A stretch of DNA of 64,000 nt from the NCBI GenBank assembly GCA_026874595.1, contig CM049306.1, positions 77,145,142 through 77,209,141 of the forward strand, read 5' to 3'. This DNA comes from Sipunculus nudus. Taxonomy: Eukaryota > Annelida > Sipuncula > Golfingiida > Sipunculidae. Below the pieces are notes generated by a model. That model made no database searches, had not been told where the DNA came from, and was given only the letters and a program-made list of their open reading frames with translations. Shown piece by piece: positions 1-64,000 of the stretch. The translations under genes and the position numbers were made by a program. The number at the start of each line of letters is the position of its first letter. Positions within the stretch are counted from its first letter, which is position 1.

Positions 1-3000
1 GTCAATATCTTATGAGCAGCGTGTCAATGCCCTGTATGCAGTATCTCAGTACCCAATGAGCAGTGTGTCAATGCCCTGTAAGCAGTATCTCAGTACCCAA
101 TGAGCAGTGTGTCAATGCCCTTTGAGCAGTGTGTCAATGCCCTATGAGGGTTGTGCCAATGCCCTATGAGCAGTATGTTAATGCCCTATGAGCGTTGTGT
201 CAATGCCTTATGAGCAGTGTGTCAATATCCCATGAGCAGTGTCAATATCCTATGAGCAGTGTGCCAATTTCCTAAGAGCAGTGTGTCAGTGCAAATGAGC
301 AGTGTGTCAATATTCTATGAGCAGTGTGTCAATATCTCATGTGCAGTGTGTGTATATCCTATGAGCAGTGTGTCAATATCCTATGAGCAGTGTGTATATA
401 TCCTATGAACAGTCTGTCAATGTCCAATGAGCAGTGTATCAATATTCTATGAGCAGTGTGTCAATATCCAATTAGCTTTGTGTCAATATCCTATGAGCAG
501 TGTGTATATATCCTATGAGCAGTGTGTATATATCCTATGAGCAGTGTGTCAATGTCCAATGAGCAGTGTATTAATATTCTATGAGCAGTATGTCAATATC
601 CAATTAGCATGGTGTCACTATCCTATGAGCAGTGTGTCAATGTCCAATGAGCAGTGTATCAATATTCTATGAGCAGTGTGTCAATATCCAATTAGCTTAG
701 TGTCAATATCCTATGAGCAGTGTGTATATATCCTATGAGCAGTGTGTCAATGTCCAATGAGCAGTGTATTAATATTCTATGAGCAGTGTGTCAATATCCA
801 ATTAGCATGGTGTCAATATCCTATGAGCAGTGTGTCAATATCCTATGAGCAGTGTGTCAATGTCCAATGAGCAATGTGTCAAATTGCTAAAAGCAGTGTG
901 TCTATATCCTTTGAGCAGTGTTGCAGAAATTTACATACTGATTATGAGCCATTCAGACCTTGATCATCATAGCAGATCACAATAAGTTAGACTCGGTGTC
1001 CATTTCAAATACTTAAGGCGATATAATTTTTTTAATATATTCGGCAAGCCCTTATCTCTGTTTTATCTGCGAACAAATCAGGAAATGCTTAGTCATAGGG
1101 CTGCAAACATATGCACTTCTTAGAGAAAATATTTGATATCTGTGACAATTAACATAGATTCTCAAAAAAATATATGAAATCTACGGATAAATTTGTGTGT
1201 GAACGCCGAAACAGCAGTGTGTGAATGCACTATGAGCAGTGCGTAAATACCCTATGAGCAATGTGTGAATGCACTATGAGCGGTGTGTGAATGCACTGTG
1301 AGCAATATTTAAATGCCCTATGAGCAGTGTGTGAAAGCACAAGAGCAGTGTGTGAATGCCCTATGAGCAGAGTGTGACTGCCGAAACAGCAGTGTATAAA
1401 TGCACTATTAGCAGTGTATGAATGCCCTAAGAGCAGTGTGTGAATGCCCTATGATCAGTATGTGAATTCACTATGAGCAGTGTGTGAATGCTCAATGAGC
1501 AGTGTATGAATGCACCATGAGCAGTGTGTGAATGCACTATGAGCAGTTTGTGAATGTACTATGTGCAATGTGTGGATGCCCTATGAGCAGTGTGTCAATG
1601 CATTATAAGCAGTATGTGAATGCCCTATGAGAAGAATGTGAATGCCCTATAAGCAGTGTATGAATGCACTATGAGCAATATTTGAATGCTCTATGAGCAG
1701 AATGAGAATGCCCTATGAGCAGTGTGTGAATGCACTATGAGCAATGTGTGAATGCACTATGAGCAGTATGTGAATGCCCTTTGGGCAGTATATGAATGAA
1801 CCATTAGCAGTGTGTGAATACCCTATGAGCAATGTCCTTTGAGCAGTGTGTGAATGCATTATGAGCAGTATTTGAATACCCTATAAGCAGTTTGTGAATG
1901 CCCTATGAGCAGTGTATGAATGCACTATGAGCAATATTTGAATGCACTAGAGCAGTGTGTGAATGCCCTATGAGCAGTGTGTGAATGCACTATGAGCAGT
2001 ATGTCAATGCCCTATAAGCAGTGTGTGAATGCCCTATGAGCAGTGTGTAAATGCACTATGAGCAGTGTGTGAATGCACTATTAGCAGTATGTGAATGCAC
2101 TATGAGCAGTGTGTCAATATTCTATTTTAATGTAGCAGTGTGTTAATGCAGTATGAGCAATATGTGAATGTTCTTTGAGCAGTATTTGAATGCCCTAAGA
2201 GCAGTGTGTCAGTGCACTATGAGCAATGTGTGAATGCCCTATGAGCAGTATGTCAATGCCCTATGAGCAGTGTATCAATGCATTATGAGCAGTATATGAA
2301 TGCCCTATAAGCAGTATGTGAATGCCCTATGAGCAGTGTGTGAATGCACCATGAGCAATATTTGAATGCTCTATGAGCAGTGTGTGAATTCCCTATAAGC
2401 AGTGTGTGAATGCCGAAACAGCAGTGTATAAATGCACTATTAGCAGTGTATGAATGCCCTAAGAGCAGTGTGTGAATGCCCTATGATCAGTGTGTGAATG
2501 AATTATGAGCAGTGTGTGAATGCCCTATGAGCAGTATGTGAATTCACTATGAGCAGTGTGTGAATGCTCAATGAGCAGTGTATGAATGCACCATGTGCAG
2601 TGTGTGAATGCACTATGAGCAGTTTGTGAATGTACTATATGCAATGTGTGGATGCCCTATGAGCAGTGTGTCAATGCATTATAAGCAGTATGTAAATGCC
2701 CTATGAGAAGAATGTGAATGCCCTATAAGCAGTGTATGAATGCACTATGAGCAGTATGTGAATACCCTAAGGGCAGTGTGTGAATGCCCTATGCGCAGTG
2801 TGTGAATGCACTATGAGCAATGTGTAAATGCACTATGAGCAGTATGTGAATGCCCTTTGGGCAGTATATGAATGAACCATTAGCAGTGTGTGAATACCCT
2901 ATGAGCAATGTCCTTTGAGCAGTGTGTGAATGCATTATGAGCAGTATTTGAATACCCTATAAGCAGTTTGTGAATGCCCTATGAGCAGTGTATGAATGCA

Positions 3001-6000
3001 CTATGAGCAATATTTGAATGCACTAGAGCAGTGTGTGAATGCACTATGAGCAGTGTGTGAATGCACTATGAGCAGTATGTCAATGCCCTATAAGCAGTGT
3101 GTGAATGCCCTATGAGCAGTGTGTCAGTGCACTATGAGCAATGTGTGAATGCCCTATGAGCAGTATGTCAATGCCCTATGAGCAGTGTATCAATGCATTA
3201 TGAGCAGTATATGAATGCCCTATAAGCAGTATGTGAATGCCCTATGAGCAGTGTGTGAATGCACCATGAGCAATATTTGAATGCTCTATGAGCAGTGTGT
3301 GAATTCCCTATAAGCAGTGTGTGAATGCCGAAACAGCAGTGTATAAATGCACTATTAGCAGTGTATGAATGCCCTAAGAGCAGTGTGTGAATGCCCTATG
3401 ATCAGTGTGTGAATGAATTATGAGCAGTGTGTGAATGCCCTATGAGCAGTATGTGAATTCACTATGAGCAGTGTGTGAATGCTCAATGAGCAGTGTATGA
3501 ATGCACCATGAGCAGTGTGTGGATGCACTATGAGCAGTTTGTGAATGTACTATGTGCAATGTGTGGATGCCCTATGAGCAGTGTGTCAATGCATTATAAG
3601 CAGTATGTGAATGCCCTATGAGAAGAATGTGAATGCCCTATGAGCAGTGTATGAATGCACTATGAGCAATATTTGAATGCTCTATGAGCAGAATGAGAAT
3701 GCCGTATGAGCAGTGTGTGAATGCACTATGAGCAATGTGTGAATGCACTATGAGCAGTATGTGAATGCCCTTTGGGCAGTATATGAATGAACCATTAGCA
3801 GTGTGTGAATACCCTATGAGCAATGTGTTAATGCCCTTTGGTCAGTGTGTGAATGCATTATGAGCAGTATTTGAATGCCCTATAAGCAGTTTGTGAATGC
3901 CCTATGAGCAGTGTATGAATGCACTATGAGCAATATTTGAATGCACTAGAGCAGTGTGTGAATGCACTATGAGCAGTGTGTGAATGCACTATGAGCAGTA
4001 TGTCAATGCCCTATAAGCAGTGTGTGAATGCCCTATGAGCATTGTGTAAATGCACTATGAGCAGTATGTGAATGCACTATTAGCAGTATGTGAATGCACT
4101 ATGAGCAGTGTGTCAATATTCTATTTTAATGTAGCAGTGTGTTAATGCAGTATGAGCAATATGTGAATGTTCTTTGAGCAGTATTTGAATGCCCTAAGAG
4201 CAGTGTGTCAGTGCACTATGAGCAACGTGTGAATGCCCTATGAGCAGTATGTCAATACCCTATGAGCAGTGTATCAATGCATCATGAGCAGTATATGAAT
4301 GCCCTATTAGCAGTATGTGAATTCCCTATGAGCAGTATGTGAATACACTATGAGCAGTGTGTCAATATTCTATTTTAATGTAGCAGTGTGTTAATGCATT
4401 ATGAGCAATATGTGAATGTCCTTTGAGCAGTATTTGAAAGCCCTAAGAGCAGTGTGTCAGTGCACTATGAGCAATATTTGAAGACTCTATGAGCAGTGTG
4501 TGAATGCCCTATGAGCAGTGTATCAATGCATTATGAGCAGTATATGAATGCCCTATAAGCAGTATGTGAATGCCCTATGAGCAGTGTGTGAACGCACTAT
4601 GAGCAGTGTGTAAATGCACTATGAGCAGTATATGAATGCCCTATAAGCAGTATGTGAATGCCCTATGAGCCGTGTGTGAATGCACCATGATCAATATTTG
4701 AATGCTCTATGAGCAGTGTGTGAATACCCTATGAGCAGTGTATCAATGCATTATGAGTAGTATATGAATGCCCTATAAGCAGTATGTGAATGCCCTGTGA
4801 GCAGTGTGTGAATGAACTATGAGCAGTGTGTGAATGCCCTATAAGCAGTGTGTGAATGCCCTATGAGCAGTGTTTGAATGCACTATGAGCAGTGTGGGAA
4901 TGCACTATTAGCAGTATGTGAATGCACTATGAGCAGTGTGTCAATATTCTATTTTAATGTAGCAGTGTGTTAATGCATTATGAGCAATATGTGAATTTCC
5001 TTTGAGCAGTATTTGAATACCCTAAGAGCAGTGTGTCAGTGCACTATGAGCAATGTGTGAATGCCCTATGAGCAGTATGTCAATGCCCTATGAGCAGTGT
5101 ATCAATGCATTATGAGCAGTATATGAATGCCCTATGGGCAGTTTGTGAATGCCCTATGAGCAGTGTGTGAATGCACCATGAGCAATATTTAAATGCTCTA
5201 TGAGCAGTGTGTGAATGCCCTATGAGCAGTGTTTGAATGCACTATGAGCAGTATGTGAATGCCCTATAAGCAGTGTGTGAATGCCCCATGAGCAGTGTGT
5301 AAATGCACTATGAGCAGTGTGTGAATGCACTATTAGCAGTATGTGAATGCACTATGAGCAGTGTGTCAATATTCTATTTTAATGTAGCAGTGTGTTAATG
5401 CATTATGAGCAATATGTGAATGTCCTTTGAGCAGTATTTGAAAGCCCTAGGAGCAGTATGTCAGTGCACTATGAGCAATGTGTGAATGCCCTATGAGCAG
5501 TATGTCAATGCCCTAAGAGCAGTGTGTCAGTGCATTATGAGCAGCATATGAATGCCCTATAAGCAATATGTGAATGCCCTATGAGCAGTATGTGAATGCA
5601 CCATGAGCAATATTTGAATGCTCTATGAGCAGTGTGTGAATGCCCTATGAGCAGTGTTTGAATGCACTATGAGCAGTATGTGAATGCCCTGTAAGCAGTG
5701 TGTGAATGCACTATGAGCAGTGTGTGAATGCCCTATGAACAGTACTTAAATTCACTATGAGCAGTGTGTGGCTGCACTATGAGCAGTGTATGAATGCACC
5801 ATGAGCAGTATGTGAATGCCCTAAGAGCAATGTGTGAATGCCCTATGAGCAGTGTGTGAATGCACTATGAGCAGTGTATGAATGCACTATGAGCAGGGTG
5901 TGAATGCACTATGAGCAGTGTATGAATGCACCATGAGCAGTATGTGAATGCCATATGTGCAGTGTGTGAATGCCCCAAGAGCAGTGTGTAAATGCCTTAT

Positions 6001-6345
6001 TAGCAGTGTGTCAGTGCCCTATGAGCCGTGTGTCAGTGTCCTATGACCAGTGTGTCAATGGCCTGTAACTAAGCAGTGTGTCAATGCCCTATGAACAGTG
6101 TGCCAATGCCCTATGAGCGTTGTGTCAATGCCATATGGGCATAGTGTCAATATCCTATAAGCAATGTGCCAATTCCCTTTGAGCAGTGTTTCAATATTCT
6201 ATTTCTATGTAGCAGTGTTTGATTACACTATGGGCAGTATGTGAATGCCCTATGAGCATTGTATGAATGCCCTATGTGCAGTGTGTTAATGCCCCTTGAG
6301 CAGTGTGTGAATGAACTTTGAGCAGGGTGTTTATTCACCCACTGC
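1..6345. repeat. Degenerate 22-bp minisatellite array with longer-range duplications
   Basis: The unit is about 22 bp, of the form CTATGAGCAGTGTGTGAATG plus two bases, repeated with frequent substitutions over the whole stretch. It starts before the left edge. Bases 1-905 favour a GTGTCAATATCC variant; later units favour GTGAATGCAC or GTGAATGCCC. Marker variants recur in blocks: CCGAAACAGCAGTGTATAAA occurs near 1381, 2413 and 3328, and a TATTCTATTTTAATGTAGCA variant recurs near 2115, 4115, 4367, 4945 and 5373, so multi-unit segments were duplicated. A stretch at about 906-1205 is not repetitive. At 6330-6360 the last unit appears inverted. Short ORFs in the array come only from the repeat and should not be called genes. 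Confidence 0.97.
906..1205. other. Non-repetitive island inside the 22-bp array
   Basis: About 300 bp of ordinary AT-rich sequence interrupts the array. I read both strands and found no lipoxygenase-like exon here, although the missing 3' exons of the adjacent gene would lie in this direction. Confidence 0.6.
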
Positions 6346-6723
6346 TCAAAGGGCATTCGCACACGTCTCATATTGGGTTACCGATGACTAGCAATGGGGC
6401 ATTCGCACAGGCATTTTCCTGTAATGAGCTCAAAGTGGTCACACAACTTCACTTTGTATGTTCAGGAAAACTCATTATAAGTGTGCAAAAACATGTACAG
6501 GTGTGTTTGTGTAATGGTGTGTGTGATAATGTGTGCATGTGTGTTGACGTGTGTGTTAGTGTGGCAACGAATAATTGTCTATTGGATAATAAACGCAGTA
6601 AAATATTGGTTTCTCTGTTTATATTCAGCGAGTTTACATTTTTAGTTTCTCAAAAAGGTGACATTCACATTCAACATAGGCCTATTATTCCCTCATTTGA
6701 TAATAAAACATTACATGGCATAC
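6346..6723. other. Region between lipoxygenase exon 13 and the minisatellite
   Basis: This is intron sequence of the lipoxygenase, with a GT/TG-rich patch at 6490-6560. The 161-codon plus-strand ORF across it runs into the antisense of exon 13 and starts in an inverted minisatellite unit; I regard it as a chance frame. Confidence 0.6.
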
Positions 6724-6897
6724 TTTTGATTTGGGCGGACTTCCACTGCACATGGATGGGTAATTCTGGGGATATCCAGCTTCGTCATAAACCCCGAAGT
6801 TGACAGCGGCGTGCTGGACACTGCAAGTGAAGATGATGCACGTGCACACCAGTACAATGTCGTCTATCGTCTCAAATCTCCCGTCATTTGGGAATCC
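6724..6897 (-). CDS. Lipoxygenase exon 13: second iron-ligand motif
   Basis: The 58-codon exon reads GFPNDGRFETIDDIVLV, then CTCIIFTCSVQHAAVNFGVY, then DEAGYPQNYPSMCSGSPPKS. The QHAAVN core supplies a His and an Asn iron ligand, both conserved. The acceptor is TTTACAAG and the donor GTATGC. No further lipoxygenase exon is visible to its left. Confidence 0.93.
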
Positions 6898-7212
6898 CTT
6901 GTAAATATAATTGGGAAATTAAAGTGAGTGTTAAAATATAAAAATGGAACATGTTCACATCAAATTCATTATTGTGCGCTCACATTTGCAATAAGGTAAG
7001 ATCGAATGAGATATGTCCCCGGAACTGTATTTTTTAATTGGTCATTAAGAAACTTTCAGAGGTAGTAAATCACGAATTCCACATTCATGATTACTGAATT
7101 AAATTGTTTGCAATAACAAAATTTTTTTCTCAAATTCTCAATGTTTGTGAGTTATTCTGATTTGAATATTTAAAGTGCTACAAAAGTATCGAAGGTTTCG
7201 TGGATCTTAATG

Positions 7213-7292
<80 letters not shown>

Positions 7293-10200
7293 CTGAGTAT
7301 TAGACGAGTTGAAACATTTTATTACTACTCTTACTTCACGCCTAAGGTATAAATTGTGTTTACACTCCCACGATCGTCAGGTAACTCGCCTGAGTGTATA
7401 CGCCATCTTTACGGAGTGTATACACCATCTTTACGGAATGTAAACACCATCTTTACGGAATGTATACACCATCTTTACGGACAGTATACACCATCTTTAC
7501 GGAGTGTATACACCATCTTTACGGAGTGTATACACCATCTTTACCCGTTAAAACTCAAGAGTTGTATCAAAATGCTTCAACGTATTAAATACTCAGTAAA
7601 CATGTTCTACTCAGCTGTATTGAACACTTTTACAAATCGACTATATTACGTAAACACTACAGGGTGATTTATGGTCTGTGTGTGCACCGTATGCCAAGCC
7701 GGTGCGCAAAAAGTCCTGTTTCCCTCCCCATTCTGTTAATCCTGGCTTTGTTATTGTTATAACAAAGATATTGTTATTTATCAACATGTAGCAAGCTTTT
7801 CAAACAAGGAAAGAGGGACACTATGTAACACTATGTAATCCAGTATTTTTTCTCGATTGTCAAAATCGGTCAGGGGAAGGTGATGGCATCTCGGGCTTCA
7901 TAATGTTATATATTATCCTTTAGCCCCCCCCCCCCCCCAAATATGGTTCTCGGGCATTTAACCCCCCCCCTACCCTCACTACCCCCCCTCCCCCCCCCCC
8001 TCTCCCGGCGCAACAAAAATGTTTATTTTAATTTTCATCTTACGAGACAATACAGTAACACAATTTTGATAAGATTTCCTTTCTTAAGAAGTGCCTTTAC
8101 TTCTTAAGCAAAAAAGTTCTGTTATTTTCATGCTTTCTCTGATCATATGACATTTTTATCGAAGCATACAAAAGAGGTAAAACAAAATCGCCCGCCCGCA
8201 CTTTGCCTGAGAAAAATCCCTTTTTTAAGGCCTTATTTAAAAACAAGTAGCAAGCTTTTTAAACAAGAAGAAAAAAAAGTGACTTTATGTATCCCAGAAC
8301 GATTTCTTGGTTGTCAAAATCAGTCAGGGGAAGCTAGGGGACGGCATCACGGGCTTCATAATGTCATAAGGGGCGGATCCAGGATTTAGGAAAGGGGGGG
8401 GGGGGGGGGTTCCAACCCAGGAGGACTAATGAAAACCCTAAAAAAAGGTCCCCAGGTCTGGAAAAGGACGGGGGTCCAGGCCGCGAAATTTTGTCCGAAA
8501 GCCTTAAAAAACGTTGTTTCTGATGAAAAAGGGGATCCGCTTCTGATTATACATTACCCTTAACAACCGATTAATTAATATTTTTGTTTGCTTACCTTTC
8601 TTCTCTCTTAGTATAACTTCTAAGGGTCTTTTTATGGATTTGTGTGTATGTGTGTGTTTGATTAGAAGAAAAGCACTGCATGTCTGATTGCTTTTGTTAT
8701 AATCCATACATCCTTTTTGGACAAGCGTGAAAAAAAGGAGGGCATACGTTCGAACACATAATAAGGCGATTTGCCATTAAAACAAATAGACATATAAGCA
8801 CAGACAATATTCAGTCTACTTCTGCACGCGGAGTTATTTTCGCCGATTTATAGTTCAGATGACTGTAAAACATCTCAGATTTAACCCTCAGGTATTGTCC
8901 GTCGTTGCCTCTGGCAATTTCAAAAGCGCTCCGTGGTCTATTTGACTACCCATCCGCCTTTAGAACATGGTTAACTCTTCCTTAGAGTAATTAAAATTAA
9001 ATGTTTTAATTGTCGTCCTACATTGACGCTACGTTACCTTATGCCTGCAAAACAATATTTTCCTCGTAACTGTTTATGCAAATCAAAAAGTATCAACACT
9101 TTATATATAAAATGTTTTTTTAATATGCATGTATATATTTTCACAATTAGGCCACAATAACTTTATATGCATCACCTAGATGACCCTTAGTAGTGTTTAA
9201 AATTATGCTGAGTGTTCTAGTGTATGGGAGAAATAATCTCGTTTTTGTTATAAACAGATCCGACAAAACTATGACGTAATCACATCTGTACATGAACGAT
9301 ATTTTAAATCATGCCGTTACCTTAAGGCCAACCCCATTCTGAGACAACGGTCTGGTAAGTTCCTCCGCCCACGCCTGCAACTCGTAATCGTCGGCAATGG
9401 CTTTTGGATCGGCTGCAAAATAAGAATATGATTAACGGGACCTTTTCCGTTACAAATTATTACTTATCTGACATTTTCCTAGCGTTTTTCACTTTTTCAC
9501 ATTTCCGACAGCCATGGCATAGCAACCGGGGACGCGCTTTCTGATTGGTTGATATGTTTACTTAAGGATTCTTCAGATGGTGACACCGCTGACGTAACAA
9601 CGGATCAACCAATCACGCATGGACTACAAATTTAGCCCAAATCCGATGTGCCATGGCTGTCGTACCTAACGACGGGTGCTTCTTGTCTGCCTTTCTCAAA
9701 TAATAAGTTATCATATTAAGGATCATATAGTGTGAAAAACGCTAAGTAAATACCAGGTTATAATAGTTATATGGAAATAACCGGAAAAGTAACAAATTTA
9801 ACCGAAATCTACACTAATAGCAATTCAAGCTCACACAATCCGCAGAATCGGACTCACAGGAGCACGAATCGGTTGGTTAGGGTTTGTGTGCGTCACAATC
9901 TGTCACCCACAATGCCCCAGGACTTTTAAATATACCAGCGGCGTAGTTGTAAATGTAGGGAACTTAGAAATGTAGTTTGTTCAAATATGTTGGACAAGAA
10001 TTGTTTAAAGGCAAACTGCATAAACATTGGTGTTTTTGTGGCATGACTTCACGGAATAAGTAATGTTTTTTAAACATGTGAAATCTAAACAGGTGTTTCC
10101 TTGAAATGCAATAATTTTTTATTTTGAAGTTTGGCAGCCGAGACAAGTAGGCCCGGTCGTCTCAAACTGCCGAATTGGAAGATTTTCGTCTGAAAATAAA

Positions 10201-11042
10201 TGACCTCTGTCGTTACTCACTGTAGTATATGCTGACAATACCAGCGACGTATTTCTGTATTGCGTTGTAGTACAACATGGCGTCATCTCGGTAACCGTAG
10301 TGCGGCAGAACATCCTCTGACAGCACCTGCAATTAAAGTACAGTGGAATCTGTCTGAAAGACCACCTAACTAATAAGAACACCTGTGTATTAAGACCACC
10401 CTTGAGTGAACCGCAAACATTCACATTGGACATAACGGATCTGTAAAATACGACCGTCTGTTAATTAAGACCACTTCTAGCCAGTCCGTCGGGTGGTCTT
10501 ATTACACAAGTTTTACTGTACATTATTAAACTGTTTTGTGTAATGTTATAGTAAGGTGTCTGATATGTTTAAGGGTAAATAAAAATTATGCATTATACTT
10601 TCTCACCCACTATTGAAAGACTTTAGCTTTACCTTGAAAGAATATCATTAATAAAGCTATATATTAACAGTCTAATATTATACTTTACTCCGTATTTTAC
10701 GTACCCCGCGCTCTTTCAGACAGTTCGGCAGAGTCCCCTCCACGTCCAGTCTCCACGTTACAAATCTTAAATGGAAAAAACACATTTTTCACTTTCATTT
10801 TATGAATACTGTAAAAACATTAAAAGACAAAACGATAGAATGCTTAAAGTAAACAGTAACTCATGTATCAGATATGTATTAAAACTATAAAAACTATTTA
10901 AAAGTTTTTTTTGTGGTATGTTATTCTTAACTCTTATCTTAGGAATAATGTAAATGAAATAAAAGGCTTATAAAGGATTGCTTTATATCATTCCTGTAAA
11001 ATTTTATCTATATAAGAAATTATCTTATATATATAAACATGT

Positions 11043-11108
<66 letters not shown>

Positions 11109-13764
11109 CACTGAGATATTTTCATACATTACTTTTAGAATCTTCCTTCCTCAAAAACCATTAATATAATAACTTAAGTTCAGATTTATTAGTATATACA
11201 GTATATAATCGATGATGTACTTGACAGTTTCCAAGAGGCATAATTAAAATTATTATAAGTCATATAACTACTGTCTACATTTGTGTTCCATACGACATGT
11301 GTATGATGTTCATGGTCATTCAAAATGATTTATAACCGATCTATTATTGCTGGTCCATCAAGGTGAAAAGCTTGATACATTTTATAATACTTATTTTTCA
11401 TATTTTTTATTTCCAATTTATAAATCTTATTTTCTATACAGTTAAGGGGGCGGGGTGATTACATTGATCAACCACCCCTAGAGTACCTTCTAAAAACATG
11501 GGGGATAATAATCCCCGCCATCAACTCCCAATCCCAATATGGGGAGATTATATACTGACGCCCCTGTGGCAAGAGGACGTGTTTCGGTCAAGTTTAGAGC
11601 GAACCCACGCCCAATTTATGGTATGATTAAGGCGCTCATACGGGTGAAGTATGTTTGAGTGCAAGATGTAACCATGCCACAATTTCTAACGAATACATAT
11701 AATAACAAATATGTAGATAAACAATATTAACTCTAACAGTGATAAGTATTGTAAGTAATATATCCTTAACAACCGGACTTGCCCTACGATGGATCACATT
11801 GTTTTGTTTAAATATAAAACCTCTTAGCAGCTCATGTGTCACAGTCAGAACCGTATGAATACTTGAATAAGTACGTGTGTTCTAAGCTGTACGTTACAAA
11901 GTTTTGAAAACTTATTCCGTATTACATGTTGCTTACAAGGATCATCATCATGTAAAATAAGCTGAACGCTATAACAATTAATTCTGAACATACAAACCTT
12001 TGTCTGAGGAGTTCATAAAAACCATCCCTGCCTACTGCGAAGACCGCCTCCACCCAACCATCATCGGCAAGAAGTTCCCCTAAACCTAACCTACAGAAAA
12101 ACAAGGATAAACACGGTGTTCGGTTATTCCGGTTGGCACCCACAGCTTTTACGACCCCGCTTTTTAATTTTAAAATTTTAGTTCATAAAAACCATCCTTG
12201 CCTACTGCGAAGACCGCCTCCACCCAACCATCATCGGCAAGAAGTTCCCCTAAACCTAACCTATAGAAAAACAAGGATAAACACGGTGTTCGGTTATTCC
12301 GGTTGGCACCCACAGCTTTTACGACCCCGCTTTTTAATTTTAAAATTTTAGTTCATAAAAACCATCCTTGCCTACTGCGAAGACCGCCTCCACCCAACCA
12401 TCATCGGCAAGAAGTTCCCCTAAACCTAACCTATAGAAAAACAAGGATAAACACGGTGTTCGGTTATTCCGGTTGGCACCCACAGCTTTTACGACCCCGC
12501 TTTTTAATTTTAAAATTTTAGTTCATAAAAACCATCCTTGCCTACTGCGAAGACCGCCTCCACCCAACCATCATCGGCAAGAAGTTCCCCTAAACCTAAC
12601 CTATAGAAAAACAAGGATAAACACGGTGTTCGGTTATTCCGGTTGGCATCCACAGCTTTTACGACCCCGCTTTTTAATTTTAAAATTTTAGTTCATAAAA
12701 ACCATCCTTGCCTACTGCGAAGACCGCCTCCACCCAACCATCATCGGCAAGAAGTTCCCCTACAGCTAACCTACAGAAAAACAAGGATAAACACGGTGTT
12801 CGGTTATTCCGGTTGGCACCCACAGGTTACGACCGGTTACGACCCCGCTTTTTACAGCCCATAGTATAAAATTTCGACCAGCAAACAAAAGCTGTCCTGG
12901 CGTTGGGACAGGTCGGCGCTGCGAAAATGGTCCTCTCAGGCAACCTCCGCGCAGAATAAGGTCTATTGTGCAAAAAGAAAAAAAAAAACCCTCACGGCAG
13001 TGACGGATTTTTAAGTGTTTGACCTGATATTTGACCCAGTCACCGCCTCACTCGGATGATCAGTATAAGTAAAATAACATGTGACTCTCGATCCCTTGGA
13101 AGTCATGTCTTTTGTCAGCATGCAATAATGGTTAATTCCCCAATTCATGCAGGTAATCCTTTTGCATAATCATCGTGCATTTCTTTCTTCAACAATTCTG
13201 GAACCAGTTGTATCGCGTAAACTATCCAAGGAAGCACGTGCGTAAGTTCTGTTAATATTTATAATACCGCTTCACAGATATATTACCTCGCAAAAAAGAC
13301 CCACGGGTTTATCAATATACAAAATATGCTTCACAGACAAATACCTTTTGTTAGCTAAATCTGGAATGGATGTTGTTGAAGCATAATCTTTACTTGATCC
13401 ATTAATCTACGCTTCTCAGGCGAAATGGCGCAAAAGCGTGCTGTGCGTACAAATGTGTGCATGAGATCTACCCTGGACTCTCATAGACAGATCTCATGTC
13501 AACCTCCGCATAGTGTCAAGATCTATTGAAACGATGACCTAGGACCCTGTAGGCGATCGTTCGACCAACACTGAACTTCAGCGGCCTTGACTGACATTGA
13601 CCGAGGTTGTCGGGGAAACCACTGTATAGATTCCCAGAATAAACATACGGTTATCAGTTGTGGATCCAGGAATTCGAGAAGGGGGCCGCTAAAAGTGGGT
13701 TGGCAGTTGATGTTTATTGTGAAAATGAAAACTAAATTATGCATTTAATTTTTCGTTTTGTAAA

Positions 13765-13824
<60 letters not shown>

Positions 13825-14706
13825 ACAGTGAAAGCTCGTTGTGTCGAACTCGGTTAAGTCGAATTCCCGCATGTGTCGAAGTCGAATGTGGGGTCCCTGC
13901 AAAAAACAGTTAAAACCTTACTAAGTTAACTCCGCTTGTGTCGAAGTCGGATGTGTCGAAAACCCTGATGTGTCGAGTTGTTTAGTTGGTCCCCAGCTTA
14001 GTTTTCTATCGCTTAACTCGAAGTCATGTTTGGATAACAGTTATGCAAGGCCCGTCATTCATGATTGGGCCGTGATAACCGGTCATAATTAATTAATACC
14101 GACAAGGCTCTCATGCATCAAGTGCGATGGGTCTGTCGCTGACTCGAGGTCATGCCGCTTTAATGTTTGTGTACGGTCCAACAGCCATACCTACGGTCGC
14201 GATGACCAGTTACATAATTAATACCTGCAAGGATCTTTCTCAACAAGCGCGATGTCTTACATACCTAGTCCGTTGTTTACCTATTTGGCCAATTAGTCAC
14301 TCATCATGCTCATGATCATGCCTTTCTTCTCTTGCCGACAAAGCATTAATGAGAAGTTATTGATAAACTAAACATAATCCAATCCTTACCTTTGATGTGT
14401 CTAGGATAAACAAAGAGGACTCTATATAAAGGGAGAACGATGTGATCTATATCAGACTGACTCTTATTTACCATAGAGTATGTTAATCATAATCCAATCC
14501 TTACCTTTGATGTGTCTAGGATAAACAAAGAGGACTCTATATAAAGTGAGAACGATGTGATCTATATCAGACTGACTCTTATTTACCATAGAGTATGTTA
14601 TACTGTATTACTGCTTCACCTTTATATTGTTCTTGTCCTGTTGGCTAAGGCGCCGCGGCCTCCTAAGCGTAAGCTTGATGTAAACCCCATGCATATAAAC
14701 CTCGTT

Positions 14707-14743
<37 letters not shown>

Positions 14744-15023
14744 CAAAAACTATTTTTTCTGTTTTTCTGAAATATTATGACGCTAAAAGATATCGTCTCA
14801 ATAGAATAAAAGAATGAAAAGAAATAATAATAAGAAATCTAAAGGATTCACGCAAACATTTGTAAGAACTATATAATATAGGCCCTATACATGTGCAGTA
14901 TTTATCGATAATAATCAGGACTGAAGAAGGTTGAATATAATGAACACCGGTTGTCTCGAACTCCGGTTGTGTCGTAGTAAATTCACCAGTCCCTTTCGAC
15001 TTCAACACAATGAGGTTTCACTG

Positions 15024-15056
<33 letters not shown>

Positions 15057-18000
15057 ATATATTTCATCTTATAAAAATATGAATATTTGTAGTTTTTTTT
15101 TTTTTTACTTTTTAATTATAAACCATGTTTTTACTGATGTTAATAACAAGTACATGGGGAGGGTACTGTTAGAATATGTTAGAATATGCAATTCAAAGAG
15201 GACAATTTGAGGCACTTTGCAAAAAAAATTGGATTTTCCGTTCTCCGGAAAATGTTCTCTTATATGTCTTTGCTTGCATAATGTTCTCAAACTTTAGAGT
15301 GGTTCAATATTAAATATTTATTTCATCCAGCTTAGGATAAAAAACGTTCAATCGTTTGCAACATGTTGATGTCCTTTAAATGTAAAGCTATATAACTGAT
15401 ACGCTGAAGTCTTATGTTAAACTTTGTATTTTACCGGCTTCTGTGTTCTTGGCAGCGCACAGGAGTACTGATTATGAATTCGAGTACCGGGATCAGTAGA
15501 GAAGCAGTGAGATTTTCACTGTCGACCCGTACCCAGGCCTAGCACTGTTCGTGACAACGAGAAGACCGTGCCGCATCCACAGACGATTGCGATTTTCGGG
15601 TTTCCTCAGAGGAATATTGGATGCTATTTCCTAACGGAGCATATCACACAACTGTTCATAAATATCTTCAACTTATGAATTTGAAAGTAATAATCTATAG
15701 ATAAGTTAAAAATCTAATTGCTTATTTATACAAAAAATCTGAAAATATAAAATGAAAATGAATCAGGAAAATGAGGAACAATAAATAGTTCAACGGTTTT
15801 GGACCGCTCTGGTTCTGGAACTGGTGGTTGTAGAATTTTAAATGAATGTTTTCTCTAGGAGGTTGTCAGCATTTAACAATACATGAACCGTGGCAAAATA
15901 GGTATCCATAAATATATATTAAATTCGGATTTGGGGGACTTACGTGTTGACCGCAATCAGGAAAAGGAAATGTGGGGCCAGTAATCGGAAGATCGGGTGT
16001 TGTGGCGCCAGCTGTCGGTGAGTAGCGCAAACGACACCTTCCATCAGCAGATGGGTGAAACCTGCAACATGGCAAAAGTTATCGAAGTTACTAATAATAA
16101 AACTCTAGATTCAATTTAGCCAATATATTTTTATTTGAAGCAATTTAAAGAAACAATAACTATTGACCATTCGAATGAATACAAATGCAGCCTTTATGGA
16201 CAATTATTTTTTCAATTACCTTTAGATTTATTTGTCCCATACGCATAATTCAATCTCATATGAATAATACCAACCTGGCGTACTTCAAAGGCACATATGC
16301 ATTTGAAATAATATGTTTATTGTCTAAGGCTACTTGTGCAATTTTACTTAATAGAAAAGGTCCCCAGCAAAACTATCCTAATGTGAAGGCTTCAGGTTCC
16401 CCCGGGGTAGTCTGAACACAATTCCAGCACTGAAAACGTAGGAGAGTCGAATCACCCAATTATGACCCCCCAACGGGGAGTCGGAGGGTGGATTTGGCTA
16501 TGGTTGTCATAACACAGCACTGAACTGCCCCAGGGGAGTGCATGCTAACCCTCCGTGAAGTGTCAGGCCTTGAGCAGCTCCCTGACAGCGCGGCAGCCAG
16601 CTTGGACAAGGGCGCACGCTGACCACGCGTGAGCCGGGCCGGATACGGGATACCCCGCGGACTGCATGGGCCGGAACTAGGTCACGGTTGCGTGCACGTG
16701 CACAAAGTGCTGCGCTCTATGTAAACGTGCCATGTTCATGTGTACAAGTCTCGGGTGTACACAACATTTACAACATGTGTGTTTACAACGTTTATGCCCA
16801 GAGGGTACTGATACTAGCAGAGTCGGTGTTACATTAATTCAGCTTGTGAAAGTATATGTTAGTACGGATCGTTTTGCAGTCTTCATAACAATCACAGTCG
16901 TCGTCCCTGACCAAGCGATTGCAGTGCATCGTATACAAAGGACTGTCGAGTGATAGCCAGTCAAGTCGGCCGGTGAGTAGGTGAATTGTATAAATTGCTG
17001 TTTCTGAAAACTTAGTAATTTGTTTAGAACAGGCACTTATTTTAATACTTTAGCTGTGTCAAAATTGCCAAACAATGAACCACATAGTCTATGTCTTCGG
17101 AGTGACCGTCAAGTTCGGTAAGTTGAATTTTGTATAGTAGGGGGGGGGGGGGTCTATGTATTATGATATATCTGTATGTAACTTCAAATAATGTAACCAC
17201 GTACCCGAAAATACACATATTAGTAAAGCTACATGTATGTTCATTACAAAACAAACAAACTTTGGTGTAATGTGTACTCCTGAGTCTTTACAGTGTGACT
17301 GTAACATAATACAGCAGGTTCAGTACACACACACATATAAATATAATGTGTAAGGTTTAATTTTCATATATAATAATTCATTCCCAATGGTCATGGTCAT
17401 CTGTGTAGTAAAAGTATTTTTCAAATATTTTGTAGAGTCTATTCCTGGACCAATGAGCCTTGGGAAGGAGAATACAGCTAGCTGACATTGGAGAATCGCC
17501 CAACCTGCCAGGTAACTATTAATTAATTTTGCTGAACATGTTGTGTGATAAAAATATATACATTTGTATAAATATAAATATATATATATAATGTATACAG
17601 AACATTTAAGGATATGACAAGTATATAAACAAATAAACTTAATGTAAATTCAATGAAGACCTTATATTTCATATGTTGTAAATGTTTGATATAGTACTAA
17701 TATTTTCACCCTGGCTTATTGCTCTAAGTTTTCAGTAGTCCTATATTAATCGAAAATTGCAATTACGTGCCCAACACATGGATTTACTTCAAGCCACTGA
17801 TTGATAAATGACTTTGGTTTTCTACTAGACCTAAAAACTGTATAACAAATTTGTAATATTATATATATATGTGTATGTTTGTGTGTGAACATGATTATAC
17901 AATTTGTCAATACATCCTTTTACTCCTGCAGCTACCCCACACTTGACAACTAGTACAAAGACGTACCTCAGGCCCTGTTGAGCCATGTGGATGGATTGTT

Positions 18001-18740
18001 TGCAAACGAACGTATGGTAAGTGACTCTATAACAATGAATCCTATTTATAAATATATGTATAATGAACATTTTCAGATAACATTTCACATGACACTGTGC
18101 TTGCTTAAGTTTTTAATTTTGCAATATTGATGGCACACATTTTGGGAGATGAATGGGAGGAGGACTCCTTAATCTCAGGAACTAACCCTCCAATATGAAT
18201 ATTATATAAAGTACACCTCCGATGTAGCATCTAAAATAAAAATTATCAGGATGACATATTCAGTCATATAAGCTGTGATTCAATGTTTACAAAATCCTGC
18301 ACACAACTCTGTCATAAAAATGTGTTTTTCATGGAATTTTACATTTTCTTTTGTATTTTCAGACACTCTGACTCTGGAGAAAACATTTTCGTTACAGATT
18401 TGTAACCCTGAGTAGAAGGAGGGACCAGGGCAAGTCTATTGTTCAAGTACAGAAGCAGAAAATGAAGAGAGAGCTATATGCTCGTCACGCGGGTAGCCTT
18501 GAACCCAACTGGTAAACTACTTGTTAGAGAGGAAGCCGAGGTGGATAGCGATATAATAAAGCTACACATTTACTCTTAATGTGAACACTGAAACACACTC
18601 CGACAGAACCCTGTCCACATTGTAAGGAATAATCAGTCGTAAAACTGTTGCAGACAAATACACGAATCACAAATTACACGACCACTTGGTTTTAATAAAT
18701 ATACGTTCTACTTAAAAATGTCTGTTGTTTTATTATTTTC

Positions 18741-18807
<67 letters not shown>

Positions 18808-21800
18808 GTGAGTGAGAAAGAGAGAAAGAGAAAGAGTGAATACGGATGAATCTGACAGGTCCATGACAACCCATAGCTTGTCACAGCAAACATTTGACAA
18901 TCCTTTTTACAACCCTAGAGGGATGTCAAATTGAAATTTTGACAACCTGGGTTGTTGTTTTATGTACACCCATTTGACAACCCTAAAGTTGTCGTTTTGA
19001 CAACCCTATGTTTTCAGTGAGGTAACCCCCACAGCCAACACTGTGTAGATTACCATGTCGCTGATTTAATTCAATGATAAATGTTAATGTTTTAAACTAA
19101 TGAAATATTATATATATAAACCCCATGAGAGACGTTTAAAAGATTTAAAAGGGTAAAATCGGTCCATGAAAGCCAAAGTTTTCATAAAGTTTTCGCATAA
19201 TGTTTACAATATTGTAAAGTATTTTATATTTACTCGTACTCTTCTTAAACTTTCATGACAAATTATTTGAAATACTAAAATATACAAAGATTCAAAATAA
19301 TTTTGGAAATCAAGAAGAATTTTATGAATTTCATGTAAATAAACATATAAGAACAGCTCTTTTGAAAGGATTACCTACAATCGTAGAGGGAAAAGTGAAA
19401 TCAATTTCAAGATACCCGTGCGATTGGGGAGGGGGAGGGGTAATCTAAACGATTTCATTTCCGGGGATATTAACGACCAATAAGTATATTTTTATTGAGA
19501 TTGCACAGAATAAGTCTATCATATGCATGTCCTACAGTAAAAGGATGTTTTGTGCATAGGCTATGTGCATATACGTCTTACCGAGATGAGTTAGGCCCTC
19601 ATAAATGGTGGCGTCAGCGTTGTTGAACCAGAGCTTAGCAGCCTGCCACGTATACTTTGGGTCACTCGGGGTGAACACCTTAGAAGAAGAGAAATGATTT
19701 TTTCCGTGGGCTATACAAGATTTTTTTTTTCCAAATATGTGTTGAATTATTGATCTTGGTATCTTTTAAATTTTTTAATTATTTAAATTTGGCATCCTTT
19801 AACTCTTATTTGTCCAAAAAATACCTTCAATGATATTTTTCTTTCAGACAATAGAAATAATTCACAAGTTTCTAACAACGAAATGAACTATTTTTATATT
19901 GACAAATTATTTTTATTGTTTTTAACTTGAAATTAAAAGTATATTGTATTCTCTATATGCAAAATGGAGAAAAGTTTTAACTGTTTATTGCTAGTTTCTG
20001 AAAGTAAAAATGGAATATATCCAGAAGCTGATAAGTCGTACTTTTGGAAAATTAGCTTTATCAAACGGTTAAAACATACCGGGTTGTCCGGTGATGGATC
20101 CTGGAACAGCTGAATGGCGACTGGCATAAGGGCTTTGTCTCCAGTCAGGAAGAACAGGGCTATAGGCGCGCAGACCTTGGAGGAAAAAATAAACACCGGT
20201 TGCATATATCATTCAAATTATGCGTGGGGACAATATTTTAAACAGGAAATAATTATTTTCAGAATATGCAGCATTTATTAAGCAGCATACAATAATTATT
20301 GAGAACCATGCATTTTTTTTAATTTAACATGCCAATTTTACTGCAAAACAAACAATATTTATTGAGAAATGTACACTTTTTTGTGAATCATTACAGAGAC
20401 ACAGCTTATACCATTTATCGCACAGTCGTGGTAACCAGATTTCCTGTGCCCTTAAAACCTAAATATATAATAATAAGTGCAAAATAAATGTGATATAAAA
20501 GTAATTACAGTCAAGAAAATAATGGGGCTAAAATTAAATGTTAAAAAATCATGAAAAAATAGGAAACCCTTTCTTCAAAATTCTAATATAACTGTTAAAA
20601 CAGATGTAAATTGATCATGAAAGATTGTCAATAATGGCAATACATACTTTCATGACTAGGGTGGTCAAAACATAGGAATGTATATATAATAAATCATGAT
20701 TGTATGTATCTTTTGCAAGAGTTAATGAGACTGGCCTCAGTACATGTAAGTACAATACATTAAATTTTTGCACGGGAGGTCCTTATTGTTTTAATAGTAT
20801 CCTCAAAGGCGATGAAAAACACATGATATTAACAAAATTTTGATAATCGAGTGTTTATAAATTCTGCATAAAATAGAGATTTTCTGGGGTTTTTTTTTTG
20901 GCTCACCTGTGAGCTATTGTCATGGTGCTGCTTCTATTTGTCGTCTGTCTGTTAACACTAGCAGCTTTTCTCAGCCGTGCCTTAACTTTCGTATATATTT
21001 TTTTTATAAAGTAGGCCACAAACCTAAATTGGCGGCTCTTCTAACATTTTGGTGATTTGAAGTGCTTTTTTGTGTGTTATGGGCCCATAAAAAATTGTAC
21101 TCTTTTGTTATTATGGCCTATTTTGCCGTTATGGTGTTATCATAAAAAATTAAAGTACGTGCAATATCCAAGCTATTTCCCTGTCATTATGCAAATTTAG
21201 AAGAAAATTGGCCAAGCCAGTTTTTCAGAAGTATATCAGATTCATTCGTACTATGGCCTTTTTCCATGCATGTGCGCGGAAACGCGGCAGTGCGCTGAAA
21301 AAAAAAATCGCGCGTGAAATGTACGTCGTGAAATGCGTGATATTTCCGCGCGCATTTCCGCGCGCGAAAAATCGCACCAGTGTAAATAATGTATCCCTTT
21401 TCCATGCAAGTGGAAACGCGCGCGGGGGAGTCTTCTTATGGAGGTCAAGTACGAGAATGCAGTCTGCTTGTAGCCGATCTAGCATAAATCATTGTGTAAT
21501 ATATCTCTCTATATATAATAATAATATTATATCTATTTTTAATTTCTATTCGTCATATCCTGTGTGATAAAATGTGACTTTGGGATATTACAAAACGTAG
21601 AAAATCCCCCTACTATATAAAAAAACTTCTTTGTTATATCATATATAACGTTAACAAATGTGTCAAAGTTGCAAGTTTGCATCAGTTGAAAAACTGTTCG
21701 GTTTGTGTTGTATGAAAACTTTAAAACTAAATAGTTTATATTTTTATTTTCTGAATGTAAGCACAACATTTAGGAGAGAGAGAGAGCGTGTGTGTGTGTG

Positions 21801-24800
21801 TGGGGGGGGGGGGGAGGTTTGGTGGGTGTGTGTACTGCCTACCTGTGTTCCTTCTAGAGTCGGGAAGTCTTTCAGTATCGGGTAGTCTATGATAAACAGC
21901 CTGTTGGCGGCCACGGCTTCATCCAGAGTCATGCCTTCTAGATGATGGCGCAGCATGTCATCCTTAATTGCCAGCCTAAATCAAAGTAACACAATAGGCG
22001 TAATGGCCTGTTTAGCCAATTTTATGTCCAGATTATGTCCTGTGTCAGACCGCCAAAAATAAATTTGTCAATAACTGTGGCCTAATCCCATAATATCAGA
22101 ATAATAATTATATGACCGCAAATGCGACAAAAATATTTTTTAATTAAATGGACGAAAAACCAATTATGCAAACAAACTCTTCTATAAACGAAAATTTTCG
22201 TTTTCATTGTTATGAAGGACTAATTCTATTTCGTGTAAATCCATAGTTACCGTTAAAATATGAAGCTGGATTGAGAATTTGGCACTTTTGCAAAAGAGAG
22301 TAATCGCTGATAGTTATAAAATGTGGGTTCTGCCAAAGGGTCCGTGGAAGGACTCTAGTTATGAGACTTCAGACGAACACCATAAGAGGTTTCCTTGTTC
22401 CTGAAGCTATATATAATACGTGTCTACTTAAATACGGATCGGGAGCGGTGCGTGTGAGCTGCGGGTACCCATGTCCGCATACGTTTGCACGTTTCCATGT
22501 GAAGTCTTTGACCTCTTTATAATTACATCTAGCACGTTTACGTATACGTTTTGGTACCAACCGCTACTTAAACCAGCTGTGCCAAAAAACGTTCGCAGCC
22601 ACACGCTCAATCGCACTCCGCATTTCCAAAATGGTTTCTTATTCCTTTGTACAGGTGTTTACTTGCATTTTCGCAACCCCGCATTGTGGACGCATGGTGT
22701 ATAATTCCCTTAAAAGGATCTAAGGTACTTATTGACCAATTGAACCTACTTTTCGGGGATGGATGTACACAGTTTGATCTCTGTAGGGTTACATCCAACA
22801 ACTCTTTGGGCCCCAAAGGCGTAGTCGTCGGTCAGACTGTTGTGATCCATGCACTGAAAATCAAAAAATTAACATGAATAATATCCAGTAAGTTTAAAAA
22901 AAATAAAACTGCAGTTAATGTACATATTTATAACCCCCAGACCATAGACGTTGACCTGAATGGAAAATCATCATTCGTGATTTTTTAACGCTTAAACACT
23001 TTCACATAAGTTTAAAAGTTAAGTCTCCCGTTTATACAAAAGGTTTAATTACTGATCCATCTAGACAGTTTATATTCCGTTCTAGTGACCCTGTCCGCAT
23101 TTTGTTTCCCAAACGTCCAAGCATAATACTTATTACAAATACGTTTTGGTCCAAACTCTGCATGAGGATACTCCGCAAATTTTGTTCATAGTTATATAAA
23201 GTCAAAACATTACTTTGCTATTTGTAGTTGTTTATGACGACGAACATAACTTTAGGGTCCTTTCATCAATGGATGCCGCAAGCTTTTTCTGTGTGACAGC
23301 TGTGACGTCACAGAGCTTGCACGAATTAATTTGCATTCACCAGGCAAGTGGCAGGGGTGTAAGAAAGTTAAAACATGAATTGGCTTGGTTTAGATATTCG
23401 TACAAATGAGTGTCAGAGCACTGACACAAGCTGTTTGCCTTATTTGGAGACTGATAGCTAAATTGTATACTGACACCTTTTCACGTTTATGGTGATATGT
23501 CGCAGCAGTGATACAAGCCGTTCATAGAAGAAACTTTAGAATTATTTATATCAACATCATGCATGACAATTGATCATGCATGTCTTTTTCAGTTTAATTT
23601 CTTTTACGGATTGCAAGGTGACACATGATGTGTCTTTCAGATAGTAGAAGAAATGGCTATTTCAGTCTTTGGATTATTAAAAATTGGCTTTCAGAATTTG
23701 AAAAAAAATGCGGCAAAGGGTATCAGGGTGGATTACAGATAAAACTTCATGAACTTTGCCTGGTTTCCTTGTTATGTTAAATATCTCAGAATGAAAATTT
23801 ACTCAATGATTTGAAATACCCTCTGCCCCAATTTTAGATGATATACTAACTTTTTTTTGTGGCATTAATAGACTATTATTCTAAAACAAAGGGGAAAGAC
23901 TTACCTTCGGTCTCGGAAATAGCGGTGGGTCGTATATCGTCAGCAGATCATCAAAACTTTTCCATTTTCTATGGGTGATCTCGGCCAGTAGCGCTTTAGA
24001 AAACGTCTTCAGTTTATTAACGTCTAATCCATGCTACGATAAAAATAAAACTTGGGTCCATGTACCTTTTCTTTGACAATTGACATTGCAACATATTTAA
24101 GCCCTTAACTGTTTTATACTTTAAACGTTGCTCACAGTCTACACTTAGCTCATACGCGGATCCAGAATTTGTCCAGTGGAAAATAAATATAAATAAATAT
24201 ATGATATATTATATGTTGTTACGTAACCTAATATAAACAAATCGCGTATGCGTGATGAACACAAATACTGTAACGGAGATAAAAAAAATCAGATTCTGTA
24301 ACACTAGGAAGCGTGCAATGTCTAGGGGAATGAATAAAGAAGCCAGTGGTTTTTTGTTAACAAATAACTATAATTTATTCTTAAAACAACCCTGACATTA
24401 CAATACACTAAACCAATACAATTATACAGTAAAACAGCGGTATAGCAACAAATAAATACAATCACATAGAAAAATAATGTGCACAGTACCTGGATACCAA
24501 CACCATCACAACGATAAGTCCTTTAAATGTAAATTCTCGGAGAATGACAGTCCAGTGGAAAGTTCTTGCAACAACCCAGAAAGTAAACTGAAGTCCAAAT
24601 GCATAAAATCCAGGAGAAAGTCTTTGAAAATCTATAATTGCCGCATTCGTTGGATAAGGTCCTGACACACGCTTCTGCGTCCGCTGGAATCTTCTCTGCT
24701 CTCTGCCCTTCCGTTCTAAAACACAATCCCTTTATATACCTTCACACCCCAAGCCGAGAATTTTCCACTTCTCAGTCTATAAGATCTTGCACAACAGGGT

Positions 24801-27800
24801 AAGCACGCGTTTCAGGAATTCTCTGGAAAAACAGCGCTGTGTATCTCTACACACCAGGCTCATCACATGACCTCGGCCAGGCGTGAAAACCCAAGGCCAA
24901 CACGACAACGAGATTTCAACCAGTACGGATTAAACATAGAATGTAATACGCGGACAGACACGAGTGCCACAACAGGAGTTACGCCCGCGTCACATAATAA
25001 AAAGAGCACCTGTAACAATGTATAAATTATATAAAATATTGCCCCGCATTAATCGGCGGCCTGGAGGTCCTTCCCTAAATCTAGAAGGCTTTCCGTACCT
25101 GATAAGCTTTATTGGTAGCGACTTTTGGGCACACAACAAAAAAAGCTTAGATGAACAAGTTGCCCGCTTATTCTAAGCTAACAACATTCTATTCACCACA
25201 ACTGAAGGTCCAGAGTTTCGAAAGCTGATATCCATGTTACGTCCATGTTATATGCCTCTAACTCGGAAACGCATTGCTACAGAACTGTTGAATAAAGTCC
25301 TTGATCAGGTCCAACAGAAACAACAGTTATCAGGTAAGGAGGTTACATTGATGGAGTGGTGTACACAACTCTTTCTGCTGTGGAGACGAGCAGCAATAAG
25401 GAGACTGCTGAGTATTGTATTAGTCTTGATATGAACGCAATAAAGAGTACGACTGAAGAATATGACGGCAATGTCATCCATTTTGGCAATGACAATGAAA
25501 GGAAGGTAGACAAACTACGCTAAAAACCTTTAAAGATGTTAATTCTGATCTGACTGTGTATGGATGTTCTGCACATCAGTTGGCTCACCACGTCCTTTTG
25601 GGTGTCTCATGATTCAGGTAAGGCAAGCCAAGACGTGGATCAACTTGATGAACTTTCAGACCGCTTTCCCGTGACGTTTGCGGCACGTTCTTCTCACGGT
25701 ATTTCACGTCTATCTTTGGTGCCTATACGGCATTGTGACGGTTATAACCACATTCTCCTTCGGGCTCCTATGGCCTGTTTGCGTCCAAATTTTGTGCAGA
25801 ATCTCTTGTGCCACGAAAGTCTGTCTTGTGAAATTTCGAGGTCGAAGACCCCCGAAAACACGTTCGGAGGATTTCGGACATGTCCAACAGATTCTAAGAA
25901 TTCTATGCAAACAACGAGGTGCAAGTGTAACTTGCTCCACCTGCAAGGAGTACGTAAGAAGTTCTCAAGTTATACCTGCAATTTTTAAGGTACCATGGGA
26001 AGGAAATTCGTGGTTTAAGACGCAAAGTAGCACGCATTGAGGGTGCAAGTGCAATTGCCAGCTCACTACGGCTGATTATCGTCCTCTGTACGTGCTGATT
26101 GTGACCAATGCTTTTCCTCTACCTCCACGGCCTCCATGGCACCCAAAATTCGCAGGGGACGTACGATCCCAAATTCCGTGCGTCTAGTTGGGACCAAGGT
26201 TTAAGCCTCGTGCTTCTCAGTATGCAACGGTGCTGCTACTGTTTTCATGCGGCAGTGTCACGGCAGGGTCACGGTAACCACGTTCCCCACGTTTTCCTAC
26301 AGTATCCTATGACAATGGACCACGTTATGAGATGACCGTGGCCAAGTTCCGAGGGGTTGACACGTCAAATCAATGCCAAAAGATGCACATTTCTAAGTCA
26401 GGCAGGGTCACGTTCTGTCCCAAACGTTTTGAATATTTCAGAGCAAACGTGGACCCCGCACGAGCACCAACGTTCATTCACGTTCCCTACCATGTTCTAC
26501 GGTAAAAGCCACGGAGTACCAAGTCCTCCCACCACCTCCAAGAACGTCGCGAACCGTAGACACAGAGTGGTGAGTGAGACCTAGGCTGAAGGGAGACCTA
26601 GGATTAAATTATTGGGTAACACCTAAAATTTAGGAAAATCAAGATTGTGTAATAGAGACATATTTTAAACTTATTTTAAACTGATTATTTCAGGTTACTA
26701 CAACCAAGCTGAAAACCATGGCTAACACAAAAAAAACTAAGTTGGGATTGGTGTCTTAAGGTAGGGGGGCTATGGTGGCCCATTGTCTATAACGTGACGG
26801 TGCACGGCCCGGAGAGCCGGCGGGATGATAAACATGAGGTAACAACGCCGGCTCTAGGGCGATCCACTCTGCGCTCGTCGGTGACCAGTCGGGGGTATCC
26901 CGTACAAAAGTTCAGCATATGCTGCTTTTGGAGCAGCTGCTGTGTTTGTGCTGTATTTGTACTCATTTTATGCTGACAACTGGAGCAGCAATCCAGCAGA
27001 TGTTACTCTATGCCTGTCTTCTCTGCTCCATAACTGCTGCTAGAATCAGCAGTTTTAGAGCATATGCTCTATTTCCACTGAATCTCAGTATTTTTACAGC
27101 CGATGTACTGAAAATATGCTGTCGTGAAATGGCCATCTTGGCAGATAAAGCAACTCCTGCTATTTCTCTGCTGCCTCAAGATGTACCAGCGAGTCCAGTG
27201 TGGATTTCAGAGAGCAGATTTTCAGCATATGCTCACGCACTACCGCTTTGAAATTGTTCCAGCAGCGATTGACCTTTTCTTATGCTTGCAGAGCAGATTA
27301 TGAGCATATACTGATTCAGTGCTGTTTTGAGATAGAAGGTGCGATAAAATGAAATTCTTTAGCAAGTTGCCATGGACAGCAGATGTAGGAGATCTATGGT
27401 TGCGGATCCACAACTGTGATACGATCACAGTTATGGGAATGGCCTGTACAGTTAGGCCTTGTAATGGTGAAATGGTAGACACTGGTAGAAGGCACCAAAA
27501 AACTCTCAAAACTACTAAATATACACACCAAAATGCATCCGTTAGTGTCTTTGGTAGTAAATAGGTCTTTCTGGCAACTTTACCACGTTCTTACCTTAAT
27601 ATATTAATGAAATATTATCCCTAACGATCCTTGTAAGCCCGCGGTGATTTAAACATAACAATATACAGGAATTTGTAATGAGTGGACGTTGATCGACTGG
27701 TACCCTCCAACGACATTTATTATCGCCCGCTTTTTCCAGTTCAAACAGCGATAAGATCAGAGCGGGTTCCCAGTCTAAATCCCGTTGCAAAGGACTGTGG

Positions 27801-30293
27801 GTCACTTAATCTAATCATGGCGGCTTGTTCTCTATGTAAACTAGCGGTATCCATACCACACAAGCTAAACTGCTTGTAGTGGTATCTAGGTACATACACT
27901 CCGATATCGAAACAAAAAAGTTAGAACCGGGTATATCCTTAAGGTTGTTCAGTTCATGTTTACATTTAAAGTTTGCATATCATGTTAGATGTACCCGAAA
28001 CAAAAGAATAACCATCCCTAGTCTCAAGTTTGGAAGTCTAGAAGAAGAGTAAGAGTCTAATTTGTATAGCACAAAGGCGCCCCCTATTAGCAGTGGTAGC
28101 AGATGTAAATCAAGCAGCCATGTTTGAACAGACGACAGGCTGTTTCTGAGTACTCATGTGGATAAAGACCCACATATACAAAAAATAATACATTTGAGCC
28201 AACTTATTATTATGTAAACCTGCAGTGGATATACTAATCAAACAGAATAAATGCATTTTTTATGCTGACATCATCCAAATAAAAGGTGAGAAGCTGTCAG
28301 TTTAAAAGTTAGTTCTAACTTTTTTGTTTCGATATCTGAGTGTATGGATACCGATACCAATACCAGCGATGTCAGTTCTGCTGGTATGGTATATATACCG
28401 CTATATGTAAACACATCAGCTCTTGGCAAAATTATGGATAAGTAGGGCTATTGAGCATTATTTTGGTGCCAATACTTTTGCAGATGTTTTATAAAACATC
28501 CAGAGACAATGAAAAGGTAATTTTTTTTTATGTTGACACCGCTTGAAATGTCAATTATACGATTCCAAAGGGGTCTCCTATTTGGAACCTTACGAGGCGT
28601 TTTTCTAAGAGTCGTTTCCAAGACGTTGTTGACGGAGAGGAGCAGAGCGGATCGGAATCACACGTCTTGGGCCGAGACAAGGACGGAAGCCGATTTCTCT
28701 CGGGAGGCACACAAGAGTGAAAGTTATCCACTTTCTTAGTTCTCATCATTTTGTTATCTCCGAATTTGAGCAGATCTGTATTTGTAACCATATTTTATCT
28801 GATGAGGAGATCTGTTAATCAGCTGAGTAATATAATGCGGTATTCACTCTGCCCTCGGATAGTCGGCCTCTCCCGAGTTCAGTCAGAAGTAGGACATTTT
28901 GAAACCAGGAGGGGGGGGGGGGGGGCGGAACCACAGGCGCTTAACACAATGTCAGTATTGGCCTAAGTAGGTAGACGGGGTAAGTCATAGAAGTAAAATG
29001 GATTGAAACTCAAAGTAAAAGTGTTATGTTGGGACTTGATGGTTAATTCAAGTTATAAACCCTGAACTGAAATAAAGGCTGGTGTGGCCGGAGTCCTATT
29101 TCCCTCCATTTATCGCCCAGGCTAATGTGTCAAGCGCTGTGGGCAGAACATATACCTTTATTTTTATTTAAAAAAAAGGGCCTCAGGGCCTACCGTTCTT
29201 AAACATTATTTAGCATCAAGGTCTGATATAACGAATGATTAAAAACTGTGTGTTCTGAATTATTCAATATGGCGGTTAAAAAACAAGGCTTTCTTTCTGT
29301 TTGCACAAAAGAAAATGATATCAAGGCTAGAAACTAAAAATTTGCAGTCATACCTTTAATGCTTAATCGAACAAATTTAAGGCACAAAATAAGACTATTT
29401 AGAGCCAAATTTCTTTTTCTTCTAATTTGTGTTCACCCTAACATCCAGAGGGATAATATCCTATTTTGTGTGCAATACCAACTTCTTCAATTTTGAAATT
29501 TAGATTAAACATTAAATTTAATTATTTAAACAGTGATTAAGTTATACAGCAAAAAAGTAAAGCAATGTTTTGAAAATCTTTGATTCACGATTATCTGTTT
29601 TATCCTCTAGAATCGGTCCACCAAATTTCATAGATTTGTGCCGGAATATCGCCCATGTTCACATGAAAATTATAATCAAGGTCAGCCTCTCAGAATCTTA
29701 GTCTTGCTGTAAAATGATCTAGAATGCAGATTCTAGAATTCACAAGGTTAAAAGAATTAAATTGTAGTTCATTCTTCACTTCCATGGTGGCAGCAGCGTG
29801 AGTGTGAGCAGTCCCCATACTGTCCAACTGTCATGTAAAATAATTGATTGTTAATCGATAACAGGTTGCCACAAGTTCCAATTAATCGATTACAAATTTT
29901 GGATGCAATTCCTAGCTCTAATAAAAATAAATATTTATATATATATTTATATATATTTAAAGGTACAAACTGATGAGGTTGATGGGGGGGGGGGGAGGTA
30001 GTCTATAAGGTCTATTTATCTATCAGGTTATCTTGTAGAGGAGAATATATTACCTGTACATTAGGGAATACTGGTACTCCTTTTTCCATCAAATTATTGG
30101 GGGCTGAATTCAGAGGCCCCCCAAATATGTCCCCCAGGCCCCCCGGTATGCCACTTATATAAGTACAATATACTGATACATTCTAAAAACATAATCAATA
30201 TTGAAAACATCTTAAAAAAAGCTGGTCCTTGGCACTTGTCTGTCCAGAACCTCATAATAAATTTAATGGTTGTACACTAATATATATAATATA

Positions 30294-30354
<61 letters not shown>

Positions 30355-32772
30355 ACACTTGTTTTAAGAATAATTTAAGAATAATTTAAACTGTTAAATT
30401 CCTCAAAACGTTGAGTCCTTGGCACTTGTCTGTCCAGAACCTCATAATATATTTCATGGTTGTACACACACACACACACATATATATATTTATATATGGT
30501 CACTTGTTCTTAGAATAATTAACTGTTATTTTCTCATTTTTTCCAGGTTTCCATTTTATGCATGGCAGTGGAACACCTGGAAGGATGATTAATGACATGA
30601 TGTGTATCCTCACCTCAACAGGGACTTTTTTAGCCAATTTTAAGTGTATATCATTAATAAAGGTCTATCATACTGTTACATGTTGAAAGGTATGTGTTTT
30701 TTCTTTCCCTTCTGACATTGCTGTAAAAGAGTATGCTGTTGGTCAACACAAATCAAGAAAATACAAAAAAAAAAAAGAAAATAGAGAGAGTGGATGTGAT
30801 GTGAAAGACTATTTTTAATGGGAGTGCTCTAGGACAGCACTGCTCAAGGAGAGCACACAGGTCTGCTCTAGAAGAGCACACAGTGTGCTCTAGGAGAGCA
30901 CACATCACTGCTCCAAGAGAGCACTGCTGCAGGAGAGCACATAGTGTGCTCTAGGAGAGCACAGAGCACTGCTCCAAGAGAGCACTGCTGCAGAAGAGCA
31001 TACTGGTCTGCTGCCAGGAGAGCACTGCTCTAGGGGAGCACACAGGTCTGCTCCAGGAGAGCATACTGCTCAGGTTCTGCTGAAGAACTGCTGAAAACTT
31101 GCTTCTATTATGCAAATAGGCCTGCTCCATTGGAGCACTAATTTAAATAATTGGAACCGCTCATTTTGTGCTGGATCACTGCTCCAAATCTGCTGCGCAA
31201 TACAGGATTGTATATGGTCAGTTGGGGGAGCAGACTTTCAGCATAGATCCATAGGTCTTGGAGCACATATACAGCATATGCTGTAATATACTGAATAACT
31301 GTTGCAGATCTGCTGGAAACACTGTTCTGGCTATCTGCTGCAAGTCTGCTCCAGAAGTGCTGCAATACTGTTGAATTTTGGTAGGGAATAGCTAATATGA
31401 TATAGTATTGTTTTTCACCCGGAATTAAAGTTCCCAGAGAGAGACACTGTATCAAACCACAGTTAAATCCCCACAAGATCTATCTGTGTTGGCGTTAAGG
31501 GAAACAGGTCCTGTTCGCTTAACATAAAATCCAGTAGGAAAGTAGTAGTGATAAAGCAACAGTTATTTCAGTGGTAAAGTTTGATGAAGATACTGGCGGA
31601 GGTGAATATATGGTCTCTTACTACTTTCTAGTATATCTATATCTATATATATGTGTGTGTGTATGTGTGTGTGTGTGTTACAGTCAATGTTTAATAAAGT
31701 GTTGTAATATTTTAAACTGTCTCAATAAAAGGTTACTTTATTGTAAATATTAACTTTCTCAACAAAAGCTTACTAATTAACTCTACTAGCTATCATGTGT
31801 GGCACTACTCAAAGAAGGTACATGAATAATGTACATGCATTTGACATTAACAACTACATGTACATGGCAGTGTCTACAAAAACATATAACCAAAAGCGTC
31901 AATTTGGTTTGTTGTTCTCGAATAACAAAACATACGGTCATTTCATTAGCTTACGGATTACCAGTTTCAGTTTTTTAGGGCATGTCAAACTTCCATGACA
32001 ACTACATTTACATTTCAGTTCAGCCTTGAAACATTTACATTTGTTTGACTTGCACTGCTTGCCACTCTATCCACAGTTACACTTGGTATACCCTTAAATA
32101 AGAAGACAAAAATATAAACGTTTCTCAAAAGTAGCAAGTTATGAAATATTTGAGAACAGTTTATACTTTTTCTTCTCTCTTTAAGTGATGCGTGTAATAT
32201 TATGATGTGAAATATTATTGTGATTTTTCAGTTTAACTGTGATTATCCTCAGCATTCTTTATCAAATACATGTATTTTATATCATATGATTACGCATGTA
32301 GTTATAGAAAGAAGAAGAAAAAATAAAATTTACCATATAAGAATACATATGTCACAATAACAATAACCTTTTCTAAATAAATGACTTGTCTTACACCTAT
32401 TCAAAATTTCACTCGATTTGTCAAATAATTGGACTGATTTTTCAATCAATTATGTAAAATGCCTGAAAATTTCAGTCATTTTGTAAAATACCTGAGTGAA
32501 TCAGGCAATTTGTAAATTTACTGAAAATATCAGGCAATTTATAAATTGACTAATTTTAAACATTGACTGTAACATTTATATGTAAATGAAGACAACCGCC
32601 TGTTTTCTATCAGTTCGTGTGTTAATTTTTAAAGGCTTCTTGTCAGTACAAACGCATGGTGTCTGTTGCACCAAGCATACTATCCTGGGGTTACAGTCGA
32701 AATGTGTCACACTTCAGTGACCAAGTATGTTAGACTATCTGATCGTATCGCGCGGGGACACAAACATATATT

Positions 32773-32839
<67 letters not shown>

Positions 32840-34857
32840 GAGGGAAAGAGTTGTGTGTGTTTGCGATTTAAAAATATATACATGTATATATATATCCAAT
32901 ATGAAATTATACACACGTATCTGGCTTATTGTGAAAAACAAAACACACTTTAATGGGTCCTTTTACAGATTAGAAACAGGAGACGAGCTTTACATTGTAT
33001 AAATTATTTGTGAAATCAATTTATTATTTATAATATAAATCATATTTTACATAAATTACAGAGGCTGAAATAATCCCGTTAAATACAGAGGCCATACGAT
33101 GCAGGTGCCTTTAAAACTTAGCATGATCCGTCCCGAAATATTACATACATACCTTGTACGAATACGAGAAGCATTCTTCCGGAGGCATCTCATCCACCTG
33201 CAAACATTTATTTAATTATGTTCACATTGTTAATACATATTAATAATTATTGTATTATAACCTTCCACAATAAATGCGACAAATAGGTCTAGGATTTTGA
33301 ATGCAGGCTTCCATGCTAATGAATGTAAGATTTCAAACCATACAATCTTATCACGATTAAGACAGGTCTCAACAGTCACTGTTACATTTTATATGGTTAA
33401 CAGGCACAAACTCTGAGTTATTTACTCTTGGTTAAATCACTGAAAATATGTTTTAGCTTAAAGTTTTCTGAAACACCAGTGATAGGAAATGATCTATTAG
33501 AGCCCAAATATTGCCAAATATCTTCTAAAATCTCACTAAACAGCACATTAAATCATGGATTAAATCGCTAGATGGCGTTAATAATTAACTTTAATTTTTC
33601 ACCTTAATTGATCATTCCCTAAACAGGATGCAGTAACACCTCGCCGAAAGACCATCTCTGTTTTTCTACCACCTCAAAACAACGACTACTTTTTCACGGT
33701 CTCCATTCTTTTTGGGCTTTCAGACCTTGCTCAGGCGACCTCCCCGCAAATGTGACCACTTTTTCAAAGTTCCCCTTGGTGGTCGTAATTTCAAGTGTTC
33801 ATTTTATTGTAAATGGACCTATTCTTATATCTTTTTTTTTATTAAATAAAAATGACCAAAAAAGCCAATGCCATCGCACACAGACTGTTCGGCTTGTTTA
33901 TAGGCACGTGTTTATAACAATGAGGGGTCCCGAAAATAACCCAAACGCATTCAACAAGGACATCTGGCTGGCAAGTCAGGCAAACCAGAGTGTTTCAGAT
34001 GGCGGTTTGCACCTATAGTGGCCTTTTAACTTGTTAAATGAGAGTGGGCGTAAGTGGCCCGTCCAAAGGCGATGGTTTTCTCCGGGTTGTCCGGTGTCCT
34101 CCACCTCTAGACGCTGCTGAGCGCCATCACATGAGCCATGAAAGTGCCAAGAATTAGTTATAATCACTATGATACAATTCTTGTAAAATATATTAAGTTA
34201 AAAAACATATGGACGAATGCAACTTAACTCTCAGGTTATATTTTTTTCTGTTTGTTAAAATTTAATCAGAGCTTCTGCGTAAAGGAGCTAATACGTTCGC
34301 CACAGTCGCGTTATAAGAAGTTTTCTTTTTGTTGAACAGGGATTACCTACTGTTTGTCGAAATGACTGTAATAAAGCACATGCTTGACCTACCAAAGGTG
34401 GGATTCCCGGCACCTTAGGACCCATGCTGTATGCTGCTCTTGTTTGTTCCAGCATGTCCCGCCGGTCCTTCGAGAAAGGGTCATTCTGGGGCAGAAAAGT
34501 GTAGTTTTCCACAATAAAATAGTGGTGATCCGGCTGGATCCAGCGGTGGATCGGGAAGGTTTTTCTGGATCCGGTTGTTATATCAACAATATTTATGAGC
34601 TCACAAAACCAATCGGCCTTAGCTCCTTTCCCGTGCTTCCATAGCTCCACCTTCGACACATCGCTGACCTGGCAGCTCTTCGGTACCGGGAATTTGTCAG
34701 TTTTACCTTGTCCGAAGGAAAGATGTATATTATGACTCAGCTGAATTACATCGCTTTGCTTGTCGCTTTTATCATAGAGTCTAACATTCACTTCTCCAAT
34801 ATGGGACCCCGCCCCTTTTTTATCCGCTGTCTTCACGTGAATTTCAAGTTTTCCCAT
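6724..34857 (-). CDS. Lipoxygenase (PLAT/LH2 plus lipoxygenase domain), 13 exons, C-terminus missing
   Basis: Animal lipoxygenases add O2 to polyunsaturated fatty acids. Exons in gene order: 34393-34857, 33153-33197, 23905-24033, 22750-22853, 21843-21975, 20080-20175, 19582-19678, 15944-16061, 11998-12090, 10705-10765, 10221-10326, 9321-9412, 6724-6897. All have GT-AG borders and join in frame to 571 codons. Residues 1-115 are a PLAT domain starting MGKLEIHVKTADKKGAGSHI; then come the linker PKVPGIPPLVDEMPPEECF, the motifs FGAQRVVGCNP and MPVAIQLFQDPSPDNP, the metal-binding helix, KERGVLSEDVLPHYGYRDDA, and QHAAVNFGVYD, which carries two iron ligands. The start fits the family, with no signal peptide, so the protein is probably cytosolic. 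The first iron ligand is Tyr rather than His. About 100 C-terminal residues, including the terminal carboxylate ligand, are missing and probably lie left of the window. Regiospecificity (5-, 8-, 12/15-LOX or AOS-LOX type) cannot be assigned. Confidence 0.95.
7214..7292. repeat. (TA)n microsatellite
   Basis: About 80 bp of near-perfect TA dinucleotide repeat in lipoxygenase intron 12. Confidence 0.98.
7394..7545. repeat. 22-bp minisatellite, about 7 copies
   Basis: The unit GTGTATACACCATCTTTACG plus GA is repeated about seven times with few changes. The two overlapping plus-strand ORFs here are the repeat read in two frames and are not genes. It sits about 500 bp from exon 13 and has the same 22-bp period as the large array, but an unrelated sequence. 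Confidence 0.95.
7938..8232. mobile_element. Short inverted-repeat element, family B (diverged copy)
   Basis: It has a TATGGTTCTCGGGCA left end, a poly-C/GGCGCAAC segment, a conserved core with TGATCATATGACATTTTTAT near 8140, and the right-end signature CGCCCGCCCGCACTTTGCCTGA. Related copies lie near 36.4, 37.2, 39.5, 49.9 and 63.9 kb. No coding capacity. Confidence 0.7.
8369..8520. repeat. Dispersed repeat beginning GGGGCGGATCCAGGATTT
   Basis: A GGGGCGGATCCAGGATTTAG start is followed by a G-run, then CCAACCCAGGAGGACTAATG and AAAAAAGGTC. A second copy is at 58449-58562. A partial form (GTGGATCCAGGAATTC) is near 13660. This looks like the end of a transposable element of unknown class. Confidence 0.7.
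9448..9832. mobile_element. Inverted-repeat element, family A (long copy)
   Basis: The right end reads AAATTTAACCGAAATCTACA followed by CTAATAGCAATTCAAGC. Internally CAGCCATGG/CCATGGCTG and GATTGGTTGA/TCAACCAATC are inverted pairs. The same family is at 52990-53221 and 55188-55400. It fills most of intron 11-12 and lies about 35 bp upstream of the exon 12 acceptor. Confidence 0.75.
9840..10210. repeat. Dispersed ~370-bp repeat, copy 1
   Basis: Colinear, diverged match to 39955-40345: shared blocks include CGGACTCACA, AAGAATTGTTT, AACATTGGTG, GTTTCCTTGAAAT, TTTTATTTT and AAGTTTG. It ends about 10 bp from the exon 11 splice donor. No ORF of note; class unknown. Confidence 0.7.
10341..10518. 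mobile_element. Mariner/pogo-type MITE flanked by TA, next to an exon acceptor
   Basis: The ends are inverted (CAGTGGAATCTGTCTGAAAG on the left; CAGTAAAACTTGTGTAATAA as the complement of the right), followed on both sides by GACCACC. TA dinucleotides flank both ends, as expected for a Tc1/mariner/pogo duplication. The left end is 11 bp from the exon 11 AG. Confidence 0.75.
11047..11106. repeat. (TA)n microsatellite
   Basis: About 60 bp of TA repeat in lipoxygenase intron 9. Confidence 0.97.
11998..12090 (-). CDS. Lipoxygenase exon 9, the only complete copy of a partially amplified exon
   Basis: With the acceptor TTTTTCTGTAG the 93-bp exon reads T|LGLGELLADDGWVEAVF, then AVGRDGFYELLRQ, and joins in frame to RFVTWRLDVEGTLPNC in exon 10. 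It is the only copy that keeps the 3' end CTCCTCAGACAAAG and a GTTTGT donor. Four partial copies lie immediately upstream in gene orientation. Confidence 0.88.
12012..12855. repeat. 170-bp tandem array made of lipoxygenase exon 9 and its upstream intron, 5 copies
   Basis: The period is exactly 170 bp, with copies beginning at 12012, 12182, 12352, 12522 and 12692. Read on the minus strand, each has a polypyrimidine tract, an AG acceptor (CTATAG or CTGTAG) and the first ~80 bp of exon 9 up to TTTTTATGAAC. In the four added copies this is followed by TAAAATTTTAAAATT and then the next unit, with no splice donor. Copies 2-4 are almost identical, so amplification is recent. The 72-codon plus-strand ORFs over each unit are antisense artefacts. 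Confidence 0.95.
13140..13400 (-). pseudogene. Possible decayed coding fragment of unknown origin
   Basis: On the minus strand a frame reads DYASTTSIPDLANKRYLSVK, then HILYIDKPVGLFCEVIYL and a stop. About 60 bp further, another frame reads LPWIVYAIQLVPELLKKEMH and continues DDYAKGLPA. It looks protein-like and broken, but I cannot name a family. It does not match the lipoxygenase, whose exons 8 and 9 join directly. Confidence 0.3.
13770..13813. repeat. (TA)n microsatellite
   Basis: TA repeat immediately left of a pogo-like element that ends in another TA tract at 15024. Confidence 0.95.
14371..14600. repeat. 115-bp tandem duplication inside the pogo-like element
   Basis: Two nearly identical copies begin with CATAATCCAATCCTTACC at 14373 and 14488. 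Each contains GGACTCTATATAAAG, a TATA-box-like string. Confidence 0.95.
14710..14741. repeat. (CT)16 microsatellite
   Basis: Perfect CT dinucleotide tract. Confidence 0.97.
15024..15062. repeat. (TA)n microsatellite
   Basis: TA-rich tract directly right of the pogo-like element, with an ACATATACATA interruption. Confidence 0.95.
15944..16061 (-). CDS. Lipoxygenase exon 8: second half of the metal-binding helix and substrate-channel helix
   Basis: The frame GT|TTC ACC CAT reads FTHLLMEGVVCATHRQLAP, then QHPIFRLLAPHFLFLIAVNT. It matches the lipoxygenase block ending HPIFKLL..H.RF.I.INT. A longer open frame over the same bases (15866-16075) is a shadow. The exon has a GCAG acceptor and a GTAAGT donor and ends in phase 2, which fits exon 9 only if the outer acceptor at 12091 is used. 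Confidence 0.9.
16420..16700. other. GC-rich patch upstream of the RNA candidate
   Basis: About 280 bp are clearly richer in GC than the surroundings, with CGCGGCAGCC, CCACGCGTGAGC and CCCCGCGG. It could be the promoter or first exon of the plus-strand RNA, or a fragment of a repeat. No ORF of note. Confidence 0.4.
16440..18580 (+). ncRNA. Probable spliced plus-strand RNA gene inside lipoxygenase intron 7
   Basis: Five exon-like blocks in one orientation have matching splice signals. Exon 1 has an undefined start and ends at 16972 (CCG|GTGAGT). Exon 2 is 17054-17117 (TTTAG|CTG, TTCG|GTAAGT), exon 3 17436-17511 (TTGTAG|AG, CCAG|GTAACT), exon 4 17932-18016 (CTCCTGCAG|CT, TATG|GTAAGT), and exon 5 begins at 18363 (TTTTCAG|AC) with AATAAA at 18555-18560. 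Exons 3 and 4 have stops in all frames, so a long protein is excluded. Joining exons 2 and 3 gives a 30-codon frame starting MNHIVYVFGVTVKF (ATG inside AAACAATGA) and ending ENTAS-stop; exon 5 also holds an open stretch ending HAGSLEPNW. A long noncoding RNA is the simplest reading. It would be transcribed antisense to the host gene. Confidence 0.5.
18741..18806. repeat. (TA)n followed by (GA)n microsatellite
   Basis: A TA tract merges into a GA tract; the same TA-then-GA arrangement recurs at 32778-32838. The minus-strand ORFs rich in Leu-Ser and Tyr-Ile are artefacts. Confidence 0.97.
18880..19015. repeat. Short quasi-repeat of TTGACAACCCTA
   Basis: TTGACAACC occurs about four times with spacing of 30-60 bp, and its complement GGTTGT lies among the copies. 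Possibly part of a decayed foldback element. Confidence 0.45.
19582..19678 (-). CDS. Lipoxygenase exon 7: first half of the iron-binding helix, Tyr at the first ligand position
   Basis: The exon reads VFTPSDPKYTWQAAKLWF, then NNADATIYEGLTHL, and splices (G|GT) to exon 8, giving THLGFTHLLMEG. In animal lipoxygenases the segment is [H]-x4-[H]-L-x-x-T-H, and both bracketed His bind iron. Here the second (in GLTHL) is present but the first is Tyr (codon TAT, one transition from CAT). Spacing to the following TH pair is exact, so this is not an alignment slip. Confidence 0.9.
20176..21842. other. Lipoxygenase intron 5: repeat remnants
   Basis: From 20895 to about 21200 there is a segment starting GGCTCACCTGTGAGCTATTG, a pattern I associate with a common molluscan interspersed repeat. 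At 21245-21440 lies a CpG-rich piece in which TTTTCCATGCA and AACGCG occur twice and CGCGCGCATTTCCGCGCGCG forms a palindromic core. The overlapping ORFs on both strands there are compositional. The rest is plain AT-rich intron. Confidence 0.5.
25040..25620 (+). pseudogene. hAT-superfamily transposase relic
   Basis: The plus strand reads KKSLDEQVARLF, a stop at 25173, then ANNILFTTTEGPEFRKLISM and LRPCYMPLTRKRIATELLNK. After a frame change come NKETAEYCISLDMNAIKSTT and GNVIHFGNDNERKVDK, then LTVYGCSAHQLAHHVL. Order and spacing match hAT transposases (entry helix, TR-LL block, D-N-E block, CxxH-type block). Several stops and frameshifts make it inactive. No terminal repeats were identified. Confidence 0.75.
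25660..26590. other. ACGTT-rich segment of unknown nature
   Basis: This stretch follows the hAT relic and contains about ten ACGTT pentamers (CACGTTC, AACGTTC, CACGTTCCC), with CACGG and AAGCC phrases, at a higher GC content than its surroundings. Several 60-140 codon frames overlap on both strands, none with recognisable domains. It may be an old decayed repeat or the rest of the transposon. Confidence 0.35.
26900..27330. repeat. CTGCT/GAGCA-rich cryptic repeat island 1
   Basis: The segment is crowded with GAGCAG, CTGCTC, TCAGCATATGCTG and GAGCATATGCTC. It shares vocabulary with 30825-31385, including the exact palindrome CAGCATATGCTG (26913-26924 here; 31272-31283 there). The 110-codon ORF over it is compositional. 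Confidence 0.6.
27834..28413. mobile_element. Foldback/MITE element with ~90-bp imperfect terminal inverted repeats
   Basis: The left arm runs from TGTAAACTAGCGGTATCCAT to GATATCGAAACAAAAAAGTT (about 27834-27928). The right arm, 28320-28413, is its complement, with a nearly perfect inner 35 bp and several small indels outside. The core of about 390 bp is unrelated and has no ORF. Confidence 0.8.
30222..30510. repeat. Tandem duplication, ~190-bp period, with TA and CA tracts
   Basis: GTCCTTGGCACTTGTCTGTC followed by CAGAACCTCATAATA occurs at 30224 and 30414; each copy continues to a GGTTGTACAC string and a microsatellite, (TA)n in the first (30290-30351) and CA/TA in the second. Confidence 0.9.
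30547..30680 (+). ncRNA. Possible terminal exon of a plus-strand transcript
   Basis: A good acceptor (TCATTTTTTCCAG|GTTTCC) is followed by a short unique stretch and AATAAA at 30656-30661. No upstream partner exon was found. Confidence 0.25.
30825..31385. repeat. CTGCT/GAGCA-rich island 2 with repeated perfect hairpins
   Basis: From 30825 to 31080 a loose repeat of GAGAGCAC, CTGCTC and TGCTCTAGGAGAGCA fills the sequence. A perfect 9-bp stem with a 3-base loop lies at 30883-30903 (GTGTGCTCT / AGAGCACAC), and a near-identical one is at about 30944-30963. From 31080 to 31385 the spacing loosens, but CTGCT and GAGCA remain frequent. Confidence 0.75.
32778..32838. repeat. (TA)n followed by (GA)n microsatellite
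   Basis: The same TA-to-GA junction as at 18741. ORFs across it are repeat artefacts. Confidence 0.97.
34393..34857 (-). CDS. Lipoxygenase exon 1: PLAT domain and start codon
   Basis: This 465-bp first coding exon encodes 155 residues. The ATG at 34857 has an AACATGG context. The PLAT beta-sandwich (about residues 1-115) targets lipoxygenases to membranes, usually with calcium; landmarks are GAGSHIGEVNVRLYD, KVELWKHGKG and HHYFIVENYTFLP. The exon ends at GIPPL before a GTAGGT donor and continues in frame into exon 2, 1.2 kb away. Confidence 0.93.
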
Positions 34858-36354
34858 GTTAATGTTGTTGACAACGACTTAACAATGAAGGTCCCACTAC
34901 AAGGTCCCAGCTTATAGGGGCACTGAACGACATGATACACTTGATGGCAGATTCCTCTACACCGCACACGGCTCGCTGGACACATTTAAAATCTAAGCAA
35001 TGGATCTTTGAAGTTCACAGCCCAGAGAACTTAGTAATGTGCGACCATTGTATATCGCTTGTCACCCTGATCGATTCATATATCATTGTGACGTCCACAT
35101 AAGGGAACTGGTAAAATAAACAGGCGGAACACCCGTTCGAGACCAACGGTTCTTCACGCTCTTTCATAAAAACCATCGTTGACCTTTCAAGCGCAGTCAC
35201 ATTAAATTTTACATTTGTAGAGGGAAACCACAAAATGTGGTATAAAAGCTGTGCCCGAATCTCCGAATCTATCGCGTTTTTTTCTGCCCTTACTAGAGTC
35301 GGGAACAGCATTGTAAATCTGGATAAAAATATCAATATTTTCATAATATTTCAAAACGAAATATGGCCTAAAAGTACACTGTCACTTAAAATATACTAAG
35401 AGAACCTTTGACTGTGTCAAAACTGGTGACTCGCGGGTCTCGACGCTCAGCTGAATTTGTCTATAAGGAAATTTTTATAAGCTTTTTCAAAATATGGGTC
35501 CTGTTAATTTGACCTTGACCTTATGACCATAAAAATCTGAGAACTTCCTATCTTTGAACTTGTAGCATTTTGATCTTCATAACAATCTTTAAAAAAAGTG
35601 GGTCCAGTGATCTTGACCTTTGACGAAGTAACTTCAAAATCTACAGATTTCTTTCACTTTGGGCAGTTTAGCCGTATGTGAAAGATGGGGAGGTTGGGGA
35701 TGAAAAGTTTACATTGCCTCCACAATCTGTTTAAAGAAGTGTAATTTATGAAATAGATATATAAAGATCCCAAGTATGTTCAATTAATGAATGAAGGTGT
35801 TAACATTGATTTTTTTTGGATACACAACCCTTTTAGGCCTATTAAATAGAACCGCGTCATTACGCACGGCACCCGCGGAATGGCAGCCTTGATAAGGGGA
35901 CAGGGGTATGTAAATGCTTATATATCGCTTAATATTTGACATATTCACTCAAAATAAACAGTATTGTAGTTGTTAATAGTCGGAGGCACTGAAAAAAATA
36001 ATCATATAAACATTTTGCGTATTGTTGATTAAACAATAAATTACGATACTAATAAAATTACCTCAAATAATATTGAATTTAAAGGCTTTTTATTTAAACT
36101 TTTCCCAACGTCAGCTTTTTTTCAAGATGATGTTGACATTTTTGGAGTTAAGTGTATTAATATATTAGTTATTGACACCTTTTGATAAAATTATGAATAA
36201 TTGACCATGTACCCAAGCAATGAATGACCTGATGTTTGGTCTATTTTCAAGTAATTTTTGTTTATAAGGTGATTCTGGTGTCCCATTTTTCTCTCCAGAC
36301 GCACTTGAATATCCCTGTGATGCTACCTAATTTATGAATAGTTAGGCCAATAAA

Positions 36355-36632
36355 AAAGGTGTCCGCATCACCTTACCCCCTCCCCTTCCGCCCGCATTAA
36401 AAATTATTATTTTGATTTTCATCTTTCAAGGAGATAAAATAATACAATTTTGATAAGATTTCCTTTGTTATAAAGTGCTTTTACCTGTTAAGCAAAATAA
36501 TTCTGTTATTATGATGCTTTTCCCTGATCATATGACATTTTTATCGAAACTTGCATATTAAAGGTAAAAAAATCGCCCGGCGGCACTGAACATTGAAAAA
36601 AAAGTGCATGACAATCATACCTTTTTTTTGCC
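36355..36632. mobile_element. Family B inverted-repeat element, partial left end
   Basis: It has the core TGATCATATGACATTTTTAT near 36523 and a right end AATCGCCCGGCGGCACTG followed by AATCATACCTTTTTTTTG. The left end is eroded. Confidence 0.7.
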
Positions 36633-37216
36633 TAATATTCTTCTGAACCTGAAGGTGATTATTGGCTTTAATGATAATGAAAGCGGTCACTTGAACCATT
36701 TGGAACACATAATAATAAATGAAAATAATCATATAAATGTTCTAACACATTGAGACTCTATCCGTTTTATGCTAATTGATCTGAGAGGTTGTGATGAATT
36801 TGTCTACACATTAAGAGACCAAATATTAACAATATAATCTAAATACTGTGGAACTTTAAGCTCAGTGCATTGGATCCGTACAGTGCTAAATATAGAGCGT
36901 TTTGTACTTCACTATCCACACATGGTTTAAAGTTATGCCAGAGGGAGAGAAAAAAAAGAAGGCATGTGCAACAGTTTCAATTATCATGCATAATTATTAA
37001 TAACGGATTAGACAACTTTATAACATTATTTTGATTTGGTTGATGATATTTTATAACTGGGCCATAAATTCCTCTCGTTCTTACCAGGTTTTGCCTTACC
37101 AAGTCTCTTTCAGATTTCCTTGCAAGGGAACATAATTGATATTTTAAATTGTAAATACATAACACGATCTAAACGTATATTGATATGGAGAGAACATTGT
37201 TATGCAAAGTTAAAAA

Positions 37217-37433
37217 AAGGTATGGTTCTCAGGCACTTTTTTTCAGAAATCAGTGCGGGCGGGCGATATTTTATTTTTGACCTCTTTTTGTATGTTTTGA
37301 TAAACATACTAAAAAATACTATCTTATAAAAATTGTATTATTTTAACTTCTCGAAAGACGAAAATCAAAATAAAAATTTTTGATGCGGGAGGTTAAAATT
37401 GACGCGGGCGGTGCTTGAGAACCATACCTTTTT
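37217..37433. mobile_element. Family B inverted-repeat element, complete
   Basis: The ends are GGTATGGTTCTCAGGCAC on the left and its near-complement GTGCTTGAGAACCATACC on the right, each followed inward by GCGGGCGG-type sequence. No coding capacity. Confidence 0.85.
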
Positions 37434-38499
37434 TTTTTTGGCCTTATGAATATATTTTTATTCAGCGCGATCGTATATTATACATGGTACGACGAAGTAA
37501 GAGCAATTTAAGCAGCAAGAACAAGAAGGGTGGATAAGGTTTCACAATAAATGTACAAAACAGGGAGGGGATCACATCAGTTCTATTCTCTATGAAGAAT
37601 CTAATTTAAATGGACACGTATCATTTCTGATTGTAAAGATTCCGAAAAATGAAGAAGTAGATAGAGAGATGTATATTTAACATGGAACAATCAGAAGCTA
37701 TGGGTTCTAAACAGAAAAGGACAAAGCCTGTGCCTTTATTCGGTCAAAGTAGGACGATACCATTGGGACTACTTCTAAAGATTCAATCTCTAACATATGC
37801 ATCCAAATGTATCATATTTTTTATATCATTATTTTTATATCATAGTTTATTATATTTTATATATTTTTGTTTTATTTCGGTAAAATCATCTGTAAAAGAT
37901 AACTCAGCTTTTGTAAAATGGTGTTGTAGATATAACTTGCAAGTGAGTTCATCTGTTTATATCACCTTTTTAAAAGAATTTTTTTTTATATATTTTCGCC
38001 CATGATAATTCGAGAGGATTCAGCTCCTATAGCTCCCATGTCATTTTTTGATAATTTCGATACCTACAATTTCAGTGCTTACTTCTGAAATAATAAAACG
38101 GAAGACCATGGATATTATAATGCCTAAGATATGGCCAAAAATGAAATATAATCCCTATTTTAAAGTCAGTCAATCGAGTTTATACACAAGCCATAATTCA
38201 AGGCCTTAAACAGCAGAAATATTCCATATTGAATGGCGGAGTTGTTCTTGAAATCATGTAGGGAAACTGAAATGCCTGATTACGATCTGGTAGAAATTCC
38301 CTAATATTCTCTCATTCAAGGCTATGTACACAAGCGAGAGGTTAAAACCTTACATAATTAGAGTACTCCATTCGAATGACATGAGTCATTGTTGAGAAAT
38401 CATGTCGTTAGGAAAATAATTGTGTGCTATAGCGTTGTGGGAAAATTACCCCCTAAAGCCCCCCCCCCCCCCCTTAGCCCAACATAAAGGCTATAGTAT

Positions 38500-39400
38500 G
38501 TCCTTTCTGAAAAAACCTGGTCTTGTGCTAACATCTTCAAATAACAAACCTGTTAATAATTTACCATTGTTGTCAAAGGTACTCGAGAAGACGGCCCTGT
38601 CTGAATTGAATCAACAAACTAAGAGCCAAGAATTAATGCCAGATTATCAATAAGCATAGAGAGAAACTACTCATGTGAAACTGCACTTATCAAATTGACT
38701 AATTACATACTATGGTCTATGGAACGTCAGGAAATTACGGCAATGATGGCAATAGATCTTTCAGCCGCCTTTGACATGGTGGATCACTCAATTCTATAAA
38801 CAGTACAAAGGAATAAATTTGGTATACATGGAAAAGTTCTGGAATGGTTTGACAGTTATGTAAGCTAGCTATAGAACTATATCATATTGAGTAAAATAGG
38901 CGAGACATTTTCAAGGACTATGGATCAAACTTATGCCAGTACAATACAAGAAGTTTTTCCCGGAGACATCCTACATCATTGATATGCAGATGACCATGCA
39001 ACAAAGTGTTCATTCAGCGCAAGCAGAGAACTCCACCATCCGCAAACTAGAAACCTGTGCCAAAGATATTTAAACATAGATGGACTTAAATAGTCTAATG
39101 AATGAACAGTTCAAAGACAACATTCATTATGTTTGGTAACAACGGACATCTAGCAAAATGTACATCTTCTTAGTTAAATGTAAATAGAGAAAACGTATAT
39201 TGCAGAAAATACGAAAATATTGCAGCAAAATAAATATTAAACAAGGAAATATATGACAGTGCAACAAAAGCATGTAAGGCATTGGTTACCTATTCGTACT
39301 CGCATAGAACATAAATGTCTTGACAGTTGTCTTCAAAAGCGTAGAAAGAACTGCACCAGATTACTTTAAGCAATTTATAAAGATACACTGACCAAGCAAA
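38500..39400 (+). pseudogene. Non-LTR retrotransposon (LINE) reverse transcriptase relic
   Basis: Broken frames carry ordered RT motifs: NKPVNNLPLLSKVLEKTALS (near 38540), NYSCETALIKLTN in another frame, MMAIDLSAAFDMVDHSIL (38745), NKFGIHGKVLEWFDSYVS, YADDHATKCSFSASREL (38975), and HWLPIRTRIEHKCL near the 3' end (39280). The LSAAFD and YADD boxes hold the catalytic aspartates. It resembles the CR1/Jockey/L2 side of the LINE tree. Stops and frameshifts are frequent and the 5' ORF is missing, so it is dead. Confidence 0.88.
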
Positions 39401-39540
39401 TTAGGGCTCAGATCTGACAGCAGTGTTAGAAGGATTGTTGTACCCGTTACAAAACAGAAAACATTTGCCTTGCGATCATTCTGTGTTTGTGGTCAAGAGC
39501 TAAAAAAAGCATTCTGGATGAACTGAAGACCAAGGTATAC

Positions 39541-39720
39541 AAAGGTATGGTTCTCAGGCACTTTTTTCAGATTTTTTTTGCAAAGGTATGGTTCTCAGGC
39601 ACTACATAACAAAGGAAATCTGATCAAAACTGTATTATTTTTATCTTCTTGAAGATGAAAATAATTTTTTTTTTGCGGAGGTAAAAATTGACGCGGGCGG
39701 TTCCTAAGAACCATACTATT
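39541..39720. mobile_element. Family B inverted-repeat element, short copy with a duplicated left end
   Basis: GGTATGGTTCTCAGGCAC occurs twice, at 39544 and 39584. The right end is GGCGGTTCCTAAGAACCATA. It lies just after the LINE relic. Confidence 0.8.
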
Positions 39721-39954
39721 TATTCTTTTGGCCTAAAACTTTTTTTGTAAATACTATACCTAAATATATTTTACAATACTGTTTCGGATATAATTTTTCT
39801 TTAGCTCTATAGTATTATTGTTACAATAACAGTATAGGAAGCTTATGTGGGATTCCCTGGTTTGAATGTATGATCACTTGACCAAAGCCTCGCCGCAGCA
39901 GATTATTTGTATTCAAAGTGCGCATGCTCGTGGAAAAGAAGCCTTGTTGTACTG

Positions 39955-40345
39955 CGCGGATTCGGACTCACAAGAGTACGACTCTGCTAGTTAAAGGTTT
40001 ATGGGCGTCAGAATCTGAACCCAACAATGCAACTGTGCTCCTGCATACACAAATGACGTGGGTATAAATGTAGTGGAGCGAGTAATGCAGTCCGTTCAAT
40101 TTCGTTGGATAAGAATTGTTTCCAAGCAAATGACATGAACATTGGTGGTATTGTGGTGAGCGCTTCACTGAATTACTAGTGAGTAATATTTTGTAAGCAT
40201 TCGCATGTGAAATGTTAACATAGGATGTTTCCTTGAAATTTATCACATTTTTATTTTAAAGTTTGACAGTTGATACGAGTAATCCCGGCCGTCCCATAGT
40301 GCCAAACAGGAAGATGTTCGTTTTGAGTAAACCTCTGACCGAATG
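39955..40345. repeat. Dispersed ~370-bp repeat, copy 2
   Basis: Diverged homologue of 9840-10210 in the same orientation. It ends about 40 bp from the polyadenylation signals of the AprA-like gene. The 92-codon minus-strand frame over it is probably chance. Confidence 0.7.
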
Positions 40346-40386
40346 GTGATGCTCTTTAAAGCAAAATAATTGGTCACAGCTTAACC

Positions 40387-40402
40387 TTTATTATTCTTTA
40401 TT
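40387..40402 (-). terminator. Tandem polyadenylation signals of the AprA-like gene
   Basis: Two AATAAA hexamers on the minus strand, at 40397-40402 and 40387-40392, lie 9 and 19 bases past the stop codon. If used, the 3' UTR would be very short. Confidence 0.4.
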
Positions 40403-40410
40403 GTTTATCA

Positions 40411-40654
40411 CTAAACAATAGTTCCCCTACAGTCGTCTCCTGAACACCGAGGGCGTGGGAAGGTGTCCGGGATGACCACAACCTCCGAGCTCAGGTCGTA
40501 TTCAACACTTCCCGTGACGTCATTCCACTGGGCCTGTGGCGGAAAAAAAATAATGCAATATATTTTTTGGTATTTCATTTTGAAATGAGTTTTATTTATT
40601 TTCATTTGTTTAAGATGGTTATTTATCATTATCAAGCTGAAAACTGATATCGCA

Positions 40655-40729
<75 letters not shown>

Positions 40730-43071
40730 ACACTTATGGCCATAATAACGTGCTTTTTCCCATTATTTTCTTTTGAATAAGATCGAGCATTGTCAGCTAA
40801 AACCCCACAATATATTAGACCCTGTGTTAAAAAGTGAGATAATTTCAGTTCTCAGTTTACACATCAGATTATCATAACATAATAGAAAGATAAAATATAA
40901 AAATATACTTAAATTATTTATTAATTTCTGCTTATTTTAGAACAGAGATGAGGCGTAAATTAAAATATTTTTGTATGCGTAAAAAATGTTATCCGCTGTT
41001 TTACTCTGTTTCACACTAGTATGGTAAAATTCAATATATGTACAAATGCAAGTGATTATAGTTAATATAATGTTAGTAATGATGAAATGGACACCTGAAC
41101 AAAGAACGAGGTCCACCCGGTAGACGGATTGTCATACTTAACGTGATAACGGCCTGGGGACTGTAAGGAAAACAAAGTTAAACTATATGATTTCATATAT
41201 GAGTTAATAATAATAATAATAATAGTAATAATAATAATAATAATAACAATATCATTTAATTGCTGGAAAATAAATAATATCTTAACTCCTATAACATGTT
41301 GATCCGAAATAAAAATGCCACAATAACAGCATGTAAAGTGTTGTGTTAGTCTTCCAGATTATATAACATAACCAAATAACAAAATCTTAAATAGCCAAAA
41401 AGGCATTAGAATAATTAGCTATAAAAAATTATAATAACCATTACACACATTATTCATTGCCTGAATTAAATACGTATGGAAGACAAAATTAAATATGCTT
41501 GTCATTTTTAAAATGTTATTATAGTTATCCTAAATGCACTTACAATTAATTCCAATCTTTCGGGTTCTTCTTCCCATGTAACGTTTGTGAGAACAGGATC
41601 TTGAGGATCGGGTCCGATAAGTATACGGAAATCCCGGCTACAACACAGCGAGGTTGAATTAAAAGCGAAGTCCATCGTACCTGCCTCAAGCAACTGATGC
41701 GCACCTAACTTCGCATTTACATTGCATTTCTGGAGCAGGATTGATAACCTGAAACTGCCTTAAACATTGAAGAACATCAGCAAATTTTTTAGCAGCTATT
41801 CGGGGTTTTCTTATGAAAATCTCTGTCTAATTAATAATTCAAATATAACTGTTATTATTAAATAATTATTGCTATATACCTGAAAACATTCAGCTCATTT
41901 GTTAAACTGTGCACATAATTACTACTTCTGCTCTCTAAATCATTTAAACTGACTTTAAGATGTTTTTTTGGAGAACTTATAATCATGATGAGTACCGAAT
42001 AACACACGAATGTGAAGTGCAATCATAATCTTACTGAAATTGTCTATAATCTCCTATAGTTAACCCGAAAGTGCTCCTAGTTTTCATAAGAGCCTGGTAT
42101 GAGCCCTGCCTTATATTTAGCTGAACTTGTTTCTGGACACGTACTTGTTTGGTTGTTCTGTGTCTCCCCTCCACACTGTGATGAAGTCAGGCTCAGGATC
42201 GACAAATACATCGATGTAAGCGCCTGTCTCCTCCTGTAATGAGAATAAGAAATTATTGCATTATTCGGTGGCGATATTTTCACACGAATTCAGTACCCAG
42301 GGTATAATGACAATGAAAAAAAATATCGATATTTAATTCAAAAATCGAAAACATATTTAAGAGGTTTGAAATGAGTTAATGTTTGTTGTTGAACCAAAAA
42401 TCGGTGATTTTTCCAACAGCATGCAACGAAAGCCACCCAGGTCGTTTTTACGTGCATACCGTCATAGCTCATTAATCATGCGTGTGTTGAGCTCAGGAGT
42501 ACATACATTGTGCATGCATTTGCACCCCAGCGGTCATAAAACGTGCCATACTAAATTTCCAACATGAACGCCTACGATATAAACTCTCACAAGACGTTAT
42601 TAATTTACGAGAAGCAGAATGAAGAGAATACTCACGTATGTCCGTGTCCAATTGATCTGTGGCAGTGATTGATTCTGAAATGAATAATTTATATTTCTTC
42701 ATCATCATTGGCAAACGCTGGATGTACTTTGCAATGCCTGGGTGAAAGATACATTATGGAGAAAGTATTATCAATTTCACACAATTTCACAAACTTCTAA
42801 TTGATCAACTCCCTGACTTTAAATTGAATAATGCCCACTGAAATGTTATTTATTGGTATGAAATAAACAGGGATGTAAATAAAATGCATACGTTTAGTAA
42901 GTGCGCGACAATACAAGACGAGATAAATATAAAATGACATTGTGCCGTCTATTCGACTAATATACTCACGTTCAGCACGTCGGTGAACATGTTCTTAATG
43001 TTGTCAAAGATCTCTTCGTGGAAAGGAAGCATCGTATGCTGGGCATTGGGTAACATCCTGAAAATTACAAT

Positions 43072-43127
<56 letters not shown>

Positions 43128-46100
43128 TATAAACGTCTTGCAAATTGTTGTTCTGTAATATTTTTTTAGAATAGCAAATCGAAACCTTCAATACAGATTT
43201 TTTCATTTTCATATAAACCATTTGCTGAAGTCGACAAATTACAGTAAAACCTCGCCTTGCGGTCGAAGGGACTTTCAATAAAGCTTAGACTTATACGAGG
43301 TAAACAGATTTTATAGAGTAACGAGAAATCTGCATTCCGAGGAATGCATGCATCCGCCACGTGGGCCTTCACATATTGGCCCATATTCTTAGGAACATTC
43401 GTGCATAAGTGAATATTTGTGAATATTCCTTGATGAAATTCTTGAATCCGGACCATGTGCCAGATCTACACTAAAATCTCATAGCTTCTGTACAAGCCCA
43501 TTACCGAAAATACCTGAACATTTAATAGGATTCCGATCATGACTGCGTGAGTTATATTGTGTAGAAACACACACACACACACACTCGAGTGGGAATTAAC
43601 GCATACCCTCCAAATGGAGGCGATAATTATACTTTGAACTTCGAGGACGAAACTGCGACAGAAATGTGTTATTCGATTTAAGCGAGCTCGACACAAACTG
43701 TTTTTATTATATATCGTAAAATTATTTATAAAATCTCTGAGATATTCAGAAAGGTTCGTACGTACATGATATACTTCTGTTTGCTGGGTATGTCATCCCA
43801 CCAGAGGTTTGTGTCGTCGAGTAAGAAGAATTCGTCACCAGCGGCACCGATGTACAAAATGGGCATGGTCAGGCGGTCCCGAAACGCTGCATGCCAGAAA
43901 AGGAAAGATCAATCAAAGCAAGTTTTAATAATGAGCGCGCAAAGACTGTTCAGGTACTATAGTTTAAACTTGTAAATATACTCTCAAGATTTGAATTTTA
44001 TACATAGAAGATTATAGGAGTCAGTATTTTAGGCTTGATTAATTAGTATCTCCTTTATTTATGGTAACTCCTGAAGACTGCCGTTACTTGTGACTTGTTT
44101 TTACAACGATTTATTTCGTTTGGTAGTACTGTTTCATGGTCAAATCCAGTGGCCTCAATTTATCATCCAAGGTTGGGGTTGGGGGATGACTCGCAGACAA
44201 ACAGATAAAAGAATAAGATAGAAAATAAGATATTATGTTTCCCGTATAAGTTAACTCTAAATCAGGTTTAGATATATTATTTCACATAGAAAACGCATAA
44301 ATGGAACCAAAGTCTATGATTCTATTAATAATATATTTTATTTGCAAAATATAAATTATATTCTCTGAATAGCAGGGAGATGATCATATTGACCCCCCCC
44401 CCCCCTTGTTAAAGAGGGTTCGCCTCCATCCATATATAGAAGCCCCTGGTCAAATCAGTTTGTCGTAAAAACTCTTTTATATAATTCCGATCAGCCTTTG
44501 GGTGTCCCCTTCTAAAAGAAATGTGTGAACCACAATGATTCGAAGCCGTTAACGACAAAGAATAAAAACAAAATACTAACATTATTGTATATTTTACATG
44601 TGATTCTGTAACTGTTTACCATAAGGATCAATGTAGCTGGCTAGGGTCTGTGTTAGTGGGTTGGTGAGTTCGTTAGTGATATTTGCGTAGTAGTAATCTT
44701 TAAAAGCCCAAGACCACCCGTTCAGAGACCGATAGTGTTTTTGCAGATTCTGAAATGCAAACCACATTTATAAATGAACATAAGATTTTTCATGACAGAT
44801 GATCTTTACTACGGATATGGGGTTAAAGTTCAATGGTTTTAATCGTTAACCATTCCTATTTAAACCTCATATCAAATTAGATTTGCTTTATTTGACGAAA
44901 TAATTTTAAACTTTGACATCTCTTTATACATATGAATCATTCTGTTACATTTTAGATTACCCTTTTGATATTTTATATAAATATAGAGAAAAAACATTTT
45001 GTTTAGTAATTTATATTTTTACCTCTACAAAGTTAAGAAGGCTCAAAACCTGCGGAGCCATAGCAAACACTCTGTCATCTACAGCCCCGGCCAGCCAGGT
45101 CGTCCAACCACGCTGAAATGAAACAAAAATTATCTTTGTCATTTACATGATCGATAAAATATTTATCCAGCAGATGTCTTGAAGACGGCTGAACTTCACG
45201 AACGTTTGGAGTTGAATGAAACTGATATTATATGTCATATAGAAAGTACGATTAAATGAATACTGCAGCTGTTACCATTCTTTTCGAATATTGCAATGAT
45301 TATACCAAGAAGACCCGCTACTGGAGCTTGTATTTATCAGTACAAGTACTTTTCTCATAATTTAGAATACCCTTGGTTTTAGAAAAACAAATTTCTTAAC
45401 AAAAGTGGTAAATTATTAAATCTGATTTTGAATCTTCGATAAAAGTAACATCAAAATGATATCACTTATCTTAAGGTAGGTTTACCTTAGACGGGCCGCC
45501 CAGGAAGTATTTGCTGACGTCAATATCAGCGGTTTCTTTTACGAAGCTGGTAACGGCGTCCATGGCACGGACAGCGGCCTATTAAGGTAATATTAAAAGA
45601 TTTTCATCTTCTCACAAACTCAGTTTTCTGTTAACTTACGATATTCCAAGTTTGGCAAATATGCTACCACTATATGACATAGAAACGGGCACCATGAAAA
45701 ATAACGCCCATTAAGTCATACAGGTAACGAATAGAAACCACAGATTCATTAAAAAAAAAAAGTATTATGTTTTCCTCGTTGGCAACATTTTTAAATGTAT
45801 GTGTATATGTGTGCGCAATATGCAAACAATCGTCTGTCAAAATCTGCCACTCGATACTTTCTTAACAAAGATGAAATACTGTTTGATTCAAGACTTATGT
45901 CACCATTGTTAAGAATTTAATAATTGGAGATAATAAGATAATTCTCTTAAATACCTGGGGTTTGACATCTTAGATTATATGCTTGAATTGTGATTCACCT
46001 AACAAGGCTGGTAGGGAGAAGATTCCAATAAACGTCATACCTTCGTCATTGGGAAAAGGAGAAGTACTTCCGGATCCGCACCTTTGTCTAAAACCACAAA

Positions 46101-47196
46101 CTGACGGAAGGTCCATCCAATGATGGCGTCCTCGATCCGAGAAGCGTTGGTCGGATCAGTCTGAAAAGGATTGCGTTACAGTATATTCGTATATGTTCGT
46201 AAATTCCGATAGGTCAGGCAGAGAAACTTGGCGCTCGAGTTCTCTAGTCGAGGGATACGGGGACCTAAGACCTGTCAGTCCGTCTGTAATTATGCTTTAT
46301 AATAAAATATATAAGATAGAACTTAATGCAATGCCATAAAGGTACCTGTCTCTGTTTCATGACGGCCAGGGACCCATAAATTAATTATATAAATTATTGT
46401 CAGGTGGAACTCTCATTTCTAGGGGTAACAATGCAGGTACATGTATATAGCCTGACTACCGGGATCACTTGAAGGTACCCCGCCTTAAAGGCACCAAAAC
46501 AGGCAAGGGTACAACTGTTAGTCCCAAAAATCAGGAGAAATTTGGAGAAGAAAGAGATGAATAGCTAAACGCTATAAATATTGATTAATGTAGATCAAGT
46601 TCAGCGTCAATAATGATGAATATAAGATGTTTAAATATTACTCTAATTGCCTTCTTTTGTCCAGATCACTGTCATTGGGATTGATTTTCCATAAATTTTG
46701 GTTAATTTGTTCGGGATTATTTTATTTTATACTTAATTTGCTAAATAACCGAGGAGCCATAAGGTTTCTGCTATTCTTATTTTTTTTTAATTATAAGGTA
46801 AGACTGTTACTGCCAACAAAAATTTGATATGAGAGCAGGTTAATTAGGGAAGTGGGAATTTGGTCGAAAATGCAATGTAGTGGCAATCATTGTTTTTAAA
46901 CTCATCTGAAACACAATAAAATACTTAATGGTACTATAAAATGGCGGAACTACACTGGTACCTATATGCCACCTGGTATTCACTTTTCAAGTTCATAAAC
47001 ACTTAACGGGAAGTTTGACGCATAGATATAAATTGTACTTATCTGATGACGCAAATACTCACCGCCATAATTATAGGTTGGTTAGGTACGTTCTCTAATA
47101 ACACTCCTACACTTCCGGTGTCGCGTGCAAAATCCTCTACGAAACCTACCAGGTAATTATCGTCAGGCAGGGGAGGCCTGAAAGTATCATTCATAT

Positions 47197-47239
<43 letters not shown>

Positions 47240-50200
47240 TAGATTGGATCTCAGACCACTTCAAATACTGAGTCAGTTTGGGGAGGACTCTTTATGTCTT
47301 AATTCATCAGTCTGATCACTTTCGAAATATTTCGAATCATTATCATATGAGGTTCTGGTTGACAAATCTGTTAATTACAGTAGAAAAAGAATTTGGTCCG
47401 ACGTTTTACCAGGTAACATGGTACAATGAAACTCTTAAACCCTAATGGTCGCTCGGCAGTTGCAGATAAGCATACCAATTTTCAAGGCAATCCATGCAGA
47501 GAAATTAAAGAATATTTTTCACATTTTTTATTACTTATCTTGACAATTATGACATTGCATGAGCCACAATAATACATGATGTACGTGATTTTACGTTGTT
47601 TTGTATCTCATTTCATTATATTTGTTCAACAACATTTTAAATTTTTGCTACAGATCAGATTTTCATAGAATATGTGTGGTTTTAACATTATGCTATTCCA
47701 AGTAGATATAATTATGAACGGTCGTTAGGTCGAATATTTTCTTGGTATAAATTTATATAGACTGGTGCTCCTCTAACAGCGTGCAATCAAACGCAACGCC
47801 GGGGGAGTCGGAATGAAAAACACAGCTTTATACTGGTTAACCTTTCTATATGTAACCTCGGAAGGGAATAATTTCGGTAAAAATCTCTTTTATTTTATTG
47901 ACTAATAATTTCAGTATCCTCTATCACTTGTTCATTTGCAGGACAATAATCTCATTTCTTGTGAATATACTTACGTTGCAAAACTTTCCTTACATATCTG
48001 TTCATGTCAGATTGCACACTAACCAGAATTCTCGGTATAATTTAACCAACATTTTACCAATAATCTTATTACTCACTCGTCTATGTTATCTGGCAGACCA
48101 ATACTCTCAGTACCCACTCGTCTATGTTATCTGCCAGACCAATACTCTCAGTACTCTCTCGTCTATATTATCTGCCGGCCCGATGCTGTCAGTGTTCACG
48201 CGTCTATGTTATCTGCTAGTCCAATACTCTCAGTACTAATCCGTCTTTGTTATCTGCCAGACCAATACTCTCAGTATAAACACGTTTATTTTATCTGCCA
48301 GACCAATACTCTGAGTACTCACTCGTCTCTGTTATCTGGCAGACCAATAGTCTGAGTACTCACTCGTCTATGTTATCTACCAGACCAAGGCTCCGAGTAC
48401 TCACTCGTCTATGTTATCTGGCAGACCAATACTCTGAGTACTCACTAATCTTTGTTATCTGCCAGACCAATACTCTCAGTACTTACCCGTCTATGTTATC
48501 TGCCAGACCAATACTCTTAGTACTCACTCGTCTTTGTTATCCTGCGGACCAATATTCTTAGTACTCACTTGTCTTTGTTATCAAGCAGATCAATACTCTG
48601 AGTACTCACTCGCCTATGTTATTTGTCAGAGCAATTCTCTCAGTACTCACTCGTCTATGTTATCTGCCGCACCAATACTCTCATTACTAACACGCCTATG
48701 TTATCTGTAAGAGCAATACCCTGAGTACTCACTCGTCTTTGTTATCTTTCAGACCAATACTCTCAGTACTCACTCATCTTTGTTATCTTTCAGACCAATA
48801 CTCTCAGTACTCACTCGTCTTTGTTATCTGTCAAGCCAATACTCTAATTACTTACTCGTCTTTATTACCTTTCAGACCAATACTCTGAGTATACTCACTC
48901 GTCTTTGATATCTGTCAGACTTAAACTCTCAGTACTCACTCGTCTATGTTATCTGGCAGACCAATACTCTGAGTACTCACTCGTCTATTTTACCTGCCAG
49001 ACCAATAAAATTATTACTCACTCGTCTATGTTATCTGCCAGACCGATCAACATGAAAGCGGCCTCGGGATGGTCACCGGGAACGTCAGGGATTACCACTG
49101 TCATGTAGTGCCACCACACCGGCCAGTTAGACACGGTCTCTGTTGATAAATCTCTAATTATTAAACTACTCGCATAACTCAACACTTAAGCCTTTTTCTA
49201 AATATTCCGTACCTTTCAGGCTTTAAAATAGGTGGCCAAGAATATACATTATAATTCTAGTGAAAGAGGTAAGAGGATCAGGTTGAAACATTGTGCAGTA
49301 ATAATGTATATAATTATTTATAAATAATACCCATTAACACTGTATGATTAACACTAACGTTATTCCCGTTCGCAATTGGTATAGAACGTATTATGCTGTG
49401 ACCATCCAGTAACTTAATTGTAATCGATTCATCCAACGTTGGTATTATGTTGAGAAGGAGAAATAATCCACGTCTTTAGTACAAATTAAGCTCATGTAAG
49501 CCAACATTTTGAGAAAATATGATAGAAAGATAGCATAATTATCGTCACAGATTCTCAAAACCGTTCACAATCGTAAGGCTTAGTGCATAACATACACACG
49601 AAAAGCTATCATCCCTGGTGATAAAAATGCTCAAATCATAAAAAAATTACGTACCGTCCTTCCAACGTTGTGACGTCATATTGAGAACGTAGGTGGTGAT
49701 GCCACCCGGTCTGACGTAGGTTTCTAACAAAGTATATCCATACTCAGGGTCTATTCTCCTCACATACTCGTCTAAGGGCGTATTCCGATCCTTGAGAGTA
49801 TGAAGAGAAGTAAAGAAGATATCGATACTGAGTTTACGACATATCAGACTTTGTGATACATTAGATTAAGATTTGAACAGGAGAGTGTGCATTAGGCAAA
49901 TAAAGTATGGTTCTAAAGGCACCGCCCTCGTCAATTTTTACCCCCTCCCCCCTCCACCAAAACTTTTTATTTTGATTTTCATCTTCCTTTAAAGGAGTTC
50001 CTTTATAATCTATTGCTTTTGCCTGTTTAGCAAATATTTCTGTTATTATCATGCTTTTTCCTGATCATATGACATTTTTATCGAAACATACATAAACAGG
50101 TAAAGCAAAAATCGCCCGCCCGCTTGATTTTTTTAAAGTGCCTGATAAATATACCTTTCATTTGCCTTACTTAAACCAAAACATAGGGCGCCCGCCGTGG

Positions 50201-50347
50201 TTGTCTCTGGTTCATTTACTCGATTATATACATAATTATGGTGTTAGGCATCACTTAAAATCTTTCCCCATTTCATTGTGATATTAAATTTACCTGACTG
50301 AAGACGGCTCCAGCAAGAAAGACAACGGTAAGGAATCGCCAGACCAT
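40411..50347 (-). CDS. AprA-like / PhoPQ-activated pathogenicity-related family secreted protein, 15 exons, complete
   Basis: Exons in gene order: 50294-50347, 49655-49790, 49022-49139, 47063-47177, 46041-46160, 45486-45578, 45023-45112, 44620-44749, 43766-43886, 42970-43057, 42636-42674, 42145-42233, 41544-41637, 41095-41160, 40411-40533. They join in frame to 491 residues. The ATG has a perfect CCACCATGG context, and MVWRFLTVVFLAGAVFSQ is a signal peptide, so the product is probably secreted. Family landmarks are TPLDEYVRRIDPEYGY, WPVWWHYMTVVIPD, GGPSKRGWTTWLAGAVDDRV and LPNAQHTMLPFHEEIF. A Ser (GGPSKRG), Asp (GAAGDEFF) and His (NAQHTM) sit where an alpha/beta-hydrolase triad is expected. 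The family includes bacterial PqaA and Dictyostelium AprA, a secreted proliferation repressor; the animal role is not established. The C-terminal ~100 residues are more variable and look beta-rich. Confidence 0.94.
40658..40724. repeat. (TA)n microsatellite
   Basis: TA repeat in the last intron of the AprA-like gene; the 110-codon minus-strand ORF through it is an artefact plus exon 15. Confidence 0.97.
43076..43121. repeat. (TA)n microsatellite close to a splice acceptor
   Basis: TA tract in AprA intron 9, about 18 bp upstream (in gene orientation) of the exon 10 acceptor. Confidence 0.97.
43244..43701. mobile_element. Possible pogo-like element
   Basis: The left end CAGTAAAACCTCGCCTTGCG is preceded by TA, and the complement of the right end is CAGTTTGTGTCGAGCTCGC. 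Only the first four bases and scattered CG steps match, so the pairing is weak. It resembles the 13826-15023 element. Confidence 0.35.
45023..45112 (-). CDS. AprA-like exon 7, following the predicted nucleophile elbow
   Basis: It begins RGWTTWLAGAVDDRVFAMAP and follows exon 6, which ends FLGGPSK, so the presumed catalytic Ser lies next to the exon 6/7 splice junction. Confidence 0.9.
47199..47236. repeat. (TA)n microsatellite
   Basis: TA tract about 20 bp upstream, in gene orientation, of the AprA exon 4 acceptor. Confidence 0.95.
48068..49037. repeat. 41-bp minisatellite, ~23 copies, seeded from the AprA exon 3 end and its splice donor
   Basis: On the minus strand each 41-bp unit reads GGTCTGGCAGATAACATAGA, then CGA|GTGAGTACTGAGAGTATT. 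The first 23 bases are the last 23 of exon 3 (encoding GLADNIDE) and the following GTGAGTA is its donor; the array begins at the authentic donor at 49021. Units differ at a few positions, mostly transitions, and the CGAGTGAGTA junction is kept in most. The plus-strand ORFs over the array (repeats of MLS-RPILSV-TRLCYL) are artefacts of three cycling frames. Confidence 0.97.
49022..49139 (-). CDS. AprA-like exon 3, whose 3' end seeds a minisatellite
   Basis: It reads ETVSNWPVWWHYMTVVIPD, then VPGDHPEAAFMLIGLADNID and part of E. It ends in phase 2 at GACGA|GTGAGT and joins exon 4 to give NIDEPPLPDDNYLVG. If the donor were skipped, the next codon would be TGA. Confidence 0.93.
49899..50157. mobile_element. 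Family B inverted-repeat element
   Basis: The left end is AAAGTATGGTTCTAAAGGCA, with the core TGATCATATGACATTTTTAT, and the right end AATCGCCCGCCCGCTTGATT, then AAGTGCCTGATAAATATACC. It sits in the first AprA intron. Confidence 0.85.
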
Positions 50348-51808
50348 GGTGGGACGGCCTTCTCAGCTGACTGCGGTATGACCAGCGCCTAGCTCAGTCA
50401 GGAGTCTTCAGTTTGTGGGAGTCCTTCCCATAGAACTCGCCTTGTAATCAGATAAACCCCGCCTATGTCGGACCACATAATAATATGACCCTGACTGCTT
50501 ATCGTCTTTCCTGAAGATAGTACCGTGACTTTGGGTCAAGGTCATGAGATGCCACCATCTGTTGTATACAGGACTCATATAGCAGTTAAGTCGGGAGCTC
50601 AATGTTGAGCATTTGCTGAAAAGTAGACATTTAACGGGCACTAACTCCTAACTTTTTTTATCATATATTTGTTGTCATTGAATTAAAGGTAGATGCAATG
50701 AAAAGTATAAAACTTGTCTGCACATTATTTCTTCTGTTTCAGAGGTAGATTTGATTAGAAAATAAACACCGATAACTTATTTTGGAAGGAAATAAATCGA
50801 AATGATTTTACACAATCACACACACAGGGTTTTTGTATATAGGATCGCTTTTATGATAATTATTCACATACCGAAGTAACAATAGAGCATACATATTGCA
50901 GAGTGATATGATCCAGACTCGAGTGATAGAAAAATAAATCATCTAAAAACGGTTGATCTGTGTCGTCATGGATACTGGCTGATCATAAAATCCTACATGA
51001 CTCAAAAAAAAAATAAATAAATAAAATTGCACTTCATTAAATAAGAAAATTAATTATCGGAATAAAAAAGAGCCTCTCTGATATTTAAACGGAAACCAAC
51101 ACGTTTAATTCAAAGGAAATTAATGGTTACTGTTGAAACATGGATCGGTGTAAATATGGTAAATATGCAAAATTAATTTGCCTGGTAAATTTCAACATGC
51201 ACGCACTTGTGTTCCTCAATGTCAAGAATTTAGGACACAAACATCATACGCCTTGTACGTCCGTAAGAACAGTTGTAAAGTGTAAAGTCTGTTTTGTGGA
51301 AACTATGTAATATACATTGAACAAAGTCAGGTATTAGCTTTTCATTTCCATATGTAGAGCAGGAAATACATCGCAGCTTGTATACAGTCAATGCCTGCTG
51401 CTCTAAAGTAAGGAAGGTCGAAATCTCCGATCCCCTCAAACAGCCTACCTGTCAGGAGAGAACGTTTCTTATTTTTAAATAGATATTAATTCATATGCCA
51501 AATGCTGCGTGTAAACATGAACATATCTTATAAAAATAGTCTCTCTCTCTCTCTCCATCTATTTGTTTTTCGCGACAGCTGCCTTTGTAATTTTGAAAAC
51601 CCCGGAAAGCTTCAGAGATTAACTGGTTAACGCTTTGTTGGATACGTCGCAATACTTCTTGACAAACGTTATTCTACACCGGTATGGTCAGAATACATAC
51701 ATAGCATGTTGCTATCAAATCTTATAAAGTTAAAATGCAAATTTCTTAATCCTTGTACAACGTATGAAGTAAATCATACAAGACCATGCAAATTCGCTTC
51801 TTTACCTG

Positions 51809-52540
51809 TCAAAGGTCCTGAAATAACCCCTTTTCCACAGCCAAACATCAAAAGGCCGTATGCACTGTTGATATGATCTGCACCTGAAAACTTCTCCATT
51901 GCAACTAGAAGAACGGCTGTTTGTACATCGTTGAATAGACCATAGAAGGAAGCTGATACTGGCAAAGGATGGTCCTACAAGTACATATATTACCGCCACT
52001 ACAGTCCCGAGCGTGCCAACTGCCAGGAGCAGAACTTTGTTGAACACAGCAGTGTTTGGTAAAACTCCTGCGAGGATTTCGCCGACGACATTGAAGCTGT
52101 CAGTGACAGATATCGTCCAAGATGCCAGGTGTTAAGGGACCCGTGATGAATTGCATAGTTTGGAAAACAACACGGGCAGACATATTCCACAAGTAAACGC
52201 AAGACGCTGGACTTTTTCAGCACTTGCTTTGCCTTCTGACTGCTCTTTCCATGGGTTTATAGTATCAACTTCATTATTTTCTTCCCGCTTAGTTTGACCA
52301 CCATCCCACACTACATCAACAGGTCTCAACAAGGGTCCATATTCAGCGACAGTCCAGCAATCATCATGTTTTCTCCAGGCCAGCAGGATATAACAAAACA
52401 ACCAGTGGAACAACAGATGCCCTGGGATATACCAGTGCTGTCGCTAGAGGGTGCTTTTCCGTAAAATAGTTTGTAATGGTGGCAGCAGCCGGAGTGACGA
52501 TAAGGCAACGCCTACGACGTTGTTGTAAAGTCCAAAGCGT
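51809..52540 (-). pseudogene. SLC16/monocarboxylate-transporter-like pseudogene fragment (MFS)
   Basis: Successive minus-strand frames read TITNYFTEKHPLATALG, NMDPC and LLRPVDVVWDGG, a charged loop (KREENNEVDTINPWKEQSE), then SVTDSFNVVGEILAGVLPNT and AVFNKVLLLAVGTLGTVVAV, and after one more frame change YGLFNDVQTAVLLVAMEKFS and INSAYGLLMFGCGKGVISGP. The order matches TM4 to about TM11 of SLC16 transporters, with the usual long central loop and the AYGLL..F..G....GP signature. At least three frameshifts and a stop make it non-functional. It ends at a donor-like G|GTAAAG, so it may derive from a genuine exon. Confidence 0.75.
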
Positions 52541-52860
52541 TATATATACTTTGTTCTTTAACTAAATGTATTTACACAAATATAATATATTAACAAATTA
52601 TATTCATATTTTATAAGAGAATATAATAACGATCAGGTGTAACTTTCTTTATGGTCATTAACTTTTTGCTATATTTATAAAATCTCTTAAATATACATTA
52701 AAAATAAATAGATGAAGCATTCACATTTGAGTTTATTGTAACTTAATGGGTATTATTTCACTGTGTTAAGAGTTGTGTTTTTTTAAAAAACAACACCTCT
52801 AGCTAATACCCCAAAGAAGATGCCGCCGGTAAGAGCGAACCAATACTTCCCATTAACACA

Positions 52861-52908
52861 AACCTGGCCACCACCAAGCAGTACCCCCCCCCCCCCCCCC
52901 CCCCCCGT
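52861..52908. repeat. Poly-C tract
   Basis: A C-run of nearly 30 bases; similar runs occur at 57732-57752 and 58828-58842. Lengths in such runs may be assembly-uncertain. Confidence 0.9.
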
Positions 52909-52989
52909 CAGAAGATCCCCGAATATCGGCCTGTTCATTCGGTTTCCGTCATTTTTATCCTGAAAAGAAATAATCACTGATATATAACC

Positions 52990-53221
52990 ACAGGCGCTTG
53001 AATTGCTTTTAGTGTAGATTTCGGTTAAATTTGTAACTTTTCTGCTTCATTTCATTATAGCTTTTACTTATCTGACATTTACCTAGCGTTTTTCGCACTA
53101 TATGGTCCATCTCTTTATTGTTTACTTAATATTCTCAAATATTAATTAAAAAATTAAGAGATTGACCATATAACATATTTAACCAAAATCTACACTAAAA
53201 GCAATTCAAGCGCCGCCTGTG
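52990..53221. mobile_element. Family A MITE, complete with ~45-bp terminal inverted repeats
   Basis: The left end CAGGCGCTTGAATTGC continues TTTTAGTGTAGATTTCGG. The complement of the right end is CAGGCGGCGCTTGAATTGCT, then TTTAGTGTAGATTTTGG. The element is about 230 bp with a palindromic AT-rich centre and no ORF. Confidence 0.9.
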
Positions 53222-54094
53222 ATATCCCACAACAGACCCTTCTCATATAGAAATCAAGTAAAATGACAAAAAGAATATGCATAAATAAGTTAACACAATG
53301 TAGAAAAAAGTCCTATAATTACCATCTCAATTACAAGATCAAATTGATCAGACCAGGGGAAGGCCTGACTGAAGCCAGAATTTTTATGTTAAAGAAGAGG
53401 GCAAATGATAAAGGCGAATGTATACCATATACCGCTCCAACAGTATGACGAAAAACACTCAAGGACTTTAAGACCAATGTAAATGAGAATACAGATGAGA
53501 CAACTTTCCAGAGCTCGTTAATGATCTTTCAGATAGAACATATGTGACAAGGTTTAACCAAAATTGAGAAGTTAACATCTGGCGGAAAGTAATTTCTCAA
53601 TTTATCAGTTAAACATCTGACGCAAGGATAACTATTCTACTGTTGTTGTTTTTTTTTTCAAATTGTTGCATGAGCACGAATAACAAATTACTAATGTTCA
53701 CTTCTTCATTCAGTTCCTCACAATCACAACTTTGAGGAAGACCTTAAACTGGATTTATTTTCGTTCAAGTCGGATGCATTTAAGGTTAAGCGTAGTCTTT
53801 ACAATCAAATTTTTACTATATAGATTTCTTGGTACTTAGAAAATTTCAAGTGCTCTGCCTATCTTCTCCGACCTTCATATAACTCAAGCGCAGAGTTGAT
53901 AGGGCCAGTTATTCTCCGAGCAGTACGACAAATGATTTATAACATCACTCATTTATAGGTCGTCACCGGTATGACAATATTCTGTAATATGTAATATAAT
54001 TTTACAAATTACAGGAACCAAGGGTATATTTTAACGTGCAGTTTGTGCAATTGTAAACGTAAATTTGCAGTTGTAAATCTGCATTTGTGCAGTT

Positions 54095-54357
54095 CTAAAT
54101 TTAAATATTTAGTCAGTTATATATATGAAAAACAACTTTTACACATCGATGGTTAATTTATTTAAATTAATCAATGTAATTGGGCCTGATATGGAATTTT
54201 AACATGTTTATATTTCCCTTAAATGTCTAAATTTAAATATTTAGTCAGTTATATATATGAAAAACAACTTTTACACATCGATGGTTAATTTCTTAAATTA
54301 ATCAATGTAATTGGGCCTGATATGGAATTTTAACATGTTTATATTTCCCTTAAATGA
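54095..54357. repeat. 132-bp tandem duplication
   Basis: CTAAATTTAAATATTTAGTC begins at 54095 and again at 54227; the copies match almost perfectly through TATTTCCCTTAAATG. Confidence 0.95.
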
Positions 54358-55187
54358 TAAATATAATATCCCATTATATATTCCCATTAATAATCCATTT
54401 AAAATATTAAAATTTTATTTAAATTGTTATTAAAATCAGATTGAGCTTCGACTTAAGTTAAGATTGCTTACTGAAAGATTATACTCTCAGGTATATGTAT
54501 TAATATACTGCCATAAACTGTTACATAGTTATGGTGAAACACATTCAGTTATGAATAACATTACTTCAATCCGTTCCAAACCCCCTGTCCACCTGGTATT
54601 TCGCGACTATCTCCACACTAGACAAACTTTCCAAACAAAACCTGCACCAATGGCAGAAAGAGGAAAATGCCTAATTTATGGTACCCTACCTGCTTACGAT
54701 ATAAATATTATTCACTTTACGGCCTGATTGACAGGTCTCATATACAGTATGTCCGTGGATCATGGCGTCTTTAGCAAGTGACCACAAAATGTGACGTCAC
54801 AGTAAACCGCGTGCACGAGGAGAACACAAGTCTCGCTGCAGGGGTCGGCAGCTCTTGATTATTGGTCCCCTGAATATTGGTGCCCGTTTTATGACGTCAT
54901 CACTGCACCTTGTTATGTACATTTCATAGATTGGTGGCAAGATGTCAATTCTGAATAGACTAGTTACTCATAAACTGGTTATAAATTGTTTACAGGAAAA
55001 TGGCCAAAAGCAGGTCATTATTTCCATAATAGTTAATTATTCAATCTCCTCTTTCTGCCCATGGAACAAAAGTTTTTTTTGCTTTATTTAAAAGCCTAAT
55101 GATAATCGCGAAAAAACAGGTTGGCAGCGGAGGTGGAACGGACTTTAAATTTTTATAGACCAAAGTCTCGTGAAAAGTGACCTCATT

Positions 55188-55400
55188 CACAGGCGCTTGA
55201 ATTGCTATTAGTGTAGATTTCGGTTAAATTTGTTACTTTTCTGGGTCATTTCCTTATAACTATTACTAATCTAACATTTTCCTAGCCTAGTTCACACTAT
55301 ACGGTCCAACTCTTTATTATTTACCTAATATTTGAGATAGGCAGGCAAGAAGTCCCCTTCGTTAGGTCCGACAGGGCAATGGCATAATCCCATCGTGTTT
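55188..55400. mobile_element. Family A element, one end plus interior
   Basis: It starts CACAGGCGCTTGAATTGC and carries the interior AGGCAGGCAAGAAGTCCCC/GTTAGGTCCGAC, shared in reverse orientation with the 9448-9832 copy. The second end was not found. Confidence 0.75.
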
Positions 55401-57292
55401 TCAGACTCTCAACCCGTTTCTCACGGGTGAGATACCTCACTAATGCTTGCCACCAGAAGTTATATTGAAGTTACTTTATACCATGGTTATTGTGTTATGC
55501 CAGCAACATCATGGCTTTTTATATCTACTTTAATAGGTCGCCATAAGAAAAATAAACCCGCTCCAAAAAGTGTGTAGGCTATTTGTACTTATCTAAGGGA
55601 ATGTATTAAAATATCGCCAAAATTGAATAAGACGCAAGAACTACACGAAACTATATTCTGTTCCATCAACCTGAGTCCACCTTTTTTTTAGCTAATTTTC
55701 TTTAAAATTTATATTTTTTAATAATTTCCTAGAAAACTGCACATTGAAGTGACAACCTTATATGGCAATTAAAAATGTTACAAAAAATCCCCAGTTTATG
55801 TTTCACAACTGTTTGGTCTCTACCTGATGATCTGACAGATCAGATGTGTCCCTGCATGACCATAATCTGTTCCACAATACGGTGCCCATTGAAATTTGGC
55901 AATTAGTCTCTGAAACTCAAAAATATAACTCGCGATTCTAATTCCAGATATTTTTTATTACGAATTGTTAAAAGTAGCCATGCTGCTGACGAAAATATAT
56001 TATTGAACAAGTGTATTGCCAAAATTATTTAATTAATTAAAATTAATAATAATAATTATACAAGTGCCAAAACCATTATATTAACAGATAAATGAAGGAC
56101 AAGTTAAATTACAAATAATATGTGGAAATCTAAAAAGGCAAATCATAATATAATGCATTTTAAGAAAATATAATAAACAGTGAAAATTATTGAACAAGAC
56201 ATAGAGTATGAAAACTAAAAATGAAATTATTATCAATAATGCATGTAAATTGATATTGCGGAACCACTAAATTTACACATTTGACAAAAAATGCAACTAC
56301 AAGAAGAAATTTAAATACATGATGTATAATATGAATATGATGTCATTTAACTGGTCCCAAATCCTTTGCTCACTGGTAATATGATACCTCAATGTGACTG
56401 GAGCAGTGGTTGTCTGATAGCAGGTGATGCCATAGATGGACCCTTCCTCAGTCAAATGAAATTATAGCGCCATTTCAGCCCTCTGACATTAGAGAGTCTA
56501 CGACCAATGTACCAGCGTCAGAGGCTTACCAATCCATCATAAATGCCAACTGAGTCGTTTATTCACGGCTAGAGCGATATAAAATATTTCAAGAACTTTT
56601 CCGAAATTAGGATACAAACATTTACAGGTAAATTCAGGAAGATTTGTCAGTTCTAGTGCAATTAAACAAATTTCCGAAACCTTCCTTTCTAACACCATCA
56701 GAGTTGTTTATGTATATTATAATTTATTACACGCAAGTAATAAAGTGAAAAGTGTGAATATAGAATTACATCCAGATAATATCTTCCTGAAGAAAATGTT
56801 TGATGAAATTAGTATCTTTTTTCTATTTAAGCCTTTAATTTTAGAAAGTTAACGCTCAACATTTTAACATACAAAATCATTTACTTGCAAAAATAATGTG
56901 TGCATCCTGATATAATTGTTTACTTGAAATATTCTATAATTTCTACTGTTCAGCATGCACTATTCACTGCCCTATCCAATTTTGTTACCACAGAATGGGC
57001 TGAACTGACATTTAACTGCGTTTCACGATTAAGTACTGTGTTCGGATCCAATTAGCAGGAATTTTTTATAGCAACAATATACAATACACGCAAGAGAGTC
57101 CATCTTGAACATCGCCTTATAAAGGATAAGATCTCCTTGTTTTAACTTTACGACATAACAAATACGGTCTTTCTCTTTCGATATAGAGCAGTCCCGATCA
57201 CTTATTGTCATTCGTTTCCTAAAGATGTCGTTAGTGTGATGATGAAAAAGATCTATTTTCAATAAGGCGCCCATCTTCTTATGTTTTCTTGG

Positions 57293-60031
57293 TTATAGCC
57301 TATCCATATCTTTTTCTTTCAGTGAGAGCTCTGTTTGCTTTTGCTTGAATCTCGCCTTCAGTTTTTCAGCGTCAGGCCACTGAGGTGGTATTTGATCAGG
57401 TCTCAGACGTGGGGTCGTTATTTCTTTCCACCTCTGAAACATAATGATGTACAGATATATGGCTAGTCTCTTTATAAATATTATTTATGTGATTTTGTTG
57501 CTCTTAGCAGTTATTATCAAATGTGACATCATTTATTATGCCCTTTTATCTGATTCTTAATCTAAGTATGTACATCTGCAGGTCCATTTTTCGGCTGGGA
57601 CTACATGAAGATAGTAGCACTCGCTTCCTATCCAATTATCTTTGTATCCTGGTGTCAACAAAGCTCAGTGTCTACCGCACCTGCGGGTCCAGGGTATGTA
57701 ATCAACCCCATTCCTGGGTCATAACGAGGACCACCCCCCCCCCCCCCCCCCCAAGACGCACTCGCTTGTGAGTGATACATGACATTGGTGCACAGCCTTC
57801 CCATTAAGCCTGCAGTGCGCTAACCCTGGGTGGGGACCGACCGTGAAAATCTCAATGCCTCGACCTCCCGGCTTTGAGACCTGTGCTCTACCCTTGAGCC
57901 ACAGAAGCAGGTCAGAACATCTTTTAAGCAATTTTTCTGCTGAGGGTAAAGTATACCTGTTGCCAACCGGCGGAGGTTAAACAAGCGTTAAATCTATCAG
58001 GCAGGAAATTTGATTTCAACTACTATATACTTGTTGAGCTAAATTTCCGATACTGTGAAATGGCCCAAGTCGATTACACTAATAAATGCTTTTTCCTTTA
58101 TATAATATCTAAGTGATAGTGTTTTGGTTATGTCTCATTCAAATCCCCCTTCTCATTAATAATCTGGATACACGTATGTCGTGACTCTTAAACGGCGCTA
58201 TCTGACCAATCAAATGTCAATGAGTAACTTATGATCACTGAACAACATCCTCAATTACAAAACATATGAATAAAAACAAAACATTCTGATAATAATATGG
58301 TCATTTAAAGGTAGATAAACATTTTAATATGTTTATTATCTCGCGCTGTTAGTTCATTTTGGCTGAATACAAAAGATTCCAAACAAATCCTAAGCGAGGG
58401 GACTTACTTTCTCCAATTCACTTGTTTTACACGTTATTATAGTTAAACAGGGGCGGATCCAGGATTTAGGAAAAAAAAAGGGGGGGGGGGGTCCAACCCA
58501 GGAGGACTAATGAAAATCCTAAAAAAAGGTCATCAGGTCCGGAAAAGGGGGGGGGGGGGTCAAAATATATATATATATACACATATATATAAACATTTGT
58601 GAGGGGAATGTTTTAATGTCTAAATGGTGTAAAGCTTAGTTTAAGATGCAATGTTACTTGGTTTTAAGTAATAATTATTATTATTTTTTCTTGTTTGGTT
58701 TAAATTTAAATTGTTCATAATTGTGATCTCTTCATTTTCACTTGTATTGTAAGAATTAGGAACTATAAGCCTTTGGCCTTTTGCTCAAGAATAAACCTTC
58801 ACTTTCTTCTTCAAAGCGTAGAAAAGCCCCCCCCCCCCCCCCACCACCCCAACCCCCACCACCACCAGGGAAAAGGGGTGCTACACCCCTCATATATTCA
58901 CAGTCAATCAAACTCTACATGTTATTCCAGTACATTTAATACCGAAATCCCTGTTATTAAAGGTGCCCATTCAGCTACCTTTTGAAAAAGAATTTACGTG
59001 ATTCGGCTTCCATTTTGTATATATTGATGATCTAAGGGTAATTTTGTTTGTGAAAAGTTCACGCCTTCGTGAAGGATGTATGAACTTGTTTATTAACAAC
59101 ATGTTTGTAAACACAGCAATGTTGACAAACGAGAAAAACATGTAAACTTAGGTGATAGGTCGCATATATGCAAAGGTAAGAAGGTCACTTGACTTGCTAT
59201 CAGATGCCCTTGTTGAATTTGTGTTGATTGTTTTGGCGGGCCCAAAGATGTCATAAACACGTTGATTAAAACAAGAGAAGCAGCCTGTGTATGGTGATAT
59301 CCACGTTTTCTAGCCTATTTTTTATTTAAAAAAACTCCAAGGGATTACATGTAGTTTATAAAGGTTAGGTAGGTGATTGGTCCCCTTAAGTAAACAAATC
59401 ACAAAAATAACACAAACAAGAAGATGGACCATAACATCTAAAATCGTCGTTATGAGATCAAACTTACCTGTATGATTGATCCATCAGCCTTCAGCATCAT
59501 GACTATAAAGCCGATAGGAATACATATCATGGACATGGTGGCCAGTATCAAACCAAACACCTGAGCCCACACGGGGTAGATATAGATTGTGTTGGTCTTT
59601 TTGTACGTCAGCTCCTCAAATGTCACACAACTGAACACAAATATAAACTGAAAGGAAGACAAGCAGGAATGCATAAATTGAGTCTAAACCACATTTTGAA
59701 CCATCTTTACAAACGTTTCTGTGAAAAGTGTTCTGTTTAGATTACTGTTATTACTTAATACATTATCTTTGTAATACAGTCGTTTTGGATACTTGTTTAG
59801 TACACTTCTGTGTCAACTATAATGGATAATTTAAAAAAAAAGCTTGCTCCCAACTTGCAAATTAGTCATTTTTTTTTAATTAAAACCTATATGAATATAC
59901 TGATGCCGATATCTTAAAATTAAATTTTCAGCAAAATGTCTTTACCATTAGAGCTGTTTAGTCTGATACCAAGAATCTTGGAAATTTTGTCGGCCTCTTA
60001 AGTATATATAAGTTATGTACTTACAAGCGTG

Positions 60032-60082
<51 letters not shown>

Positions 60083-63000
60083 GGATGTGCCTACTCACCA
60101 TACATAATAAAGGCGCAAACACGGTCCAACAGATCCTGAACCACGGATTAATACGGTAGCCGATCATCATCTGGATATTGTCGTAAAACCGACCACCACC
60201 TGTAATTAAAAGGAAAGTAGCATTATGCACAATTACTAGGTATGTCGGGATGCACGGAAGTGGTGTACCTATTTATAGGGACCTATATAACATCTTGTCC
60301 TCAATTGCTTGTAATCTGCAGCTTCTGTTTCACAGTCAATAGGGCTTCCTTCATGATGAGATTAAAGGGGAAACAGAGCTGCAAGTAAGGACGGGCATTG
60401 ATCTTTTTATTTTAATGAAATATGTCGTGAATAACACTAAACAGACAACCATTCAGCCCAAATCCCAGGGACAAAAAAAACTGTTATTTTAAATAAAAGT
60501 ACAGAAATTAGTGAAAGATCTGCAGATTTATGTAGACATCCATATATAATTTAATGAATATAATTTACTACTGTAATATCTTATGTTAACATCATATTCA
60601 TCAGTTTCCAGTACACATTTTAATCTTCAGCTGCCATCAATTTATCGTTACCAACTATTAACAGTAATATACTTCTAGACTTGCAGCACGTTAAAAACTT
60701 TTCTTCACTTCTTTACAAGAGGAAGCAAACGGTTTATAAAATTGGAAATTTTATAAACCATTATATTTTAAAGAGAAAATTATATTTAGTGTATATTTAA
60801 CCCTACTGGGGTATGAATAGGCCACTTTATATGTCGAAAACATGTATTAATAATAAACAAATACTGAATTCCTAAATAATACAAGTCATTTAAAGATGTA
60901 GACTTACCATAAATCCAAGCTACTGTGATACATTCAAAGAAACAGACGAACAGAAGAGTCATACCGCTGGCAGCGTAATAATCGAAGATTTGAAATACGA
61001 ACATCCCGCCCTGTAAGAGATTACAAAATCCCACCTGTCAACCCATTTATGGTGTGTATGTTTTTCTCATTATATACTAGATGCGTGTACTGAACGATAT
61101 CTTATATAAGTGACACAAGGCCGATTACTTACAATGATATTGTCTTCACCTGCAAATTTAGGTATTTTCATTATTTATGCATTTAAAAACGGACCGAACT
61201 GCCCCGCTATTGAAGTTTGAAGGACATTTGCACCACCAACATGGGTTCGTATCCGGAATATTTCCCCCTGAACAAAATGTTTACGTAACATAATTAACAT
61301 AGTCCAATCTGCATGGATTCTAATGACGGTTTCCTTACTGGTACCTTACTGGTATTTGTTATTGTTTCATTATTTCAGCGTTAGACAAGTAATTTATATA
61401 TAAATATGAAAGAATAAAGTTCAACACAAACAAGCCCTGTTTAAGCCCTAGACATTCCACTTATACTGATGAAACAAGTTTTTTTTTAACTTAAAACCAT
61501 AAAAGGTAACAATACAGTCAAATTATCCGGTAAATGTCTACCTGTATAAGACATTTCAGATAATCTATAATTTAAGAATATTTTTTTTCTCAAAAAGTGT
61601 GTGTGTGTGAGGAATTTTTAAAGTAACTGATACACGTATTTCTCCGTGACTGAACTTGCCCTGGTTATGAAGGCCAGGCCTATGGCAAATGAGAGTAAAA
61701 CATATCCCGCAGTGAATACTGCCCGGTTCACGCGGCGACGTAATTTCGGAAAGATGTCCGTACACACGGTGATCACCGACTCACAACCTACAAACTGTAA
61801 CCATAAATAAAAGCATCAATAGTAGCACTACGTTATTCCAGGAAAAGGAATTATTTATAAAACGCACAACTACATGTACTGGAAGGGAAAATGTCAGATA
61901 AAAGCAACCACAGGGACCATGCTACCAATATACATACAATTAATATACAGATTATTGTAATTAAGTTCATTCATCTACATTGTTTCCCATGGTTGAGACT
62001 TTTATTATTATTTGCAGTACACGAACTAAATGTTTACTAGGATTCCCAGCTAAATCCGTTGGAAATTTTTTTTACGAACACCAAGATCGTTTGAAACGGA
62101 ATCTTGTAATGCCAGAAAAAGTGTAAGGGTATATCATATGCAATATTATTATTATTTTCACTAATAATATATTACATGTGTATACAATTTATACATTTTT
62201 TTCTCCTATAATCACAAAATAAATACACACAGACAGAATATAATTAAATATTATGCATTGATAAAACAGAATACGATATATATATGTATATATATTATAC
62301 CTACCTGGCTATCAAGACCAAGTAGAAAAATCATAATAAAAAATAAAGCGGACCACAAGGGCGCCAGGGGCATCTGAGTGACAGCTTTAGGGTAGGCTAT
62401 AAACGCCAGGCCTGGACCTAGGGATATAAGGAAAATATATCGCAGATAAATACATATAAATTGTTATGATTATTAACATTATAAAATGTTATGATTATAG
62501 GGTTGTAACGGGTATAGGTACTATCCGTGTTGGATTCGAGCACACCTGAGACGGAACATTCTCACAAAATCACAACATCGAAACTATAGCATAACTGGTT
62601 TTACTTTTGCGAAGACAAGGCGTGTGAATGAGTACCGGGACTGCACCTTGTACAGCTTCGTATCAGTATTAGTCAGAAACAAGCTAGATTCAAAATTGAT
62701 ATTTATGCGAGTAAAATGTCAAAACCTGCTGCCCTATACGTATACACGAGTCTTGAAACAGAAATCTCGGTTAAAATGACTTGAGTCTTCCTTCCAGCAC
62801 TAGTTATGATCACATGAAAGATATTTTTGTATTGCGTTAGCATTTGAGGTAATACAGAGAATTAATCGGAATGCATCATCATCAACATAGTACCTCAACT
62901 TGACACGAATGTCGATCATTCGATATGCTGTCTGGTTTCAGCAAACTGCAATGGATTTTCTTTAGTATGCTGAGTGGAAAAGGTCTCTGTCTTCTTTTTT

Positions 63001-63532
63001 TTTAACAAAATAAGGGCGTAGTTCTGTAATTCTTAGCACTTTACTTTTTTAATTTCTTATATCTCTAAATCAGTTCATCGAGGAGATTTATTACATACCT
63101 TTGTCTGCGACCTTGCCTACGTCACCATGACCTTGCTCGTACGCCATAAAACCAAGAACAGAGAAAATGGCGAACCCTGCGAAGAAACTGGTCCCACTGT
63201 TGATGAATGCGATGATGATGCAGTCCCTGAAACAGTTATAAAAAACAGTTTCTACACACAGGTGTGAAGTTTGGTAGGTGTAACAAAGAGCTTTTTTTTC
63301 AAAGCATCCTTTTTTCCAAAGTATCCACTATTTGTTTCATACTACTACTACTTTTACAACTTCTACTACTACTAAGACTACTACTTATCATTATAAAAGT
63401 TATTGTTGTTTTCATCTAATGCATTTACCTGTAGCAGTTGTTATTGAACTTGTTGTAGCTCCCGAGCGCCTGGAGGGCACCGTTAGCGATGGCGTAGGAG
63501 AAAAACACCTGGGTACCTGCGTCAATCCATAC
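57293..63532 (-). CDS. SLC6 Na+/Cl--dependent transporter (GABA/taurine/creatine-like subfamily), TM6 to C-terminus; 5' part outside
   Basis: Exons in gene order: 63429-63532, 63099-63226, 62305-62417, 61660-61794, 60908-61010, 60099-60199, 59468-59647, 57293-57433. All junctions are in frame; 335 codons are visible including the stop. SLC6 proteins are 12-TM plasma-membrane symporters that import amino acids, osmolytes or neurotransmitters with Na+ and Cl-. Landmarks are the TM6 region [20 protein letters not shown] with [64 protein letters not shown] (TM8, Na2 site), [20 protein letters not shown] and [13 protein letters not shown]. The last exon is a Lys/Glu-rich cytoplasmic tail ending KDMDRL. 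The ALGSYN and CY signatures favour the GAT/taurine/creatine/betaine branch; the substrate cannot be told. The first intron past the visible part begins at 63533. Confidence 0.95.
57849..57906 (-). repeat. tRNA-derived sequence (SINE head or tRNA pseudogene)
   Basis: On the minus strand TGGCTCAAGGGTAGAGC matches a tRNA A box with a perfect D stem (GCTC/GAGC). It is followed by CAGGTCTCAAAGCCGG in place of the anticodon arm and GGAGGTCGAGGC as a degenerate B box. Flanks are repeat-like (poly-C, GGGTTAGCGCACTGCAGG). No acceptor stem pairs, so not a working tRNA. Confidence 0.6.
58449..58562. repeat. Dispersed repeat beginning GGGGCGGATCCAGGATTT, copy 2
   Basis: The same start, G-runs and CCAACCCAGGAGGACTAATG block as at 8369-8520, followed by a TA tract. 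Located in the last SLC6 intron. Confidence 0.75.
60034..60080. repeat. (TA)n microsatellite just past a splice donor
   Basis: TA tract beginning about 18 bp beyond the donor of the 60099-60199 exon in gene orientation. Confidence 0.97.
61660..61794 (-). CDS. SLC6 exon with a GC splice donor
   Basis: It reads [20 protein letters not shown], then [20 protein letters not shown] and AFITR. The in-frame join to GGMFVFQ in the next exon requires the donor AGG|GCAAGT at 61659, a GC-AG intron with an otherwise consensus site. No GT in the vicinity restores the frame as well. Confidence 0.85.
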
Positions 63533-63857
63533 CTACAGGATGGAAAAAAGCATTGATTTATAACACAAACAAACAAATATTAACCTGATTTGTAATTCAC
63601 ATATATATGTTATAATTACACAGTATAAAATGCAATTTTTTATCTAATTTTTATATTAACTTTGTGAGTGAAACTATAAAGCAATAACAGGGATTGTATG
63701 CAAAAAACGTATGAAATGATACTGTACATGTATTTTATTTATGTGCTTTTGAACGATTATAAAATCTATGAGGGCTAGGAGAGATCTAAAAGGCCTTAGA
63801 AAGGTGAAGACACTATAAAATGTTACAAATAATATTCCTAACATATGGGTTAGGCAA

Positions 63858-64000
63858 AAAAAGGTTTGGTTCTCAGGCACTTTTTTCTCAGAAATTACTG
63901 CAGGCGGGCGATTTTTTTTACCTCTATTTTTTTTTTTTTTTTTTTTTTTCGATAAAAACGTCATATGATCAGGGAAAAGGATGATAATAACAATTTTTTT
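63858..64000. mobile_element. Family B inverted-repeat element, cut by the window edge
   Basis: GGTTTGGTTCTCAGGCAC, then GCAGGCGGGCGATTTTTTT and the core TCATATGATCAGG in the same order as other copies. The 96-codon minus-strand ORF over it is an artefact. Confidence 0.8.

Follow-up and report, generated by a model that had tools for sequence, protein, structure and literature searches.

The window (the whole stretch of 64,000 nucleotides of Sipunculus nudus DNA analysed here) contains a minus-strand gene of the PF10142 PhoPQ_related (AprA-like) family, the third intron of which opens with a minisatellite made of the end of the preceding exon and its splice donor; the question raised by this locus is whether such a row of donors tunes the splicing of the gene, as proposed in a first-pass annotation, or is ordinary repeat growth that the gene tolerates. 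The exon boundaries were set by hand using splice sites and reading frame: Exons 1 to 4 possess canonical splice sites and are consistent in phase on joining. The coding part of exon 1 (50294..50347; all features of the gene on the minus strand) starts with ATG, is signal-peptide-like by eye and ends at the donor CAG/GTAAAT (the slash marks the exon-intron boundary); exon 2 (49655..49790, donor GACG/GTACGT) was placed by hand with the help of paralog exon alignment; exon 3 (49022..49139), the seed of the array, ends with ...GLADNIDE in phase 2 and is based, like exon 4 (PPLPDDNYLVGF...; 47063..47177, donor GCG/GTGAGT), on PF10142 and paralog alignment; intron 3 (47178..49021) comprises 1844 bp and has the acceptor TTTCAG. 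One additional exon piece of the gene (45023..45115) was listed in the genome-wide PF10142 search. The profile matched exons 3 and 4 together with an E value of 1.1e-6 and the piece at 45023-45115 with 8.6e-10, both above the curated cut-off, and downstream pieces of the gene align with a PF10142 protein. The family is large in this genome (50 matches with E <= 0.001); two of the 50 are uninterrupted frames on small contigs (C114:38314-39462 and C128:76962-78170, 518 and 550 amino acids, respectively; fetched parts with a G+C of 0.52 and 0.48), and these are possibly bacterial contigs within the assembly.

The 41-bp array was located by TRF at 48056-49044 (24.1 copies), and the unit-by-unit alignment along the minus strand revealed 24 units extending from 49044 to 48059, with the result that the array end first annotated at 48068 has to be moved to 48059. 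Unit 1 combines the final 23 nt of exon 3 with the genuine donor CGA/GTGAGTA, whereas units 2-24 are situated inside intron 3; the unit is made up of 23 exonic and 18 intronic bases. The array is thus indeed built on an exon end and its donor, i.e. tandem units with the 5' splice site consensus that start at a real exon 3' end. The annotated number of about 23 decoy donors holds as far as 23 further copies are present, of which 21 keep the GT, 17 read GTRAGT and 12 are identical at positions -3..+6, but the GTRAGT consensus is absent from six of the 23. Likewise, the description as near-perfect copies applies to units 3, 16, 17, 23 and 24, which differ from the exon copy by one base over 23+7 nt, but none of the 23 downstream units is identical to it over this length. 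The exon side of the genuine donor is non-consensus (-2G, -1A), and its predicted U1 pairing (-7.3 kcal/mol; calculated with the U1 5' end sequence) compares with -14.0 kcal/mol for a consensus site, -7.1 for 13 of the 23 decoys and -12.8 for unit 14 (CGG/GTAAGTAC). Read-through past the genuine donor gives ...GLADNIDE directly followed by TGA, in agreement with the first-pass annotation. An assignment of the units to recursive splice sites (AG/GT ratchet points) was rejected, the consensus unit CGA/GTGAGT having no pyrimidine tract.

A two-unit query against the 1.43-Gb genome gave 13 matches among the best-scoring candidates, all of them at C1:77193200-77194188, i.e. in the AprA-like array; a dispersed satellite merely resembling the exon was rejected, the unit being seen at this locus only among these candidates. 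Exon 3 was recognised in 12 of 15 fetched paralog loci (not in L034-L036), and the intron 3 donor, placed by eye, was found at the matching position and in phase 2 in all 12, L022 also reading AACGA/GTGAGT. No TRF array spans the exon 3/intron 3 junction in any of these 12 paralogs. Based on the common intron position and phase of the paralogs without junction array, the exon end predates the array; together with the restriction of the unit to the AprA-like locus, this argues that the exon seeded the array. The origin of the array from the exon 3 end and its donor, apparently at the AprA-like locus itself, is therefore supported. The first and the last unit are mutual closest relatives and have a common AATAA..TTATT intron flank that is absent from the interior units, as expected if the interior units were amplified and the edges left behind. 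Unrelated repeats occur farther downstream in some paralogs, e.g. between exons 3 and 4 of L031 (144 bp x 2.5), and about 700 nt behind exon 3 of another paralog there is a 91-bp array unrelated to the donor (L024:6554-7593; 11.4 copies, 97%); no exon 4 was located in the latter paralog. The window is dense in tandem repeats, with 44 TRF rows (some overlapping, dinucleotide runs included). Positions 1-6330 hold 6.3 kb of a tandemly repeated 22-bp unit whose higher-order periods are 44/66 bp, and positions 12010-12825 are occupied by a 170-bp unit (4.8 copies, 98% match); in three of these copies, the minus strand is open over about 60 codons.

The regulatory proposal bears on the donor columns of the array. 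The mean pairwise difference between the 23 intronic units was 0.185 over all columns, 0.189 over the donor (-3..+6) and 0.163 over +1..+6, and the nine-column donor window ranked 24th of 41 equal windows for conservation. No sign of selection keeping or destroying donors was seen in the 23 intronic units, except at the two GT columns, which are less variable (0.087 versus the unit average of 0.185) and count against a neutral reading. The stop that follows extension of exon 3 is a by-product and points to no special design, since a phase-2 intron starting with GTRA always reads NNG TRA on extension; an instant stop is present in 9 of the 12 paralogs (not in L028, L031 and L033). Given the donor columns, the by-product stop and the similar arrays at exon ends of other genes (8 of 26 arrays, see below), the claim that the array tunes productive splicing was not upheld: A regulatory role of the AprA-like array is possible but unsupported.

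The first-pass annotation had suggested a search of the genome for other minisatellites seeded by 5' splice sites, and such arrays were found. The search pattern of three AG/GTRAGT octamers at 18-48 bp spacing gave 1560 matches; among the matches listed (covering C1, C2 and C3 up to 16.4 Mb), 26 distinct arrays were present, the flanks of which were all fetched. For each array, 300 nt ahead of the first donor were translated (221 nt for L043), and the longest open stretch of at least 20 amino acids reaching the donor was scanned against Pfam; 21 of the 26 arrays qualified, whereas five had no such stretch. Six of the 21 showed Pfam matches below 0.01: MIP (L051, 5.7e-13), LRR_8 (L058, 6.8e-15) and MAS20 (L060, 7.1e-13), as well as ABC_membrane (L046, 4.5e-6), cNMP_binding (L048, 0.0016) and Arv1 (L057, 0.0013), the latter three short of the Pfam curated cut-off. 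The G-gamma match of L049 (E exactly 0.01) was regarded as chance. Among three second-choice peptides picked by eye and scanned, that of L044 gave a weak PH match (0.016), and those of L037 and L055 had no Pfam match. Control segments 700-1000 nt upstream, taken for 23 of the 26 arrays, yielded one match below 0.01 and two more at 0.01-0.05. The single match below 0.01 was a NudE exon in L047, and the pre-array peptide of this locus (DLRQELAIQ...) probably continues it as the next exon of such a gene. In total, a start at an exon end is supported for 8 of the 26 donor-bearing arrays, L044 being the weakest case. Others (such as L037, L039, L042, L049, L052, L054 and L055) looked exon-end-like by eye and were not counted, no convincing family match having been obtained; a PDB search with the L042 peptide gave no match either.

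Five of the eight supported arrays have units divisible by 3 in length, a share above one third that speaks against a neutral reading but has a P of about 0.09 by our own binomial sum; a stop is reached in six of the eight. L046 and L047 are stop-free over the 60 residues examined; with their 42-bp units, later donors could thus add 14-residue repeats. In a longer stretch of L046 (L064; C2:8512500-8514500), an ABC-transporter exon end is part of a 42-bp array with about 42 copies (82% match), the first copies of which continue in frame; the units resemble recursive splice sites because of the pyrimidine-rich tract ahead of CAG/GTAAGT. Compared over 38+8 nt, every later donor copy in this stretch departs from the exon copy at more than two positions.

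The cNMP_binding match of L048 belongs to the PKA regulatory subunit type I (phmmer E 1.1e-25 in a search of solved structures, with the alignment reaching the final residue before the donor). Downstream come 11 more AG/GTRAGT donors; over 30+8 nt, one of them is identical to the exon copy and none has more than two mismatches to it. At C2:33363400-33365900 (L063), six near-identical copies of the exon end and donor are succeeded about 510 bp on by a second block of five. The next exon, located with a protein fragment, lies 2.1 kb downstream, is preceded by TTTTCAG and joins in frame from the first donor. All 11 later donors are positioned between these two exons, seven of them would shift the frame, and read-through meets a stop after 13 residues, ahead of 10 of the 11. 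PKA regulatory subunit I is essential. As use of any but the first donor would disable this core gene, the first donor is presumably the one chosen there.

The abundance of such arrays was compared with that of control octamers. At 18-48 bp spacing, the donor octamer gave 1560 array matches, the reversed octamer 947, the permuted octamer 827 and the permuted-reversed octamer 1945, and at 48-78 bp spacing, donor and reversed octamer gave 2066 versus 1202; long arrays contribute most of these matches, and donors do not stand out. A genome-wide excess of donor-bearing arrays is not convincing, the 1560 donor matches falling within the control range of 827-1945. The listed places of the reversed octamer reach C1:7.57 Mb, and distinct arrays were compared between the donor and the permuted octamer: Among the matches listed on C1 and C2, there were 18 versus 13. 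The donor arrays are thus about as frequent as those of the permuted octamer, and ordinary minisatellite growth can explain them. In a 212.5-kb sample, single donor octamers numbered 10 (13.3 expected from composition) and reversed ones 27; with fewer single occurrences than the reversed octamer yet more array matches, the donor octamer may form arrays more often per occurrence, and some excess of donor arrays is possible, although the sample is small. By our own extrapolation, 26 arrays in about 226 Mb correspond to roughly 160 genome-wide. If minisatellites can arise at any place, a sizeable share of those holding the octamer would be located at real donors, as many such octamers are donors.

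The first-pass annotation knew of no standard feature type for the array, but this does not hold, as a human minisatellite with multiple splice donors is already in print: in IFI6 (6-16, G1P3; Turri, Cuin and Porter 1995, Nucleic Acids Res 23:1854, as cited in PMC4526556), two downstream repeat units are said in the citing account to serve as donors. Common to IFI6 and the AprA-like gene is that minisatellite units supply splice donors. The IFI6 units are reportedly 12 bp long and add residues in frame, whereas the AprA-like unit of 41 bp is not a multiple of 3 and extension meets TGA at once. Moreover, the use of later donors is reported for IFI6 in that account, whereas the AprA-like array is known from genomic sequence. 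In human duplicated genes, internal tandem repeats located where exons and introns meet, with 27 intron modifications described (PMC2812944), are likewise minisatellite expansions at such boundaries, for which a change of splicing is reported; according to the description given there, they vary between human paralogs and have transcript support, whereas here a single assembly is considered and the donor is inside the unit. Intronic tandem repeats have been linked to splicing in TERT (VNTR6-1, PMC11830802) and in C. elegans (CeRep25B, PMC4039745), where they are near regulated splicing events; unlike the AprA-like units, those of VNTR6-1 and CeRep25B are not described, in the passages cited, as copies of an exon's own end and donor. 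A literature search covering few subscription journals listed no account of donor-seeded arrays recurring as a class within a single genome. The AprA-like array belongs to a kind that recurs in this genome and has a printed precedent in human IFI6.

Taken together, the array is best explained, with a probability of about 75%, as tolerated ordinary repeat expansion in which the 5'-most donor is used and which lacks a dedicated regulatory function, although some leakage is possible. The array would have started with a tandem duplication spanning the end of exon 3 and the start of intron 3 (23 exonic and 18 intronic bases), and ordinary repeat expansion would then have yielded the 24-unit minisatellite, the first copy continuing to serve as exon end and real donor while growth proceeded downstream within the intron. 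Tolerance would result from a spliceosome that in most cases commits to the 5'-most donor, either during synthesis of the exon or through exon definition; if a later donor were used, the reading frame would be shortened and the mRNA probably degraded. The predicted higher donor strength of unit 14 compared with the genuine site speaks against this explanation, and in classical experiments with duplicated identical donors, the intron-proximal copy is reportedly preferred, the opposite of what these genes need. The choice between two neighbouring donors can be shifted by SRSF1 bound just upstream of them, as stated in PMC5585400.

Among the alternatives, a regulatory device, in which donor competition would send a share of the transcripts, tunable by copy number and sequence, to early stop and decay, retains some appeal through the 17 GTRAGT decoys (12 identical at -3..+6), the stronger prediction for unit 14, the immediate stop on extension and the use of downstream units in the printed IFI6 case as recounted in PMC4526556; it is nevertheless unlikely in view of donor columns without extra conservation, of 12 out of 12 paralogs with exon 3 but no junction array, and of a like architecture in unrelated genes at about the frequency of permuted-octamer arrays. 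Rather less likely still, the row of U1 sites might help the gene by recruiting U1 to the intron start and thereby strengthen a weak donor or block premature polyadenylation, against which U1 is protective: The non-consensus exon side and modest pairing of the genuine donor (about half the consensus energy) and the 17 of 23 GTRAGT copies would suit such a role, but the donor columns show no selection and the paralogs do without the array. That the gene is decaying or its exon model wrong, which would render the donors irrelevant, is very improbable, as the hand-placed boundaries give consistent phases and canonical splice sites over exons 1-4, and both the PF10142 matches and the alignment of the downstream pieces point to a genuine family member.

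Beyond the tolerated expansion at the AprA-like locus, a wider and more tentative proposal, which we consider possible but somewhat doubtful, holds that minisatellites seeded by exon ends and their donors have arisen repeatedly in this genome, affecting at least tens of genes and among them core ones (PKA regulatory subunit I, TOM20-like, NudE-like), that the 5'-most of a dozen near-identical donors is picked, and that the growth of each array determines a small leak, different from gene to gene, into truncated products or, where the units are 42 bp long, into products bearing repeats. Should the first donor indeed be the one used, these introns show that the spliceosome can choose among locally near-indistinguishable donors by position or order of synthesis alone. 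The choice among equal donors is a long-standing splice-site question, to which RNA from Sipunculus nudus could give a direct answer; indeed, such RNA would be informative because first-donor use would run counter to the intron-proximal preference reported for duplicated donors. Furthermore, introns of this kind constitute ready material for asking whether length variants of minisatellites alter gene output.
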